Part shown: positions 1-64,000 of the stretch, piece by piece | Position numbering within the stretch: position 1 is the first letter of the stretch | How the letters are laid out: every line of letters begins with the position of its first letter | Assembly: GCA_018882835.1 (NCBI GenBank) | Contig: VERE01000015.1 | Coordinates: forward strand, 1-64,000 | Direction of reading: 5' to 3' | Source of the DNA: Limnohabitans sp. | GTDB taxonomy: Bacteria > Pseudomonadota > Gammaproteobacteria > Burkholderiales > Burkholderiaceae_C | Length of the DNA: 64,000 nucleotides | Program-made: the position numbers and the translations under genes | Notes under the pieces: generated by a model | What the model saw: only the letters and a program-made list of their open reading frames with translations | Database searches by the model: none | What the model was told of the DNA's origin: nothing

Positions 1-1
1 G

Positions 2-382
2 GGTTGGACGCTGCTGGAGTTGCTGATGGCACTGGGCCTCATGGGACTGTGCGCCAGCCTGGCCTTGCCCGCCTACCAAGCCATGCTGCAACGCAGCCAA
101 CGCTCACAAGCCCGTGTGTTGCTGATGCAAACAGCACATTGGCTGGAACGCAGCGCCGCCCTTCAGGGCAGTTACCCTTTGGTGTTGCCCAGCAGCGTTT
201 GGCAGCAAGAGGGCCTGAACTACCAACTTGGCCTGGTCAGCGATGGCGTGCACTATGTGTTGACGGCCAGCCCCTGGCGCCAGCAAATGGGCGATGCGTG
301 CGGCAGTTTCACCTTGAGCGACACCGGGGCGCGCGGCGTGCGCGATGCGCGCATCGGCGTCGCCGATTGCTGGACGCCCTGA
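2..382 (+). CDS. pilE: Minor type IV pilin (PilE-like), 5' end cut by window edge
   Basis: The open frame runs in from the left edge and ends at TGA 380-382. Its first visible residues, GWTLLELLMALGLMG, are a class III prepilin motif: Gly before the prepilin peptidase cut, a Glu at +5 (fifth residue of the mature chain) and a hydrophobic helix that anchors the subunit in the membrane and the pilus core. The rest is a small globular domain with two late cysteines (DACG and DCW) that probably form the C-terminal disulfide loop. Only the leader peptide is missing. In related Burkholderiales a minor pilin cluster ends just before ribD, which fits a PilE-type minor pilin. The exact paralogue is inferred. 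Confidence 0.75.
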   Translation, partial: GWTLLELLMALGLMGLCASLALPAYQAMLQRSQRSQARVLLMQTAHWLERSAALQGSYPLVLPSSVWQQEGLNYQLGLVSDGVHYVLTASPWRQQMGDACGSFTLSDTGARGVRDARIGVADCWTP

Positions 383-401
383 GGCCGCATAATTCAACCC
401 C

Positions 402-1505
402 ATGTCGTTTTCTGCGCTCGATCACACCCTCATGAACCAGGCGCTGGCCCTGGCGCACCAGGCCCTGTTCCTGACCTCGCCCAACCCGCGCGTAGGTTGC
501 GTGTTGGCGTCCCCCAGCGGCGAGGTCTTGGGCGAAGGCCACACGCAACGCGCGGGTGAGGCGCACGCCGAAGTCATGGCCCTGCGAGACGCGACACAAC
601 GCGGCGTCAGCGTCCAAGGCGCCACGGCTTACGTGACCCTGGAGCCCTGCGCCCACCAAGGTCGAACCGGCCCCTGCTGCGACGCGCTGGTTGCTGCGGG
701 CATCCGGCGTGTGGTGGCTTCGCTGGAAGACCCCAACCCGCTGGTAGCTGGCCAGGGTTTGGCGCGCCTGCGCGCCGCTGGCCTGCAAGTCGAGGTGGGC
801 TTGGCAGCGAAGGAAGCTCGTGACCTCAACATTGGCTTTTTCAAACGCATGACCACAGGCATGCCTTGGGTGCGGCTCAAAGTGGCGGCGTCGCTCGATG
901 GCCAGACGGCGTTGCTGAACGGCATCAGCCAATGGATCACCTCGCCTGCGGCGCGCGACGATGGCCATGCCTGGCGTGCCCGCGCCTGTGCAGTGCTGAC
1001 GGGCATTGGCACCGTGCTCGAAGACGACCCGCGCATGGATGTGCGGGCTGTGCCCACGCCGCGCCAGCCTATCCTGGTGGTGGTAGACAGCCGCCTTGAA
1101 ACCCCCCTGGACGCCAACCTGTTTCAGGCCGAGCGCCCGGTCTGGATTTATGGCGCCTTTGACAGCGGTGGCCGGCAACAAGCCCTGGAGGCCCATAAAG
1201 CCCATGTCAAGCTGTGCCCCGATGCGCAACAGAAGGTGGATTTGCGCGGCATGCTGCGCGACCTGGGCCAGCGCGGCTTGAATGAAATTCACCTGGAATC
1301 GGGACACAAGCTGAACGGCTCCTTCCTGCGCGAGGGTCTGGTGGACGAAGTGCTGCTCTACATGGCCCCCTTGCTGATCGGACAAGGCCGGGGCATCAGC
1401 AATCTGGGGCCGCTGGAGGCCCTCGGCCAGGCGGTTCCCTTGTCCTGGCAAGAAGTGACGCCGATCGGCTCCGACTTGCGCCTGCGCGCCCGAATTCGCC
1501 CCTAA
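402..1505 (+). CDS. ribD: Riboflavin biosynthesis deaminase/reductase RibD
   Basis: Bifunctional cytosolic enzyme of 367 aa, the usual length. It deaminates the pyrimidine made from GTP and then reduces its ribosyl side chain, two early steps of riboflavin synthesis. The N-terminal deaminase domain shows zinc ligands in HAE (55-57) and in EPCAHQGRTGPC (Cys83 and Cys92). The C-terminal reductase domain begins near residue 150 (PWVRLKVAASLDG) and includes the NADPH-binding LTGIGTVL region. It opens a run of four riboflavin genes on the same strand. ATG 402 lies 19 bases after the pilin stop. Confidence 0.97.
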   Translation: MSFSALDHTLMNQALALAHQALFLTSPNPRVGCVLASPSGEVLGEGHTQRAGEAHAEVMALRDATQRGVSVQGATAYVTLEPCAHQGRTGPCCDALVAAGIRRVVASLEDPNPLVAGQGLARLRAAGLQVEVGLAAKEARDLNIGFFKRMTTGMPWVRLKVAASLDGQTALLNGISQWITSPAARDDGHAWRARACAVLTGIGTVLEDDPRMDVRAVPTPRQPILVVVDSRLETPLDANLFQAERPVWIYGAFDSGGRQQALEAHKAHVKLCPDAQQKVDLRGMLRDLGQRGLNEIHLESGHKLNGSFLREGLVDEVLLYMAPLLIGQGRGISNLGPLEALGQAVPLSWQEVTPIGSDLRLRARIRP

Positions 1506-1573
1506 ACCCTTCTTTTTGACAGAAACATCCGAGGCGACAGCGGTTTGCCCGGGTTCTCTGCGAAAATACAGCC

Positions 1574-2212
1574 ATGTTCACCGGAATCATCACCGGCGTG
1601 GGGCGCATCGTCGCCGTCCACGACCTGGGTAGCTCTTTAGACCATGGCAAGCGCCTCACCCTGCAGGCGCCCGCCGGGTACCTCGACGACGTCGGACTGG
1701 GGGACAGCATTGCGCTGAATGGCGCTTGCATGACCGTCACCACACTGGACGTTTCCCGCCACCAATTCACGATTGACATCTCTGCCGAGTCTTTGGCCCG
1801 CACCAGCGGCCTGGACCAGCAAGGCAGCGTCAACCTGGAAAAAGCCTTGCGCGCCAACGACCGTTTGGGCGGCCACATCGTCTCCGGGCATGTGGACGGG
1901 ATCGGCCAGGTCAGCCACTTTGCGCAAGTGGGCGAAAGCTGGGAGCTGCGCGTGCTGGCACCGTTGGTCTTGGCCCGCTATTTGGCCTACAAAGGCTCAA
2001 TCACGGTCAATGGCGTGAGCCTGACGGTGAACCAGGTGGTGGACCAGGATGACGGGGCCGAGATCAGCATCAACCTGATTCCGCACACCGTTGAGAACAC
2101 CGCGCTTGGCACCCTGAAAGCGGGTCACAGCGTGAACCTCGAAATTGACACCGTCGCCCGTTATGTGGAGCGCATGCTGCGCGTCGACACCTCTTTGAAA
2201 GCGCCGCAATGA
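1574..2212 (+). CDS. ribE: Riboflavin synthase alpha chain RibE
   Basis: Catalyses the last step, dismutation of two 6,7-dimethyl-8-ribityllumazine molecules to riboflavin plus a pyrimidine that returns to RibH. The 212-aa protein begins with the family signature [10 protein letters not shown] and contains two lumazine-binding repeats: the first has [10 protein letters not shown] and NGACMTV, the second [14 protein letters not shown]. The family name ribC is also used. Its end overlaps the start of ribBX by 4 bp (ATGA type), suggesting translational coupling. The 68-bp gap from ribD holds no riboswitch-sized element. Confidence 0.96.
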
Positions 2213-3330
2213 CCGCTGCCCTCACCCCTGTGCCAATTTCCCCCGTGGCAGACATCGTGGCCGAACTCCAGGCCGGCCGCATGGTCATTCTGGTGGACGA
2301 AGAAGACCGTGAAAACGAAGGCGATCTGGTGCTGGCCTCTGACCATGTCACGCCCGAAGCCATCAACTTCATGGCCCGCTTTGGCCGGGGCCTGATTTGC
2401 CTCACGCTCACGCGCGAACGCTGCGAATACTTGAATCTGCCCCCGATGGCAGCGCGCAATGGCACGGTGTACAGCACCGCCTTCACCGTGTCGATCGAGG
2501 CCGCCGAGGGCGTCACCACCGGCATTTCGGCCGCTGACCGGGCCCGCACGGTGCAAGTGGCCGTGTCGCGCAAAACGCAGCCCGCCGACCTGGTGCAGCC
2601 GGGCCACATTTTTCCTTTGCAGGCGGTCGACGGTGGCGTGCTCATGCGCGCTGGCCACACCGAGGCCGGTTGCGACCTTGCGGCCATGGCCGGTTGCTCG
2701 CCCTCGTCGGTGATTTGCGAAATCATGAAAGACGATGGCACCATGGCTCGCCTGCCGGATCTGCAGCTGTTTGCCGCCGAGCATGGCCTGAAAATTGGCA
2801 CCATCGCCGACCTGATCGAGTACCGCAGCCGCACCGAATCGCTCGTCAAAAAAATCGGCAGCCGCCCGCTGGCCACCGCCCACGGCGAATTCACCGCCCA
2901 TGCCTTCCGCGATCTGCCCAGCAATGGCGTGCACCTGGCTTTGGTCATGGGTGAAGTGAAACCCGACCAACCGACCCTGGTGCGGGTGCATGAGCCGCTG
3001 TCGGTACTGGACGCCCTGGAGCCGCAACGCGCCATGCACTCCTGGGGGCTCGATGCCGCGCTGGCACGCATCCACCAAGAAGGCCAGGGCGTGGTGGTGC
3101 TGCTCAACTGCGGCGAAAGCGCGCAACAACTGTTGGCGCAGTTTGAAGGCACCGCGCGCGCCACCCACGGCCCCGAGCGCGGCCGCATGGACCTGCGCAG
3201 CTACGGCGTGGGCGCACAAATTTTGCGTGAATGCGGTGTGCACAAAATGCGTCTCTTGGGCAACCCCCGCCGCATGCCCAGCATGGCGGGCTATGGCCTG
3301 GAAATCGAAAGCTATTTGGCCAAGGAATAA
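2209..3330 (+). CDS. ribBX: DHBP synthase fused to degenerate GTP cyclohydrolase II domain (RibBX)
   Basis: 373 aa. Residues 1 to about 210 form 3,4-dihydroxy-2-butanone-4-phosphate synthase, which turns ribulose 5-phosphate into the four-carbon unit for lumazine. The acidic loop [10 protein letters not shown] (30-39) and the HTEAGCDLA substrate motif are intact. The C-terminal part aligns with GTP cyclohydrolase II, but where active enzymes have the zinc cysteines (C-x2-GD-x8-C-x-C after VRVHSE) this protein reads [17 protein letters not shown], with no cysteines. It should lack cyclohydrolase activity and matches the RibBX variant known from Proteobacteria. A true ribA is expected elsewhere. 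A databank label of ribBA or ribB is likely. Confidence 0.93.
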
Positions 3331-3333
3331 ACC

Positions 3334-3804
3334 ATGTTTGTCTCCAACCTCGGATCCACCACCGACCTGCAAGGCCAAGGGCTGCGCATCGGTATTGTGC
3401 AAGCGCGCTTCAACGACCAGATCACTGGTGCCTTGCTGAGCGCCTGTGTCAGCGAGCTCCAGGCCATGGGCGTGCAAGATGAAGACATCGTGCATGCCAC
3501 TGTGCCCGGCGCCCTGGAGGTGCCGCTGGCCCTGCAAGCGATGGCGCAGCAGGAAGAAAACCCGTTTCATGCGCTGATCGCGTTGGGCTGCATCATTCGC
3601 GGCGAAACCTACCACTTCGAGCTGGTTGCCAACGAGTCGGGCGCTGGCGTGACCCGCGTCGGGCTGGACTACCACATTCCCATCGCCAACGCGATCCTGA
3701 CCACCGAAAACGAGGCCCAGGCCGTGGCGCGACAAACCGACAAAGGCCGCGATGCAGCCAGGGTCGCCGTGGAGATGGCCCGCTTGCTGGAGAAACTGGC
3801 TTGA
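3334..3804 (+). CDS. ribH: 6,7-dimethyl-8-ribityllumazine synthase RibH
   Basis: Lumazine synthase of 156 aa, which condenses the products of RibD (after dephosphorylation) and RibB and usually forms a 60-subunit shell or smaller rings. Visible motifs are VQARFND near the N terminus, [11 protein letters not shown] for phosphate and substrate binding, and [14 protein letters not shown], whose His is the catalytic base. It starts three bases after ribBX and its stop overlaps nusB by 4 bp, so ribD to nusB is probably one transcription unit. Confidence 0.96.
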
Positions 3805-4304
3805 GCAAGACCCCAGACACTGCGAAGCCTCCCGCTTCGGCGCACAAGAGCAGGGCCAAATCGGCACGCAGCCGCGCGCGCGAATTTGCATTGCAAGCGC
3901 TGTACCAAGTGCTGGTGGGCCGCAACGAGCCCGCTGCCGTCGACGCCTTCACGCGCGACCTGGTGGGCTTTCACAAAGCCGACTCGGCCCACTACGATGC
4001 CTTGCTGCACGGCTGTGCCGAGCAAGCCGCCGAGCTGGACGCGCTGATCGAGCCCTTGCTGGACCGCAAGCTGGCAGAGATCTCCCCCATCGAGCATGCG
4101 GTCATGTGGATGGGTGCCTACGAGCTCAAGCATTGCGCCGATGTGCCGTGGCGCGTTGCCCTTAACGAGTGCATCGAGCTGGCCAAACAATTTGGCGGCA
4201 CCGATGGCCACAAGTATGTGAACGGCGTGCTCAACGGCCTGGCGCCGGTGCTGCGCGCGGCCGAAGTGGCCGCCGACCGTCAACACGGGAAGTCGCCGGC
4301 GTGA
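3801..4304 (+). CDS. nusB: Transcription antitermination factor NusB
   Basis: RNA-binding protein that, with S10 and other Nus factors, prevents early termination of rRNA transcription. The 167-aa protein has a basic N-terminal tail rich in Ala, Lys and Arg (about residues 8-27), then the NusB core beginning [15 protein letters not shown]. It includes a [19 protein letters not shown] stretch and closes with the conserved [15 protein letters not shown] segment. The ribH-nusB linkage is very common in bacteria. The gene overlaps ribH by 4 bp and the next start by 1 bp. Confidence 0.95.
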
Positions 4305-5494
4305 TGCGCTTGGCCAGTCGCGCTGAGCGCATCGAGCCGTTCTATGTGATGGAAGTGGCCAAAGCGGCCAGCCAGTTGGCGCGCGAAGTGGCCCAGGGCG
4401 ACAAGCCCATGATTTTCCTCAACATTGGCGAGCCGGATTTCACCGCACCCCCTGCGGTGCAGGAAGCCGCCACGCGGGCCATTCGCGAGGGCCGCACCCA
4501 ATACACCCACGCCACCGGGCTGGAGCCTTTGCGCGAGCGCTTGAGCGACTGGTACCGCCAGCGCTTTCAGCTGGACATTCCGGCGCGCCGCATTGTGGTC
4601 ACAGCCGGCGCATCGGCCGCCTTGCAACTGGCCTGCCTGGCCTTGATGGAGGCAGGCGATGACATCTTGATGCCCGACCCCAGCTACCCCTGCAACCGCC
4701 ACTTTGTGAGCGCGGCCGACTCGCGCGCCGTGCTCTTGCCCACCACGGCAGACGAGCGGTTTCAGCTGAGTGCGGATCAGGTGCAATCGCATTGGCAGGC
4801 CAGCACGCGCGGCGTGTTGCTGGCGTCGCCCTCCAACCCGACGGGCACCTCTGTGCACCCCGATGAAATGCGCCGCATCCACAACATCGTGAGCGCGCAC
4901 GGCGGTATCACCCTGGTGGATGAAATTTACCTGGGCCTGAGCTACGACGACACCTTCGGCCAAAGCGCCTTGGCGCTGGACGATCAGATCATCAGCATCA
5001 ACAGTTTCTCCAAGTACTTCAACATGACCGGCTGGCGTCTGGGCTGGCTGGTGGTGCCAGAGAGTCTGGTGCCGGTGATCGAGCGTCTGGCGCAAAACCT
5101 CTTCATTTGCCCCAGCACCGTGGCACAGCATGCGGCCCTGGCGTGCTTTGACGGCGACAGCCTGGCGTTGTACGAGCAACGCCGCCAAGAATTCAAGGCG
5201 CGGCGCGACTTCTTCATTCCGGCCCTGCGGCAATTGGGGCTGTCAGTGCCTGTCATGCCCGATGGCGCTTTTTACGCCTGGGCCGATTGCCAAGAACTCT
5301 GCCAACGCCTGGGCCTGCGTGACAGCTGGGATTTTTCTTTCGAAGTGATGCGCCGGGCCCATGTGGCCATCACCCCAGGGCGCGACTTTGGCCAAGCGCA
5401 CACCGAGCATTTTGTGCGCTTCTCCACCGCCAGTTCGATGACGGCTTTGCAGCAGGCCGTGCAGCGCTTGCAACTGATGCTGGAGACCGCATGA
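4304..5494 (+). CDS. Class I/II PLP-dependent aminotransferase
   Basis: 396 aa from ATG 4304, which overlaps the nusB stop in TGATG; an in-frame GTG three bases earlier is possible. It is a fold-type I aminotransferase: NIGEPDF near the start, ASPSNPTGT for the carboxylate and cofactor region, VDEIYLGLSYD with the Asp that pairs with pyridoxal phosphate, and SFSKYFNMTGWRLGW with the Lys forming the Schiff base. The C-terminal RFSTASS arginine binds substrate carboxylate. It resembles aspartate or alanine aminotransferases of the AspC/AlaC group, but the amino acid pair cannot be read from sequence. It overlaps ybgC by 4 bp. Confidence 0.9.
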   Translation: MRLASRAERIEPFYVMEVAKAASQLAREVAQGDKPMIFLNIGEPDFTAPPAVQEAATRAIREGRTQYTHATGLEPLRERLSDWYRQRFQLDIPARRIVVTAGASAALQLACLALMEAGDDILMPDPSYPCNRHFVSAADSRAVLLPTTADERFQLSADQVQSHWQASTRGVLLASPSNPTGTSVHPDEMRRIHNIVSAHGGITLVDEIYLGLSYDDTFGQSALALDDQIISINSFSKYFNMTGWRLGWLVVPESLVPVIERLAQNLFICPSTVAQHAALACFDGDSLALYEQRRQEFKARRDFFIPALRQLGLSVPVMPDGAFYAWADCQELCQRLGLRDSWDFSFEVMRRAHVAITPGRDFGQAHTEHFVRFSTASSMTALQQAVQRLQLMLETA

Positions 5495-5898
5495 GCTTTG
5501 AGTTTCCCATCCGGGTTTACTGGGAAGACACCGATGCTGGCGGCATTGTTTTCTACGCCAATTACCTGAAGTTTTTTGAGCGTGCCCGCACCGAATGGTT
5601 GCGCTCCCTGGGCATTGGACAGCACCAGCTGCGTGTGGCCACGGGCGGCATGTTTGTGGTCAGCGAAACCCAGATCAAATACCATCGCCCCGCCGTGCTC
5701 GACGACACCTTGCGCGTCACAGCCGGGCTGATGGAATCCGGACGCGCCAGCCTGGTCATCGGCCAACAGGCCTGGCGCGTGGCCTCGGACCACAGCGAGA
5801 CCCTGTTGTGCGAAGGCAGCATCCGCATCGGCTGGGTCGATGCCGCCAGCCTGAAGCCTGCGAGAATCCCCTCTTCCATACTGGAACGACTTCAATGA
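5491..5898 (+). CDS. ybgC: Tol-Pal system acyl-CoA thioesterase YbgC
   Basis: Hotdog-fold thioesterase of 135 aa, typical for the family. The N-terminal YWEDTDAGGIVFYANYL holds the catalytic Asp and the conserved Tyr-Asn segment, followed by FFERARTEWLR. YbgC proteins cleave short acyl-CoA or acyl-ACP thioesters and are encoded at the head of tol-pal operons, where they contact membrane lipid synthesis. That is the place seen here: its stop overlaps the tolQ start (ATGA). Confidence 0.93.
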   Translation: MSFEFPIRVYWEDTDAGGIVFYANYLKFFERARTEWLRSLGIGQHQLRVATGGMFVVSETQIKYHRPAVLDDTLRVTAGLMESGRASLVIGQQAWRVASDHSETLLCEGSIRIGWVDAASLKPARIPSSILERLQ

Positions 5899-6587
5899 GC
5901 CAAGACTTTTCAATCATTCATTTGTTACTCAACGCCAGCTGGGTGGTTCAGCTGGTGGTGCTGCTGTTGATGGGCGTGTCGGTGGCCAGCTGGGCAGCCA
6001 TTTTTCGCAAGCTGGTGGCACTCAAGCGGGTGCACGCCTTGAACGATGAATTCGAGCGAGACTTTTGGTCAGGCAAGAGCCTGAACGAATTGTTCGGCGC
6101 CGCCACCCAAAACGCCAAGATGGCCGGCCCGATGGAACGCATTTTTGCCAGCGGCATGCGCGAGTACCAAAAGCTGCGAGAGCGCCGCATCAGCGACAGC
6201 GGCTTGCTGATGGACGGCGCCCGCCGAGCCATGCGCGCGAGCTTCCAGCGCGAAATGGATACCATCGAGTCCAACCTGTCGATGCTGGCCTCGGTGGGCT
6301 CGGTCTCGCCCTATGTGGGCCTGTTCGGCACGGTGTGGGGCATCATGCATGCCTTCACCGGCCTGGCAGCGTTGCAGCAGGTTACCCTGGCCAAAGTGGC
6401 GCCGGGCATTGCCGAAGCCCTGGTGGCCACGGCCATTGGCTTGTTTGCCGCCATCCCCGCAGTGTTGGCTTACAACCGCTTTGCGCGCGACATCGATCGC
6501 GTTTCTATCAAACTGGAAACCTTCATCGAAGAGTTCTCCAACATCTTGCAGCGCAATGTGGGCGCGCAATCGATTTCAGGTCACTGA
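5895..6587 (+). CDS. tolQ: Tol-Pal system proton channel subunit TolQ
   Basis: 230-aa inner-membrane protein of the MotA/TolQ/ExbB family, with three membrane helices (about residues 15-37, 135-157 and 170-192). With TolR it uses the proton gradient to energise TolA for outer-membrane constriction at division. The conserved stretch LASVGSVSPYVGLFGTVWGIM marks the second helix and GIAEALVATAIGLFAAIPAV the third. The start at 5895, not an earlier in-frame codon, is set by the MSQDFSIIHLL N terminus and the ATGA overlap with ybgC. Confidence 0.96.
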   Translation: MSQDFSIIHLLLNASWVVQLVVLLLMGVSVASWAAIFRKLVALKRVHALNDEFERDFWSGKSLNELFGAATQNAKMAGPMERIFASGMREYQKLRERRISDSGLLMDGARRAMRASFQREMDTIESNLSMLASVGSVSPYVGLFGTVWGIMHAFTGLAALQQVTLAKVAPGIAEALVATAIGLFAAIPAVLAYNRFARDIDRVSIKLETFIEEFSNILQRNVGAQSISGH

Positions 6588-6599
6588 AGGACGCGCAGC

Positions 6600-7039
<440 letters not shown>

Positions 7040-7043
<4 letters not shown>

Positions 7044-7936
7044 CCGTCGCCGCCACCACCACGCCGCAACACCTGGAGTTTGCGCCGCCGCCAGACCCCG
7101 GCGGCAGGCGTTCTCTGCTGCTGGCCTTGCTGGTGCACGCACTGTTGGTGGTCGCCCTCACCTGGGGCATCTCCTGGAACGATCAAGACACTGCCATGGA
7201 AGCCGAGGCAGAGCTGTGGTCGGCCATTCCACAGGCGGCGGCCCCGAAAGCGGTCGAACCCCCGCCGCCGCCGCCACCACCGCCCGCACCCACCCCCAAG
7301 CCCTTGCCGCCGCCCAAGGCCGCGCCCACACCCCAACGGGACGCCGATCTGGCCATCGAGAAGAAAAAGAAACTCGAAAAAGAAAAATTGGAAAAAGAGA
7401 AAAAGCTGGAAGAAGAGCGCAAGCACAAAGAAGCCAAGCGTGAAGAGGCCCGCAAAGAAGCGGCCAAACGCGAGCAAGAAGAGAAAGAGAAACTGAAGCG
7501 CGAACAGGCCGACAAGAAAGCCAAGGCCGAGAAAGAAGCCAAAGAGCGTGCCGAGGCAGAAAAGCGCATGGAAGCGCAACGCCAGGAAAACCTCAAGCGC
7601 ATTGCCGGTATGGCCGGCGCATCGGGCAGCCCCACCGCCACCGGTACGGCATTGAAAGCGTCGGGGCCTTCGACAAGTTATGGTGGCCTGATCCGCGCCA
7701 AGGTCAAGCCCAACATTACCTTCACGGAAGATGTGGTGGGCAACCCCACCGCCGAGGTGGAAGTGAAGTGTGCCCCGGACGGGACCATCGTCGAGCGCAA
7801 ACTGCTCAAGTCCAGCGGCCACAAAGGCTGGGACGATGCCGTGCTGAAGGCGCTGGAGAAAACCGAAAAACTGCCGCGCGACACCGATGGGCGCGTGCCT
7901 TCTCCCATGGTCATCACCTTCCGCCCGCGCGACTGA
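7040..7936 (+). CDS. tolA: Cell envelope protein TolA (TonB-like C terminus)
   Basis: 298 aa spanning the periplasm. The layout is classic: a membrane helix (about residues 25-45, LLALLVHALLVVALTWGISW), a Pro-rich linker with runs of seven and three prolines (about 74-100), and a long Lys/Glu/Ala coiled coil (about 108-190, EKKKKLEKEKLEKEK and similar). A TonB/TolA C-terminal domain follows from about 215, containing IRAKVKPNITF and VVGNPTAEVEVKC. It carries energy from TolQR to the outer membrane. The usual tolB and pal do not follow; the next gene is on the opposite strand. Confidence 0.94.
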
Positions 7937-7958
7937 GTCACGCCGGCAGGCGCGCTGG

Positions 7959-8726
7959 TCAAAGCGCGGGCTTCAAATCGTCCGCGCCGATGTCAAACCG
8001 GTTGTGCGTGGGCGAGATCAGTACCTCGTTCAGGCACACATGCGGTGGCAAGGTCACCACATAGCGCACCAGATCGCCCAGGTCTTCCATGCGCAACATG
8101 GTTTCGCAGTCTGCCGTGCTGGGCGGCCGCGGGCGTGTTTTGAGGATGGGGGTGTAGACCTCGCCCGGTTGCACCAAGGTACAGCGAACGCCATGCCGGC
8201 CTTCGTCATGGTTGACGCTGCGCGCCAGCATGGTGAGGGCGGCCTTGGCGCTGTTGTAGGCCATGCCCGTGAATGGCAGGAATTCGCGGCCTGCCCAGGA
8301 CGACACCACCACGATGACGCCATTCGCTTGGGCCCGCATACCGGGCAACACACTCATCACGCACTGCGCCACGCCTTTGAGGTTGATGTCGATCACCTTG
8401 CCAAAGTCCGCCGGGGTCAGCTTGTTCAGGAAGCGGTTGGGCACATTGGTGCCCGCAGAGCAGACCAGGATGGTGATGGGGCCATGTTCAGCCGCGATCT
8501 GTTGCGCGCTGCGTTCGACCTGGGCGGCGTCGGACACATCGGTGGCCAGGCCATGCAGTGTCAGGCCGTCGGCTTTGGCGGCGGCCACCGCCGTCTCGAT
8601 CTCAGCGCTGCGGCGCCCGGAAATCACCACCACGGCGCCCTCTTTGGCGAGCGCACGGGCAGCGGCCAGGCCGATGCCGGTGGCACCGCCAGTGATCCAC
8701 GCCACTTGTTGTTGAATGGAATGCAT
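7959..8726 (-). CDS. SDR family NAD(P)-dependent oxidoreductase
   Basis: 255-aa classical short-chain dehydrogenase. The Rossmann motif TGGATGIG sits near the N terminus, the CSAG segment (the NNAG equivalent) near residue 90, and the catalytic pair in YNSAKAAL. The C-terminal half has a PG segment after VQPGEVYTP as in typical members. The substrate cannot be deduced. It lies 25 bases downstream of the HpaH-like gene on the same strand, so the two may act on related carbon compounds; this is inference from position only. Confidence 0.85.
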   Translation of the reverse strand: MHSIQQQVAWITGGATGIGLAAARALAKEGAVVVISGRRSAEIETAVAAAKADGLTLHGLATDVSDAAQVERSAQQIAAEHGPITILVCSAGTNVPNRFLNKLTPADFGKVIDINLKGVAQCVMSVLPGMRAQANGVIVVVSSWAGREFLPFTGMAYNSAKAALTMLARSVNHDEGRHGVRCTLVQPGEVYTPILKTRPRPPSTADCETMLRMEDLGDLVRYVVTLPPHVCLNEVLISPTHNRFDIGADDLKPAL

Positions 8727-8751
8727 GGCTTGGTCTCCTGTGTTGAGGGGG

Positions 8752-9534
8752 TCAAACGAAGCGAACGCCCAAAGTCCCCAAGGGGCCGTAATCAGCCTGA
8801 ATCACATCGCCAGGTGCGATGTTGGTGGGGCGGGTGAACGAGCCGGCCAGCACCATTTGCCCAGCCTTCAAGCCCACGCCATGGCGTGACAGTTTGTTGA
8901 CCAGCCAGGCGATACCGGCAGCGGGGTGACCCATCACGGCGGCCGAGACACCCGACTCTTCAATGATGCCGTTCTTGCTCAGGGTGGCGCCCACCCAGCG
9001 AATGTCCAGATCGAAGGGGCGCACCAGACGGCCGCCAATGATCATGGCGCCTGCGGCGGCGTTGTCGGCAATGGTGTCGACAATGGCACGCGGCACGTGG
9101 GTGCGGTAGGCAATCAGTTCCAGAGCAGGCGTGACGAACTCGGTGGCGCGCATCACATCGGCCACGGTGCATCCCGCGCCTTGCAGGTCTTGCCCCATGA
9201 TGAAGCCCAACTCCACCTCGAGACGCGGCGACAAAAACCTGGCGGCCTCAATCTGCGCGCCGTCATGCAAGAGCATGTCGTCGGTCAGGTAGCCATAGTC
9301 GGGCTCGTTGAAATTCGAGGCCATTTGCATGGCACGCGAGGTCAGACCGATCTTGCGGCCAATCAGGCGTGCGCCCTTGGCGAGGCGCTTGTTCAGCCAC
9401 AGGTCCTGGATGGCATAGGCGTCTTCGAGCTCGATGCCCTCGTAGCTCTTGCTCAGTTGGGGAATCAAGTGACGCTGGGTGTCGGCATCGTACAAAGCGT
9501 CAGCCGCTTGTTGGCGAAGTTCTTGGCTCAGCAT
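8752..9534 (-). CDS. hpaH: 2-oxo-hepta-3-ene-1,7-dioate hydratase (HpaH-like)
   Basis: 260-aa member of the FAH/hydratase family. Long stretches read like E. coli HpaH, which hydrates 2-oxo-hept-3-ene-1,7-dioate in homoprotocatechuate breakdown: [23 protein letters not shown], the metal-binding LEVELGF, the PALELI segment and LAGSFTRP. Other hydratases acting on 2-oxopent-4-enoate share this fold, so substrate is likely but not certain. No other hpa gene is in the window. The neighbour is an SDR enzyme. Confidence 0.8.
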
Positions 9535-9563
9535 GTCTCAGAGGTCCTCAGCAAAAAAACTCA

Positions 9564-10760
9564 TTATGCGTGGACCGGGCCGCGCTGCAAGCTGCGCCTG
9601 AGCCCTAAAGCACACAGCACCGCCAAGCCCGCAATGGGAATGGAAACCATGTAGACCACCTCCAGTCCCCAACGGGCACTCAAGGCGGCGCCACCGGTGG
9701 CGCCCAGAAAACCTGGAAGGCCGTACCCAATCACCGAATACAGCGCCTGGCCACGCCCACGCAAGCGCTCGGGAAAGTGCCGCGACAGCCAGGCAATGCA
9801 CACCGTATGATGCACCGCAAAGGTGACCGCATGCAGCGACTGCGCCAGCACCAGCCAGCCCAACGAGGCGGCGCCCCAGTGGGTGATGCCCATGCGTACC
9901 ACCATCACCACGCCGCACAACACAATCCAGCCCGCAAGGGTGAAATGGTGCAGCCATCGGCTTTGTGTGTAAAAACCAAGGATTTCCACCACCACCGACA
10001 CCGCCCACAAAACACCAATCATCAGTTTGCTGTAGCCCAGGCTGTCGAGGTAGAGCGAGAAGAACACATAGATGCAAATATGCGACAGCACGTGAAAAAA
10101 CAGGGTGACAAAAAACCAGAGGTTGTGTGACTGTGTCAGCACCGGCCACACCGGCGGCTGGACTCCCCCGGTTTGCACGACTTCGCGCACATTGGGCATG
10201 AGCCAGACGCTGAGGTTGACGGCGAGCAGGGTCACCCAGGTCCAGGCCGGGAAATGCTGCATGCCATGGCTTTCGAACCAGGCACCGGCCAGGAAAACCG
10301 TGCCCAAAAAGCCAATCGATCCCCACAAGCGAATGCGGCCATAGCGGCGGGTGTCGAATGCGCCGCCTTGGCTGACCAGGTGCGCCATGGCGGCCTCGCT
10401 CATGGGCATCATTGAACTGGTGTGGGTGAACATCAGCAGCAGCACCACTGCCAACCAGGCCAGACCGCCCTGCCACCCCAGACCCAGCGAGCACACCAAG
10501 GCCACACCGGCGCTCCAACGCAGCAGTTTGACGCGCTCACCCGTGTGGTCGCTCAGCCAACCCCAGGCATAGGGCGCAAAAAGCCGTGTGAACGATTGCA
10601 GGGACACCAGCAAGCCAATGACCCAGACCGCCAGCCCCAACTCTTTCAGCCAGAGCGACAGATAAGGGTTGAAGAACCCAATGTGGGCGAAGTAGCTGGC
10701 CGAGAGGGCCGCAAAGGGCACCAGTTGGCGACGCGAGGCACGCCGCGCGGTGTCGGTCAT
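9564..10760 (-). CDS. MFS transporter, HcaT/nucleoside-symporter-like
   Basis: 398-aa twelve-helix major facilitator protein from the ATG at 10758-10760 (MTDTARRASRRQLV). An upstream in-frame ATG would add 27 charged residues overlapping aroC and is less likely. Motifs such as FFNPYLSLWLKELGL and SFTRLFAPYAWGWLSDHTG (loop 2-3 signature) match the MFS_1-like group with HcaT, a putative 3-phenylpropionate permease of E. coli. The substrate is unknown; proximity to an HpaH-like enzyme hints at an aromatic acid. It begins four bases after aroC ends. Confidence 0.85.
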   Translation of the reverse strand: MTDTARRASRRQLVPFAALSASYFAHIGFFNPYLSLWLKELGLAVWVIGLLVSLQSFTRLFAPYAWGWLSDHTGERVKLLRWSAGVALVCSLGLGWQGGLAWLAVVLLLMFTHTSSMMPMSEAAMAHLVSQGGAFDTRRYGRIRLWGSIGFLGTVFLAGAWFESHGMQHFPAWTWVTLLAVNLSVWLMPNVREVVQTGGVQPPVWPVLTQSHNLWFFVTLFFHVLSHICIYVFFSLYLDSLGYSKLMIGVLWAVSVVVEILGFYTQSRWLHHFTLAGWIVLCGVVMVVRMGITHWGAASLGWLVLAQSLHAVTFAVHHTVCIAWLSRHFPERLRGRGQALYSVIGYGLPGFLGATGGAALSARWGLEVVYMVSIPIAGLAVLCALGLRRSLQRGPVHA

Positions 10761-10764
10761 GGGG

Positions 10765-11865
10765 TCAGGCCGAAGCCTGGCCCGCAATCGGGGCCAGTGC
10801 GGTCTGAACGTCGCCGCATTGCGCCCGGTGGCGCAAGGCATGGTCCATCACCACCAGCGCCAGCAGCGCCTCGGCAATGGGCGTGGCCCGGATGCCCACG
10901 CAGGGGTCATGGCGGCCCTTGGTGACCACCTCGGTTGGCTGACCATTCATGTCGATCGAAGGGCGCGGGCTGAGAATGGAGCTGGTCGGCTTGATGGCGA
11001 TGCTGACCTCCAGGTCCTGACCGGTGCTGATGCCACCCAGCACCCCCCCGGCGTTGTTGCCTTCAAAGCCTTGCGGCGTGAGGGCGTCGCCGTGCACCGT
11101 GCCGCGCTGGGCCACGCTGGCAAAGCCAGCGCCAATTTCCACCCCTTTGACAGCGTTCAGGCCCATCATGGCCCAGGCGATGTCGGCATCGAGCTTGTCA
11201 TAGAGCGGCTGGCCCAAGCCTACCGGCACGCCACTGGCCACCACGCGAATGCGCGCGCCGCAGGAGTCGCCCGCTTTGCGCAGTTGGTCCATGTAGGTTT
11301 CCAGGGCTTGCACGTCGGCGCAAGGGGCAAAGAAGGGGTTGTGGGGCACATGGTCCCAGCTCTCAAAGGCAATGGGCAGCTCGCCCAGCTGGGTCATGCA
11401 CCCGTGGAAGGTGGTGCCGAATTTTTCGCGCAACCACTTTTTGGCGACAGCGCCTGCGGCCACTGTGGGCGCGGTCAGGCGCGCCGAGGAACGGCCTCCG
11501 CCACGCGGGTCACGAATGCCGTACTTTTGAAAATAGGTGTAATCGGCATGCCCGGGCCGGAAGGTTTGCAGGATGTTGCCGTAGTCTTTGCTGCGCTGAT
11601 CGGTGTTCTGTATGAGCAGGGCAATCGGGGTCCCGGTGGTCTTTCCCTCGTAAACGCCAGACAGAATTTGCACCTGGTCGGGCTCCTGGCGCTGGGTCAC
11701 GTGACGGCTGGTGCCAGGGCGGCGGCGGTCGAGTTCGGGCTGGATGTCGGCTTCGGACAAGGCCATGCCCGGCGGGCAGCCATCGATCACGCAGCCAATG
11801 GCCGGGCCGTGGGATTCACCAAAGTTGGTGACTGCGAATAAGGTTCCGAAGGTATTGCCGCTCAT
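10765..11865 (-). CDS. aroC: Chorismate synthase AroC
   Basis: 366 aa. Converts 5-enolpyruvylshikimate 3-phosphate to chorismate, the branch point for aromatic amino acids and folate, using reduced FMN. The N terminus [20 protein letters not shown] is the family signature, followed by [23 protein letters not shown] and [14 protein letters not shown] are also visible. The start ATG at 11863-11865 is chosen because these motifs begin there; the open frame extends upstream without similarity. Confidence 0.97.
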
Positions 11866-11894
11866 GCGGGGATTATCCCAGAGGGCGAGGCAGC

Positions 11895-12365
11895 TTACAG
11901 GCTGGGTGGCTGTTCCTCTTTGGCGCCCGCTTCGCTGGGCCAATCCCGGATGTAAGCCTTGAGCATTTTGTTCTCGAAGTTCTGGCTGTCCACCACGGTT
12001 TTGGCGACATCGTAAAAGCTGATCACGCCCATCAGCATGCCCTTGCTCATGACCGGCATGTAGCGGGCGTGGCGTTCGAGCATCATGCGGCGCACTTCGT
12101 CCAACTCGGTGTCGGGGGTGCAAATCAGGGGAGCATCGTCCATGGCCGAGCGAACCACCGTGGTGCCAATGCTGCCTCCATTTTTGACAATGGCCTGAAT
12201 GACCTCGCGAAAGGTCAGCATGCCCACCACATCGCCATGGTCGATGACCACCAGCGAGCCCAGGTCTTTCTCGGACATGACCTGGGTGGCGTGCATCAGC
12301 GACTCCTGGGGATCGGCTGTGAACAGGGTCCCCCCCTTGACGCGCAAGATGTCACTGACTTTCAT
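11895..12365 (-). CDS. CBS-domain protein
   Basis: 156 aa made of two tandem CBS motifs (about residues 10-65 and 75-130), which together form a Bateman module that senses adenine nucleotides or similar ligands. Visible are [21 protein letters not shown] in two parts and [11 protein letters not shown] with MGVISFYDV. There is no attached enzyme domain, so it is a stand-alone regulator or sensor of unknown partner. ATG 12363-12365 is preceded by a GGAGG ribosome site at the right distance; an upstream in-frame start adds unrelated sequence. Divergent from metY. Confidence 0.88.
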
Positions 12366-12453
12366 GGCAAACCTCCGTTGTCCGCAAAACCATTCAGGCG
12401 TCAATATAGCCCACAATGTAGCCTTCCGAATGATTTTCATTGCCGAGGATGAC

Positions 12454-13791
12454 ATGTCTGGCTATTCCGACCCCCATTTCGACACGCTGGCGCTGCATGC
12501 AGGCGCCAGGCCCGACCCAGGCACGGGTGCGCGGGCCGTTCCGATCCACCTGACCACCTCGTTTGTCTTTGAATCCAGTGACCAGGCGGCAGCCCTGTTC
12601 AACCTGGAACGCGCAGGCCATGTGTACAGCCGCATCAGCAACCCCACCAACGAAGTGTTCGAGCAGCGGGTGGCCGCGCTGGAAGGCGGCATTGGCGCCA
12701 TCGCCACGGCCAGTGGCCAGGCAGCGCTGCACTTGTCGGTGGCCACGCTGATGGGCTCAGGGGCCCACATTGTGGCGAGCACCGCCTTGTATGGCGGCTC
12801 GCAAAACCTGCTTCACTACACCTTGCGCCGCTTCGGTATTGAAACCACCTTCGTCAAGCCGGGGGACATCGACGGTTGGAAGGCCGCCATTCGCCCCAAC
12901 ACCCGCTTGCTGTTTGGCGAAACCGTGGGCAACCCGGGGCTGGACGTGCTGGACATTCCCACGGTGTCGCAAATCGCCCATGAAGCGGGCGTGCCCTTGC
13001 TGGTGGACTCAACCCTGACCTCACCCTACCTGTTGAAGCCGCTGGAACACGGGGCCGATCTGGTCTACCACTCGGCCACCAAGTTCCTCAGCGGCCACGG
13101 CACCGTGATCGGGGGCGTGGTGGTGGACGGCGGCTCATTCGATTGGGAGCGCAGTGGCAAGTTCCCTGAACTGACCCAGGCCTACGAAGGCTTTCACAAC
13201 ATGGTCTTCAGTGAGGAAAGCACGGTGGGCGCTTTCTTGCTGCGCGCCCGCCGCGAAGGCCTGCGCGACTTTGGCGCGTGCATGAGCCCGCACACCGCCT
13301 GGCTGATCTTGCAAGGCATCGAAACCTTGCCGCTGCGCATGGAACGCCACATGGCCAACACCGAAAAAGTGGTTCAGTTCCTGGCCAGCCATCCTCTGGT
13401 GGCGCGCGTAGGCCATCCGTTGCTGGAAAGCCACCCCAGCCATGCGCTGGCCAACAAGCTGCTGCGCTTCGGCGCCAAAGGCGCGGGCTCGGTGTTCAGC
13501 TTTGACATTCAGGGCAGCCGCGAGCAAGGCCGTGCCTTCATCGAGGCCCTGAAAATTTTCAGCCACCTGGCCAATGTGGGCGATTGCCGTTCGTTGGTGA
13601 TCCACCCTGCCAGCACCACCCATTTCCGCATGACCGACGAGGCTCTGGCAGGGGCTGGCATTGGCCCCGGCACCATCCGCCTGTCCATCGGGCTGGAAGA
13701 CGCGGATGACCTGATCGATGACCTCAAGCGCGCCCTCAAGGCTGCGGAGAAAGCCGGCGCCAGCAAAGCGCCCCAAGGAGGCAAGGCATGA
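12454..13791 (+). CDS. metY: O-acetylhomoserine sulfhydrylase MetY
   Basis: 445-aa PLP enzyme of the Cys/Met metabolism family that makes homocysteine from O-acetylhomoserine and sulfide. Typical features are LHAGARPDPGTGARAVPI at the start, YSRISNPTNEVFEQRVAALE, SGQAALHL, the cofactor lysine in SATKFLSGHG, and LVIHPASTTH late in the chain. Length near 430-445 favours MetY over the shorter MetZ, though succinyl specificity cannot be excluded. ATG 12454 has a GAGGA ribosome site; another ATG at 12430 is in frame. It overlaps the next gene by 4 bp. Confidence 0.9.
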   Translation: MSGYSDPHFDTLALHAGARPDPGTGARAVPIHLTTSFVFESSDQAAALFNLERAGHVYSRISNPTNEVFEQRVAALEGGIGAIATASGQAALHLSVATLMGSGAHIVASTALYGGSQNLLHYTLRRFGIETTFVKPGDIDGWKAAIRPNTRLLFGETVGNPGLDVLDIPTVSQIAHEAGVPLLVDSTLTSPYLLKPLEHGADLVYHSATKFLSGHGTVIGGVVVDGGSFDWERSGKFPELTQAYEGFHNMVFSEESTVGAFLLRARREGLRDFGACMSPHTAWLILQGIETLPLRMERHMANTEKVVQFLASHPLVARVGHPLLESHPSHALANKLLRFGAKGAGSVFSFDIQGSREQGRAFIEALKIFSHLANVGDCRSLVIHPASTTHFRMTDEALAGAGIGPGTIRLSIGLEDADDLIDDLKRALKAAEKAGASKAPQGGKA

Positions 13792-14606
13792 AACTGACCG
13801 TTCAAGGCCACGAGACCTATGCGTACACCGGCGGCAAGCCCTTCGACCCCGCCAAACCCACGGTGGTGATGATCCATGGGGTGCTGAACGACCACAGCGT
13901 CTGGATTTTGCAAAGCCGCTACCTGGCACACCATGGCTGGAATGTTCTGGCCGTGGATTTGCCGGGACATTGCCGCAGCGCCGGCGAAGCGCCGGCCAGC
14001 GTGGAAGCCGCGGCCGGCTTCATCGCCGCCTTGCTGGATGCGGCGGGGGTCGCCCGGGCCGCCTTGGTGGGACACAGCTGGGGCTCGCTGATTGCGCTGG
14101 AAACAGCTTCGAACCTGAAAGCGCGCATTTCGCACCTGGTGCTGGTCGGCACTGCCTTCCCCATGAAAGTGACGCCTGCCCTGCTGGAAGCCTCGCTGAA
14201 TGCGCCACTCGAGGCGATGAAGATGATCAACGTCTTCTCACGCGCCACCCTGGCTGCGCCGCCCTCGGCCCTGGGGCCTGGCACCTGGGTCTACGGGGCC
14301 GCCATGGCCCTGAACAAGCGGGTGCTGGCCAGCAACCCGACCGTGAATGTGTTTCACCGCGGCTTTACCGCTTGTGACCAATACGCCAACGGCTTGCAGG
14401 CCATGGCGGCGGTGACCTGCCCGGTGCTGTTTTTGCTGGGCGCGCAAGACCAAATGACCACGCCCAAGGCCGCGCAAAGCCTGGTGCAACAAGCGCGGGA
14501 GAGCGGCAAAACCTATCAGGTGGTGAATGTGCCCATGGGCCACCATCAGATGAACGAGTCCCCGGAAGAGACTTTGAAAGCCATCAAGGAATTTCTCCAA
14601 GTCTGA
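13788..14606 (+). CDS. Alpha/beta hydrolase
   Basis: 272-aa hydrolase of the alpha/beta fold. IHG (29-31) supplies the oxyanion hole, GHSWGS (95-100) the nucleophile Ser98, and a GAQDQMT Asp plus the late GHHQM His complete the likely triad. Close relatives include esterases, haloperoxidase-like and C-C hydrolases; the substrate is not readable. It overlaps metY by 4 bp and sits four bases before a cytochrome P450, so metY-hydrolase-P450 look co-transcribed. Confidence 0.85.
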   Translation: MKLTVQGHETYAYTGGKPFDPAKPTVVMIHGVLNDHSVWILQSRYLAHHGWNVLAVDLPGHCRSAGEAPASVEAAAGFIAALLDAAGVARAALVGHSWGSLIALETASNLKARISHLVLVGTAFPMKVTPALLEASLNAPLEAMKMINVFSRATLAAPPSALGPGTWVYGAAMALNKRVLASNPTVNVFHRGFTACDQYANGLQAMAAVTCPVLFLLGAQDQMTTPKAAQSLVQQARESGKTYQVVNVPMGHHQMNESPEETLKAIKEFLQV

Positions 14607-14610
14607 GGCC

Positions 14611-15891
14611 ATGATCTGTCCCACGCCCGACCTTTCTCCTGAGCAGGCGCAGGCCATTGCAGACTCGCTGGATTGGCGAGCCCTGCCGCGGGCGTTCTAC
14701 GACAACCCCTATCCGGTCTACGATGCACTGCGCCGCAACACGCCGGTGCGTTGCATGCCCGATGGCAGCTGGTTGCTGACGCGCTACGACGATGTGGTGG
14801 CGGTCTACCGCAACGCGCAGGTGTTCAGTGCCGATAAGAAGGTCGAGTTCGGCGCCAAATATGGCGTGGGCTCGCCCCTGTTCACGCACCACACCACCAG
14901 CCTGGTGTTCAACGACCCACCGCTGCATACGCGGGTGCGCCAATTGATCATGGGTGCGCTCACCCGACGGGCCATTGCCGACATGACACCCGCGCTGACG
15001 CAGTGGGTCGATCATCTCCTGGATCGGTTGGAAGCGCGCGGCCAGGGTGACCTGATCGAAGACTTTGCATCGGCCATTCCGATTGAAATCATTGGCAACC
15101 TGCTGGGCGTGCCCGCCGACGAGCGCGGCCCCTTGCGGCAGTGGTCGCTTTCCATTCTGGGCGCCTTGGAGCCTGCGCTCTCAACCGAACAACAAGCCCG
15201 CGCGAACCAGGACGTGCTGGACTTTGTGGACTATCTCAAAGGGCTGGTGGCACATCGCCGCCAACACCCCGGCGACCCCGAAAGGGATGTGCTGACCCGG
15301 TTGATCCAGGGCGAAGTGCAAGGCGAGCGACTCAGCGACATGGAGCTCTATCAAAACTGCATCTTCCTTTTGAATGCCGGGCATGAGACCACCACCAACC
15401 TGATTGGCAATGCATTGGTCTGCTTGCACGAGTGGCCCCAAGAGCACCAGGCTCTGCTGCAAAGCCTTCAAGACACGGCGCAGGATGCGGCCGCCCAAGA
15501 ACAACTGCTGTCCCTGGCCGTGGACGAATTTCTGCGCTTTGAATCGTCCAATCAACTGGGCAATCGGCGAGCCCTGCAAGACTGCGAGGTCGGCGGCGTG
15601 GCCTTGCCCGCTGGCGCGCTGGTCACCTTGTGCATCGGCGCCGCCAACCGTGATCCGGCGCAATTTGCGCAGGCAGACCGGTTGAATTTGCGGCGGGAAC
15701 CGAACCGCCATCTGGCCTTCGGGCTGGGCATTCACCAGTGCGCGGGGCTGAGTCTGGCGCGACTGGAGGGGCGGATTGCCATTGGCCGCTTTTTGCAACG
15801 CTTCCCGAACTACGTCTTGAGCGCCGCGCCGGTGCGGGGCGGGCGCGCGCGCTTCCGAGGTTTTTTAAGCGCCCCGGTGGCTGTGGGCTGA
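14611..15891 (+). CDS. Cytochrome P450
   Basis: 426-aa soluble bacterial P450. The I-helix oxygen-binding motif AGHETTT is at 256-262, the K-helix ExxR as EFLR at 306-309, and the heme loop FGLGIHQCAG at 370-379 with Cys377 as the iron ligand. Proteins of this type resemble the CYP107/CYP109 range of hydroxylases. No ferredoxin or reductase partner lies beside it, so electron donors are encoded elsewhere. The substrate is unknown. It follows the hydrolase by four bases. Confidence 0.92.
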   Translation: MICPTPDLSPEQAQAIADSLDWRALPRAFYDNPYPVYDALRRNTPVRCMPDGSWLLTRYDDVVAVYRNAQVFSADKKVEFGAKYGVGSPLFTHHTTSLVFNDPPLHTRVRQLIMGALTRRAIADMTPALTQWVDHLLDRLEARGQGDLIEDFASAIPIEIIGNLLGVPADERGPLRQWSLSILGALEPALSTEQQARANQDVLDFVDYLKGLVAHRRQHPGDPERDVLTRLIQGEVQGERLSDMELYQNCIFLLNAGHETTTNLIGNALVCLHEWPQEHQALLQSLQDTAQDAAAQEQLLSLAVDEFLRFESSNQLGNRRALQDCEVGGVALPAGALVTLCIGAANRDPAQFAQADRLNLRREPNRHLAFGLGIHQCAGLSLARLEGRIAIGRFLQRFPNYVLSAAPVRGGRARFRGFLSAPVAVG

Positions 15892-15897
15892 TTCGAA

Positions 15898-17100
15898 TTA
15901 CAAAGCATCCTGCAGGGTCAGGCCTTGCCAGCGCGACCACAGGGCCGGCGTCACCGCGCTGGGCGACCACATCAGCTTGTGCATCAGCGGCGTGAGTGGG
16001 GTGGCTTCGGGCCGCGCCAACAAGACATAGCGCGGCGAGCGCACGCCCTCCTCTTTCAGTTGGCCTACCCAGTCAAGCGCCACCAAGGTTCCCATCACGT
16101 GCTCCAGCTCGAGCGGGTCCACCCGCAAATCGTGCCCCAGGTCTTCCAGGCTGACACCGCGCTCACGGCTGTCGCGGGCCAAGACCAGGCGTTGCACCGT
16201 CTCCAGCGCCAGCTGAAACGGCCAGCCCGGGGTGTCCCCCTGACGCAAGCGCCCACCCAGCAAACTGTGAAGGTTGGCCACAAACACTGCGCCCGCCAAC
16301 ACGATGACCCAGGCGGTGTAAATCCAGATCAGCAAAATCGGCAAGGTCGCAAAAGCGCCATAAATGGTGGCGTAAGCCGGCATGGAGGCCAGGTACAGGG
16401 TCAGCAGGCGCCGCGCCAATTCGGTCACCAGGGTCACCAGCGTGCCGCCCAAAAGCGCATGGCGCCAAGGCACATGGACATAGGGCACGTACTTGTACAA
16501 GGCGCTGACACCGCCAATCAGCAGCAGAAACTCCAAACCATCGAGCAACACATGCAACTGACTGGGCATGGCGCTGACCACGCCGCGCGAGACCGACACC
16601 ACATACGACATCATCACCACACTGGCCGCCATCAACAGCGGCCCCAGGGTGATGGCAGCCCAATACAACAGCACCCTTTGGGCCCAGGGGCGTCGCGTGC
16701 GAACCCGCCAAATGGCATTCAGGCTGCGGTCTATGGTGAACACCAGGGTGATGGCTGACACCAGCAAGAAAATCACGCCCACCACGCCCAGGCGGCTGGC
16801 CTTGCTGGAGAACTGCGTCAGGTAGCCCAGAACCTGGCGCGAAATGCTGTCGGGCACCAGGCTTTCAATCAGCCAGCGCTGCAGCACCGTCTGGAACTGG
16901 CCGAACATGGGAAACACCGTGAACACGGCCAGCGCCACAGTGAACAAGGGCACCAGGGCAATGGTGGTGGTGAAGGTCAAGCTGCCGGCCGTCTGCCCCA
17001 GCCGGTCCTCGCGGAATCGCTGGTGCAGGGTGCGCAACAGGGTGAGCCAGGGGAATCGGCGGCAGGCTGTGAGAAAACGCTGGAGATGCGGGACAATCAT
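15898..17100 (-). CDS. YihY/BrkB family inner-membrane protein
   Basis: 400-aa integral membrane protein of the YihY (formerly RNase BN) family. An N-terminal segment with QTAGSLTFTTTIALVPLF is followed by about six membrane helices (residues 30-280) and a soluble C-terminal extension of roughly 120 aa, as in longer proteobacterial members. The old ribonuclease assignment is no longer supported; function is unknown. ATG at 17098-17100 is preferred; an in-frame ATG at 17145 would run into the divergent gene that starts at 17107. Confidence 0.85.
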   Translation of the reverse strand: MIVPHLQRFLTACRRFPWLTLLRTLHQRFREDRLGQTAGSLTFTTTIALVPLFTVALAVFTVFPMFGQFQTVLQRWLIESLVPDSISRQVLGYLTQFSSKASRLGVVGVIFLLVSAITLVFTIDRSLNAIWRVRTRRPWAQRVLLYWAAITLGPLLMAASVVMMSYVVSVSRGVVSAMPSQLHVLLDGLEFLLLIGGVSALYKYVPYVHVPWRHALLGGTLVTLVTELARRLLTLYLASMPAYATIYGAFATLPILLIWIYTAWVIVLAGAVFVANLHSLLGGRLRQGDTPGWPFQLALETVQRLVLARDSRERGVSLEDLGHDLRVDPLELEHVMGTLVALDWVGQLKEEGVRSPRYVLLARPEATPLTPLMHKLMWSPSAVTPALWSRWQGLTLQDAL

Positions 17101-17106
17101 CCCTCC

Positions 17107-17532
17107 ATGATGCCATCCTCTGACCTTCCCCTTGCGCCGCCCCATGTGGCGCTGACCCGACGCCTGGCTGTGGGCAGCCTGGTCGGCCTGATTTTTCTGG
17201 GCTTGGCCTGGGAACTGTGGCTGGCCCCCGTGAAGCCCGGCGGCTCCTTGCTGGCCCTCAAGGTGCTGCCCTTGTGCATCCCGTTGGCTGGCTTGCTGAA
17301 GAACCGCATGTACACCTACCGCTGGGTCAGCTTGCTGGTCTGGCTGTATTTCACCGAAGGGGTGGTGCGCGCCACCTCCGACCGCGCCCCCAGCAGCTAC
17401 TTTGCCATGGCCGAGGTGCTGCTGTGCCTGGTGCTATTTGTGGCCACCGCCCTGCATGTGCGGCTGCGCTTCAGGCACGCGGCCCTTTTGGCGGCTGCCG
17501 AACCTCCACCTGTTTCTCAAACCACACCATGA
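17107..17532 (+). CDS. DUF2069 family membrane protein
   Basis: 141-aa small membrane protein with about four helices (residues 20-40, 52-70, 75-93 and 102-122). The WELWLAPVKPGGSLLALK and RMYTYRWVSLLVWLYFTEG segments are typical of DUF2069. Function unknown. The ATG is six bases from the divergent yihY-like start, so each promoter must lie inside the other gene. The stop overlaps the start of the following FAD oxidase by 4 bp (ATGA). Confidence 0.82.
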   Translation: MMPSSDLPLAPPHVALTRRLAVGSLVGLIFLGLAWELWLAPVKPGGSLLALKVLPLCIPLAGLLKNRMYTYRWVSLLVWLYFTEGVVRATSDRAPSSYFAMAEVLLCLVLFVATALHVRLRFRHAALLAAAEPPPVSQTTP

Positions 17533-18941
17533 CCTCACTCATCGACACCTTGCGCCACCTTGTGGGTGCGCCCCATGTTCTTGCCGAAGGTGACCTCAGC
17601 GCATACGAAATGGACTGGCGCAAGCGTATCCAGGGCAAGGCCCTGTGCGTGGTGCGCCCGGGCAACACCGAGCAAGTGGCCGCGGTGGTCAAGGCCTGCG
17701 CCGCTGCGGGCGCCAGCATCGTGCCGCAAGGCGGCAATACGGGTCTGGTGGTGGGCTCCATTCCCGATGACTCGGGCCGCCAGGTGTTGCTCAGCTTGCA
17801 GCGCATGAACGCGGTGCGCGCGGTGGACGGCGAGAACCTCACCATCACTGTGGAATCGGGCTGCGTGCTGCAAAACCTGCAGCAAGCCGCCGAGCAAGCC
17901 GGTTACTTGTTCCCCTTGAGCCTGGGGTCCGAAGGCAGTTGCACCATCGGCGGCAACCTGTCGACCAATGCCGGCGGGACCCAGGTGGTGCGCTATGGCA
18001 ACACGCGCGAGCTCTGCCTGGGCCTGGAAGTGGTCACTGCGCAAGGCGACATCATGCAAGGGCTGACGGGGCTGCGCAAAGACAATACCGGCTATGACCT
18101 GCGCGACTTGTTCATTGGCAGCGAGGGCACGCTGGGCATCATCACCGCAGCCACCATGAAGCTTTTTCCGCTGCCAGCCGCGTCTCTCACCGCCTGGGCT
18201 GCCGTTCCCAGCATGCGCGATGCCGTGACATTGCTGGGCCTGGCGCACCAACACCTGGGCGCAGGCCTCACTGGCTTTGAGGTGATGGGTCAATTCGCCC
18301 TGAGCCTGGTGGACAAACATTACCCCCAGCTGCGGGTGCCCTTGTTCAAGGAAACGCCATGGTGCGTGTTGTTAGAGAATGCCGACAGCGAATCGGAAGA
18401 GCATGCCCGTACCCGGTTCGAGGCGCTCATGGAAACCGCGTTTGAGCAGGGCTGCGTGACCGATGCGGTGGTGGCCGAGAGCCTGACCCAGGCGCGCAAT
18501 TTGTGGCACATCCGGGAAAGCATCACTCTGGCGCAAGCCGAGGAAGGGCTGAACATCAAGCACGACATTTCTTTGCCTGTGTCGGCCATTCCCGCCTTTG
18601 TGGAAGCCACCGATGCCGAGTTGATGCGCGAAATTCCTGGCGTTCGGCTGGTGGATTTTGGCCACCTGGGTGATGGCAACTTGCACTACAACGTGCAGGC
18701 ACCCGAAGGCGGCGATACCAGGGTGTTTCTGGAAACACAGGAAGAGCGGGTCAACCACATCGTTTACCAAAACGTGCGGCGCTTCCATGGCTCCATCTCT
18801 GCCGAGCATGGCGTCGGCAGCATGAAAGTGGACAGCTTGCCCAGCTACAAAGATCCGACGGCTCTGGCGTTGATGGCCACACTCAAGCGCGCCCTGGATC
18901 CGCACAACACCTTGAACCCCGGGCGCGTGGTGCGCGTCTGA
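17529..18941 (+). CDS. FAD-binding oxidoreductase (GlcD/D-2-hydroxyacid dehydrogenase type)
   Basis: 470-aa flavoenzyme of the VAO fold. The N-terminal FAD domain carries PQGGNTGLVVGSIPDD and LGSEGSCTIGGNLSTNAGG. The C-terminal domain has the metal and substrate motifs VDFGHLGDGNLHYN and GSISAEHGVGSMK, and it ends HNTLNPGRVV. This pattern is shared by D-lactate dehydrogenase, D-2-hydroxyglutarate dehydrogenase and the GlcD subunit of glycolate oxidase. Without glcE and glcF beside it, a single-subunit D-2-hydroxyacid dehydrogenase is most likely. Confidence 0.9.
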   Translation: MTSLIDTLRHLVGAPHVLAEGDLSAYEMDWRKRIQGKALCVVRPGNTEQVAAVVKACAAAGASIVPQGGNTGLVVGSIPDDSGRQVLLSLQRMNAVRAVDGENLTITVESGCVLQNLQQAAEQAGYLFPLSLGSEGSCTIGGNLSTNAGGTQVVRYGNTRELCLGLEVVTAQGDIMQGLTGLRKDNTGYDLRDLFIGSEGTLGIITAATMKLFPLPAASLTAWAAVPSMRDAVTLLGLAHQHLGAGLTGFEVMGQFALSLVDKHYPQLRVPLFKETPWCVLLENADSESEEHARTRFEALMETAFEQGCVTDAVVAESLTQARNLWHIRESITLAQAEEGLNIKHDISLPVSAIPAFVEATDAELMREIPGVRLVDFGHLGDGNLHYNVQAPEGGDTRVFLETQEERVNHIVYQNVRRFHGSISAEHGVGSMKVDSLPSYKDPTALALMATLKRALDPHNTLNPGRVVRV

Positions 18942-18991
18942 GGCAGACGATAATCGGTATCTGACCCCAATTTTTCAATTTCTGAAGCAAC

Positions 18992-19825
18992 ATGAGCCAA
19001 CGTCCTGTCCGTTCTCAATACGAAGATTTCATGCGCCATGTGAACACACAAGGGGTGACCAAAGGGGACCGCACGGGCACGGGCACCAAGAGTGTGTTTG
19101 GCTACCAGATGCGGTTTGACCTGAACGAGGGCTTCCCGCTGGTGACCACCAAGAAGGTGCACTTGCGCTCCATCATTCAGGAGCTGCTGTGGTTTCTCAC
19201 GGGGTCCAGCAACAACAACTGGCTGCGCGAGCGGGGCGTCACGATTTGGGACGAGTGGGCGCGCGCGGACGGTGACCTTGGTCCAGTCTACGGCGTGCAG
19301 TGGCGCAGCTGGCCCACGCCCGACGGTGGGCACATTGACCAAATCTCCGAGGTCATTCAAACATTGAAAAGCAACCCGAACTCGCGCCGCATCATTGTCA
19401 GCGCCTGGAACGTGGCTGAACTCTCAAAGATGGCCCTGATGCCCTGCCATGCCTTTTTCCAGTTCTATGTGGCGCCCGGACAAGCGCCCGGCGAGCGCGG
19501 CAAACTGAGCTGCCAGCTTTACCAGCGCAGCGCAGACATTTTTTTGGGCGTGCCGTTCAACATCGCCAGCTACGCGCTTTTGACACACATGATGGCGCAG
19601 CAGTGCGACCTCGATGTGGGCGACTTCATCTGGACCGGCGGCGACTGCCATATTTACAGCAACCACCAGTCCCAGGTAGACCTGCAACTGTCACGCACCC
19701 CCTATCCCTACCCCACGTTGCACATCAAGCGTCGACCGGACAGCCTCTTCGATTACCAGTACGAAGACTTCGAAGTGCGCGACTATGTCTGCCACGAGGC
19801 CATCAAGGCACCCGTGGCCGTCTGA
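18992..19825 (+). CDS. thyA: Thymidylate synthase ThyA
   Basis: 277 aa. Methylates dUMP to dTMP using methylene-tetrahydrofolate, leaving dihydrofolate for the FolA encoded next. The nucleophile is Cys152 in [20 protein letters not shown] near residue 25 binds phosphate and the RRIIVSAWN arginines bind dUMP phosphate. The small insertion after YVAPGQ is common in betaproteobacterial forms. It sits four bases before folA. Confidence 0.97.
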
Positions 19826-19828
19826 GCC

Positions 19829-20323
19829 ATGCCGATCAACCTGATTTTTGCGCGCGCGCGCAATGGCGTGATTGGCAAAGACAACCAATTGCCCTGGCAC
19901 CTGCCAGAAGACCTGGCCCACTTCAAGCGCACCACGCTGGGCCAGCCGGTGATCATGGGCCGCAAAACCTGGGACTCGCTGCCCCCCAAATTCCGGCCGC
20001 TGCCAGGTCGCGCCAACCTGGTCGTGACGCGCCAAACCGACTGGCAAGCTTCGGGGGCGACAGTCGCCCACTCATTGGCACAGGCCCAATCTATGTGTGA
20101 CCCTGCCCAAGAGGTCTGGGTCATTGGAGGCGCCGAAATTTATGCCCAAGCCCTGCCCTATGCCCGCAAAGCCGTGATCACAGAAATTGACATCACGGTA
20201 GATGGCGGAGACGCTTTTGCGCCACAATTCGGCCCGCAGTGGCAGGAAACTGCGCGCGAAGAGCATGTGTCTGCGCAAGGCCTGCCCTATCGCTTCATCA
20301 CCCTCGAACACAAAGGAGATTGA
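19829..20323 (+). CDS. folA: Dihydrofolate reductase FolA
   Basis: 164-aa NADPH-dependent enzyme that restores tetrahydrofolate from the dihydrofolate released by ThyA. Signature segments are NGVIGKDNQLPWHLPEDLAHFK, split by the Met20-type loop, then VIMGRKTWDSLP, the LPGRANLVVT strand and VIGGAEIYAQAL. The catalytic acid is the Glu in LPEDL. The pairing with thyA is functional and widespread. Confidence 0.96.
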   Translation: MPINLIFARARNGVIGKDNQLPWHLPEDLAHFKRTTLGQPVIMGRKTWDSLPPKFRPLPGRANLVVTRQTDWQASGATVAHSLAQAQSMCDPAQEVWVIGGAEIYAQALPYARKAVITEIDITVDGGDAFAPQFGPQWQETAREEHVSAQGLPYRFITLEHKGD

Positions 20324-20324
20324 C

Positions 20325-20915
20325 ATGTCCGGACATGGTTTTCACGTACACGGCCCGCACGACCACGAACTCGAACATGCCGCGCAAGGTGGCCATGGCC
20401 ACAACGAACACTCGGGCATGACCAATCAGATTGCCATGTTCACGGCCATCATTGCCACTGTGGGGGCCATCTTTGGCTACATGGGTGGCGCCACCCAAGC
20501 CAATGCCGGCTTGTACAAGAACAATGCGGCCATCAAGAAAACCGAGGCCTCTAACCAGTGGAACTACTACCAGGCGAAAAGCAGCAAGCAAAACCTGAGC
20601 GAGCTGGCACTCGAGTTGGCCCCCCCGCCCAAGAAAGAGTTCTACGAAGGCGAGATCAAGCGCTACAAGGGCGAAAAAGGCGACATCAAGAAAGACGCTG
20701 AGAAGCTCGAAGCCGAAGCCAAAGCCTGGGATGAAAGGTCAGACCAGGAAATGCACCAGCATCACCGTTGGGCGCAAGCCACCACGGCCTTGCAAGTGTC
20801 GATCGCCTTGGCTGCCATCGCCTTGTTGACCCGCAAGGAATGGCTGAAAAAAGCCATGTACGCCGTTGGTGCGGTGGGCGTGGTCATTGGCGGTGCCGCC
20901 GTCATGCACATCTGA
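20325..20915 (+). CDS. DUF4337 family membrane protein
   Basis: 196 aa. The N terminus is His-rich (HGFHVHGPHDHELEHAA and GHGHNEH, residues 3-30). A membrane helix follows at about 36-56, then a charged, probably coiled segment of about 90 residues (KKEFYEGEIKRYKGEKGD), and two C-terminal helices. This matches DUF4337, whose function is unknown. The His-rich head could bind metal but this is untested. GGAG lies 9 bases upstream of ATG 20325, two bases after the folA stop. Confidence 0.82.
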   Translation: MSGHGFHVHGPHDHELEHAAQGGHGHNEHSGMTNQIAMFTAIIATVGAIFGYMGGATQANAGLYKNNAAIKKTEASNQWNYYQAKSSKQNLSELALELAPPPKKEFYEGEIKRYKGEKGDIKKDAEKLEAEAKAWDERSDQEMHQHHRWAQATTALQVSIALAAIALLTRKEWLKKAMYAVGAVGVVIGGAAVMHI

Positions 20916-20922
20916 GGCACTT

Positions 20923-21876
20923 TTATTTCGGCGTGGCTTTCAGGGTGGAAAGCACGCCGAACAAAATACCGAAGGTCACCAGTGCCAAGCCCACGACCAG
21001 GTTCCAGTGCAAGGGCTCACCCAGCAACAGCACAGCACCCAGCGCCGACAAGCCCGGCACAATCGCTGTGATCATGGTGGAGCGCACCGGCCCGAAGTGG
21101 CGCACCATCAAGGTGAAGGTGATGCCGGAAATGGCCACACTCCCAACCCCCTGAAAAGCCGCCTGGAACAGCAGCTCCTGCCACGGCGCAAGCGCCAGAC
21201 CGCTGTTCACCCAACCGGCCCATGCCAGGGCGCCGTAGGCCGGCAAAAAAGCCACGCTGGTAAACGCCGTGATGGCCATGGTGGCGCGCACCGGGTCCAG
21301 GCCATGGCGACGCACCAGCACGCCATACACCGACCAACAAAAGGCCGCTGTCATGAAACACAGGTCACCCACCCACACCTGCCCGCCCTCGAAGGCTTTG
21401 AGCAGACTGGCGCCGCCCACCAGCAAGTCGCCGCCCACAATGCACAGCAGGCCCAGCGCGCGGGTTTTGCCAATGCGGTCGCGCAACAGCACCCAGGCCA
21501 GCAAGGAAGTCCACAGCGGCAAGCTGCCCGGCATCAGGACCGACGCGTGGGCAGCCGGTGCGAAGAAGAAGCCTGAGTAGGCCAGCAGGCCGTACATCAT
21601 GCTGCCAAAGAAGCCGGCCAGCACCGTGATCCGCCAAGGCAAGGGTGACAGGCCCCACAAGGAGCCGACTTTTTCACCGCGCTGCCGTGCTGGCCGCATC
21701 AGCCACCAAGCCCAGGGCAGCAACACAGCGGCGGCGCCGCAGGTGCGCACGAACACAATGTCGAGGGGGCGCAATGTGTACGCAGTCGATGCGCGGGCGA
21801 TGATGATGAAGGAGGTCCAGATCAACACCGTGACGACGGCAGCGACAAGCCCGGTCGCGCGGGGAGAAAGTTTCAT
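20923..21876 (-). CDS. EamA/DMT superfamily transporter
   Basis: 317-aa protein with ten predicted helices arranged as two EamA repeats, the drug/metabolite exporter type (RhaT/YdcZ relatives). The first repeat has IWTSFIIIARAS and the second AFCWSVYGVLVRRHGLDP. The substrate cannot be told from sequence. It faces away from the exonuclease III gene; the 40-bp gap must serve both starts. Confidence 0.85.
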   Translation of the reverse strand: MKLSPRATGLVAAVVTVLIWTSFIIIARASTAYTLRPLDIVFVRTCGAAAVLLPWAWWLMRPARQRGEKVGSLWGLSPLPWRITVLAGFFGSMMYGLLAYSGFFFAPAAHASVLMPGSLPLWTSLLAWVLLRDRIGKTRALGLLCIVGGDLLVGGASLLKAFEGGQVWVGDLCFMTAAFCWSVYGVLVRRHGLDPVRATMAITAFTSVAFLPAYGALAWAGWVNSGLALAPWQELLFQAAFQGVGSVAISGITFTLMVRHFGPVRSTMITAIVPGLSALGAVLLLGEPLHWNLVVGLALVTFGILFGVLSTLKATPK

Positions 21877-21916
21877 CCAGGGATCATACGAGGTTGCGAG
21901 CTGCTACAGTTCCTTC

Positions 21917-22696
21917 ATGAAACTCGCCACCTGGAACGTCAACTCTCTCTCTGTGCGCTTGCCCCAAGTGCTGGACTGGCTGCAACAACAAGCCAACGAG
22001 CACCCCATCGACGCCTTGGTGCTGCAAGAGACCAAAACCACCGACGACAAGTTTCCGCGCGAGGCCATCGAGGCCGCAGGCTATCAGGTGGATTTTTTTG
22101 GCCAGAAAACCTACAACGGCGTGGCTTTGCTGAGCCGCGCAGGCGCCACCGATGTGGTGCGCAACATTCCCGGTTTCGAGGACGAGATGGCCCGCGTCAT
22201 CACTGGCACAGTGCAAGGGGTGCGTGTGATCGGCGCCTATTTTCCCAATGGGCAAGCCCCCGACAGCGACAAGTTCGCCTACAAGATGAAATGGCTGGAT
22301 GCGCTGCGCGCCTGGCTGCACACAGAATTGCAACAGCACCAACAGCTGGTGCTGATGGGCGACTTCAACATCACGGTCGATGACCGCGATGTGTGGGACC
22401 CGGTCGGCCTGGCCGGCACCATTCACTGCACTGCCGAAGAGCGGGCGCATTTTCAGGCCCTGCTGGATTTGGGCCTGTGCGATGCTTTCCGGCTGTTCGC
22501 GCAGCCCGACAAAAGTTACTCTTGGTGGGATTACCGCGAGATGGCCTTTCGCCGCAACCGTGGCTTGCGCATCGATCATGTGCTGGTCAGCCAGGCCCTG
22601 AAAGAGGCTACCCAGGCCTGCGTGATCGACAAGGCGCCGCGCAAAAACGAGCGCCCCAGCGATCACGCGCCAGTGATTGTCACGCTGGCGCTCTGA
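21917..22696 (+). CDS. xthA: Exodeoxyribonuclease III (XthA)
   Basis: 259-aa AP endonuclease/3'-exonuclease of the base-excision repair path. The start MKLATWNVNSL is the family signature. QETKTTD supplies the metal-binding Glu, GDFNI the Asp-Asn pair and PSDHAPV the C-terminal Asp-His. Length agrees with E. coli XthA. It converges with ntrC across six bases. Confidence 0.94.
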   Translation: MKLATWNVNSLSVRLPQVLDWLQQQANEHPIDALVLQETKTTDDKFPREAIEAAGYQVDFFGQKTYNGVALLSRAGATDVVRNIPGFEDEMARVITGTVQGVRVIGAYFPNGQAPDSDKFAYKMKWLDALRAWLHTELQQHQQLVLMGDFNITVDDRDVWDPVGLAGTIHCTAEERAHFQALLDLGLCDAFRLFAQPDKSYSWWDYREMAFRRNRGLRIDHVLVSQALKEATQACVIDKAPRKNERPSDHAPVIVTLAL

Positions 22697-22702
22697 CCCG
22701 CC

Positions 22703-24229
22703 TCACTCCAGGTTGAGTTCCTGGATTTTTCGGGTGATGGTGTTGCGGCCAATGCCCAGCTTTTGCGCGGCCTCGATGCGACGCCCGCGGGTGTTGGCCA
22801 GCGCGGTGAGAATCAGCTTGGCTTCAAAGCGGCGGCACAGTACGTCCCAGACATCGGGGCAACCCGAGACCAACAGGGCCATGGCTTCGGCCTCCAGGCC
22901 CAGCTCCCAATCAGCGCCGGGCACGTTCAAGGCCACGGGCGGCACGGCGGGGCTGGCGCTGCTGTAAGCCACCGCTTTGGTGTCGGCTTCCGTCGCACTG
23001 GGGCTCAGGCTGGCGCTGGTGTTACCGCCGTCTGGCTCCGAGTTGCTGGCGGGCAAGTGGGCCACAGGCGTATGCACTTCCGGCGGAAGGTCTTTGGGCT
23101 CAATCACTTGCGCGGGTGCCATCACGGTCAGCCAGTGGCAAATGTTTTCCAATTGGCGCACGTTGCCAGGGAAACCAAAGCCGAGCAACAAATTCTGCGC
23201 GGCATCGGAAATGCGCTTGGGGTCCACGCCCAGTTGTTGCGCGCTTTGCTGCAAAAAGTGGCGCGTCAGCATGGGCACGTCTTCGCGGCGCTCTCGCAAG
23301 GCAGGCAATCGCAAACGAATGACGTTCAAGCGGTGAAACAAGTCTTCGCGGAACGCACCCTCTTTGACGCGCTGCTCCAGGTCCTGGTGGGTTGCCGCAA
23401 TGACACGCACATTGGCCTTGATGGCACTGTGACCACCAACCCGGTAGAAATTGCCATCGCTCAACACCCGCAACAAACGGGTTTGCAAGTCAAACGGCAT
23501 GTCGCCAATTTCGTCCAGAAACAGGGTGCCGCCTTCGGCTTGCTCGAAGCGGCCGCGGCGCATGGTTTGCGCGCCGGTAAAGGCGCCGCGTTCGTGTCCA
23601 AACAGTTCGCTCTCCAGCAAATCCTTGGGGATGGCTGCGGTGTTGATCGCCACAAACGGGCCGGCCGCACGCTGCGAATGTTTGTGCAGCGCACGCGCCA
23701 CCAACTCTTTGCCGGTGCCCGACTCGCCGGTGATCATCACCGTGACGTTGCTTTGGCTGAGACGGCCGATTGCCCGAAACACATCTTGCATGGCCGGCGC
23801 CTGGCCCAGCATCTCGGGGGTGATGTCCACTTTGTCGCCGGCAAAGTCCTCGCGCTGGCTTTCGTCAACGGCGCGTCGAATCAATTCAATAGCCTTGGGC
23901 AGATCGAACGGTTTGGGCAGGTACTCAAAGGCCCCGCCCTGGAAAGCAGAGACAGCACTGTCCAAATCCGAAAAGGCCGTCATGATGATGACGGGCAGGC
24001 CGGGCAGGCGCTCTTTGACACGCGTCAGCAACTCCAGCCCCGAGCCACCGGGCATGCGGATGTCGCTGACCAGAACCTGTGGGCCATCTTCCTCGGTAGC
24101 GGCGTCCAGGGCTTGCAACACTTCGCGGGGGCTGGTGAAGCTGCGGGTCGGCAAATCCTCACGCAGCAGTGCCTTTTCAAGCACGAAGCGAATGGACTGG
24201 TCATCATCCACGATCCAGATCGGTTTCAT
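22703..24229 (-). CDS. ntrC: Nitrogen regulation response regulator NtrC
   Basis: 508 aa, also called GlnG. An N-terminal receiver (phospho-acceptor Asp56 in VSDIRMP) is followed by an AAA+ domain with Walker A GESGTGKE (168-175) and the GAFTGA loop (215-220) that contacts sigma54. After a low-complexity Ser/Pro/Ala linker (about 400-450), a Fis-type helix-turn-helix ends RIEAAQKLGIGRNTITRK. It activates sigma54 promoters when nitrogen is scarce. Likely targets within this window are glnA, urtA and ureA. Confidence 0.96.
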   Translation of the reverse strand: MKPIWIVDDDQSIRFVLEKALLREDLPTRSFTSPREVLQALDAATEEDGPQVLVSDIRMPGGSGLELLTRVKERLPGLPVIIMTAFSDLDSAVSAFQGGAFEYLPKPFDLPKAIELIRRAVDESQREDFAGDKVDITPEMLGQAPAMQDVFRAIGRLSQSNVTVMITGESGTGKELVARALHKHSQRAAGPFVAINTAAIPKDLLESELFGHERGAFTGAQTMRRGRFEQAEGGTLFLDEIGDMPFDLQTRLLRVLSDGNFYRVGGHSAIKANVRVIAATHQDLEQRVKEGAFREDLFHRLNVIRLRLPALRERREDVPMLTRHFLQQSAQQLGVDPKRISDAAQNLLLGFGFPGNVRQLENICHWLTVMAPAQVIEPKDLPPEVHTPVAHLPASNSEPDGGNTSASLSPSATEADTKAVAYSSASPAVPPVALNVPGADWELGLEAEAMALLVSGCPDVWDVLCRRFEAKLILTALANTRGRRIEAAQKLGIGRNTITRKIQELNLE

Positions 24230-24274
24230 GTCAGTCAGTCACCTCAGGTCAAGCGCAGCCACATTACAAACAAT

Positions 24275-25369
24275 TCAGGGCAAAGGAATCAGGATCTTGA
24301 AATCCGTCCGCCCCGGCACACTGTCACACTCAATCAGGCCCTGGTGTTGCTGCACAAAAGTTTGCGCCAAATTCAACCCCAAACCTGACCCGCCATCCCG
24401 GCCGGAAACCAGCGGGAAAAACAGTCGATCCTTGATGGCCTCGGGAATACCAGGACCGTTGTCCAAGACATGCAATTCCAATGCCAGGCGGTAGCGCTTT
24501 TTGCCAAAAGTGACTTGTCGGGCAATGCGTGTTTGTAAAACGATTTCGCCATCGCCTTCGGCAATGCGGTCCACCAGAGCTTGCGCGGCGTTGTGCGCAA
24601 TGTTCAGCACCGCTTGAATCAGTTGTTCCATGTCGCCGCGAAACTCGGGCAAAGACGCGTCGTAGTCTCGTATCACCTGCAAACCGCGCGGAAACTCGGC
24701 CAAGATCAGCGAGCGCACCCGCTCACAGACCTCGTGAATGTTGACTGTGCCGACCACATGGGGGCGGCGGTGCGGGGCCAACAGCCGATCCACCAGGGTT
24801 TGCAGCCGATCGGCCTCGCGGATGATCACCTGGGTGTACTCGATCAAGTCGCGCGACTCAATTTCCATTTGCAGCAACTGGGCCGCACCGCGGATGCCGC
24901 CCAAGGGATTCTTGATTTCATGGGCCAGATTGCGAATGAGCTCTTTGTTGGCCTGCGCCTGGTCAATGATGCGCGCTTCCCGGTCTTGCCGGGCTTGTTG
25001 CTCCAGGGGCAGCAATTCCACCAGCATTTGGCCCGGGCGGTCGGCAGGGGCCACAATGACGTGCACAGGAAAGGCTTCTTGCCCCGCGCGTTGCAGGTGA
25101 GCGTCGTAACGCAAGGCAGAAAACTGCTCTTTGCGCGCGCCTTGCAGCGCCCGCGACAAGGCCGCGCCGTCAACAAAATAATGTTGCAAAAAATCGCCTT
25201 CGATGGAACGGCGCGGCACCCCCAGCACATCTTCGGTGGCCGAGTTGGCAAACAGCACCAAACCATCCTCTCGGACCCACAAGGTCAGCGTGGCCAACAA
25301 ATCCAGCACGGCCCAGCGGCTGTCTGCTGCAGCGTCTGGCGAGGGGGAAGTCTTGGGTGATTTGGTCAT
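24275..25369 (-). CDS. ntrB: Nitrogen regulation sensor kinase NtrB
   Basis: 364 aa, also called GlnL. A PAS domain (about 20-110) is followed by a HisKA dimer domain with His150 in NLAHEIKNPLGG, where autophosphorylation occurs, and an HATPase domain (N box IAHNAAQA, DNGPGIP, GGSGLGLNLAQ). It phosphorylates or dephosphorylates NtrC under PII control. No membrane helix is present, as expected. ATG 25367-25369 overlaps the stop of the DUF4124 gene; upstream in-frame residues are unrelated. Confidence 0.95.
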   Translation of the reverse strand: MTKSPKTSPSPDAAADSRWAVLDLLATLTLWVREDGLVLFANSATEDVLGVPRRSIEGDFLQHYFVDGAALSRALQGARKEQFSALRYDAHLQRAGQEAFPVHVIVAPADRPGQMLVELLPLEQQARQDREARIIDQAQANKELIRNLAHEIKNPLGGIRGAAQLLQMEIESRDLIEYTQVIIREADRLQTLVDRLLAPHRRPHVVGTVNIHEVCERVRSLILAEFPRGLQVIRDYDASLPEFRGDMEQLIQAVLNIAHNAAQALVDRIAEGDGEIVLQTRIARQVTFGKKRYRLALELHVLDNGPGIPEAIKDRLFFPLVSGRDGGSGLGLNLAQTFVQQHQGLIECDSVPGRTDFKILIPLP

Positions 25370-25812
25370 GGGGCCATCTCTCTTTGAACGGCCGCCACAT
25401 CGGCCTCCACGCGCTCCAGCGGCAAGCGCAAACGTGTTTTTTCGGCTTCGTCGGCCTGGTTCCATTGCGCGCGCAAGCTACGTTGCTGCATCAACAGGCG
25501 GTCGAGTTCAGCCTGCAGGATCTGGCGCGAGCGCGCGTCGCGACGCTGTTGTTCTGCTGTGGGGACTTGAAGATCGGCTGGCTTGCGGACCCCTGCTGCC
25601 ACAGCCGCACCATTTTGCTGCACGCGCGTTCCCTCAATCACCGTGATGGTGCTGCTCTCCAAAAGCTGACAGTTTTGACCGGGGTCTGGCTGGTTGGTGT
25701 AGCCGTTGCCACAACGCCAGATGCCGGTTGACGGAGCCTGCGCGTGCGCTGGCCAGAGGGATGTGCAGGCCATCCCCCAAAAAAGGCATTGGATGAAAGT
25801 GGTGCGTGACAT
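25366..25812 (-). CDS. DUF4124-type secreted protein
   Basis: 148 aa with a signal peptide (about residues 1-25, ending AHAQA). It then has a short DUF4124-like region in which WRCGNGYTNQPDPGQNCQLL carries two Cys, and a C-terminal coiled stretch rich in Gln, Arg and Glu. DUF4124 proteins are periplasmic and uncharacterised. It lies between the glnA terminator and ntrB, overlapping ntrB by 4 bp, so it is translated with the ntrBC pair. The start is ATG 25810-25812; a TTG one codon earlier is less likely. Confidence 0.75.
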   Translation of the reverse strand: MSRTTFIQCLFWGMACTSLWPAHAQAPSTGIWRCGNGYTNQPDPGQNCQLLESSTITVIEGTRVQQNGAAVAAGVRKPADLQVPTAEQQRRDARSRQILQAELDRLLMQQRSLRAQWNQADEAEKTRLRLPLERVEADVAAVQREMAP

Positions 25813-25833
25813 CAAAACAAAAGGACAAATAAA

Positions 25834-25859
25834 AAAGGGACGGCCTGGACCGTCCCTTT
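25834..25859 (-). terminator. Rho-independent terminator of glnA
   Basis: A 9-bp perfect stem (AAGGGACGG at 25835-25843 with CCGTCCCTT at 25850-25858) and a six-base loop lies 23 bases after the glnA stop. On the minus strand it is followed by a run of T (A-rich at 25830-25836 on the plus strand). It should end most glnA transcripts before the DUF4124-ntrBC genes, leaving read-through as a low-level supply. Confidence 0.88.
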
Positions 25860-25881
25860 CATGTGGCTAAGCCCGGCTGGA

Positions 25882-27297
25882 TCACAGCGAGTAGTACATG
25901 TCGTACTCGATGGGATGCACGGCCTGACGGAAGCGGGTCACTTCGCCCATCTTCAATTCGATGTAGGCGTCGATCATGCTGTCGGTGAACACGCCACCCT
26001 TGGTCAGGAACGCGCGGTCCTTGTCCAAGTACTCCAGCGCCTGGTCCAGGCTGTGGCACACGGTGGGCACCAATGCGTCCTCTTCCGGGGGCAGGTGGTA
26101 CAGATCCTTGGTGGCGGCTTCGCCCGGGTGGATCTTGTTCTCGATACCGTCCAGGCCGGCCATCATCAGTGCCGCAAAACACAGGTAGGGGTTGGCCATG
26201 GGATCGGGGAAGCGCGCTTCGATGCGGCGGCCCTTGTCGCTGGCGACGTGGGGAATGCGGATCGAGGCAGAGCGGTTGCGGCTGGAGTAAGCCAGCTTCA
26301 CCGGGGCTTCAAAGCCGGGCACCAGACGCTTGTAGCTGTTGGTGGTGGGGTTGGTGATGGCGTTGAGGGCACGGGCGTGCTTGATGATGCCGCCGATGTA
26401 ATACAGGGCGGTGTCGCTCAAGCCAGCATAGCCGTTGCCTGCAAACAGGTTCTTGCCGTCTTTCCAGATCGACTGGTGAACGTGCATGCCAGAGCCGTTG
26501 TCGCCGACCAGGGGTTTGGGCATGAAGGTGGCGGTCTTGCCATAGGCATTGGCCACGTTCCACACCACGTACTTCAGCTTCTGTGTCCAGTCGGCGCGCT
26601 CCACCAGGGTAGAGAACTTGGTGCCGATTTCGTTCTGGCCAGCGCCTGCCACTTCGTGGTGGAACACTTCGACCGGGATGCCGATTTCTTCAAGGATGGA
26701 CACCATCTCGGCGCGCATGTCTTGCGTGCTGTCGACCGGGGGCACGGGGAAATAGCCGCCCTTGACGGTGGGACGGTGGCCCTTGTTGCCGCCTTCGATG
26801 ACCTTGCCGGTGTTCCAGGGCGCTTCGTAGTCGTCGATCTTGAAGAAGGCGCCAGACATTTCATTGCCCCAACGCACGTCGTCGAACAGGAAGAACTCGG
26901 GTTCCGGACCGAAGTAAGCGGTGTCGCCCAGGCCGGAGGCCTTCAGATAGGCTTCAGCGCGCTTGGCAATGGAGCGGGGATCGCGGTCATAAGCCTTGCC
27001 ATCACCCGGCTCCAGCACGTCGCAGGACAACACCAGGGTGGTTTCCTGGAAGAACGGATCGATGAAGGCGGTGCCGGCATCGGGCATGAGCAACATGTCC
27101 GAGGCTTCAATGCCTTTCCAGCCAGCAATGGAAGAACCATCAAAGGCATGACCTTCGCTGAATTTGTCTTCGCTGAACGCGGAAATCGGCACGCTCACGT
27201 GCTGTTCTTTGCCACGGGTGTCGGTGAAGCGGAAATCGACGAATTTGACTTCGTTTTCTTTCACAAGCTTCATCACGTCGGCGACGGTCTTGGCCAT
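25882..27297 (-). CDS. glnA: Glutamine synthetase type I GlnA
   Basis: 471-aa GSI-beta enzyme that assimilates ammonia into glutamine with ATP. Motifs include [17 protein letters not shown], the metal-binding [16 protein letters not shown] and NRSASIRIP. Near residue 400 the adenylylation site DLYHLPPEE has the Tyr modified by GlnE. ATG 27295-27297 is preceded by AGGAG; the frame stays open further upstream but the family N terminus [10 protein letters not shown] begins here. Upstream lie a sigma54 promoter and NtrC boxes. Confidence 0.97.
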
Positions 27298-27343
27298 CAG
27301 TTTCTCCTGCAGAGGGGTTGTTAAAAAAGGAATGTGATCACTG

Positions 27344-27359
27344 AGCAGGTTTTGTGCCA
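27344..27359 (-). promoter_or_regulatory. sigma54 promoter of glnA
   Basis: On the minus strand this reads TGGCACAAAACCTGCT. The -24 element is perfect (TGGCAC), GG and GC are exactly ten bases apart, and the -12 element CTGC differs from TTGC at one base. Transcription would start near 27333, giving a leader of about 36 bases before the glnA ATG. Confidence 0.85.
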
Positions 27360-27488
27360 CGCACATCGCCCGCACCAGAAAAACGCAGCCCTCTATTCTG
27401 CCCTGAGTTGGACAGCCCCTGGCCCTGGGGAACACTGGTTTTCCAAAAAAAACGGCCAAAAGGCACCGTTGAAGTGCGCTCCAAATAT

Positions 27489-27505
27489 AGCACTATTTTG
27501 GTGCA
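27489..27505 (-). promoter_or_regulatory. NtrC binding box upstream of glnA
   Basis: Plus strand reads AGCACTATTTTGGTGCA, against consensus TGCACYA-N3-TGGTGCA: 6/7 in the left half and 7/7 in the right. It differs at only two positions from the high-affinity site of the E. coli glnA enhancer (TGCACTATATTGGTGCA). The centre is about 164 bp upstream of the predicted start of transcription, a normal enhancer distance. Confidence 0.85.
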
Positions 27506-27508
27506 AAT

Positions 27509-28369
27509 TTAAGATCGCACCAATTCGGGGCCAAGTTTTGCACCAAATACATGCAGGCCGGCGAGCATGGCCGGGTAAGCCGCATTGACCTTGTCGGGCT
27601 CCCCCTTGACGCCCAGTTCAATGTGACGGCCATGTTCGGGATGGTCCACACTGGGCAGACTGAACACCTTGACGCCGGGATGTTGCGTCTCCAAGGTTTC
27701 CATCAAGGGCGTCAAGGCCGCTTCCATGGCGCCATATACGATGACTGACTTTTCCAACCAGGCAGCTTTCTGGAACCAATGGCCGTAGTGCGTGTCCAAC
27801 ACCCACTCGATCATGGGCCAGGCCATCACCGGAAAGCCAGGCACAAAATGCACCGCGCCGGTCTGCAGTGTGCGGCCCGGGGAAACACAGGTGAAGCCAG
27901 GAATCTTGTTGTAGGGGTTGGGAATGATCTGGGCGCTTTGCGGAAACACGCCCATGTTCAGGCGATGGATGTTGTCTTCTCGGTGGGGCTCATAGGGCAC
28001 GCCCTGCTCTTTCGCGACGTCTTGCATGCGCTCGCGAATCAGCAACTCGGCTTGCGGGTGCAGGACCAAAGCCTGGTCCAGGGCCTTGGCCGCACATTGG
28101 CGCGTATGGTCATCGGGGGTGGCGCCAATGCCGCCACAGGAGAATACGATGTCGCCGCTGTCAAACGCACGCTTCAGGGTGTGGGTGATGCGCTCAGGCG
28201 AGTCGCCCACGTAGTCTGCATAGGCCAGGCTGAGGCCTCGCGCGCCCAGCAGTTCGATGACCTTGGTCAGATGCTTGTCGGCGCGCTTGCCGGAGAGAAT
28301 TTCGTCGCCGACGATGATCACGCCAAAGTCGGGTCGGGAAGTGTCAGTGGGGGGGGTGCTTAGGTTCAT
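27509..28369 (-). CDS. CinA-type molybdopterin-binding domain protein
   Basis: 286 aa matching the N-terminal COG1058 half of competence/damage-inducible CinA: GVIIVGDEILSGKRADKH at the start, SCGGIGATPDDHTRQ and LNMGVFPQSAQIIPNPYNKIPGF. The C-terminal amidohydrolase domain of full CinA is absent, so nicotinamide-nucleotide deamidation is not expected. In related proteins the COG1058 domain can act as an ADP-ribose pyrophosphatase; whether this one does is unknown. Its first 26 bases overlap the end of the EI24 gene. Its last codons carry NtrC-like boxes for glnA. Confidence 0.85.
   Translation of the reverse strand: MNLSTPPTDTSRPDFGVIIVGDEILSGKRADKHLTKVIELLGARGLSLAYADYVGDSPERITHTLKRAFDSGDIVFSCGGIGATPDDHTRQCAAKALDQALVLHPQAELLIRERMQDVAKEQGVPYEPHREDNIHRLNMGVFPQSAQIIPNPYNKIPGFTCVSPGRTLQTGAVHFVPGFPVMAWPMIEWVLDTHYGHWFQKAAWLEKSVIVYGAMEAALTPLMETLETQHPGVKVFSLPSVDHPEHGRHIELGVKGEPDKVNAAYPAMLAGLHVFGAKLGPELVRS
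27516..27555 (-). promoter_or_regulatory. Two weaker NtrC-like boxes inside the end of the cinA-like gene
   Basis: CGCACCAATTCGGGGCC (27516-27532) matches 6/7 and 4/7 of the half-sites. TGCACCAAATACATGCA (27539-27555) matches 7/7 and 4/7. Together with the strong box at 27489 they could form a multi-site enhancer. Both overlap the last codons of the upstream coding region. Confidence 0.5.
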
Positions 28370-29216
28370 TGGACCATCCTAGCGTGTCGGTCGTGACAGC
28401 ACCTGTCACGTTGGCAGCGTCCGACTCGCGTCGCAGGTCTTGCAGCGCGGCCAGGCCGAAGTGAATGAACCACAGCGCGGTAAAGGCAAACACCACAGCG
28501 TAAATCCAGATGGCCACTGGCACCAACACCACAAAGGCTGCGGCAAACAAGGCGCCCGAGGCCCAGACCAGGCTGGGGGCAGCCCCCATGAAACCGCTGA
28601 GCACGCCCATCAGCAACAGCCACAGGCGATGGCGGCGCAAGAGCTCCTGCCGTTCATCGCGACTGGCATGCACGGCCAAGGCATCGAAAGCCATCACGCG
28701 GTAGGTCAGCCAGCCCCAGATCAAAGGGGGCAAGACAAAAATGAGGGGAGGGATCCACCACAGGGGCATGGACAACAGCATCAGGACGCCTGCGATCAGG
28801 GTGGAGCCCAGGGTCCAGCCCAGGCTGGCCAGCACAGAGCCACCGTGTTGCCGGGTCATGCCACGGAATCGGCGCTGCGCCACCATCTCGACCAAGGCGG
28901 GCCCCATCATCAGGGACACTGCCAGCAGGCACAGCAAGATCAGCAAAGGGGTGATGGCAAAAATCACGATCAAGGGGGCCATGGCCGCGCTGATGCGCGC
29001 TGCACCCAAGGCGACCGCCCAGCCCCAAATTTTTTGCAGCAAGGGCCAGCCCTCCAGGCCATCACGGACCCAGCTGACAGCAGGCTCCCAATAAAAATAG
29101 CCCCAGCCCCAAGCCACGACCATGAGCAGCACCAGGGGCAGCAGCGACAGCAACATCACCCGCAGATGCAGGGAGTAGGCCAAGGCGCGCCAGAAAGAGT
29201 CAAAAAACAAACGCAT
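28344..29216 (-). CDS. EI24/CysZ-like membrane protein
   Basis: 290-aa integral membrane protein with about six helices (for example LLSLLPLVLLMVVAWGW and PLIVIFAITPLLILLCLLAV). It belongs to the EI24 family, which includes the sulfate permease CysZ. No cysteine genes are near, so sulfate transport is only one possibility. The charged C-terminal tail overlaps the start of the following cinA-like gene by 26 bp in another frame. Confidence 0.8.
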   Translation of the reverse strand: MRLFFDSFWRALAYSLHLRVMLLSLLPLVLLMVVAWGWGYFYWEPAVSWVRDGLEGWPLLQKIWGWAVALGAARISAAMAPLIVIFAITPLLILLCLLAVSLMMGPALVEMVAQRRFRGMTRQHGGSVLASLGWTLGSTLIAGVLMLLSMPLWWIPPLIFVLPPLIWGWLTYRVMAFDALAVHASRDERQELLRRHRLWLLLMGVLSGFMGAAPSLVWASGALFAAAFVVLVPVAIWIYAVVFAFTALWFIHFGLAALQDLRRESDAANVTGAVTTDTLGWSNEPKHPPH

Positions 29217-29252
29217 GCCCGAAGCATAGCGAATGCAGGCCCGGTTGAGGGC

Positions 29253-29945
29253 TTAAATGGCCACCATCTGGCGAATGCCTTTGTCTTGCATCTCGCTGCC
29301 GGGGCCGCGCGCAATCACTTCGCCGCGCTCCATCACCAGGTATTGATCGGCCAACTCTTCTGCAAAGTCGTAGTATTGCTCGCACAACACAATGGCCATG
29401 GTGCCGCGGTCGGCCAGCATGCGGATCACGCGGCCAATGTCTTTGATGATGCTGGGTTGAATGCCCTCGGTGGGCTCATCCAGTACCAGCAACTTGGGGC
29501 CCGCCGCCAAGGCGCGCGCGATGGCCAGCTGCTGTTGCTGACCGCCCGACAAGTCACCGCCACGGCGATGCAGCATTTGTTTCAGCACAGGAAAAAGTTC
29601 GAACAGTTCGGCCGGAATGGGCGTGCTGCCAGGCTTCGTGGCCAGACCCATGCGCAAATTTTCTTCGACCGTCAAGCGGGCAAAAATTTCACGTCCCTGG
29701 GGCACGTAGCCAATGCCTGCGCGGGCGCGCTCATAGGGCGTGGCGTTGTGCAAGGGCTGGCCTTCCAGCTCAATCTGCCCTTGCCGGATGGGCACCAGGC
29801 CCATCAAGGATTTGAGCAAGGTGGTTTTGCCCACGCCGTTGCGCCCCAGCAGCACGGTGACCTGCCCCAGCTCGGCGCTCAGACTGACGTCGCGCAAGAT
29901 GTGCGAGCCGCCATAGTACTGTTGAATGTTGGAAACTTTCAGCAT
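29253..29945 (-). CDS. urtE: Urea ABC transporter ATPase UrtE
   Basis: 230-aa ATPase of the branched-chain amino acid (LivF-like) class. Walker A is GRNGVGKTT, the signature LSGGQQQQLAIARAL and Walker B LLVLDEPTEGIQPS; the ending MQDKGIRQMVAI is typical of UrtE. It is the last gene of urtABCDE and follows urtD by 30 bases. Start ATG 29943-29945 begins MLKVSNIQQYYGGSHIL, the family N terminus. Confidence 0.95.
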   Translation of the reverse strand: MLKVSNIQQYYGGSHILRDVSLSAELGQVTVLLGRNGVGKTTLLKSLMGLVPIRQGQIELEGQPLHNATPYERARAGIGYVPQGREIFARLTVEENLRMGLATKPGSTPIPAELFELFPVLKQMLHRRGGDLSGGQQQQLAIARALAAGPKLLVLDEPTEGIQPSIIKDIGRVIRMLADRGTMAIVLCEQYYDFAEELADQYLVMERGEVIARGPGSEMQDKGIRQMVAI

Positions 29946-29975
29946 GCTTGAATCTCTTGTGAGGGCCACTGTGCT

Positions 29976-30851
29976 TCAGCGGCCCAGGTAAACCTCAATC
30001 ACCCGCTCGTCGGCTTGTACCTGATCAAGCGTGCCTTGCGCCAGAACGGCGCCATCGCACAAAACGGTGACGATGTCAGAGATGGTTCGCACAAAGCTCA
30101 TGTCGTGCTCCACCACCATCAGAGAGTGCTTGCCCTTGAGGGTCAGAAACAGCTCGGCCGTGCGCGCGGTTTCCTGGTCGGTCATGCCGGCCACGGGCTC
30201 GTCGAGCAACAGCAACTTGGGGTCTTGCATGAGCAACATGCCGATCTCCAGCCATTGCTTCTGGCCGTGGCTGAGATTACCCGCCTGTCGAAACACGCTG
30301 TCGCTGAGCTGGATGGTGTCGATGACATCGGCCAAGCGGTCGGACTGGGCCGAGTCCAATTTGAAAAACATGGAAGCGCGCACGCCCTTGTGGGTTTTAA
30401 GGGCCAGCTCCAGGTTTTCAAACACATTGAGGTGCTCGAACACCGTGGGCTTTTGGAATTTCCGGCCAATCCCCAGCTGCGCAATTTCAGGCTCGTTGTA
30501 ACGCAGCAAGTCGATGGTGCTGCCAAAAAACACCTGGCCTTCATCGGGGCGGGTTTTGCCGGTGATGATGTCCATCATGGTGGTCTTGCCCGCGCCATTG
30601 GGGCCAATGATGCAGCGCAATTCGCCCGGCGCAATGTCCAGGGACAGCTTGTTGATGGCCTTGAAGCCGTCAAAGCTGACCGACACATCCTCGAGGTACA
30701 AAATGCGGCCATGGGTCAGGTCGACTTCACCGGCCTGGTGCAAGCGGCCATAGCTGGCACTGCGACCACCAGAGTCGGTCGCACCAGAAAGCTGGCGTAC
30801 TTCCAGGGCTTGGGTGCGCTGCGCACCTGCTTCCATCAAATCGGGCGTCAT
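29976..30851 (-). CDS. urtD: Urea ABC transporter ATPase UrtD
   Basis: 291 aa, LivG-like. Walker A is GPNGAGKTT, the signature is the variant LSHGQKQWLEIGMLL seen in UrtD proteins, and Walker B is LLLLDEPVAGMTD. An N-terminal stretch of about 45 residues precedes the ATPase fold (ILYLEDVSVSFDGFKAIN). Start ATG 30849-30851 overlaps the urtC stop by 4 bp. Confidence 0.95.
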   Translation of the reverse strand: MTPDLMEAGAQRTQALEVRQLSGATDSGGRSASYGRLHQAGEVDLTHGRILYLEDVSVSFDGFKAINKLSLDIAPGELRCIIGPNGAGKTTMMDIITGKTRPDEGQVFFGSTIDLLRYNEPEIAQLGIGRKFQKPTVFEHLNVFENLELALKTHKGVRASMFFKLDSAQSDRLADVIDTIQLSDSVFRQAGNLSHGQKQWLEIGMLLMQDPKLLLLDEPVAGMTDQETARTAELFLTLKGKHSLMVVEHDMSFVRTISDIVTVLCDGAVLAQGTLDQVQADERVIEVYLGR

Positions 30852-31957
30852 GACGCATCTCCACGGCGCTGGCTCAGCTTGCGCACCAGCCCCACCACGC
30901 CTTGCGGCAAATACAGGGTGACGGCAATGAACAGCGCCCCCAGAAAGTAAAGCCAGAATTCGGGTGCGGTGACCGTCAGCCAACTCTTCATGCCATTGAC
31001 CAGGAAGGCACCCACGATGGGCCCAATCAACGTGGCACGCCCGCCCACTGCGGCCCAGATGGCAATTTCAATCGACTGCGCCGGGCTCATCTCGCTGGGG
31101 TTGATGATGCCCACCTGCGGCACATAGAGCGCGCCTGCCACGCCGCACATGACGGCAGAGAGCGTCCAGATGCTGAGCTTGTAAGGCAGGGGCGAATAGC
31201 CGGAGAACATCACGCGGCTTTCCGCGTCACGAATGGCTTGCAGCACCCGGCCGTATTTGCTGCGCACCAGCCATTTGGCCAGCAAGAAGAAGCCCAGGAG
31301 GGTCAGGCCAGTGATGACAAACAGCGTCATGCGCATTTCAGGCGTGGCCACCGGCAAGCCCAGGATGCGCTTGAAGTCGGTGAAGCCGTTGTTGCCCCCA
31401 AAGCCGGTTTCGTTTCTGAAAAACAGCAACATGGCGGCAAAGGTCATGGCCTGGGTGATGATGGAAAAATAAACACCCTTGATGCGTGAGCGGAACGCGA
31501 AGTAGCCAAACACCCAGGCGATCAGGCCAGGTACCAGCACGACCAGCACCAAGGTGGCGAGAAAGCTGTCACTGAGGCTCCAGTGCCAGGGCAAGGCTTT
31601 CCAGTCAAGGAACACCATGAAGTCGGGCAAGTCCGATTTGTAATTGCCATCACGGCCGATCTGGCGCATCAGGTACATGCCCATGGCATAGCCGCCGAGC
31701 GCAAAAAACAAGCCATGCCCCAGCGACAAGATGCCGGTGTACCCCCAGATCAGGTCCATGGCCAGGGCACAGATGGCATAGCACATGATTTTGCCGAGCA
31801 AGGCAATGGCGTAATCGCTCAGGTGAAAGACGCTGCCCTGAGGCACCATCAGGTTCAGCACGGGGGCAAGCGCACAAACCGCCAGCAGCGCCACCAGAAA
31901 AGCGCTCCAGCCGCTGCGGCTCATCAAGGGCGTCGAAGGAATTTTCAAAGTTGTCAT
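30848..31957 (-). CDS. urtC: Urea ABC transporter permease UrtC
   Basis: 369-aa LivM-type permease with about ten helices, which forms the membrane channel with UrtB. Recognisable are YTGILSLGHGLFFALGGYAMGMYLM, split across a helix, and VGGRATLIGPIVGAFLVN near the end; the FNNETGFGGNNGFTDF-like segment here reads FRNETGFGGNNGFTDFK. Separated from urtB by one base. Confidence 0.95.
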   Translation of the reverse strand: MTTLKIPSTPLMSRSGWSAFLVALLAVCALAPVLNLMVPQGSVFHLSDYAIALLGKIMCYAICALAMDLIWGYTGILSLGHGLFFALGGYAMGMYLMRQIGRDGNYKSDLPDFMVFLDWKALPWHWSLSDSFLATLVLVVLVPGLIAWVFGYFAFRSRIKGVYFSIITQAMTFAAMLLFFRNETGFGGNNGFTDFKRILGLPVATPEMRMTLFVITGLTLLGFFLLAKWLVRSKYGRVLQAIRDAESRVMFSGYSPLPYKLSIWTLSAVMCGVAGALYVPQVGIINPSEMSPAQSIEIAIWAAVGGRATLIGPIVGAFLVNGMKSWLTVTAPEFWLYFLGALFIAVTLYLPQGVVGLVRKLSQRRGDAS

Positions 31958-31958
31958 G

Positions 31959-33539
31959 TCATGCCTCCGCGCTGCGGCCCTTCATCGCGAACAGGCCTTG
32001 CGGGCGTTTCTGAATGAAGACGATGATGAACACCAGCACGGCAATCTTGGCCAGCACCGCGCCGGCCCAGCCTTCGAGAATTTTGTTGATGATGCCCAGG
32101 CCCAGAGCGGCATAGACGGTACCAGCCAACTGGCCCACGCCGCCCAGCACCACCACCATGAAAGAGTCCACGATGTAACTCTGGCCCAGGTCGGGGCCCA
32201 CGTTGCCAATCTGGCTCAGGGCACAGCCCGCCAAACCGGCGATGCCGGAGCCCAAGGCAAAGGCATAGGTGTCGATACGGGCCGTGTTCACGCCCATGCA
32301 CGAGGCCATGGGGCGGTTTTGGGTCACACCCCGCACGAACAGGCCCAGGCGCGTCTTGCCAATCAGCAAGGCCATGCCGATCAGCACGGCCGCTGCAAAG
32401 CCAATGATGATCAGGCGGTTCCAGGGCAGCGTGAGATTGGACAGCACCTGCAGGCCGCCACTCATCCACTGTGGGTTTTCAACACCCACGTTTTGAGCGC
32501 CAAACAGCGAGCGCACGCCTTGCATCAGCATCAAGCTGATGCCCCAGGTGGCCAGCAAAGTCTCCAGCGGGCGGCCATACAAATGGCGCAACACGGCGCG
32601 CTCCAGCGCTGCGCCGACCAACGCGGAAGCCATGAAGGACACCGGGATGGCAAGCAACAGGTAGGCATCGAAATACGCAGGCATGTAATTTCGAAAAAGC
32701 CCTTGCACCACATAGGTGGCGTAAGCGCCAATCATCATCAACTCGCCGTGGGCCATGTTGATGACCCCCATCAAGCCGTACGTGATGGCCAAGCCCAATG
32801 CCACCAGCAACAGTATGGAGCCCAGGCTGACGCCGGTGAACAGGGCCCCCAAGCGCTCGCCCCAAGCCAGCGCCGATTGCAAGGCCCGCAAGCTGGCCTC
32901 GAGTTGCGCACGCACGGCGGCGTCGGTTTCCTGTGACAGCTGCTGGTTCAGCAAGCGCTGGGTGTCCGGTGTTTTGCTGTTGGCCAACAATTTGGCTGCA
33001 GCCAGTCGCTGGGCCTTGTCTTCATGCGTCAGGGCCACAGCCGCACGCGCAAATTCAAGCAGTTCGGCGATGCGGGAGTTTTTTTCTGCGCTGATGGCGC
33101 GCTCCACCAAGCCCAGTTTGCTGGCGTCAGGCTCTTTGATCATGGCTTGCACAGCAGCCATGCGCACCTTGTCGTCGGCACTGAACAATCGCAGGCCGGC
33201 CATGGCCGCGTCGAGCTCGCTGCGCAGGCGGTTGTTGCTGATCACTTCGGCAGCGTCATCGGGCACGCTCACGTCCGCGCCCGACACTGGGTCGGTGCCT
33301 TTGTCGTTGCGAACAATGAACACCTTGTCTGCGGTGATTTTCACTGCGTCATCGGCCAAGGCCTGAAGAAAACCGACCGTGCGCTCGTCAGCATCGGTCA
33401 AGGCTTTGTTCAGGGCTTCAATGCGGGCATCGGTGTCGCCGGTGACGATGGCACGCGCCTGCTCCGGTGTCAGTGCTTGTGCGGCCAGGCTGATCATTCC
33501 AAACAGCAAGGCAGTCAAATATCTTTGAAATCGGTTCAT
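31959..33539 (-). CDS. urtB: Urea ABC transporter permease UrtB
   Basis: 526 aa. The first 20 or so residues look like a signal peptide (LTALLFGMISLAAQA). A periplasmic extension of about 220 residues with HEAT-like character follows, typical of UrtB. Then comes a LivH-type permease with eight helices (GLAITYGLMGVINMAHGE, VLGGVGQLAGTVYAALGLG). Start MNRFQRYL at 33537-33539; an earlier in-frame start would enter the hairpin between urtA and urtB. Confidence 0.94.
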   Translation of the reverse strand: MNRFQRYLTALLFGMISLAAQALTPEQARAIVTGDTDARIEALNKALTDADERTVGFLQALADDAVKITADKVFIVRNDKGTDPVSGADVSVPDDAAEVISNNRLRSELDAAMAGLRLFSADDKVRMAAVQAMIKEPDASKLGLVERAISAEKNSRIAELLEFARAAVALTHEDKAQRLAAAKLLANSKTPDTQRLLNQQLSQETDAAVRAQLEASLRALQSALAWGERLGALFTGVSLGSILLLVALGLAITYGLMGVINMAHGELMMIGAYATYVVQGLFRNYMPAYFDAYLLLAIPVSFMASALVGAALERAVLRHLYGRPLETLLATWGISLMLMQGVRSLFGAQNVGVENPQWMSGGLQVLSNLTLPWNRLIIIGFAAAVLIGMALLIGKTRLGLFVRGVTQNRPMASCMGVNTARIDTYAFALGSGIAGLAGCALSQIGNVGPDLGQSYIVDSFMVVVLGGVGQLAGTVYAALGLGIINKILEGWAGAVLAKIAVLVFIIVFIQKRPQGLFAMKGRSAEA

Positions 33540-33574
33540 GAACTCAGTCAACAGGATGGTTTCAGCCAAAAGAA

Positions 33575-33593
33575 AGGGCGCACGAGGCGCCCT
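33575..33593 (-). terminator. Stem-loop between urtA and urtB, probable partial terminator
   Basis: AGGGCGC (33575-33581) and GCGCCCT (33587-33593) form a 7-bp stem with a five-base loop. On the minus strand it is followed by a T-rich tract (TTCTTTT). It lies 27 bases after the urtA stop. A leaky terminator here would leave urtA mRNA in excess over urtBCDE, as is usual for binding-protein genes. Confidence 0.6.
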
Positions 33594-33619
33594 CTCTTGC
33601 CAGGGACGCAAGTCTCTGT

Positions 33620-34891
33620 TTACTTCTTGGCCGGCTCGTCAGGCTTCTTGTCGTTGCCTTCGATGAACGGGCTCCAGGGCTTGGCCTTGACCGGGCCATC
33701 CGTCTTCCACACCACGTTGAATTGGCCATCGGCCTTCACTTCGCCGATGAACACCGACTTGTGCAGGTGATGGTTCTTTTCATCCATCTTGGAGGTGATG
33801 CCGCTCGGGGCCTTGAAGGTCTGGCCGGCCATGGCTGCAATCACTTTGTCGACATCGGTGGTCTTGGCTTTTTCGACGGCCTGCTTCCACATGTTGATGC
33901 CGATGTAGGTGGCTTCCATCGGATCGTTGGTCAAAGGCTTGTCCTTGTGGCCGGCGATGTTCTTGGCCTTGGCATAAGCGGCCCACTTCTTGGTGAACTC
34001 GTCGTTGGCGGGGTTCTTGATGCTCATGAAGTAGTTCCAAGCGGCCAGGTGACCCACCAAAGGCTTGGTGTCCACGCCACGCAGTTCTTCCTCACCCACC
34101 GAGAAGGCCACCACTGGCACGTCCTTGGCCTTCAAGCCGGCGTTGCCCAGCTCTTTATAGAACGGCACATTGGAGTCGCCGTTGATGGTGGAGACCACAG
34201 CGGTCTTGCCACCGGCAGAGAATTTCTTGATGTCGGCCACGATGGTCTGGTAATCGCTGTGGCCAAAAGGGGTGTACTTCTCATCAATGTCCGACTCTTT
34301 CACGCCTTTGCTCTTGAGGTAAGCGCGCAGAATCTTGTTGGTGGTGCGGGGATACACATAGTCGGTCCCCAACAGAACCCAGCGCTTGGCGCTGCCACCG
34401 TCTTTGCTCATCAGGTAATCCACAGCAGGAATGGCCTGCTGGTTGGGAGCTGCCCCGGTGTAGAACACGTTCTTGGACAGCTCTTCACCTTCGTATTGCA
34501 CCGGGTAGAACAACAAGCCGTTGAGCTCTTCCACCACGGGCAGCACAGACTTGCGGCTGACCGAGGTCCAGCAACCAAAAATCACAGACACTTTGTCTTG
34601 GGTCAGCAGCTGTTTGGTCTTTTCAGCAAACAGCGGCCAGTTGGATGCAGGGTCCACCACCACGGGCTCAAGCTTTTTGCCAAGCACACCGCCCTTGGCG
34701 TTGATTTCATCAATGGCCATCAATACCGTGTCTTTCAACACAGTTTCAGAGATGGCCATGGTACCCGACAAGCTGTGCAGCACACCGACCTTGATGGTCT
34801 CTTGTGCAAAAACTTGCGAGGGCAGCAGACTGCCGACCGAGAGAGCAGCGGCAGCTGCCAGTGCTGTGAGGTGACCGCGACGATTAAGCAT
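33620..34891 (-). CDS. urtA: Urea ABC transporter substrate-binding protein UrtA
   Basis: 423-aa periplasmic binding protein of the FmdD/AmiC type. Signal peptide about residues 1-29, with mature protein from QETIKVGVLHSLSGTMAISE, the UrtA hallmark. FGCWTSVSRKSVLPVVEE, LFYPVQYEG and NWPLFAEK also match UrtA. ATG 34889-34891 gives the signal peptide MLNRRGHLTALAAAAA; the upstream in-frame ATG lacks support. It lies downstream of a sigma54 promoter shared in a divergent region with ureA. Confidence 0.96.
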   Translation of the reverse strand: MLNRRGHLTALAAAAALSVGSLLPSQVFAQETIKVGVLHSLSGTMAISETVLKDTVLMAIDEINAKGGVLGKKLEPVVVDPASNWPLFAEKTKQLLTQDKVSVIFGCWTSVSRKSVLPVVEELNGLLFYPVQYEGEELSKNVFYTGAAPNQQAIPAVDYLMSKDGGSAKRWVLLGTDYVYPRTTNKILRAYLKSKGVKESDIDEKYTPFGHSDYQTIVADIKKFSAGGKTAVVSTINGDSNVPFYKELGNAGLKAKDVPVVAFSVGEEELRGVDTKPLVGHLAAWNYFMSIKNPANDEFTKKWAAYAKAKNIAGHKDKPLTNDPMEATYIGINMWKQAVEKAKTTDVDKVIAAMAGQTFKAPSGITSKMDEKNHHLHKSVFIGEVKADGQFNVVWKTDGPVKAKPWSPFIEGNDKKPDEPAKK

Positions 34892-34967
34892 GTGAAAACT
34901 CCGTGAGATGAAAACAATCAAGGTTCGCGATCAGCAAGCAGGCTTGCCAACCGTGCACACCTCATTA

Positions 34968-34983
34968 GGCAAGCGCCATGCCA
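34968..34983 (-). promoter_or_regulatory. sigma54 promoter of urtABCDE
   Basis: Minus strand reads TGGCATGGCGCTTGCC: -24 TGGCA with one change in the sixth base, exact GG-N10-GC spacing and perfect TTGC at -12. Transcription would start near 34957, leaving a 66-base leader before urtA. Confidence 0.75.
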
Positions 34984-35053
34984 ACCCCTGTTTGGCGCCA
35001 CCCCCTCAAAAAACAGGCTCATGCACCGCGAAAGACCGACTGTTTCGCTCGGC

Positions 35054-35070
35054 CGCACCAATTTGGGACA
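35054..35070. promoter_or_regulatory. NtrC-like box shared by urtA and ureA promoters
   Basis: CGCACCAATTTGGGACA matches TGCACCA-N3-TGGTGCA at 6/7 and 5/7. It lies between two divergent sigma54 promoters, roughly 70 bp from the urtA -24 element and 60 bp from the ureA -24 element. A further half-site, CGCACCA, lies at 35087-35093. Confidence 0.6.
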
Positions 35071-35129
35071 GCCGGATCCCTGCAAGCGCACCAAAAAAAT
35101 GCCTGTCCTTATTTCGCAGCACAGCTCAA

Positions 35130-35145
35130 AGGCATGCAAGTTGCA
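35130..35145 (+). promoter_or_regulatory. sigma54 promoter of the urease operon
   Basis: AGGCATGCAAGTTGCA has GGCA at -24, exact GG-N10-GC spacing and a perfect TTGCA at -12; the first and sixth bases differ from TGGCAC. Predicted transcription start is about 35156, 25 bases before the ureA ATG. It lies past an in-frame ATG at 35151, which supports the later start. Confidence 0.72.
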
Positions 35146-35180
35146 TCACAATGAAGCATGCTTTCACTTTGAGCACAGAC

Positions 35181-35483
35181 ATGGAACTCACGCCTCGCGA
35201 AAAAGACAAACTGCTGATCTTCACCGCCGCCTTGCTGGCGGAACGACGACAAGCCCGTGGCTTGAAATTGAACTACCCGGAAGCCGTGGCCCTGATCAGC
35301 GCCGCGGTCATGGAAGGTGCGCGCGACGGCAAGACCGTGGCGCAATTGATGAGTGAGGGACGCAGCATCCTCACGCGCGCCGATGTGATGGACGGCGTGG
35401 CCGAAATGATTCCCGATATCCAGGTGGAGGCCACTTTCCCGGATGGCACCAAGCTGGTCACCGTGCATCAGCCCATTGTTTGA
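35181..35483 (+). CDS. ureA: Urease gamma subunit UreA
   Basis: 100 aa, the standard length. Begins [18 protein letters not shown] and contains [21 protein letters not shown] in two parts, then the [22 protein letters not shown] segment. It forms the (UreABC)3 shell and has no catalytic metal. The start at 35181 is chosen by family N terminus and by the predicted sigma54 transcript start; ATG 35151 would add ten unrelated residues. No ureD precedes it. Confidence 0.97.
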
Positions 35484-35500
35484 ACCTGTCAGAGGATCTT

Positions 35501-35668
35501 ATGAAATTCATTTTGTGTCTGGCCGCCTTGCTGGCAAGTCCTTTCCTACATGCCCACGAGGGCCACGGCCTGACGGGCAGCGCCCATTGGCATGCCACCG
35601 ACAGTTGGGGCTTCCTGGTGCTGGGGCTGGTGGCTGTGCTGGCCTGGTGGTTCCATTCGCGCAAATAA
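35501..35668 (+). CDS. Small His-rich membrane peptide inside the urease operon
   Basis: 55 aa from ATG 35501, with an AGAGGA ribosome site. Residues 1-17 look like a signal sequence (KFILCLAALLASPFLHA), residues 18-34 are HEGHGLTGSAHWHATDS with five His, and residues 35-50 form one membrane helix, then a basic tail HSRK. It lies 17 bases after ureA and 15 before ureB, so it is co-transcribed. No function is known to me. The His-rich face would be outside the inner membrane, which suggests nickel or other metal handling, but this is inference. It is too short for HupE/UreJ, whose start it faintly resembles. Confidence 0.75.
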   Translation: MKFILCLAALLASPFLHAHEGHGLTGSAHWHATDSWGFLVLGLVAVLAWWFHSRK

Positions 35669-35683
35669 AACCGGAGACATCGC

Positions 35684-35989
35684 ATGATTCCTGGCGAACT
35701 TTTCACCGATGAAGGTGTGCATGCGCTCAACCCTGGGCGCAGAACTTTGACCTTGGTTGTCCAAAATGCAGGCGACCGCCCGATTCAGGTCGGGTCGCAT
35801 TACCACTTCGCCGAAACCAACGGCTCGCTCAGCTTTGACCGCGATGCCGCGCGCGGCATGCGTCTGAACATCGCCTCCGGCACCGCTGTGCGATTCGAGC
35901 CGGGGCAACAACGCACCGTCGAACTGGTGGACTACGCCGGTGATCGTGCGGTTTACGGCTTTCGCGGCCTGGTGCAAGGAGAGCTTTGA
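35684..35989 (+). CDS. ureB: Urease beta subunit UreB
   Basis: 101 aa, standard length, a structural subunit of urease. [11 protein letters not shown] at the start and [11 protein letters not shown] are conserved, as are [16 protein letters not shown] and GFRGLVQG. The final A of its TGA stop is the first base of the ureC ATG. Confidence 0.96.
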
Positions 35990-37731
35990 TGGCAACGATC
36001 GGACGCCGCGCCTATGCGGAGATGTATGGCCCCACCGTGGGCGATCGCTTGCGCCTTGCCGATACCGACCTGGTGCTGGAAGTCGAACAAGACTTCACCC
36101 TGCGCGCCGGTGGTTATGGGGAAGAAGTGAAGTTTGGCGGCGGCAAAACCATTCGCGATGGCATGGCGCAATCGCAGCGCACGCGCGACGGCAAGGGCTC
36201 CGGCCCGCAAGCGGGCGGTGCGGTTGACACCGTGCTGACCAATGCCCTGATCCTGGACCACTGGGGCATTGTGAAAGCCGACATCGGCTTGAAAAATGGA
36301 CGCATCGTGGCCATTGGCAAAGCGGGCAACCCAGACACCCAGCCTCAGGTGGACATTGTCATCGGACCAGGCACCGAAGTGATCAGCTGCGAAGGCAACA
36401 TCGTCACAGCCGGTGGGATTGACACGCACATCCACTTCATTGCCCCTCAACAAATTGAGGAAGCCCTGGCCAGTGGTGTGACCACCATGATTGGCGGCGG
36501 CACCGGCCCGGCCACAGGAACCTTCGCCACCACCTGCACGCCGGGGGCTTGGAACATGGAGCGCATGCTGCAAGCAGCTGACGCATTCCCCATGAACCTG
36601 GGCTTTCTGGGCAAAGGCAACGCCGCCCTGCCCGATGCCTTGCACGAGCAAATTCAAGCCGGCGCCATTGGCCTGAAGCTGCACGAAGACTGGGGGACCA
36701 CGCCCGCCGCCATCGACAACTGTTTGTCAGTCGCAGAAGAAACCGACACCCAGGTCGCGATTCACACCGACACCTTGAACGAATCGGGGTTTGTGGAAGA
36801 CACGGTGGCGGCCTTCAAGGGGCGTACCATCCACACCTTTCACACCGAGGGCGCGGGCGGTGGCCACGCCCCCGACATCTTGAAAGTGGTGGGCGAGGCC
36901 AATGTGCTGCCCTCCTCGACCAACCCGACGCGGCCCTACACTATCAACACGCTGGACGAGCATGTGGACATGCTGATGGTGTGCCACCACCTCGACCCGG
37001 CAATTGCAGAAGATTTGGCCTTTGCCGAAAGCCGCATCCGACGCGAGACCATCGCGGCAGAGGACATCCTGCACGACCTGGGCGCCATCAGCATGTTCAG
37101 CTCCGACAGCCAGGCCATGGGTCGGGTCGGCGAGGTGATTTTGCGTTGCTGGCAAACCGCACACAAGATGAAGCAGCAACGCGGCAAATTGCCGGGCGAC
37201 AGCGATCGCCATGACAACGCGCGGATCAAGCGCTACATTGCCAAGCTGTGCATCAACCCCGCCATTGCCCACGGCATCAGCCATGAGGTGGGCAGCGTCG
37301 AAGTGGGCAAGTGGGCCGACCTGGTCATTTGGAAGCCCGCGTTTTTCGGCGTCAAGCCGGCGGTGATCCTCAAAGGTGGCTTCATTGCCATGGCCGCCAT
37401 GGGCGACCCGAATGCTTCCATTCCCACGCCGCAGCCAGTTCATTACCGGCCGATGTTTGGCGCTTTTGGCGGTGCGCTGGCACGCGGCTCGCTGACCTTT
37501 GTGTCGCAAGCGGGGCTGAGCGCCGACATTGGCAAGCGCTTTGGCTTGAACAAGACCCTCAGTGCCGTGAAAAACATACGCGGCATTGGCAAGCGCCACA
37601 TGATTCACAACGACTTGGCGCCGCACATGGAAGTGGACGCGCAGACCTATGCCGTGCGTGCCGATGGCCAACTGCTGACCTGCGAGCCTGCGGTAAGCTT
37701 GCCCATGACGCAACGCTATTTTTTGTTCTGA
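35989..37731 (+). CDS. ureC: Urease alpha (catalytic) subunit UreC
   Basis: 580-aa nickel amidohydrolase that splits urea to ammonia and carbamate. All key residues are visible: His147 and His149 in THIHF, the carbamylated Lys230 in GLKLHED, His259 and His285 as further nickel ligands, Cys332-His333 of the mobile flap in MVCHHLD and Asp373 in [13 protein letters not shown]. The start overlaps the ureB stop by one base and its stop overlaps the ureE start by one base. Expected to be fully active if the nickel chaperones, including UreD, are present in the cell. Confidence 0.98.
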
Positions 37732-38246
37732 TGATCACTTTTGCCAAACTGATTGCTGGCGGCCGTGGCCTGGCCCCGGCCCTGCTCAAACGCAGCCCCA
37801 GCCTGACGCTGGATTGGGATGTACGCCAAAAAAGCCGCTTCGAGGCCACCGACTCGCAAGGTCGCACCGTTGGTGTGTTCCTGCTGCGTGGCACCGTGGT
37901 GCGGGGTGGCGATGTACTGGTGGGTGAAGATGGCTCTTTGCTGCAAGTGCAGGCTGCGCCGCAGCCGGTGCTGCGCATCACCCATTGCACGGCCCATGGC
38001 TCTCCCTTTGACCTCCTCAGAGCGGCTTACCACTTGGGCAACCGCCATGTGCCGATCGAACTCAAGCCCGACCACCTCAAGATCGAGCCCGACCATGTGC
38101 TGGCCGAAATGCTGCAAGCCATGCATTTGATTGTGCATTCGGTGCAAGAACCCTTTGAACCTGAGAGTGGGGCTTATGGGGAGCATCACAACCACAACCA
38201 CAATCACGTCCATAGCCACGACCACGGTCACGACCATGGCCATTGA
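37731..38246 (+). CDS. ureE: Urease nickel chaperone UreE
   Basis: 171 aa. The N-terminal peptide-binding domain is followed by a metal-binding domain ([20 protein letters not shown]) and a His-rich tail, [20 protein letters not shown], that should bind several Ni(II) ions. UreE delivers nickel to UreG in the assembly complex. Its last 11 bases overlap the start of ureF, within the His-tail coding repeat. Confidence 0.95.
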
Positions 38247-38931
38247 GTCGGCGCTGACGCCTGCGTCCTTGTTGCAGCTCATCTGGCTCGCATCGCCAGC
38301 GCTGCCTGTCGGCGGTTTCTCTTACTCCGAAGGGCTGGAAGCGGCCATAGACCAAGGCTGGGTGCAGGATGAAAACAGCGCTGGCGACTGGTTGATCGAT
38401 CAACTTCACCTGAGCCAGGCGCGGGGCGACCTCGCCGCTTTGGCGCAAGCCCTGCGCGCCTGGCAAACGCATGATGTAGCGCGCTTGCATGCGCTGAACC
38501 AGTGGGTACTGCAAACCCGCGAGAGCGCAGAGTTTCGCTTGCAAACCGAACAAATGGGGCGCTCCTTGCTGGAGTGGCTGCGCAACCAAGGCGATGCCCA
38601 GGACCGCCGTTTGACCATCTGTGCCGAGCTGTCGCCCACTTGGCCCTTGGCCTTTGGCCTGGCCTTGGCGCAACATCATGCGCCAGAACGCGAAGGGCTG
38701 TTGGCCAGCGCCTTTGGCTGGGCTGAAAACATGGTGCAAGCCGCCATCAAGTCGGTGCCGTTGGGCCAGTTGGCGGGCCAGCGCATCCTGTCCCGATTGA
38801 CCCAAGAAATTCCGGCAGCGGTGGACCACGCGCTGTCGCTGGACGACCTGCAACGCCAGGCCTTCTCACCCATGCTGGCCATATTGTCAGCCCAACACGA
38901 ACACCAATACTCACGCTTGTTCCGATCATGA
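38236..38931 (+). CDS. ureF: Urease accessory protein UreF
   Basis: 231 aa, standard length. The signature [25 protein letters not shown] is visible near residue 20 in two blocks, and [16 protein letters not shown] near the end. UreF works with UreD and UreG on apo-urease. The start [14 protein letters not shown] at 38236 is chosen because upstream in-frame residues are a Thr/Ile artefact of the ureE His tail. It overlaps ureG by 4 bp. Confidence 0.94.
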
Positions 38932-39602
38932 CCGCTCTTCACCATATTCCGCATCGCACCAAATCCTTGCCCCCCTTGCGTGTTGGCATCGGCGGACCGG
39001 TGGGCTCCGGTAAAACCACGCTGCTTGAAATGCTGTGCAAACACATGCGCGAGCGCTATGACCTGGTGGCCATCACCAACGACATCTACACCAAGGAAGA
39101 CCAACGTCTGTTGACCGAAAGCGGCGCCTTGCCCGCCGAGCGCATCATGGGCGTGGAAACCGGAGGCTGCCCGCACACCGCCATTCGCGAAGACGCCTCC
39201 ATCAATCTGGAAGCGATTGACCGCATGCTGGGTCAATTTCCGAACGCCGATGTGGTGTTTGTGGAAAGCGGTGGCGACAACCTGGCGGCCACCTTCAGCC
39301 CCGAGCTGAGTGACCTCACGATCTATGTGATCGATGTGGCCGCTGGCGAAAAAATTCCACGCAAAGGCGGCCCCGGCATCACCAAAAGCGATTTGTTTGT
39401 GATCAATAAAACCGACCTGGCGCCGCACGTGGGCGCCAACCTGTCCATCATGGAAGCCGACACCCAGCGCATGCGCACCACAGCGCGTGGCCTCAAACCC
39501 TATGTGATGACCAACCTGCGCACCCTGCAGGGACTGGAAACGGTGGTGAAATTCATCGAGGACAAAGGGATGCTCAACGCATACGCTCCAACATCACGCT
39601 GA
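38928..39602 (+). CDS. ureG: Urease GTPase UreG
   Basis: 224-aa SIMIBI-class GTPase that drives nickel insertion. P-loop GPVGSGKTT (23-31), the CPH motif in [13 protein letters not shown] that binds nickel, [15 protein letters not shown] and the base-recognition NKTDLA are all present. It is the last urease gene; recC starts 11 bases after its stop. Confidence 0.97.
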
Positions 39603-39613
39603 CCCCCTTTTCC

Positions 39614-42600
39614 ATGCCCACCACCTTCCCTGCCGGATTCATGGTGCTGCACAGCAACCAGCTGGAGAGCTTGCGTGAATTGATGGTGGCGCACTTGAAG
39701 GCCCATCCCCTGCCGGGCCTCTCTCCCGAACTCATCCTGGTGCAAAGCAATGGCATGAAGCACTGGCTCGAGCTGGGGCTGGCTGCAGACGCCGCTCTGG
39801 GCATTTGTGCGGCCACCCAGATCGAGTTGCCGGCCACCGCCTTGTGGCGCCTGTACCGCCAAGTGCTGGGACCCGATCAAGTGCCGTTGCACATGCCGCT
39901 GGACAAAGAGCCCCTGACCTGGCGACTGATGCGACTGTTGCCCGAATGCAAGGGGCGTCCCGAATTTGCGCCCTTGCAGCGCTATTTGGCGGGCGACACA
40001 GACGGGCGCAAATGCCATCAACTGGCAGCCCAGCTGGCCGACGTGTTCGATGGCTACCAAAACTACCGCGCCGATTGGCTGGCGGACTGGGCGCAAGGCC
40101 AGGCGCGATTGCAACGCCCTTGGGCGCCCGCTCAAGCCTTGCCCGAAGCGCAAGGCTGGCAAGCCGCATTGTGGCGAGAAGTGCTGGCCGACCTGGACAA
40201 GACCGGACATGAGGGCTTGCCCTCGCGCGCAGCAGTGCACAGTGCCTTCATGGCCAAGAGCGCTGCGTTGTCTTCGGCGTCACTGCCTCGAAGGTTGGTG
40301 GTGTTTGGCGTGTCGTCCCTGCCCATGCAAAGCATTGAGGCCCTGGCGGCCCTTGGGCAGGTGTGCCAGGTGCTGATGTTTGTCTTGAACCCGTGCCGAT
40401 ACCATTGGGGTCATGTGGTGGAGGGGCGTCAGCAGTTGGCTTTTCTGGGGCGACGGCGGCAGCCAGAAAAGGCGGGGCTGCTCAGTCCGCAGGCCCATTA
40501 CAGCGCGCACGACATTGAGCAGTTGCACCTTCAGGCCCACCCTTTGCTGGCATCGTGGGGGCAACAGGTCCGCGATTATCTGCACCTGCTCGATACCCAC
40601 GACGACGTCGAGCGTTACCGCGCACACCTGCTGGGGCGGGTCGATGCCTTTGTCGACCCCGCCCAGCAAGCCCAAGATGAAGGGCGACCCGTCACGCAAT
40701 TAATGCAATTGCAGTCGGCCATTCTGAACCTGGAGCCACTGCCCGCCAAACCCCTGCAACGCGACCCGCAGGACGACAGCCTGGTATTCGTACAGGCACA
40801 TTCGGCGGTGCGGGAGATCGAGGTTCTGCACGATCAGTTGCTGCAATGGCTGGGCGCAGCGTCTTCCGAGTTGACACCCCAGGACATCATGGTGATGGTG
40901 CCCGACATGGCCGTCTTCGCGCCCTTGATTCATGCGGTGTTTGGCCGCTTTGCCAAAGACGACCCGCGCCACCTGCCCTACTCCGTGGCCGACAGCACAC
41001 CCTTGGCACACCCGGTCATGCAAGCCATCGAGCATTTGCTGCAATTGCCCAGCCTGCGCCTCACGCTCGGCGATTGGCTGTCGTTGTTGGAAGTCGAGGC
41101 GGTCCAATCGGCCTTTGAATTGGCGCCGGCCGATGTCGATGTGCTGCAAGATTGGCTGCACAGCGCAAGCGTGCGCTGGGGCCTGGATGCCCAACACCGC
41201 TTGCAGTGGGGCATGCCGGCAGGCATGGCACAGGGCGAGCAAAACACTTGGTCACAAGGCTTGCGCAGGCTGTTGCTGAATTACGCCATGGGCCGACAGA
41301 CAACGGCCAGCACAACCTGGCAAGGCGTGCATGGCGTGCCCGATGCGCATGTAGGCGGCCTGGAGGCGCGCCTGCTGGGGTCTCTGAGCGAGTGGCTCGC
41401 GGCCATGGAGGACAGCTTGCAAATGCTGTCCGTCCCCCATACCCCCGCCGATTGGCTGGGGGTGCTCCAGCGCCTGTTGCAGCGTTTCTTCAAACCCACT
41501 CATGACAGCGATGCGCGTTGGCTGCAGCGTGCCCTGGAGCCATTGGAGCAATGGGTTCAACATTGCGAGACAGCGGCCTTGACAGAAGCCTTGCCCTTGA
41601 TGGTGGTGCGCGAGCAATGGCTGGCGCATTTAGAGGCGCCAGGCTTGCAGCAGCGCTTTCTGGGGGGAGGCGTTCAATTCGCCACCCTCATGCCCATGCG
41701 CTCGATTCCCTTCAAGGTGGTGTGCCTGCTGGGCATGAACGATGGTGACTATCCGCGAAGCCAGGCAGTGCGCGACTTCGACCTCATGCGCTTGCCTGAA
41801 CAGCGCCGGGCGGGCGACCGCTCCCGCCGGGAGGATGACCGCTACCTGTTTTTGGAGGCGCTGCTTTCTGCGCGGGCGCGCCTGTACATCAGTTGGCAGG
41901 GGTGGCGTTCGACCGACCATGCCGAGCAGCCGCCGTCGGTGCTGGTGGCCCAGTTGCGGGATCACCTGGCGCGTGGCTGGAACCAGGCCCCGCCTGTTCG
42001 AACGCCGCCCCTGCAAGCTTTTTCGGCGCGCTACTTCAGCAGCTCCGACAGCGAATGGGTGACGCACGCCAGCGAATGGGAGCCCGCTAAGTTGCCAGCG
42101 CCGAGCCATGCTGCGCCGCAGGTCAGCTCGCCGCTGGCGTTGTCCTTGCAGGACTTGCAACAACTGTTGCGCCAACCCCTGGATGTTTACTACCGTCACC
42201 GCTTGCAACTGCGCATGTTGCAGCCCGAGGTTGCGCCGGACGAACACGAGCCCTTCGAGCTCAACCGCTTGCAAAATTTCCACCTCACGCTCTCATTGGT
42301 TGCGCAAGGCCGAACCGACGATGTGCGTTTTCTGCAAGGGCAAGGTCTGTTGCCTCTCGCAGGCTTCGCGGCTGCACCCCTCAAGCGTTTGCAAAAACAG
42401 GCCGATGAATTGCTGAAGCGCTCTGATGCGCGGTTGCAGGCTGACGCAAGCTGGCAAGCTTTGCCTGCACAAAGTGTCACCCTCGATTTGCCCAATCTGG
42501 GAAAGGTTGAAGGCACCTTGGCCGGCAAGGGATGGTATGTGAACGACCAAGGCAACGTGCTGCATCTGGACTTGCGCCCGGGCGCGGTCAGCTTGGAAGG

Positions 42601-43093
42601 TGGTGCGCCGAAACTGAACACTCTGATTCACTTGTGGGTGACCCATCTGGCGGCGTGTGCGCAGGGCCTGGCGGTGACGTCTGCGATGCTGGGTCTGGAC
42701 CATGAATGGCAATTTGCGCCCTTGCCTGCTGAATTTGCACAGACCGAGTTGGCGCATCTGGTGCGCTGCTATCACCAAGCCTGGCAGGCCCCGATGAGCT
42801 TGCCAGGAAAAACAGCGGCCACCTGGTGGGCTGTGTACCAACATCGCCTAAGTTCGCCCAAGGCCAAGGCTGTTGATGTGCCCGCCGAGGCGCTGGCGGC
42901 CGCCCACAAAGCAGCCAGAGCGGTTTTTGAAAGTGCAAGCTTTTCAGAAGTGACAGGTGAGCGCGAAGCGCACGCCATGCTGCGGCGCCACTTTGCAGAC
43001 TATGAGGCTGCGGCCGCTCAAATGCCGGCCTTGTCAGAGGCTCTTTACGGCCCAATGTACAAGGCTGCCCGCAAGCCGGGAGGGTCGACATGA
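39614..43093 (+). CDS. recC: Exodeoxyribonuclease V subunit RecC
   Basis: 1159 aa, close to the 1122 of E. coli. The N terminus (FMVLHSNQLESLRELMVAHL, split; LILVQSNGMKHWLEL; ICAATQIELPATALWRLY) is characteristic. VCLLGMNDGDYPRSQAVRDFDLM and RSRREDDRYLFLEALLSARA mark the degenerate helicase region. RecC is the scaffold and Chi-recognition subunit of RecBCD, which processes double-strand ends. It overlaps recB by 4 bp. The order recC-recB-recD without ptrA between is usual in Burkholderiales. Confidence 0.94.
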   Translation: MPTTFPAGFMVLHSNQLESLRELMVAHLKAHPLPGLSPELILVQSNGMKHWLELGLAADAALGICAATQIELPATALWRLYRQVLGPDQVPLHMPLDKEPLTWRLMRLLPECKGRPEFAPLQRYLAGDTDGRKCHQLAAQLADVFDGYQNYRADWLADWAQGQARLQRPWAPAQALPEAQGWQAALWREVLADLDKTGHEGLPSRAAVHSAFMAKSAALSSASLPRRLVVFGVSSLPMQSIEALAALGQVCQVLMFVLNPCRYHWGHVVEGRQQLAFLGRRRQPEKAGLLSPQAHYSAHDIEQLHLQAHPLLASWGQQVRDYLHLLDTHDDVERYRAHLLGRVDAFVDPAQQAQDEGRPVTQLMQLQSAILNLEPLPAKPLQRDPQDDSLVFVQAHSAVREIEVLHDQLLQWLGAASSELTPQDIMVMVPDMAVFAPLIHAVFGRFAKDDPRHLPYSVADSTPLAHPVMQAIEHLLQLPSLRLTLGDWLSLLEVEAVQSAFELAPADVDVLQDWLHSASVRWGLDAQHRLQWGMPAGMAQGEQNTWSQGLRRLLLNYAMGRQTTASTTWQGVHGVPDAHVGGLEARLLGSLSEWLAAMEDSLQMLSVPHTPADWLGVLQRLLQRFFKPTHDSDARWLQRALEPLEQWVQHCETAALTEALPLMVVREQWLAHLEAPGLQQRFLGGGVQFATLMPMRSIPFKVVCLLGMNDGDYPRSQAVRDFDLMRLPEQRRAGDRSRREDDRYLFLEALLSARARLYISWQGWRSTDHAEQPPSVLVAQLRDHLARGWNQAPPVRTPPLQAFSARYFSSSDSEWVTHASEWEPAKLPAPSHAAPQVSSPLALSLQDLQQLLRQPLDVYYRHRLQLRMLQPEVAPDEHEPFELNRLQNFHLTLSLVAQGRTDDVRFLQGQGLLPLAGFAAAPLKRLQKQADELLKRSDARLQADASWQALPAQSVTLDLPNLGKVEGTLAGKGWYVNDQGNVLHLDLRPGAVSLEGGAPKLNTLIHLWVTHLAACAQGLAVTSAMLGLDHEWQFAPLPAEFAQTELAHLVRCYHQAWQAPMSLPGKTAATWWAVYQHRLSSPKAKAVDVPAEALAAAHKAARAVFESASFSEVTGEREAHAMLRRHFADYEAAAAQMPALSEALYGPMYKAARKPGGST

Positions 43094-46000
43094 CCGTCGC
43101 CCGGGCCCTCACCTCTCTCCAGCCTTTGACACTGCCTCTGCGCGGTCGCCGATTGATTGAGGCCAGCGCCGGCACGGGCAAAACATGGACGCTGGCTGCG
43201 CTGTACTTGCGCCTGGTCCTGGGCCATGGGCGCGGCGCTGACGGCCAGCCGGGGCCAGGTTTGTTGCCGCCACAAATTTTGGTCATGACCTTCACCGAGG
43301 CTGCCACTGCCGAGTTGCGCGAGCGCATCCGGTTTCGACTGGCGCAAGCTGCCGATTTTTTTGCCGAGCGCTTGCGTCCTGAAGAGTTGGAGCTCAACGA
43401 CAGCTTCCTGCCTGATTTGCGAGACAGCTTCGAGGCGCAAGCCTGGCCAGCCTGCAGCCTGCAACTGTCCTTGGCAGCGCAGTGGATGGACAATGCCGCC
43501 ATCTTCACTTTGCATGGCTGGAGTCACCGCATGCTGCGTGAGCATGCGTTTGACAGCCAAAGCCTGTTTGAGCAAACCCATGTGGAAGACAGGGAAAGCC
43601 TGTTGCGCCAGGCCGTGCAAGATTACTGGCGAACCTGGCTCTATCCTTTGCCCGCCGATCAACTTCAAGCCCTGAGCAGCCAGACCGGTCAAACGCCCGA
43701 TGGCTTGCTGCAAGTGTTACGGCCTGGCTTGCGAGCTCTTGAGCGCAGTCCTGAGGTGAGCACTGACAACGCCTCGGCGGGGATCGCAGATATTTTTCAA
43801 CATTGGCAAGACTGGTCAGTGAAATCGGAGGACTTGCTCGCACAGATACGCGCGGGGTGGTCTGAGGAGGTGGTGGCGGCGATTCTGGCGGCCAAAGAAG
43901 CGAATTTGCTGAGAAACACACGGCTCGATTATTTGGAGAATTGGCTCAGCGAAGTCAGCCTATGGGTGCAGGGTTCGGCGGAAAAGCTGCGCTTGGAAAC
44001 GCTCCATCGGTTCAAGCTGTCCAGCTTGCAAAAACTGGGTTGGCAAGGCGCTTCTGCATGGCCCGTGTTCTCCTTGTTCGATGATTGGGCCGATCACGCG
44101 GCGCTGCAACCCGATGTGGTCACATCCTTTCATGCACACGCCTTACATTGGGTGCACCAAGCCTTTGTGCAAGCCAAGCAGCAGCGTGCCCAGTTTGATT
44201 TTCACGATTTGCTCGAGCGCCTTTACCGGGCAGTGCAAAGCGATGATGGCCGCATGGCACACGCCATCCGCACCCAGTACCCAGTGGCCATGGTCGATGA
44301 ATTTCAAGATACGGATCCCTGGCAATACGGCACCCTCAAGCGCATTTACTTGGGTCAGCCCGATGCCGTGCTGATCATGATTGGCGACCCCAAGCAAGCG
44401 ATTTACGGCTTTCGCGGGGCCGACCTGGCCACCTATCTGAAAGCACGAGAGGACACTCAGGCGGAAGATCCTGAGGCTCTGCACACACTGCTGGACAACT
44501 ACCGTTCTACGCCTGCCTTGGTGCGTGCCGTGAATGCGGTGTTTTCTCATCGGCCTGCGGCCTGGGGTGATTTGCATTTTCAGCCTGCCAAGGCCAGCAA
44601 GGCAGAGAGCGCCCCCATGCAGGTTCAGGGCAAAACGCTGGCGCCCTTGAGCTTCGCAGTTATCCACAACGCCGTGCAAAACGCAAGACCTGACCCCATG
44701 GCGGAGCGGATTGTGGCGGTGTTGGGGGTGGCGGCGCCGGGGGATGTGGCGGTGTTGGTGCGGGATTGGGTGCAGGCGCGGGCGGTGCGGGAGGCACTGG
44801 CGGCGCGAGGGGTGGCGAGTGTTTATCTGTCTGAACGCGGCAGTGTGTTCAAAACGGAGGAAGCGCAAGATCTCTGGCTGTTGTTGAAGGCTTTGGCGGA
44901 GCCGCGGCGGGCGGAGCCGTTGCGTACGGCGGTGGCCACTCGGCTGTGGGGACTGGACGATGCCAGCCTGGGCTGGACCTTGCAGGATGAAGCGGCCTGG
45001 GATGCCTTGCAAGACCGCTGCCAGTCGTGGCACCAGATATGGCAGCGCCAGGGCGTGTTGCCCCTGCTTCGCCATTGGCTGCACGACACATTGGCCGGAC
45101 AGCGCTTGCTGGCATCGGAGGGGGGCGAGCGGCGGCTCAGCAACCTGTTGCATCTGGGTGAATTGCTGCACCAGGCCAGCCAGACCCTGCAAGGCACCTC
45201 TGCCTTGGTACGGCATTTGGGCGAACAGATTCAGAGCGAGGTCGACACGCCCGAAGCTGCGCAACTGCGCTTGGAAACCGATGCACAACGTGTGCAAATC
45301 GTGAGCTTTCACAAGAGCAAGGGGCTGGAATACCCCTTCGTGTTTGTGCCTTACCTATCCGCCTTCAAGCCGCCCGATGACAAAGAGCAGGTCGACATCT
45401 CAGAAGATGTCCGGCTGATTTATGTGGCCCTGACGCGGGCCAAGCAGGGTTTGTGGCTGGGGCTGAACACCTCGGCCAAAGAATTCAACAAGGCGGGCCA
45501 AGGCTCGGCCTGGTGCCAGCTGCTGGGCCGACAAGGCCCGGACGATTTGATGGCCTGCCTGCAAAGCTTGCAGCAGGTCTGCACTGACATCGCCATCGAA
45601 GTCATAGACGCCCAACAAGTCCCGCTCACCCGCATGCCCGCACCGCCAGCTGATCCGGCACCACGCAAGGCACTGCAAACCCGATTGCCCCATTGGCCTT
45701 TCTGGTGGACGGCCAGCTTCAGCGCGCTGACCCGAAACCTGGGCCAGGTCGAAGTCGCCGAAGACGCCTCAGACCTGCCGCAGAGCGACAGCGATGAGCG
45801 CCGCGCCGACGATCAGCATGACCATCGCAGCATCGAGGCCTGGGCGCCAGCAGAGGAAAGCAACTCCAGCCCATCGGCCTGGCAAGACTTCCCGGCGGGG
45901 GCCACTTATGGCACCGCATTGCATGATTTGCTGGAGTGGCAAGCCGGGCAAGGCTGGCCACGGGCCAAGCCACCGGCGTCATTGCCTGCGGCTTTGCAAA

Positions 46001-46638
46001 AAGCATGGTCCGGCCTGTTGCAGCGCAAGCAAAAAACGCTGGCATTGAATGCCACACAGGTGCAGCAATTGGATGAATGGGTGGCCCAGACCCTGACCAC
46101 ACCCCTGCCCTTGACTGAAGTGTCGAGCGAGCCAGCGCTCAGCCTGCGCTTGTGTGATTTGCCAACGGCCAGCCTGTTTTGCGAGATGCCATTCACGCTG
46201 CCGATCCAAAGCATGCGCTGCGCAGCGCTAGACGCGCTGATTCAAGCCCACCTGTGGCCAGGGCGCGAGCGCCCTGCCCTGAATGCACGCGACCTGCATG
46301 GCATGCTCACGGGCTTCATGGACCTGGTGTTTGAGCATGCGGGCCGTTACTGGGTGCTGGATTACAAATCGAACCGCTTGCCAGGCTATTCGCGCGCGCC
46401 CTTGGAAGCCGCTTTGCTGCACAAGCGTTATGACGTGCAATCGGTGCTCTACACCCTGGCGCTGCATCGCCTGCTGCGTTACCGCGTGCCCGGTTACCAC
46501 TATGAACAGCACATGGGAGGCGCGGTATACCTCTTCATGCGCGGGCTGGGTCAGCCCGGCGCGGGGGTTCATGCGCACCGGCCGCCCTGGGCCTTGATCG
46601 ACGCCCTGGACCAAGGCTTTCGGGAAGGCGACGCATGA
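43090..46638 (+). CDS. recB: Exodeoxyribonuclease V subunit RecB
   Basis: 1182-aa UvrD-type 3'-5' helicase fused to a nuclease. Walker A is EASAGTGKT (24-32); VMTFTEAATAELRERI, DEFQDTDPWQYGTLKRIY, GDPKQAIYGFRGAD and SFHKSKGLEYPFVF are helicase motifs. The C-terminal nuclease shows GFMDLVFEHAGRYWVLDYKSN split by its Asp and DYK motif, then QSVLYTLAL. A stretch around 44700-44960 has G-ending, G-rich codons unlike the rest. It overlaps recC and recD by 4 bp each. Confidence 0.95.
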   Translation: MTVARALTSLQPLTLPLRGRRLIEASAGTGKTWTLAALYLRLVLGHGRGADGQPGPGLLPPQILVMTFTEAATAELRERIRFRLAQAADFFAERLRPEELELNDSFLPDLRDSFEAQAWPACSLQLSLAAQWMDNAAIFTLHGWSHRMLREHAFDSQSLFEQTHVEDRESLLRQAVQDYWRTWLYPLPADQLQALSSQTGQTPDGLLQVLRPGLRALERSPEVSTDNASAGIADIFQHWQDWSVKSEDLLAQIRAGWSEEVVAAILAAKEANLLRNTRLDYLENWLSEVSLWVQGSAEKLRLETLHRFKLSSLQKLGWQGASAWPVFSLFDDWADHAALQPDVVTSFHAHALHWVHQAFVQAKQQRAQFDFHDLLERLYRAVQSDDGRMAHAIRTQYPVAMVDEFQDTDPWQYGTLKRIYLGQPDAVLIMIGDPKQAIYGFRGADLATYLKAREDTQAEDPEALHTLLDNYRSTPALVRAVNAVFSHRPAAWGDLHFQPAKASKAESAPMQVQGKTLAPLSFAVIHNAVQNARPDPMAERIVAVLGVAAPGDVAVLVRDWVQARAVREALAARGVASVYLSERGSVFKTEEAQDLWLLLKALAEPRRAEPLRTAVATRLWGLDDASLGWTLQDEAAWDALQDRCQSWHQIWQRQGVLPLLRHWLHDTLAGQRLLASEGGERRLSNLLHLGELLHQASQTLQGTSALVRHLGEQIQSEVDTPEAAQLRLETDAQRVQIVSFHKSKGLEYPFVFVPYLSAFKPPDDKEQVDISEDVRLIYVALTRAKQGLWLGLNTSAKEFNKAGQGSAWCQLLGRQGPDDLMACLQSLQQVCTDIAIEVIDAQQVPLTRMPAPPADPAPRKALQTRLPHWPFWWTASFSALTRNLGQVEVAEDASDLPQSDSDERRADDQHDHRSIEAWAPAEESNSSPSAWQDFPAGATYGTALHDLLEWQAGQGWPRAKPPASLPAALQKAWSGLLQRKQKTLALNATQVQQLDEWVAQTLTTPLPLTEVSSEPALSLRLCDLPTASLFCEMPFTLPIQSMRCAALDALIQAHLWPGRERPALNARDLHGMLTGFMDLVFEHAGRYWVLDYKSNRLPGYSRAPLEAALLHKRYDVQSVLYTLALHRLLRYRVPGYHYEQHMGGAVYLFMRGLGQPGAGVHAHRPPWALIDALDQGFREGDA

Positions 46639-48389
46639 GTTTGCGCAACCTGACCCACTCACCCTTGCCGCCACCGCTCACCGCGCTGGACCGCAGCTTT
46701 GCGGCCTGGCTGCACGACCAGCAAAACTGCTCGCACACCAGCCAACTCTGGCTGGCGGCATTGGTGAGTCACCAGTGGTCGCGCGGCCATGCCTGCCTTG
46801 ACCTGCAGTCACTGCAACGCCAGCCTGCCGAGCTGCTGGGCTGGACAGCTGAAGAGGTCCATCGCTTGCCCCCCGACTGTGCTGCTGTGGCTGACACGCT
46901 GCCCTGGACACAGGGAGAACATTCGCCACTGGTGCGTGATGGCCAACGCCTTTATTTGCGTCGTGCTTGGGCCGCAGAGCAAACCATTCGCTGCGCCTTG
47001 CAGCGCCGCATTGAGAATGCCGTTGCGGCCCCTGCCGAGTTGGAAGAATGGCTTGATCAATTGTTTGACGCGCCCCAGGACACGGCAGGCCAAGACAAGC
47101 AGCGCCAGGCATGCCGCCTGGCCGCGACGCAGCAAGTGGCGCTCATCACGGGGGGGCCTGGCACGGGCAAAACCACCACCGTGGCGCGCTTGCTGGCTTT
47201 GCTGCAGCGTGCAGCCCCAACCCCTTTGCGAATTGGCTTGGTCGCGCCCACAGGCAAAGCTGCGGCGCGCCTGAGCGAATCGCTGCAGAAGGCCCGACAA
47301 GGCTTGCCCGCTGGCTGGGGGCAGGACTTGCCCACCCAAGCCCAAACCCTGCATCGCCTGTTGTACAGCCATGCCGGCGCTGCCTCGGGTGAAGCCACGT
47401 TGCCACTGGACCTGCTGGTGGTGGACGAGGCCTCGATGATGGATCTGGAAATGACCGCCAGCCTGCTGCAGGCCCTGCCACCCGCGGCACGCTTGATCTT
47501 GTTGGGCGACCGCGATCAATTGGCTTCGGTGGAAGCCGGTGCCGTGCTGGCTCAGTTGTCCGACGGGCCTTTGCTGGCAGCCCAGCGCGTCAACCTGCTG
47601 TACAGCCACCGCTTTGACCAAGGCAGCGGCATTGGCCAGTGGGCTCGCGCGGTGCAACACGGGCCGTCGGACCAGCTTCGAGATCTCTGGTCGCAAGCGC
47701 CTCAGGGCTTCACACACACCGAGGCAGATGTCACCCGCCTGAGTTGGTCCACCGCACACGGCACGCACGTCACCGAGATGCTGAGGGACGCCTGGGGCCC
47801 TTGGTGGTCCCAGTTGCAATCAGGGCTGGCCTCAGGGCAAGGTCTCAGTGATGCGCAAGCGCACGACCTGATCAAAGCCTTCAGTCGCTTCAGCGTGCTG
47901 TGTGGCCTGCGCGAGGGTCCTTGGGGCGTGCAGAACCTGAACCGCCTGAGCGCCCAAGCCCTGGGCCTGCCGGATGCCCTGTGGTGTGCCGGCCGGCCTG
48001 TGATGGTCACGCGCAACAATGCCGGCCTGGGCCTGATGAACGGCGACGTTGGCTTGTGCCTGCCCCGCGCTGGCCCGACGCCGCAAGACCCGCCCACCTT
48101 GCGCGTGGCCTTTCCCCAAGGCACAGACGGCGTGCGATGGGTCGCCCCCTCGCGCCTGGATGCCGTGGAAACCGTGTTCGCCATGACCGTGCACAAGTCG
48201 CAGGGTTCAGAGTTTGACCATGTGCTCTTGGTCTTGCCCGACCGCCCCGCCCCCGTGCTCACCCGCGAATTGGTTTACACCGGCTTGACGCGTGCGCGCA
48301 CCCGACTGACCCTGTGGGTGCCGCAAGTTTCTGTGCTGTGGCAAGCCTGTGCCCAGCAGGTGGTGCGCAGTGGCGGACTGGCTGACTGA
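46635..48389 (+). CDS. recD: Exodeoxyribonuclease V subunit RecD
   Basis: 584-aa 5'-3' helicase subunit of RecBCD. Walker A GGPGTGKTTT at 173-182, VVDEASMMDLEMTASLL and LLGDRDQLASVEAGAVL as motifs II and III, and MTVHKSQGSEFDHVLLVLPD as motif V. It lacks the long N-terminal extension of RecD2 types, and the linkage with recB confirms the RecBCD form. It converges with the kinase gene two bases beyond. Confidence 0.95.
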   Translation: MSLRNLTHSPLPPPLTALDRSFAAWLHDQQNCSHTSQLWLAALVSHQWSRGHACLDLQSLQRQPAELLGWTAEEVHRLPPDCAAVADTLPWTQGEHSPLVRDGQRLYLRRAWAAEQTIRCALQRRIENAVAAPAELEEWLDQLFDAPQDTAGQDKQRQACRLAATQQVALITGGPGTGKTTTVARLLALLQRAAPTPLRIGLVAPTGKAAARLSESLQKARQGLPAGWGQDLPTQAQTLHRLLYSHAGAASGEATLPLDLLVVDEASMMDLEMTASLLQALPPAARLILLGDRDQLASVEAGAVLAQLSDGPLLAAQRVNLLYSHRFDQGSGIGQWARAVQHGPSDQLRDLWSQAPQGFTHTEADVTRLSWSTAHGTHVTEMLRDAWGPWWSQLQSGLASGQGLSDAQAHDLIKAFSRFSVLCGLREGPWGVQNLNRLSAQALGLPDALWCAGRPVMVTRNNAGLGLMNGDVGLCLPRAGPTPQDPPTLRVAFPQGTDGVRWVAPSRLDAVETVFAMTVHKSQGSEFDHVLLVLPDRPAPVLTRELVYTGLTRARTRLTLWVPQVSVLWQACAQQVVRSGGLAD

Positions 48390-48391
48390 GC

Positions 48392-49333
48392 TTAGAAGCG
48401 CTGGGCCGCCAACAAAGCTTCCACTTCATGGCGTGAAGGCGCCCCCAAAATGCCGTGGGGTCGCTGGCATTTCAATGCCGCCGTGGCCGCGCCAAAACGC
48501 AGGGCCTCGCGGTCCGGCATGCCGTGTGCCAATGCCAGGCCCAGGCCCGCGTGAAAGGCGTCGCCCGCGCCCAAGGTATCAATCACTTGCGCCACACGGA
48601 AAGCTGGCAAGTGCTGCACCGACCGGCCGCGACGCAGCCAATACAAGCCACGTGGCCCCAGGGTGACCACGGCCACCTGCAGTGCTGCCCCCAAATCCAG
48701 GGCCGCTTGCAAGCCTTGGTGCACATCGCCTGGATGAAAACCTTGCAAGCCAGGCTCCGAAAAAGCCACCCAATCGGCCAGCGGCACCAACTGTTGCAAA
48801 TCCTGCAAAGGCGAGACATCCCCGTCCAACAAAGACGTTATGCCTGCTTGCCGTGCCAACCGCAAAGCCTGCGCGGCCCAGAGAGGACAGCGCGGGTCAG
48901 TCAGCAGGAAGTCCACGTTGTCCAGCCAGGCCGGAACAAACTCGGAGGGCGCCGACAGGGCGCTGCCTTTGTGGTTGAAAATCATGCGCTCGCCACGTGC
49001 ATCCAAAATGATGGAGGAGATGGAACTGCTCTGCCCGGGCGTGACTTGCAGCCGTGAGACATCCACCCCTTCACGCTGGAAGTGCGTGCGAAAAACTTGC
49101 GCTGCTGCATCCTCGCCCATCGGGCCGACAAAACCCACGTCAGCGCCAAGGCGTGCCAAAGCAACTGCGGCATTCGCCGACATGCCCCCGACGCCTTGGT
49201 GGAAAGAATGCGCGGGGGTTTTGGTGGGCTGCTCAGGAAAGCGCTCGATGCCAAACATCAGGTCAAGCGCCACATGGCCCACGCACAGAATGCGGGGGCT
49301 TGCACCAGAAAGAGATGAGCCGCTGGAAGTCAA
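48392..49333 (-). CDS. PfkB-family carbohydrate kinase (YihV-like)
   Basis: 313 aa from a proposed TTG start at 49331-49333, just after the coxG stop; an in-frame ATG at 49390 would overlap coxG by 52 bases. PfkB signatures are GGMSANAAVALARLGADV near the start and DTLGAGDAFHAGLGLAL with the catalytic Asp. LARQAGITSLLDGDVSP, WVAFSEPGLQGF and ALKCQRP read very like sulfofructose kinase YihV of E. coli, but no sulfoquinovose genes are near, so the substrate is open. It may be the distal gene of the cox-like operon. Confidence 0.82.
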   Translation of the reverse strand: MTSSGSSLSGASPRILCVGHVALDLMFGIERFPEQPTKTPAHSFHQGVGGMSANAAVALARLGADVGFVGPMGEDAAAQVFRTHFQREGVDVSRLQVTPGQSSSISSIILDARGERMIFNHKGSALSAPSEFVPAWLDNVDFLLTDPRCPLWAAQALRLARQAGITSLLDGDVSPLQDLQQLVPLADWVAFSEPGLQGFHPGDVHQGLQAALDLGAALQVAVVTLGPRGLYWLRRGRSVQHLPAFRVAQVIDTLGAGDAFHAGLGLALAHGMPDREALRFGAATAALKCQRPHGILGAPSRHEVEALLAAQRF

Positions 49334-49338
49334 GCGTC

Positions 49339-49917
49339 TTAACGAGCCAGGTAAATGGCCACACCCACCACCACGGCACCCGCCAGCCAAACCCAGCCTG
49401 GCAAGCCGCCTGCTGCCGCAGGCGCGGCTTCGGCAGCGACAGGCGCCTCGGCGCTGGCAGCCTCGGCTTTGGGATACAACTTTTCGGTTTCGGCATCAAA
49501 ACGTTTGAAGAAATCTTCCGACAAGGACTTGGCGACCCCATCGATCAGGCGCTGGCCCAGCTGCGCAATCTTGCCGCCCACCTGGGCATGCACGGTGTAG
49601 CTCAGTTCGCAACCTTCGGGGTGGGGCACCAACGCCACTTGGGCCGTGCCTTTGCCAAAGCCTGCCACGCCGCCCTGGCCTTCAAAGGTCAGGGTGTAGC
49701 TGGCGGGCGGGTTCATGTCGCTGAGCACAATCTTGCCGCTGAACTTGGCCGATACAGGGCCGATTTTCAGCGAGGTGCCCATGCTGAACTGGTTGTCGCC
49801 GGTGACCTCGATGCGGTCACAGCCGGGAATGCAAGCTTTCAAAATCTCGGGGTTGTTCAGCGCGTCCCACGCCTGTTGTTGCGTGACGCTGAGTTGGCGG
49901 GTGCCTTGCATGTCCAT
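49339..49917 (-). CDS. coxG: CoxG-like SRPBCC membrane-anchored protein
   Basis: 192 aa: a START/SRPBCC fold (about 1-145) with WDALNNPEILKACIPGCDRIE, then an Ala-rich linker and a single C-terminal membrane helix (GWVWLAGAVVVGVAIYLAR). CoxG is thought to tether the carbon monoxide dehydrogenase complex to the inner membrane. Start ATG 49915-49917 (MDMQGTRQLSV) is preferred to an ATG 14 codons earlier that lies in the coxE end. Confidence 0.88.
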   Translation of the reverse strand: MDMQGTRQLSVTQQQAWDALNNPEILKACIPGCDRIEVTGDNQFSMGTSLKIGPVSAKFSGKIVLSDMNPPASYTLTFEGQGGVAGFGKGTAQVALVPHPEGCELSYTVHAQVGGKIAQLGQRLIDGVAKSLSEDFFKRFDAETEKLYPKAEAASAEAPVAAEAAPAAAGGLPGWVWLAGAVVVGVAIYLAR

Positions 49918-49955
49918 AGGTTTCTCCTGGTGTGTTGGGTTGCGAGCTTGGGGGG

Positions 49956-51137
49956 TCAACGCCGCAGCAATGTGCGCAGCGCCTCGGCCAAAGACTCCAA
50001 TTTGCTGAGATTATGAATCGCCAGCATGCCATCGGCATGCCGGCTTAAAACTGCGGCCCCCCGGGCCAGCGGCGAATAGCCGTCAAAGCGCAACAATGGG
50101 TTGAGCCACAAAAGGCTGCGGGTATGCCGTTTGAGCCAGCGCAGGGCCTCGTCGAGTTGCTCGGGCTCGCCGGTGTCCAAGCCATCCGAGATCACCAGCA
50201 CCACCGTGCGCCGCCCGATCAGGCGACGGGCATGCTGTTGGCGCAGCTCATTCAAGGATTGCCCGAGCCGGGTTCCGCCAGCGAAGTCGTGAATCTGCGC
50301 GCTGGCTTGGTGCAGCATGTCGTCGGTGTCGGCCAAACGAAACGCCGAAGTCACATCGGTCAAGCCAGTGCCAAAGGCGAACACGTCACGCCGCTTGCAG
50401 CGGCGCGTGGCGGCATGCAAAAAAGCCAGCAGCAAGCGCGCATAGCGCTCCATCGAGCCGGACACGTCCACCAGGATCAGCAACGGCAAGGGCTGCGGCC
50501 GGGGCGTCAGACGCGGCAGCGTCAGCAACTCGCCATCCATTTGCGCAGAACGTCGCAAGGCACGGTGCCAATGAATACGGGCGCCTCGCACACCGGGACG
50601 GGTTCGACGGCCTGGCAACTCTGGCAAAGGCAGGGCAATGTCGCGGGCCAGTTTCTCAACAAGCTGGTACTCGCTGGCGCCCAAAGCGTTGAAGTCTGCA
50701 TGGCGCAAACGCTGTGCATCGCTGGCCGTCATGGCCGCATCGAATTCCACCTCTTTGTCAGGCTGGGCAGGCTTGGCCTGACCATAGCCTTGTTGAGGCG
50801 ACAAGGCCTCGCGCACGCGTGGCCGCTTCTTGGAAGGCTCGGCTTTGCCCTCGGCACTGGGCAGCATTTGGGACAGGAGTTTATGGGCCACTTCGGGGTC
50901 GCGAAAGAAGGCGTCAAACAGCTCGCGAAAAACCAGGCGGTCTTGCTCACGGCTGATCAGCACCGATTCCAAAGCAGCCGAAAAATCGGCTTTGCGCTCG
51001 AAGCCCACAAGTTGGGCGGCTTCAATTGCCAGCGCAATCCGCGCACTGTCGGTGCGCACGCCGGCACGACGCAAGGTGCGGCCAAAGCCCACGATGTTGG
51101 AGGCCAGCTTGCCATGGCGTGCATCACCGAGCAACAT
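49956..51137 (-). CDS. coxE: CoxE-like VWA-domain protein
   Basis: 393 aa. The C-terminal von Willebrand factor A domain holds the metal site DVSGSM and continues YARLLLAFLHAATRRCKRRDVF. The N-terminal half is typical of CoxE (FGRTLRRAGVRTDSARIALAIEA). With the MoxR-like ATPase CoxD it is needed to mature the Mo-Cu centre in characterised CODH systems. It lies 12 bases after coxD. Confidence 0.88.
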   Translation of the reverse strand: MLLGDARHGKLASNIVGFGRTLRRAGVRTDSARIALAIEAAQLVGFERKADFSAALESVLISREQDRLVFRELFDAFFRDPEVAHKLLSQMLPSAEGKAEPSKKRPRVREALSPQQGYGQAKPAQPDKEVEFDAAMTASDAQRLRHADFNALGASEYQLVEKLARDIALPLPELPGRRTRPGVRGARIHWHRALRRSAQMDGELLTLPRLTPRPQPLPLLILVDVSGSMERYARLLLAFLHAATRRCKRRDVFAFGTGLTDVTSAFRLADTDDMLHQASAQIHDFAGGTRLGQSLNELRQQHARRLIGRRTVVLVISDGLDTGEPEQLDEALRWLKRHTRSLLWLNPLLRFDGYSPLARGAAVLSRHADGMLAIHNLSKLESLAEALRTLLRR

Positions 51138-51149
51138 GGAGCGCGCTTG

Positions 51150-52037
51150 TCAGGGGGTCGGCTCGGGTTGCAACAACTCGGACACCAGGGGCGTCAAAGC
51201 CGCCACATCTTCGCGTTGCTTGAACAAGATACCGGCCGTGTCGGCCACCACTTCCGGGTCGAGGGACAAGGTGTCCAGCGCCACCAGGGCTTTGGCCCAC
51301 TCCACGCTTTCCGCAATGCCGGGGCTTCGCTGAAACGCGTTGGCGAATGGCTGGCTGCGCAAGCGCCCCACAAAAGCGGCCACCTGCTGGGCCAGCGCCG
51401 CGCTGGCTTGTGGCACCTGACGTCGCACAATGCTCAATTCGCGCTCGCGATCCGGGTAGTCCATCCAATGGTAAAGGCAGCGGCGTTTGACAGCGTCGTT
51501 GAGGTCGCGCGTTCGGTTGCTGGTGAGAATGGTCACCGGCGGCACTTTGGCACGCACCGTGCCCAACTCGGGGATGGACACCTGGTATTCGCCCAGGTAT
51601 TCCAACAAAAAAGCTTCAAACGGCTCATCGGCCCGATCGACTTCATCGATCAGCAACACCGCGCCGGGTGCGGGCGTCTCCAGGGCCTGCAACAAGGGCC
51701 GGCGAATCAGGTATTGGGGCTGGTACACCTCGCGCTCGATGTCGGCCGCTTGGGCGCGGTCTTGGGCAGCGCGCATGTGCAGCATTTGCGCCGCGTAGTT
51801 CCATTCGTACAGCGCCTCACGCAGCTCCAGACCGTCGTAGCACTGCAAACGCAACAAGCTGCGCTGCAACACACGCGCCAGGGCCTTGGCCAATTCGGTT
51901 TTGCCCACACCGGGTTCGCCTTCGAGCAGCAGAGGGCGTTGCAGTTTCAGAGCCAAAAAAACCGCCGTCGCGAGACGGCGGTCGGGTTCATAGCCTTCGG
52001 CCTGCAGGGCCGCAATCAGTGAATCAATCGAGGTCAT
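51150..52037 (-). CDS. coxD: CoxD-like MoxR AAA+ ATPase
   Basis: 295-aa MoxR-family AAA+ ATPase. Walker A EGEPGVGKTELAKAL, Walker B LLIDEVDRADEPFEAFLLEYL, sensor 1 TSNRTRDLNDAVKRRCLYHW. MoxR ATPases pair with VWA proteins as metal-centre chaperones; here the partner is the adjacent CoxE. Its start overlaps the coxM stop by 4 bp. Confidence 0.9.
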   Translation of the reverse strand: MTSIDSLIAALQAEGYEPDRRLATAVFLALKLQRPLLLEGEPGVGKTELAKALARVLQRSLLRLQCYDGLELREALYEWNYAAQMLHMRAAQDRAQAADIEREVYQPQYLIRRPLLQALETPAPGAVLLIDEVDRADEPFEAFLLEYLGEYQVSIPELGTVRAKVPPVTILTSNRTRDLNDAVKRRCLYHWMDYPDRERELSIVRRQVPQASAALAQQVAAFVGRLRSQPFANAFQRSPGIAESVEWAKALVALDTLSLDPEVVADTAGILFKQREDVAALTPLVSELLQPEPTP

Positions 52038-52828
52038 CCCGCCAATTGTTTCACAGCCCGCTGCACTTGCACGCTGATGAGGTGAGCACGGTAGGCGGCC
52101 GAAGCATGCAAATCGCTGCTGAGATCGGCCGGATCGATTTTGACGGCAGCAGCGGCTTCCGGGGTGAAGCTCTTGCCGAGCGCATCTTCCAGGCCCTTGT
52201 GGCGGAACACGCCGCCACTGGAAGCGCCAGTGATGGCCACGCGCACACCTTGGGCAGTTTTGGCCACAAAGACACCCACAAGGGCGAAACGCGAAGCCTG
52301 TTGGATGAACTTCAGGTAGACGGCCTTTTGCGGCACGGGAAAATGAATTGCCGTGATGATCTCGCCAGCTTGCAAGGCGGTGGTATACATGCCCTGGAAG
52401 AAGTCGTCGGCCGCAATCTTGCGCTGGTTGGTGTGCACCGTGGCGCCCAAGGCCAAGACCGCGCTGGGGTAGCAGGCCGCAGGGTCGTTGTTGGCGACCG
52501 AACCACCGAGAGTTCCCATGGCGCGCACCTGCTTGTCACCAATTTGGCCGGCCAGTGCGGCCAGGGCCGGAATGTGCTGGCGCACCAAGGCGTTCTCTGC
52601 CACATCGGCATGGCGTGTCATGGCGCCGATGGCCAGGGCCTGACCATCCTGACAAATACCCTGCAATTCGGCCACGCGGCCCAGGTCGACCAGTTGCTCG
52701 GGGCTGGCCAGGCGCTGCTTCATGGAAGCCAGCAAGGTTTGCCCGCCCGCCAGAGGTTGACCGCCAGCAGCGATCAGTTGGGTGGCAGCAGACAGCGAAG
52801 TGGGTTGTTCAAATGTGAATGCGTACAT
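52034..52828 (-). CDS. coxM: Molybdenum hydroxylase FAD subunit (CoxM-like)
   Basis: 264 aa with the FAD-binding_5 fold: AGGQPLAGGQTLLASMKQRLA, split, near residue 20, and MGTLGGSVANNDPAACYP for the second flavin contact. A CO-dehydrogenase flavoprotein C-terminal domain follows. It passes electrons from the [2Fe-2S] subunit to the quinone pool or another acceptor. It lies 18 bases after coxL, in the S-L-M order typical of form II systems. Confidence 0.9.
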   Translation of the reverse strand: MYAFTFEQPTSLSAATQLIAAGGQPLAGGQTLLASMKQRLASPEQLVDLGRVAELQGICQDGQALAIGAMTRHADVAENALVRQHIPALAALAGQIGDKQVRAMGTLGGSVANNDPAACYPSAVLALGATVHTNQRKIAADDFFQGMYTTALQAGEIITAIHFPVPQKAVYLKFIQQASRFALVGVFVAKTAQGVRVAITGASSGGVFRHKGLEDALGKSFTPEAAAAVKIDPADLSSDLHASAAYRAHLISVQVQRAVKQLAG

Positions 52829-52846
52829 GCAATGTTCCTCCAGTCA

Positions 52847-55228
<2,382 letters not shown>

Positions 55229-55241
55229 GATGGTGCCCTCC

Positions 55242-55709
55242 TTAGGCTTTCATGGCGGCAGCACCTTGCTGAACCGCTTTGACAATGTTTTGGTAACCGG
55301 TGCAACGGCACAAATTGCCCTCGAGTTGCTCGCGAATTTCAGCTTCGCTGGCATGGGGGTGACGTTGGCACAAATCGACGGCACTCATGACCATGCCGGG
55401 GGTGCAAAAGCCGCACTGCAGGCCATGGCACTCCTTGAAGGCCGCTTGCATCGGGTGCAAGGTGCCATCGGGCTGGGCCAAGCCCTCGATGGTGGTGATC
55501 TCAGCGCCACCGGCTTGCGCGGCCAGGATGTTGCAGGATTTGACCGAGCGGCCATTCATGACCACGGTACAGGCACCGCACTGCGCTGTGTCACACCCGA
55601 CGTGGGTGCCGGTGAGTTGCAGGTTGCCGCGCAAGGCCTGCACCAGCAGGGTGTTGGGGGCAACGTCCAACGACACTGCTTTGCCGTTGACCTTCAATTG
55701 AACTTGCAT
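55242..55709 (-). CDS. coxS: Molybdenum hydroxylase [2Fe-2S] subunit (CoxS-like)
   Basis: 155 aa with two [2Fe-2S] clusters. The plant-type ferredoxin domain has Cys39, Cys44, Cys47 and Cys59 ([12 protein letters not shown]), and the helical domain has Cys99, Cys102, Cys134 and Cys136 ([19 protein letters not shown]). It carries electrons from the molybdenum centre to the flavin subunit. First gene of the coxSLMDEG set; the 116-bp gap upstream should hold its promoter, but I see no clear motif there. Confidence 0.93.
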
Positions 55710-55825
55710 GTTGTATCTCCAATGACTTCTGGTAATTCCAATGAGGATGATCTTAACAACTGGACCCCCTGACCCCTAGGTATTACCCTTAGGCAGGGAC
55801 TTCCAGGAAGAATTTTTTTGTTGGC

Positions 55826-56638
55826 TCATGGCCTGCCTGCATTGGGAAAGAAAAGCTGCTCATTGTTGATTTTGTAGGCAGCCACGGCGGCCTGACCTGC
55901 CGGGGAAATCACCCAATCGATGAATTTTTGAGCGCCATCAAGCTTCACATGAGGGTGCTTGGCGGGGTTGACTGCCATCACGCCGTACTGGTTGAACAAA
56001 CGGTTGTCGCCCTCGACCAAAACCGTCAGGTCTGCGCGGTTTTTGAAGCTCAGCCAGGTGCCTCGGTCCGTCAAGACATAAGCGCCCGAGGATGCCGCTA
56101 TGTTCAAGGCCGGGCCCATGCCGCAGCCGCACTCCTTGTAGCCTGTGCCCTTGTTGTCCAAGCCAGCAAGTTTCCAATACCGCAGTTCTGCCGCGTGGGT
56201 CCCGCTTTTGTCACCACGGGAGACAAAGACTGCCTGTCGGCTGGCGATATTTTTCAGCGCTGTCACAATATCTTTGCCCCTTGTTGCGGCGGCATCCGAT
56301 GCCGGGCCGACCAAGACAAAATCGTTGTACATGACGGCAAAGCGCTTGACGCCCCAGCCCTCTGCCACAAATTTTTCCTCGGCCGCCTGATCGTGCACAA
56401 AAACAATGTCCGCATCACCACGGCGCCCCATGTCCAAGGCCTGGCCGGTGCCCAGGGCCACAACCTTCACATTCACGCCGCTGGCCGCCTTGAAGGCCGG
56501 CAGCAACTGGCCAAACAGGCCAGATTGCTCGGTCGATGTTGTGGAGGCCATGACGATCTGAGCTATTTGCGCCCATGCCCCCGCGGTCATGCCCAGCATG
56601 AGCAGGGCCAAGCGAAGAAAGCCAGCGAGAAATTTCAC
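55826..56638 (-). CDS. tupA: Tungstate-binding protein TupA
   Basis: 270-aa periplasmic protein with a signal peptide ending near AGAWA (about residue 23). The hallmark TTSTEQSGLF follows the first strand, and VSRGDKSGTH and DIVFVHD match TupA/WtpA-type oxyanion binders. TupA proteins prefer tungstate over molybdate by large factors. It is the last gene of tupBCA and overlaps tupC by 4 bp. Confidence 0.88.
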   Translation of the reverse strand: MKFLAGFLRLALLMLGMTAGAWAQIAQIVMASTTSTEQSGLFGQLLPAFKAASGVNVKVVALGTGQALDMGRRGDADIVFVHDQAAEEKFVAEGWGVKRFAVMYNDFVLVGPASDAAATRGKDIVTALKNIASRQAVFVSRGDKSGTHAAELRYWKLAGLDNKGTGYKECGCGMGPALNIAASSGAYVLTDRGTWLSFKNRADLTVLVEGDNRLFNQYGVMAVNPAKHPHVKLDGAQKFIDWVISPAGQAAVAAYKINNEQLFFPNAGRP

Positions 56639-57354
56639 AAAGTTTCTCCTTGTAAAAACAAATGGGCCTGCGGATAGTGCGTCTCCAAAGGGCTGTTGAA
56701 AAATTCATGGACGGGCAAGTCCGCCAAAATGCGCCCCTGCTCGAGGTACAACACCCGCGTGGCCAAGCGCTTGACCTGCCCGAGGTTGTGGCTGCTGAAG
56801 ACCATCGTCACCGGCTTTTCTGCTTGGGCAGGGTTGGCGGCATAGCGGCTGATCAATTGTTCGACCTCGCGTTTGGCCCGCGGATCCAGACTGGCTGTGG
56901 GCTCGTCCAGCAGCAGTACCTGGGGCGAGAGCGCGCACGCTCGCGCCAGAGCCAACCGCTGCTGCTGCCCACCCGACAACGTGGGCGCGGCTTGCCTGGC
57001 GAGGTCTGCCAAGCCGACCTGCGTCAACGCTTGTCGCGCTTTTTCGATGGCCTCTTTCCAGGGGAGCCCAGACAACCAAAGGCCCAAGGCCACATGCCTT
57101 AACGCGCTCATGCGCAACATGTGAGGGCGCTGGAACAACATGGCCTGTCGCACATGCGGGTTGGTTTGAAGTGTTCCCGCAGAGGGCTTCAACAAGCCAT
57201 GCAACACACGAAGCAGCGTGCTTTTGCCAGACCCGTTGGCGCCCACCAGGGCGACCCGCTCCCCCGCATGAACCGTCAGGTTGATGTCACGCAAAGTCCA
57301 TTGCGCATCCCAACGCCACCCCACACCGGATGCGCGCCATACCGGCGCGGTCAT
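56635..57354 (-). CDS. tupC: Tungstate ABC transporter ATPase TupC
   Basis: 239 aa. Walker A GANGSGKST (38-46), signature LSGGQQQRLALARA, Walker B VLLLDEPTASLDP and a following H-loop in VFSSHNLGQVKRL. Start ATG 57352-57354 overlaps the tupB stop; the frame stays open upstream but without similarity. Energises tungstate uptake with TupB. Confidence 0.9.
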   Translation of the reverse strand: MTAPVWRASGVGWRWDAQWTLRDINLTVHAGERVALVGANGSGKSTLLRVLHGLLKPSAGTLQTNPHVRQAMLFQRPHMLRMSALRHVALGLWLSGLPWKEAIEKARQALTQVGLADLARQAAPTLSGGQQQRLALARACALSPQVLLLDEPTASLDPRAKREVEQLISRYAANPAQAEKPVTMVFSSHNLGQVKRLATRVLYLEQGRILADLPVHEFFNSPLETHYPQAHLFLQGETL

Positions 57355-58088
57355 GCAACGCCCCCTTCCAGCATGGGGGTCTGGGTCGTCCGCTGCTGAC
57401 GACGCCAGCGCCCCAGCAAAGCCAGGGCGGTGTTCAAGACCAAAACCACCCCCAGCAAGACACACCCCAACGCCAAGGCCAGGGGCAGGTCGCCCTTGCT
57501 GGTTTCCAGCGCAATGGCCGTGGTCATCACGCGGGTGAAGCCATCAATGTTGCCGCCCACGATCATGACGGCCCCCACTTCAGAAATGGCACGCCCAAAG
57601 GCGGTGATGGCCACGGTCAAGAGGGCAAAGCGCTCGTCCCAAACCAACAAGATTGCGCGCATGCCAGGCCCTGCGCCCAATGAGGCGAGTTGCTCGCCGT
57701 GAGAACGCTCGGCGTCGTCAATCCACTGCCGCGTCAAAGCAGTGACCACTGGCAAGACCAGCACGGTTTGCGCCAAGACCATGGCCTTGAAGCTGAACAG
57801 CCAACCCAGAAATCCCAAGGGTCCGCTACGGGAAAGCAAAAGGTAAATCACCAAACCCACCACCACGGAGGGCAAGGCCAGAAATGTGTTGAGCAAGGTC
57901 AGCACCACCCCACGCCCCGCAAAGCGGGCCACCCCCAGCCAGGCCCCCAGCATCAGGCCGCCGATACAGCCCAGCAGGCAAGCCAGCGCGCTGACGGCCA
58001 AAGACCGCCCGACGATGGCGAGCAACACAGGATCGAAAGAGAGCAGCAGGGTCAGCGCCGTGGCGGCACTGTCAAAAAAAGAATTCAT
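57351..58088 (-). CDS. tupB: Tungstate ABC transporter permease TupB
   Basis: 245-aa permease with about five or six helices. The cytoplasmic EAA-type loop lies around LASLGAGPGMRAILLVWDERF, split, followed by AFGRAISEVGAVMIVGGNIDG, which is typical of the TupB/ModB group. It is the first gene of the transporter operon and reads away from the regulator at 58147. Confidence 0.88.
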   Translation of the reverse strand: MNSFFDSAATALTLLLSFDPVLLAIVGRSLAVSALACLLGCIGGLMLGAWLGVARFAGRGVVLTLLNTFLALPSVVVGLVIYLLLSRSGPLGFLGWLFSFKAMVLAQTVLVLPVVTALTRQWIDDAERSHGEQLASLGAGPGMRAILLVWDERFALLTVAITAFGRAISEVGAVMIVGGNIDGFTRVMTTAIALETSKGDLPLALALGCVLLGVVLVLNTALALLGRWRRQQRTTQTPMLEGGVA

Positions 58089-58105
58089 GGCAAAAGCTCA
58101 TGGGG

Positions 58106-58137
58106 TATCGTAGAGAATGCAATAAATCCCTACGATA
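58106..58137. promoter_or_regulatory. Inverted repeat between tupB and its regulator, likely operator
   Basis: TATCGTAG (58106-58113) and CTACGATA (58130-58137) are a perfect 8-bp inverted repeat with centres 24 bp apart, two helical turns, in the 58-bp gap between divergent tupB and the ModE-like gene. The outer ATCG resembles the ends of the E. coli ModE box, so it is a good candidate operator for oxyanion-dependent repression of tupBCA. Confidence 0.65.
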
Positions 58138-58146
58138 TGAATCTCC

Positions 58147-59247
58147 GTGCATAGCGTTCACCTTCACTACACCCTGGATGCCCAGTCGGCTCCCACGCCG
58201 GGCTTGGTCAGCCATCCCTTGATGACACTGCTGCAGAGCATTGAAAGGCAAGGATCGATCAGCGCAGCAGCGCGCGAATTGGGCCTGTCCTATCGCCATG
58301 TCTGGGGCGCCCTCAAGCGCTGGGAGCAAGAGCTGGGCAATGAGTTGATCGTCTGGGAAAAAGGCCAGGCGGCGCGCCTGACCGAGTTTGGACGCAAGCT
58401 CATGTGGGCTGAGCGCCAAACGCAGGCCCGACTGGCCCCCCAAATTCAGGCCCTTCGCGCCGACCTGGAGCGCACCTTTGCCGTGGCCTTTGACCCGGAC
58501 GTGCATGTGTTGACCTTGTATGCCAGCCATGACGACGCCGTCGCGCGCCTGCAAGAACACACGGCCTCCCAGGGTCTTCACCTGGACGTGCGCTTTTGCG
58601 GCAGCGTGGATGCCATTCGAGCCCTGAACGAGGGCCGTTGCAGCGTAGCGGGTTTTCATACCCTGGAGACGCCCTCGGCAAACTCTTTGCCAGCAAGGAC
58701 TTACAAGCCCTTGCTGCAACTGGGCAAACACAAGCTGATCGGGTTCGCACGTCGCCAGGTGGGACTGATGACGGCGCCTGGCAACCCCTTGAAGCTACAG
58801 TCGCTGCAGGATGTGGCCAGCAGAGGTGCGCGTTTTGTGAACCGCGAGCTGGGCACAGGCACGCGCGTCTTGCTGGACCAACTGATGGATGAAAGCCAGC
58901 TACGCGCTGACAGCTTGCGTGGCTATGAGGATGTGGAACCCTCGCATGCCGCAGTCGCGGCAAGCATTGCCTCTGGCCGTGCCGATGTGGGCCTGGGCAT
59001 ACAAAGCGCAGCGGTGCGTCAGGGCTTGAGCTTTGTGCCCTTGCTCGTCGAAAATTATTGGCTGGTGTGCCTTAAATCTGCCCTGGAAGCGCCCTCCTTG
59101 GTGAGCTTGCGCGCGCAACTGCAAAGCCCCCCCTGGTTGGAGGCGCTGGCGGCCATCCCAGGCTACCTGCCCCATACCCCCGGAGACATCAAGTCGTTGA
59201 AAAAGGTATTGCCTTGGTGGTACCCGGTGCTTTTAGGCAATAATTAA
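58147..59247 (+). CDS. ModE-like/LysR-type regulator with periplasmic-binding-like domain
   Basis: 366 aa from GTG 58147. An N-terminal winged helix-turn-helix (about 20-85) reads SIERQGSISAAARELGLSYRHVWGALKRWEQELG, split, as in ModE. From about residue 110 a PBP-like domain of the molybdate/tungstate sensor type replaces the ModE TOBE domains (AGFHTLETP, NRELGTGTRVLLDQLM, GLGIQSAAV). It most likely senses tungstate or molybdate and controls the divergent tupBCA genes. An ATG at 58137 is out of frame and closes after five codons. Confidence 0.82.
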   Translation: MHSVHLHYTLDAQSAPTPGLVSHPLMTLLQSIERQGSISAAARELGLSYRHVWGALKRWEQELGNELIVWEKGQAARLTEFGRKLMWAERQTQARLAPQIQALRADLERTFAVAFDPDVHVLTLYASHDDAVARLQEHTASQGLHLDVRFCGSVDAIRALNEGRCSVAGFHTLETPSANSLPARTYKPLLQLGKHKLIGFARRQVGLMTAPGNPLKLQSLQDVASRGARFVNRELGTGTRVLLDQLMDESQLRADSLRGYEDVEPSHAAVAASIASGRADVGLGIQSAAVRQGLSFVPLLVENYWLVCLKSALEAPSLVSLRAQLQSPPWLEALAAIPGYLPHTPGDIKSLKKVLPWWYPVLLGNN

Positions 59248-59294
59248 CGATTAACCGAGCATCCTCAAACCTCACCCTTTTTTGGGGCCCCTGC

Positions 59295-59834
59295 ATGAAC
59301 CCTTTGCTTAAATTCAGCGCGTTGGTTGACGACATCAACACGCGCTTTGGGACGCTGGCCAACTGGGCCATCATCCTTTCTTGTTTCATCAGCTGTGGCA
59401 ATGCCCTGATTCGGTTCGGCTTCAGTATCAGTTCCAACGCCTGGCTTGAAATTCAGTGGTATCTGTTTGCCTTGTGCGTGATGCTGGGCGCCTCGGTGGT
59501 GCTGCGCCTGAACGAGCATGTGCGTGTGGACATTTTCTACGGGCAATTTTCAACGCGCGCCAAAGTTTATGTGGACATTTTTGGCCTGATGGTCTTCCTG
59601 CTTCCGGTCATGGGCTTGATGGCCTACCTGGCCCTGCCCCAGTTTCTCAAAATGTTTGCCAACAACGAGATGTCCAGCAACGCCGGCGGCCTGATCCGCT
59701 GGCCAGCCATGCTGCTGTTGCCACTGGGCTTTTTCATGGTTTTCCTGCAAGGCCTGTCTGAGACCATCAAGCGCGTGGCCTGGCTGCGCGGCGAATTCGA
59801 AATGAACCTGGTGTACGAGAGGCCTCTGCAATGA
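59295..59834 (+). CDS. dctQ: TRAP transporter small permease DctQ
   Basis: 179 aa with four helices; RFGFSISSNAWLEIQWYLFAL and LGASVVLRLNEHVRVDIFYGQF, each in part, are hallmarks of DctQ. It pairs with DctM in solute uptake driven by the sodium or proton gradient. It overlaps dctM by 4 bp. Confidence 0.92.
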   Translation: MNPLLKFSALVDDINTRFGTLANWAIILSCFISCGNALIRFGFSISSNAWLEIQWYLFALCVMLGASVVLRLNEHVRVDIFYGQFSTRAKVYVDIFGLMVFLLPVMGLMAYLALPQFLKMFANNEMSSNAGGLIRWPAMLLLPLGFFMVFLQGLSETIKRVAWLRGEFEMNLVYERPLQ

Positions 59835-61324
59835 CCGTCGAACAATTCGCGCCCCTCATGTTCTTGGGGCTGATTCTGGTGATGCTGATCGGCTTTCCGG
59901 TTGCATTCTCACTTGGTGCCCTGGGACTGTTCTGTGGCTTCTTTGCGATTCACATGGGCTGGTTCCCTGCCAACTTCCTGGGCAACCTGCCCTTGAACGT
60001 GTTTGGCATTTTGTCAAACGAGCTTTTGCTGGCCATCCCGTTCTTCACCCTGATGGGCGCCATCCTTGAAAAATGCGGGCTGGCCGAGGACATGCTGGAC
60101 TCCATGGGCCAGCTCTTCGGCCCGGTGCGCGGCGGCTTGGGTTACTCGGTCATCATCGTGGGCTTCATCCTGGGCGCCATCACAGGCACCGTTGCAGGAC
60201 AGGTCATTGCCATGGCCATGATCTCTTTGCCCGTCATGATGCGTTATGGCTATGACATGCGGTACGCCACCGGCGTGCTGGCAGCGTCTGGCACCATCAC
60301 CCAGCTGGTGCCCCCGTCACTGGTGCTGGTGGTGATGGCCGACCAACTGGGACAGTCGGTGGGCGACATGTACAAAGGGGCCTGGGGCCCGTCCATCCTG
60401 CAAATCATTTTGTTCGCGCTGTACACCTTTGTGCTGAGTCGCCTGCGCCCGAACATGATGCCAGGCGTCCCGGCGGAAGCCCGCACCCTTCAAGGCTGGT
60501 CGCTCTGGGCCAAATGCCTGCGCGGCATCATTCCCTCGGCCATTCTGATTTTTGCGGTCTTGGGCAGCATGGGCGGCTTGCCTGGCATTGACACTGCCGT
60601 GGCCACCCCCACAGAAGCGGGTGCCATGGGCGCCGTGGGCGCCTTCATTCTGGCGGCCATCCACCGTCGCCTCAGCTGGGACCTGGTCAAGGAGGCCATG
60701 GGCGGCACCATGCGCATCACGGCCATGGTGGTCTTCATCCTGATTGGCTCGCGCGTGTTCTCGCTGGTCTTCCAAGGGGTAGACGGCGGCAAATGGATCG
60801 AGCACATGCTGAGCAACCTGCCAGGGGGCCAGGTGGGTTTCCTGATCGTGGTCAACATCTTCATTTTCTTCCTGGCGTTCTTCCTCGACTTTTTTGAGAT
60901 CGCCTTCATCATCTTGCCCATGCTGGGGCCGGTCGCCGTCAAAATGGGGATCGACCAAATTTGGTTTGGGGTGCTGCTGTGCGTGAACATGCAAACCAGC
61001 TTCATGCACCCGCCCTTTGGCTTTGCCCTTTTTTACTTGCGGGGCATTTCCGACTCTCTCTTCAAGTCTGGCGCCATTCCCCAAAAGGTGGAGTCGCGTG
61101 ACATTTACCTGGGTGCCATTCCCTGGGTGATCCTTCAGTTGTTGCTGGTGGTCATCGTGATCTTTGTGCCTGAAACCGTCACCTCGTTCCTGGACAAACC
61201 GCCCGCGGTGGATTTGAACAGCGTCCAGATTGAGGCACCTACGGATGACCTCAATCTCAACAACGACGCGCCCGACATGAACGAATTGTTTGGCAACAAA
61301 CCCGAGCCGGCAGCCAAGCCATGA
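59831..61324 (+). CDS. dctM: TRAP transporter large permease DctM
   Basis: 497-aa transporter with about twelve to fourteen helices. AIPFFTLMGAILEKCGLAEDML, split, and GAITGTVAGQVIAMAMISLPVMMRYGYD, split, are conserved in the large TRAP subunit. The acidic C-terminal tail of about 60 residues (DLNLNNDAPDMNELFGNK) is longer than usual. It overlaps the following small gene by 4 bp. Its binding protein is probably the convergent DctP-like gene at 61820. Confidence 0.94.
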   Translation: MTVEQFAPLMFLGLILVMLIGFPVAFSLGALGLFCGFFAIHMGWFPANFLGNLPLNVFGILSNELLLAIPFFTLMGAILEKCGLAEDMLDSMGQLFGPVRGGLGYSVIIVGFILGAITGTVAGQVIAMAMISLPVMMRYGYDMRYATGVLAASGTITQLVPPSLVLVVMADQLGQSVGDMYKGAWGPSILQIILFALYTFVLSRLRPNMMPGVPAEARTLQGWSLWAKCLRGIIPSAILIFAVLGSMGGLPGIDTAVATPTEAGAMGAVGAFILAAIHRRLSWDLVKEAMGGTMRITAMVVFILIGSRVFSLVFQGVDGGKWIEHMLSNLPGGQVGFLIVVNIFIFFLAFFLDFFEIAFIILPMLGPVAVKMGIDQIWFGVLLCVNMQTSFMHPPFGFALFYLRGISDSLFKSGAIPQKVESRDIYLGAIPWVILQLLLVVIVIFVPETVTSFLDKPPAVDLNSVQIEAPTDDLNLNNDAPDMNELFGNKPEPAAKP

Positions 61325-61773
61325 GTGACCCCGTGCAAGGATCGGTCGAGGGCCGATCCTTCACGCGTTGCAGCCAGTTGCTGGCCTGCTTGATGGTGCT
61401 TGGGGTGTTTTGGCAAGGCTGGCTGGCCCTGAATCAGCCCGGCAGCGAGCCGCTGGACCGCACGACGTCGGTGCTATTGGGCCTGGGCCTGCTGTCATTG
61501 CTGGCTTGTTTGGTTTTCATCCTGACCAGTCGCACCTGCATTGACGACACCCACATCCGTCAAACCGGCATCTGGCCGCGCAAAGTGGCCATCGCAAAAA
61601 TCTCGCAATTGAAAATGATCCATGTGCCGCGACTGACCTGGCTGATTGCGCCACGCCTGGTGGTGCGCACCGGCCTGACCGGCTGGTATGTCTTTCATGC
61701 GGCTGAAGACCCCGTGATTCAGCGCTTTTGGGCTTTGAGCCTGCGGCCCTTCGCAGCGCCCCCCAAAAACTGA
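61321..61773 (+). CDS. Small membrane protein with PH-like domain
   Basis: 150 aa. Two helices (about 17-37 and 48-68) are followed by a basic domain of about 75 residues (DDTHIRQTGIWPRKVAIAKI, then LVVRTGLTGWYVFHAAED) that resembles bacterial PH (YdbT-like) domains. Function unknown. It overlaps dctM by 4 bp and is the last gene before a strong terminator, so it belongs to the TRAP operon by position. Confidence 0.65.
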   Translation: MSDPVQGSVEGRSFTRCSQLLACLMVLGVFWQGWLALNQPGSEPLDRTTSVLLGLGLLSLLACLVFILTSRTCIDDTHIRQTGIWPRKVAIAKISQLKMIHVPRLTWLIAPRLVVRTGLTGWYVFHAAEDPVIQRFWALSLRPFAAPPKN

Positions 61774-61795
61774 AAAAGCCCCTCACGGGGCTTTT
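61774..61795. terminator. Bidirectional Rho-independent terminator
   Basis: AAAAGCCCC (61774-61782), loop TCAC, GGGGCTTTT (61787-61795): a perfect 9-bp stem with A/T flanks on both sides. It lies between the convergent TRAP operon and dctP gene and can end transcripts from both. Confidence 0.88.
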
Positions 61796-61819
61796 CGGGA
61801 AGCGTCAAGCTGCTGGCGC

Positions 61820-62902
61820 TTAAAGTTTCTGCGAGGCCATGAACTGGTCAAAACGCATTTCGGCAAAACGGAACCAAAGCACCTGATCGCGCTGGAAGGC
61901 GCGCAAATCTTCGTAGATTTTTTTCCACTCGGGGCTCTTGGCATTGTTCTCGGCGAACACTTCCATGGAAGCCTTGAAAGAAGCTTCCAGCACGGGTTGC
62001 GAGAACGGCAAAACCTTCGTTTTGGCAGCCACCAGTTGTTTCAAGGCCGTGGGGTTCAGCGCGTCGTACTTGGCCAGCATGTCCGAGTTGGCGTAGGCCG
62101 CTGCAGCTTCAACGATGGCCTGGTTCTCTGGGGACAAGGCGGCAAAGGCCTTTTGGTTGATGAAGAAGTCCACCTCCGGACCACCCTCCCACCAGCCAGG
62201 GTAGTAGTAGAAGGGAGCGACTTTGTTGAAGCCCAATTTCTGGTCGTCGTAAGGACCCACCCACTCGGCGGCATCGATGGTGCCTTTTTCCAGGGCTTGG
62301 TAAATTTCACCACCAGGGATACTTTGCGGCACAGCGCCCAGCTTCTGCATCACCTCGCCAATCAAGCCGCCACCCAAACGCATTTTCATGCCCTTGAAAT
62401 CGGTGACCGCCTTGATTTCCTTGCGGAACCAGCCTCCCATCTGGGTGCCCGTGTTGCCGCCAGCAAAGCTCAGCATGCCGTAATTGGCATAGAACTCGTT
62501 CATCAGCTTGCGGCCGTTGCCATGCTTCATCCAGGCATTCATCTGGCGGGCGTTCAAGCCGAAGGGCACCGCAGAACCCAGGGCGAAGGCCGGGTTCTTG
62601 CCGTAAAAGTAGTAAGGCACAGTATGGGCCAATTCGACGGTGCCGTTTTGCACGCCGTCCACCACGCCAAATGCGGGCATCAGTTCGCCACCCGAGTGAA
62701 CGGAAATCTCAAACTTGCCGCCCGACATGGCTTTGACCTGCTTGGCAAACACTTCGGCACCGCCGTAAATCGTGTCCAGTGCTTTGGGGAAACTGGAAGC
62801 CAGACGCCAACGCACCGCAGCCTGGGCATGCACGGCAGGCGCGACGCCAGCGGCCAAAACGCCAGCAATACCGGCTTGTTTGATAAGAGAACGACGATCC
62901 AT
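61820..62902 (-). CDS. dctP: TRAP transporter solute-binding protein DctP, TakP-like
   Basis: 360 aa with a twin-arginine signal (RRSLIKQAGIAGVLAAG, cleavage near AVHAQA at about 27). The mature start WRLASSFPKALDTIYGGAEVFAKQV, split, and GGELMPAFGVVDGV resemble TakP, the 2-oxo acid binding protein of Rhodobacter, so pyruvate-like or branched 2-oxo acids are candidate ligands. Arg in MKMRLGGG probably salt-bridges the carboxylate. It faces the dctQM genes. Confidence 0.9.
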   Translation of the reverse strand: MDRRSLIKQAGIAGVLAAGVAPAVHAQAAVRWRLASSFPKALDTIYGGAEVFAKQVKAMSGGKFEISVHSGGELMPAFGVVDGVQNGTVELAHTVPYYFYGKNPAFALGSAVPFGLNARQMNAWMKHGNGRKLMNEFYANYGMLSFAGGNTGTQMGGWFRKEIKAVTDFKGMKMRLGGGLIGEVMQKLGAVPQSIPGGEIYQALEKGTIDAAEWVGPYDDQKLGFNKVAPFYYYPGWWEGGPEVDFFINQKAFAALSPENQAIVEAAAAYANSDMLAKYDALNPTALKQLVAAKTKVLPFSQPVLEASFKASMEVFAENNAKSPEWKKIYEDLRAFQRDQVLWFRFAEMRFDQFMASQKL

Positions 62903-62928
62903 GTTTTACTCCGATTGATTCAAGACGT

Positions 62929-62950
62929 GGGACAAGCCAAGGCTTGTCCC
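62929..62950. other. Perfect 10-bp hairpin in the dctP leader
   Basis: GGGACAAGCC (62929-62938), AA, GGCTTGTCCC (62941-62950) is a perfect inverted repeat 27 bases upstream of the dctP ATG and 79 bases after the dxs stop. On the minus strand a T-run comes before, not after, the hairpin, so it is not a standard terminator for dxs. It could be an mRNA stabiliser, weak terminator or operator. Confidence 0.7.
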
Positions 62951-63028
62951 GGCAAAAAAGCAGATTGTAGGCAATCGCTTGCCCTAAAACGCGAAGGGTT
63001 ACGGGTGCTGCTCTGTGTTTGATGCAGA

Positions 63029-64000
63029 TCAGACCACGCGCTTGAGCGTGGCACCTGCGACGGCGACGGATTGTGTGCAGACATCGCCAAAACGTTGACG
63101 CACAGAGGCTTCGATGCCTGCCGCGTCCAGCCCCATAGCGGCCAAAAGCTTGGCAGGATCACCGTGCTCTGTGAAGACATCGGGGATGCCCAGCACCTGC
63201 ACGGGGCACTGAACGCCCGCAGCTTGCAAAGCCTCGAGCACCGCACTGCCAGCTCCCCCCAGAACAGTGCCCTCTTCGAGCGTGACCAAAGCCTTGTGCG
63301 TGCGTGCCAGTTCCAGCACAAGCTCGACATCGAGAGGTTTTGCCCAACGCATGTTGGCCACGGTGGCGTTCAGGTTGTCGGCAGCTTTCAGTGCCGGGTA
63401 AAGCAGCGTGCCAAACACCAAAAAGGCGACGCCTTGGCCTTGACGCCGGACCTCCCCCTTGCCAAAAGGCAAGGGCTGCAAGCCGGGCTGCACTGGCACA
63501 CCGGCACCAGCGCCACGGGGGTAGCGCACTGCCACGGCATGGTCTTGCTGATGGGCGGTGGTCAACAATTGGCGGCACTCGTTTTCGTCGGCCGGGCACG
63601 CCACGCTGACATTGGGAATGCAGCGCAGGAACGGAATGTCATACACACCAGCGTGGGTGGCACCGTCTGCCCCCACGATCCCGGCACGGTCGAGCGCCAG
63701 CACCATGGGCAATTTTTGCAAAGCCACATCATGAATGAGTTGGTCGTAGGCGCGCTGCAAGAAGGTGGAGTAAATCGCCACCACCGGCTTCAGGCCCTCG
63801 CAGGCCAGGCCAGCGGCAAAGGTCACGGCATGTTGCTCGGCGATGCCCACGTCGTAGTAACGCTCGGGGAAACGTTTTTCAAACGCCACCAAGCCCGACC
63901 CCTCGCGCATGGCCGGCGTGATACCCACCACACGGGGGTCTTGCGCGGCCATGTCACACAGCCATTCTCCGAACACTTGGGTAAAGGTGGTTTTGGCCGG
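63029..64000 (-). CDS. dxs: 1-deoxy-D-xylulose-5-phosphate synthase Dxs, 5' part beyond window
   Basis: Partial: the frame is open through the right edge. About 323 C-terminal residues are present, covering the central transketolase pyrimidine-binding domain ([45 protein letters not shown]) and the C-terminal domain ([16 protein letters not shown]). Dxs makes DXP from pyruvate and glyceraldehyde 3-phosphate, the first step of the non-mevalonate isoprenoid path, with thiamine diphosphate; that cofactor's main domain is outside the window. Confidence 0.96.

Follow-up and report, generated by a model that had tools for sequence, protein, structure and literature searches.

Limnohabitans live in fresh water, and the locus described here raises the question of how a member of this genus would time the uptake of urea and its splitting. 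In the window, by which we mean the whole 64,000-nucleotide stretch of DNA analyzed, urtA and ureA lie back to back and are read away from a common intergenic gap (Table 1). The former is the first gene of urtABCDE, which extends to the end of urtE at 29253 and whose UrtB-E products all exceed their NCBIfam cut-offs; the latter opens the urease genes. Does this gap carry a shared nitrogen switch, what would operate it, and does it accompany the divergent gene order in related genomes?

Table 1. Features of the urea locus and its proposed regulator in the window
Feature	Position	Strand	Basis
urtA-ureA intergenic gap	34892-35180 (289 bp)		urtA start codon 34891-34889 (-), ureA ATG 35181 (+)
urtA, urea ABC transporter substrate-binding protein	33620-34891	-	NCBIfam TIGR03407, 601 bits (cut-off 493)
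ureA, urease gamma subunit	35181-35483	+	NF009712/PRK13241, 175.8 bits (cut-off 123), aligned from residue 1
ureB, urease beta subunit	35684-35989	+	exceeds NCBIfam cut-off
ureC, urease alpha subunit	35989-37731	+	exceeds NCBIfam cut-off
Sigma54 -24/-12 promoter of urtA, TGGCATGGCGCTTGCC	34968-34983	-	GG-N10-GC and TTGC; score 15.5
Sigma54 -24/-12 promoter of ureA, AGGCATGCAAGTTGCA	35130-35145	+	GG-N10-GC and TTGC; score 14.3
Predicted urtA transcript start	34957	-	12 nt past the -12 C; 66-nt leader
Predicted ureA transcript start	35156	+	12 nt past the -12 C; 25-nt leader
NtrC box 1, CGCACCAATTTGGGACA	35054-35070	+	matrix score 11.4
NtrC box 2, CGCACCAAAAAAATGCC	35087-35103	+	matrix score 11.4; 33 bp from box 1
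NtrC-box-like stretch over ureA -12/+1, TGCATCACAATGAAGCA	35142-35158	+	matrix score 11.9
ntrC, proposed activator	22703-24229	-	TIGR01818, 665.8 bits (cut-off 558.6); GAFTGA motif in translation
glnA	25882-27297	-	TIGR00653, 665 bits (cut-off 429); frame 25882-27459 scanned

Two predicted sigma54 promoters facing away from each other

A preliminary description of this DNA had placed a sigma54 promoter on each side of the gap, and both stand: each has the exact GG-N10-GC spacing and an intact TTGC, and under an approximate matrix, with weights that were set rather than fitted, the urtA site ranks third and the ureA site sixth among the roughly 128,000 positions of the window. The arrangement is rare on a larger scale as well, since a pattern for divergent sigma54 pairs 125-155 bp apart occurs at only two places in the 3.28-Mb genome, this gap and one on contig C26. 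The best match of the window (15.8) lies at 24486 on the minus strand, inside an ntrB-like frame and upstream of ntrC. The same description had let the predicted ureA transcript start decide the start codon, a choice that we retain: an in-frame ATG at 35152 precedes the predicted +1, and the ATG at 35181 begins the conserved start of UreA. Between ureA and ureB (35501-35668), a reading frame of about 55 aa has, by eye, a signal-like start, histidines and one hydrophobic stretch.

A pair of putative NtrC boxes between the promoters

NtrC boxes were scored with a palindromic matrix. Of 35 glnA matches in the genus, 30 loci were taken, two proved too short, and the upstream regions of the other 28 contributed their best box each. 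A seed consensus guided the choice of these boxes, some of which are weak and one of which is the window's own glnA site. With this matrix only six of 63,984 window positions score at least 11.39, and three of these, 35054, 35087 and 35142, fall in the urtA-ureA gap. The others are at 27489 in the glnA promoter region, at 27539 inside the end of the gene neighboring glnA, and at 25606 in the interval between glnA and the ntrB-like frame. The single NtrC-like box originally proposed as the shared enhancer, at 35054, is thus real, and what had been missed is its partner: the likely enhancer is a pair, with box 2 lying 33 bp away. This spacing, about three helical turns, is that of paired NtrC sites, and among divergent loci outside the near-leaderless class A defined below the commonest spacings of GCACC or GCACT words are 32, 29, 33 and 31 bp. 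Each box has one half-site that matches well and one that matches poorly. A third GCACC half-site at 35022, TGCACCGCGAAAGACCG, was first taken as a further box and was dropped when it scored -3.5 with the glnA-derived matrix.

Box 1 lies about 70 bp from the urtA sigma54 site and about 60 bp from that of ureA; its center is at -105 from the predicted urtA +1 and at -94 from that of ureA. The corresponding values for box 2 are -138 and -61, the latter close for looping. The two boxes could mean that two NtrC-dependent promoters merely stand back to back, each with a box of its own, an arrangement that would not exclude NtrC/sigma54 control and that finds some encouragement in class A, where extra GCACCA repeats near the ureA promoter look like a separate ureA set. 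The geometry of the window argues otherwise, because both boxes lie between the promoters and upstream of each, and box 1 is about equidistant from the two predicted starts; we regard separate boxes as unlikely, while granting them a real share of the probability. Joint switching by one NtrC complex follows from this placement upstream of both promoters, and one and the same complex serving both sides is the likeliest form of control, although we are less sure of it than of NtrC/sigma54 control itself.

The third high-scoring stretch, likewise absent from the preliminary description, covers the -12/+1 region of ureA, and similar stretches occur in L033, L034, L047, L145 and L146. It could be a self-limiting site that restrains ureA when NtrC~P is high, or it could simply come with TTGCA.

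The proposed activator and the internal controls

The proposed activator is encoded about 11 kb from the gap in the same window, where ntrC adjoins the ntrB-like frame (24275-25465) and glnA; its AAA+ sigma54-activator domain matches PF00158 with 244.6 bits. The RpoN DNA-binding domain is matched once in the genome (PF04552, 214.5 bits). PF00158 is matched six times, strongly only by NtrC and by a 473-aa protein encoded on contig C105. The latter could be the true activator, being the only other strong match (232 bits) and reaching no NCBIfam cut-off among the 25 families matched. We consider this very improbable, because the boxes in the gap score with a matrix derived from glnA promoters and share the GCACC half-site, and because ntrC is so near.

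The region upstream of glnA served as an internal control and has both elements, an NtrC box at 27489-27505 and a sigma54 site from 27359 on the minus strand (15.5). The two amtB regions, taken without regard to operon limits, lend loose support as additional controls: on one contig a sigma54 site scoring 16.3 and an NtrC box scoring 14.6 lie about 1.4 kb before the amtB match, and on the other, boxes of 11.2 and 10.8 and a weak sigma54 match (11.5) lie near amtB. The box between glnA and the ntrB-like frame (25606-25622) scores 15.6 and, with the sigma54 match at 24486, makes self-control of ntrBC possible. The sole ureD match of the genome lies outside the urease cluster (L196, 4665-8238, on contig C92 of genome G000). 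It ends a series of genes that includes an ABC transporter akin to the sulfonate/nitrate/taurine type, a xanthine permease adjoining, and the series is preceded by a box-like stretch (13.3) without a good sigma54 site. As a further test of the switch, ureD is therefore neutral.

Conservation where urtA and ureA diverge

A search for UrtA found matches in 113 of 150 family genomes and in 60 of 84 genus genomes. Distant paralogues and some matches cut by contig ends were left out, and the set analyzed has 153 loci with urtA, among them the window's own; the family search supplied 98 and the genus search 57, with two in common. In 69 of them ureA is divergent from urtA, across gaps of 107-498 bp. 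A sigma54 site was counted if it scored at least 11.5 and left -2 to 100 nt between the predicted start and the start codon. Such a site precedes urtA in 68 of the 69 divergent loci (1.4 in dinucleotide shuffles) and ureA in 57 (1.0 in shuffles), and 56 loci have both (0.0 in shuffles), counts that come from related loci, two rows being identical in the tree columns, and are not independent events. On the wrong strand, scans gave two loci for the urtA side and one for the ureA side, the latter count being restricted to gaps longer than 260 bp.

The boxes recur together with the promoters. An NtrC box scoring at least 5 lies between the promoters in 49 of the 56 loci that have both, with two or more boxes in 35; the remaining seven have none at this threshold. 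Across the 69 divergent gaps the best box score per gap has a median of 12.5, whereas letter shuffles give 1.5 and the upstream regions of 82 non-divergent loci give -1.0; GCACCA occurs 147 times in the divergent gaps against 5.4 in letter shuffles. In an alignment of the 44 loci from the genus whose gaps do not exceed 350 bp, two GCACC blocks between the promoters, those of boxes 1 and 2, are kept in at least 90% of the loci, although the aligner itself partly creates such blocks. The preliminary description had proposed conservation as a check, and on this point it is borne out in dozens of species, far above the shuffled and wrong-strand controls. Motifs this short and boxes this imperfect might in principle arise by chance; in view of the shuffled, wrong-strand and non-divergent controls and the conservation result, we give that explanation next to no weight.

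At least one promoter falls short of the criteria in 13 of the 69 loci. The lone miss on the urtA side is L032, where a good site (16.3) lies out of range through the urtA start codon chosen. Twelve loci have no ureA-side site that satisfies the threshold and distance used. Seven of these group together in a single clade within the genus (99/98 support); their gaps measure 410-498 bp and have no recognizable ureA sigma54 site. One might therefore argue that only urtA has a true sigma54/NtrC promoter, the ureA match being weak or vestigial and ureA using another promoter: the urtA site is the stronger and nearly universal, the ureA site is missing from a whole clade, and in the genus the base before its GG is often A, G or C, not T. 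Such a one-sided switch is nevertheless improbable, given that the ureA site recurs within 100 nt of ureA in so many more loci than in shuffles and that a scan of the window's gap for sigma70-type promoters found none.

Predicted ureA leaders

Leader lengths were compared over the 69 divergent loci with a sigma54 pattern looser than that of the threshold scan. In 21 loci, all of the window's genus, the predicted ureA leader is only 1-4 nt, with 12-15 nt between the -12 C of the sigma54 site and the ureA ATG (class A: L004, L035-L037, L039, L040, L042-L048, L050, L051, L055, L057, L060, L145-L147). A further 35 loci, the window among them, have leaders of 12-55 nt (class B), as do the named isolates Limnohabitans T6-5, Rim11 and L. 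lacus, at 28-35 nt. The remaining 13 comprise L038, nine without the pattern and three in which it lies further away. L038 had been in class A under the loose pattern (22 rows) and was moved out for its poor site (8.1).

If the predicted promoter acts, class A ureA mRNA would be nearly leaderless. The region upstream of ureA pairs poorly with the 16S tail, with means of -1.0 kcal/mol in the 22 rows that include L038 and -1.6 kcal/mol in class B; upstream of urtA the means are -5.9 and -5.7 kcal/mol, a strong Shine-Dalgarno pairing. Strong pairing is absent at ureA in 18 of the 21 class A loci, while L035, L036 and L043 reach -5.4 or lower. Class A includes the single-contig genomes G080 and G176, and a sigma70-type promoter scan of one class A gap found none. 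On the tree the class A label needs three changes, and a clade of 24 rows (91/89) consists of all 21 class A loci with the window, L012 and L038; a single origin is possible. Of two published studies, one reports 171 leaderless starts (PMC3616915), and the other 320 starts that lie no more than 10 nt from the start codon and have an extended -10 motif (PMC4842269). Among the matches listed in our literature search, no title or abstract opening was on leaderless mRNA from sigma54 promoters. The near-leaderless ureA of these relatives would be a natural case in which to study translation of a regulated leaderless mRNA.

Loci in which ureA is not divergent

In 84 loci ureA is not adjacent and divergent, and one of these has too little upstream sequence. 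A sigma54 site scoring at least 12 precedes urtA in 13 of the other 83, some of which are cut by contig ends. A second set of named loci, 79 of 80 examined, repeats the contrast: a urtA-side sigma54 site is present in 19 of 19 divergent loci, four of which repeat loci of the 153-locus set, versus 7 of 60 non-divergent ones, and an NtrC box scoring at least 5 in 14 of 19 versus 9 of 60. Boxes alone are not proof, because non-divergent Variovorax paradoxus 110B has a box of 9.6 without a sigma54 site. In five Acidovorax/Paracidovorax loci, that of A. citrulli not among them, ureA is not divergent; their best sigma54 scores are 1.3-10.1, and no NtrC score exceeds 3.4. An A. citrulli ntrC mutant is reported still to use urea as sole nitrogen source (PMC10052978), a phenotype that fits the absence of sites in these five loci.

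Where the genes are separated, urtA can have other neighbors. Regulators were sought within 1.5 kb before urtA and named LuxR- or ANTAR-type by reading of the sequences, a few matches being short. A LuxR-type response-regulator match precedes urtA in 16 loci, all non-divergent and in the same direction (L007, L009, L015, L019, L026, L028, L087, L092, L096, L099, L100, L124, L133, L135, L149 and L155; the matches in L124 and L135 are weak or short). An ANTAR-type, AmiR-like match is found in four non-divergent members of the genus that keep the urtA sigma54 site (L056, L102, L112 and L144, the last cut by a contig end). Neither type was found in that interval in the 69 divergent loci. Nine non-divergent genomes were examined for ureC: six have it about 7-21 kb upstream of urtA on the opposite strand, and three have it elsewhere. 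The urease alpha match of genome G003 (contig C1, 4306232-4306596) comes in two overlapping pieces, which suggests a frameshift or sequencing error.

A model for joint control

We hold it highly likely that NtrC and sigma54 control both the urtA and ureA promoters via the boxes between them. What the analysis shows is that the elements are present, that they rank high against chance and are conserved, that the genome encodes NtrC and RpoN, and that the gap resembles glnA upstream regions. NtrC binding, looping to both sides, the transcript starts and co-induction are what we infer. During nitrogen shortage, NtrB would phosphorylate NtrC; NtrC~P dimers would bind boxes 1 and 2 and assemble into the ATPase form, which through DNA looping would open the closed complexes of sigma54-RNA polymerase at urtA and at ureA. 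Urea import by urtABCDE and hydrolysis by ureABC and the genes after it would then rise together, and fall together on the return of ammonium. Judging from the DNA, a shortage of nitrogen very probably turns on import and breakdown of urea at the same time.

A broader reading joins the two outer observations. In 21 species of the genus, a nitrogen-induced urease mRNA would be made nearly leaderless from a sigma54 promoter, and the family would toggle between adjacent divergent genes with NtrC/sigma54 control and separated genes mostly without it, some with a LuxR-type gene beside urtA, so that nitrogen control would be tied to gene order. We offer this tentatively, as a proposal that falls a little short of an even chance of being right as a whole. 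The proposed switch itself gives a bacterial group with cultured freshwater members, Limnohabitans, a testable rule for the timing of urea uptake and splitting, and the gene order suggests why urea use should depend on NtrC in only part of the family.

Comparison with known systems

The switch is of a known type, and related species show unexpected variants of it. One close counterpart is the enterobacterial glnA enhancer, whose two NtrC sites, near -108 and -140, are separated by about 32 bp and which the boxes at -105 and -138 from urtA resemble; that enhancer does not lie between two divergent sigma54 promoters, whereas the boxes of the window do. Control of urea genes by NtrC has also been described. 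In comparative genomics of NtrC regulons, ureABC and urea ABC transporter genes are listed as targets in several orders (PMC5343134); the passage concerned names Alteromonadales, Oceanospirillales, Rhizobiales and Rhodobacterales, and the family of the window is not among them. In Burkholderia cenocepacia H111, like the window's organism a beta-proteobacterium, passages of the report describe an ntrC mutant in which urease and urea ABC transporter genes are down and urea is not used, with sigma54 co-regulation (PMC5491218), a result that speaks for the control proposed here. In those passages the genes form one run of locus tags, and no divergent pair with a central enhancer is described. Herbaspirillum seropedicae likewise has a sigma54 promoter upstream of urtA, with urt and ure thought to be under Ntr control (PMC3093359); in that cluster urt precedes ure and the source names one promoter, whereas the window has two divergent units with a promoter each. 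No title or abstract opening among the matches listed from the open-licence literature names a divergent urtA/ureA arrangement. NtrC/sigma54 control of urea genes is known already, and the divergent arrangement in this family adds a further member to that kind of system.
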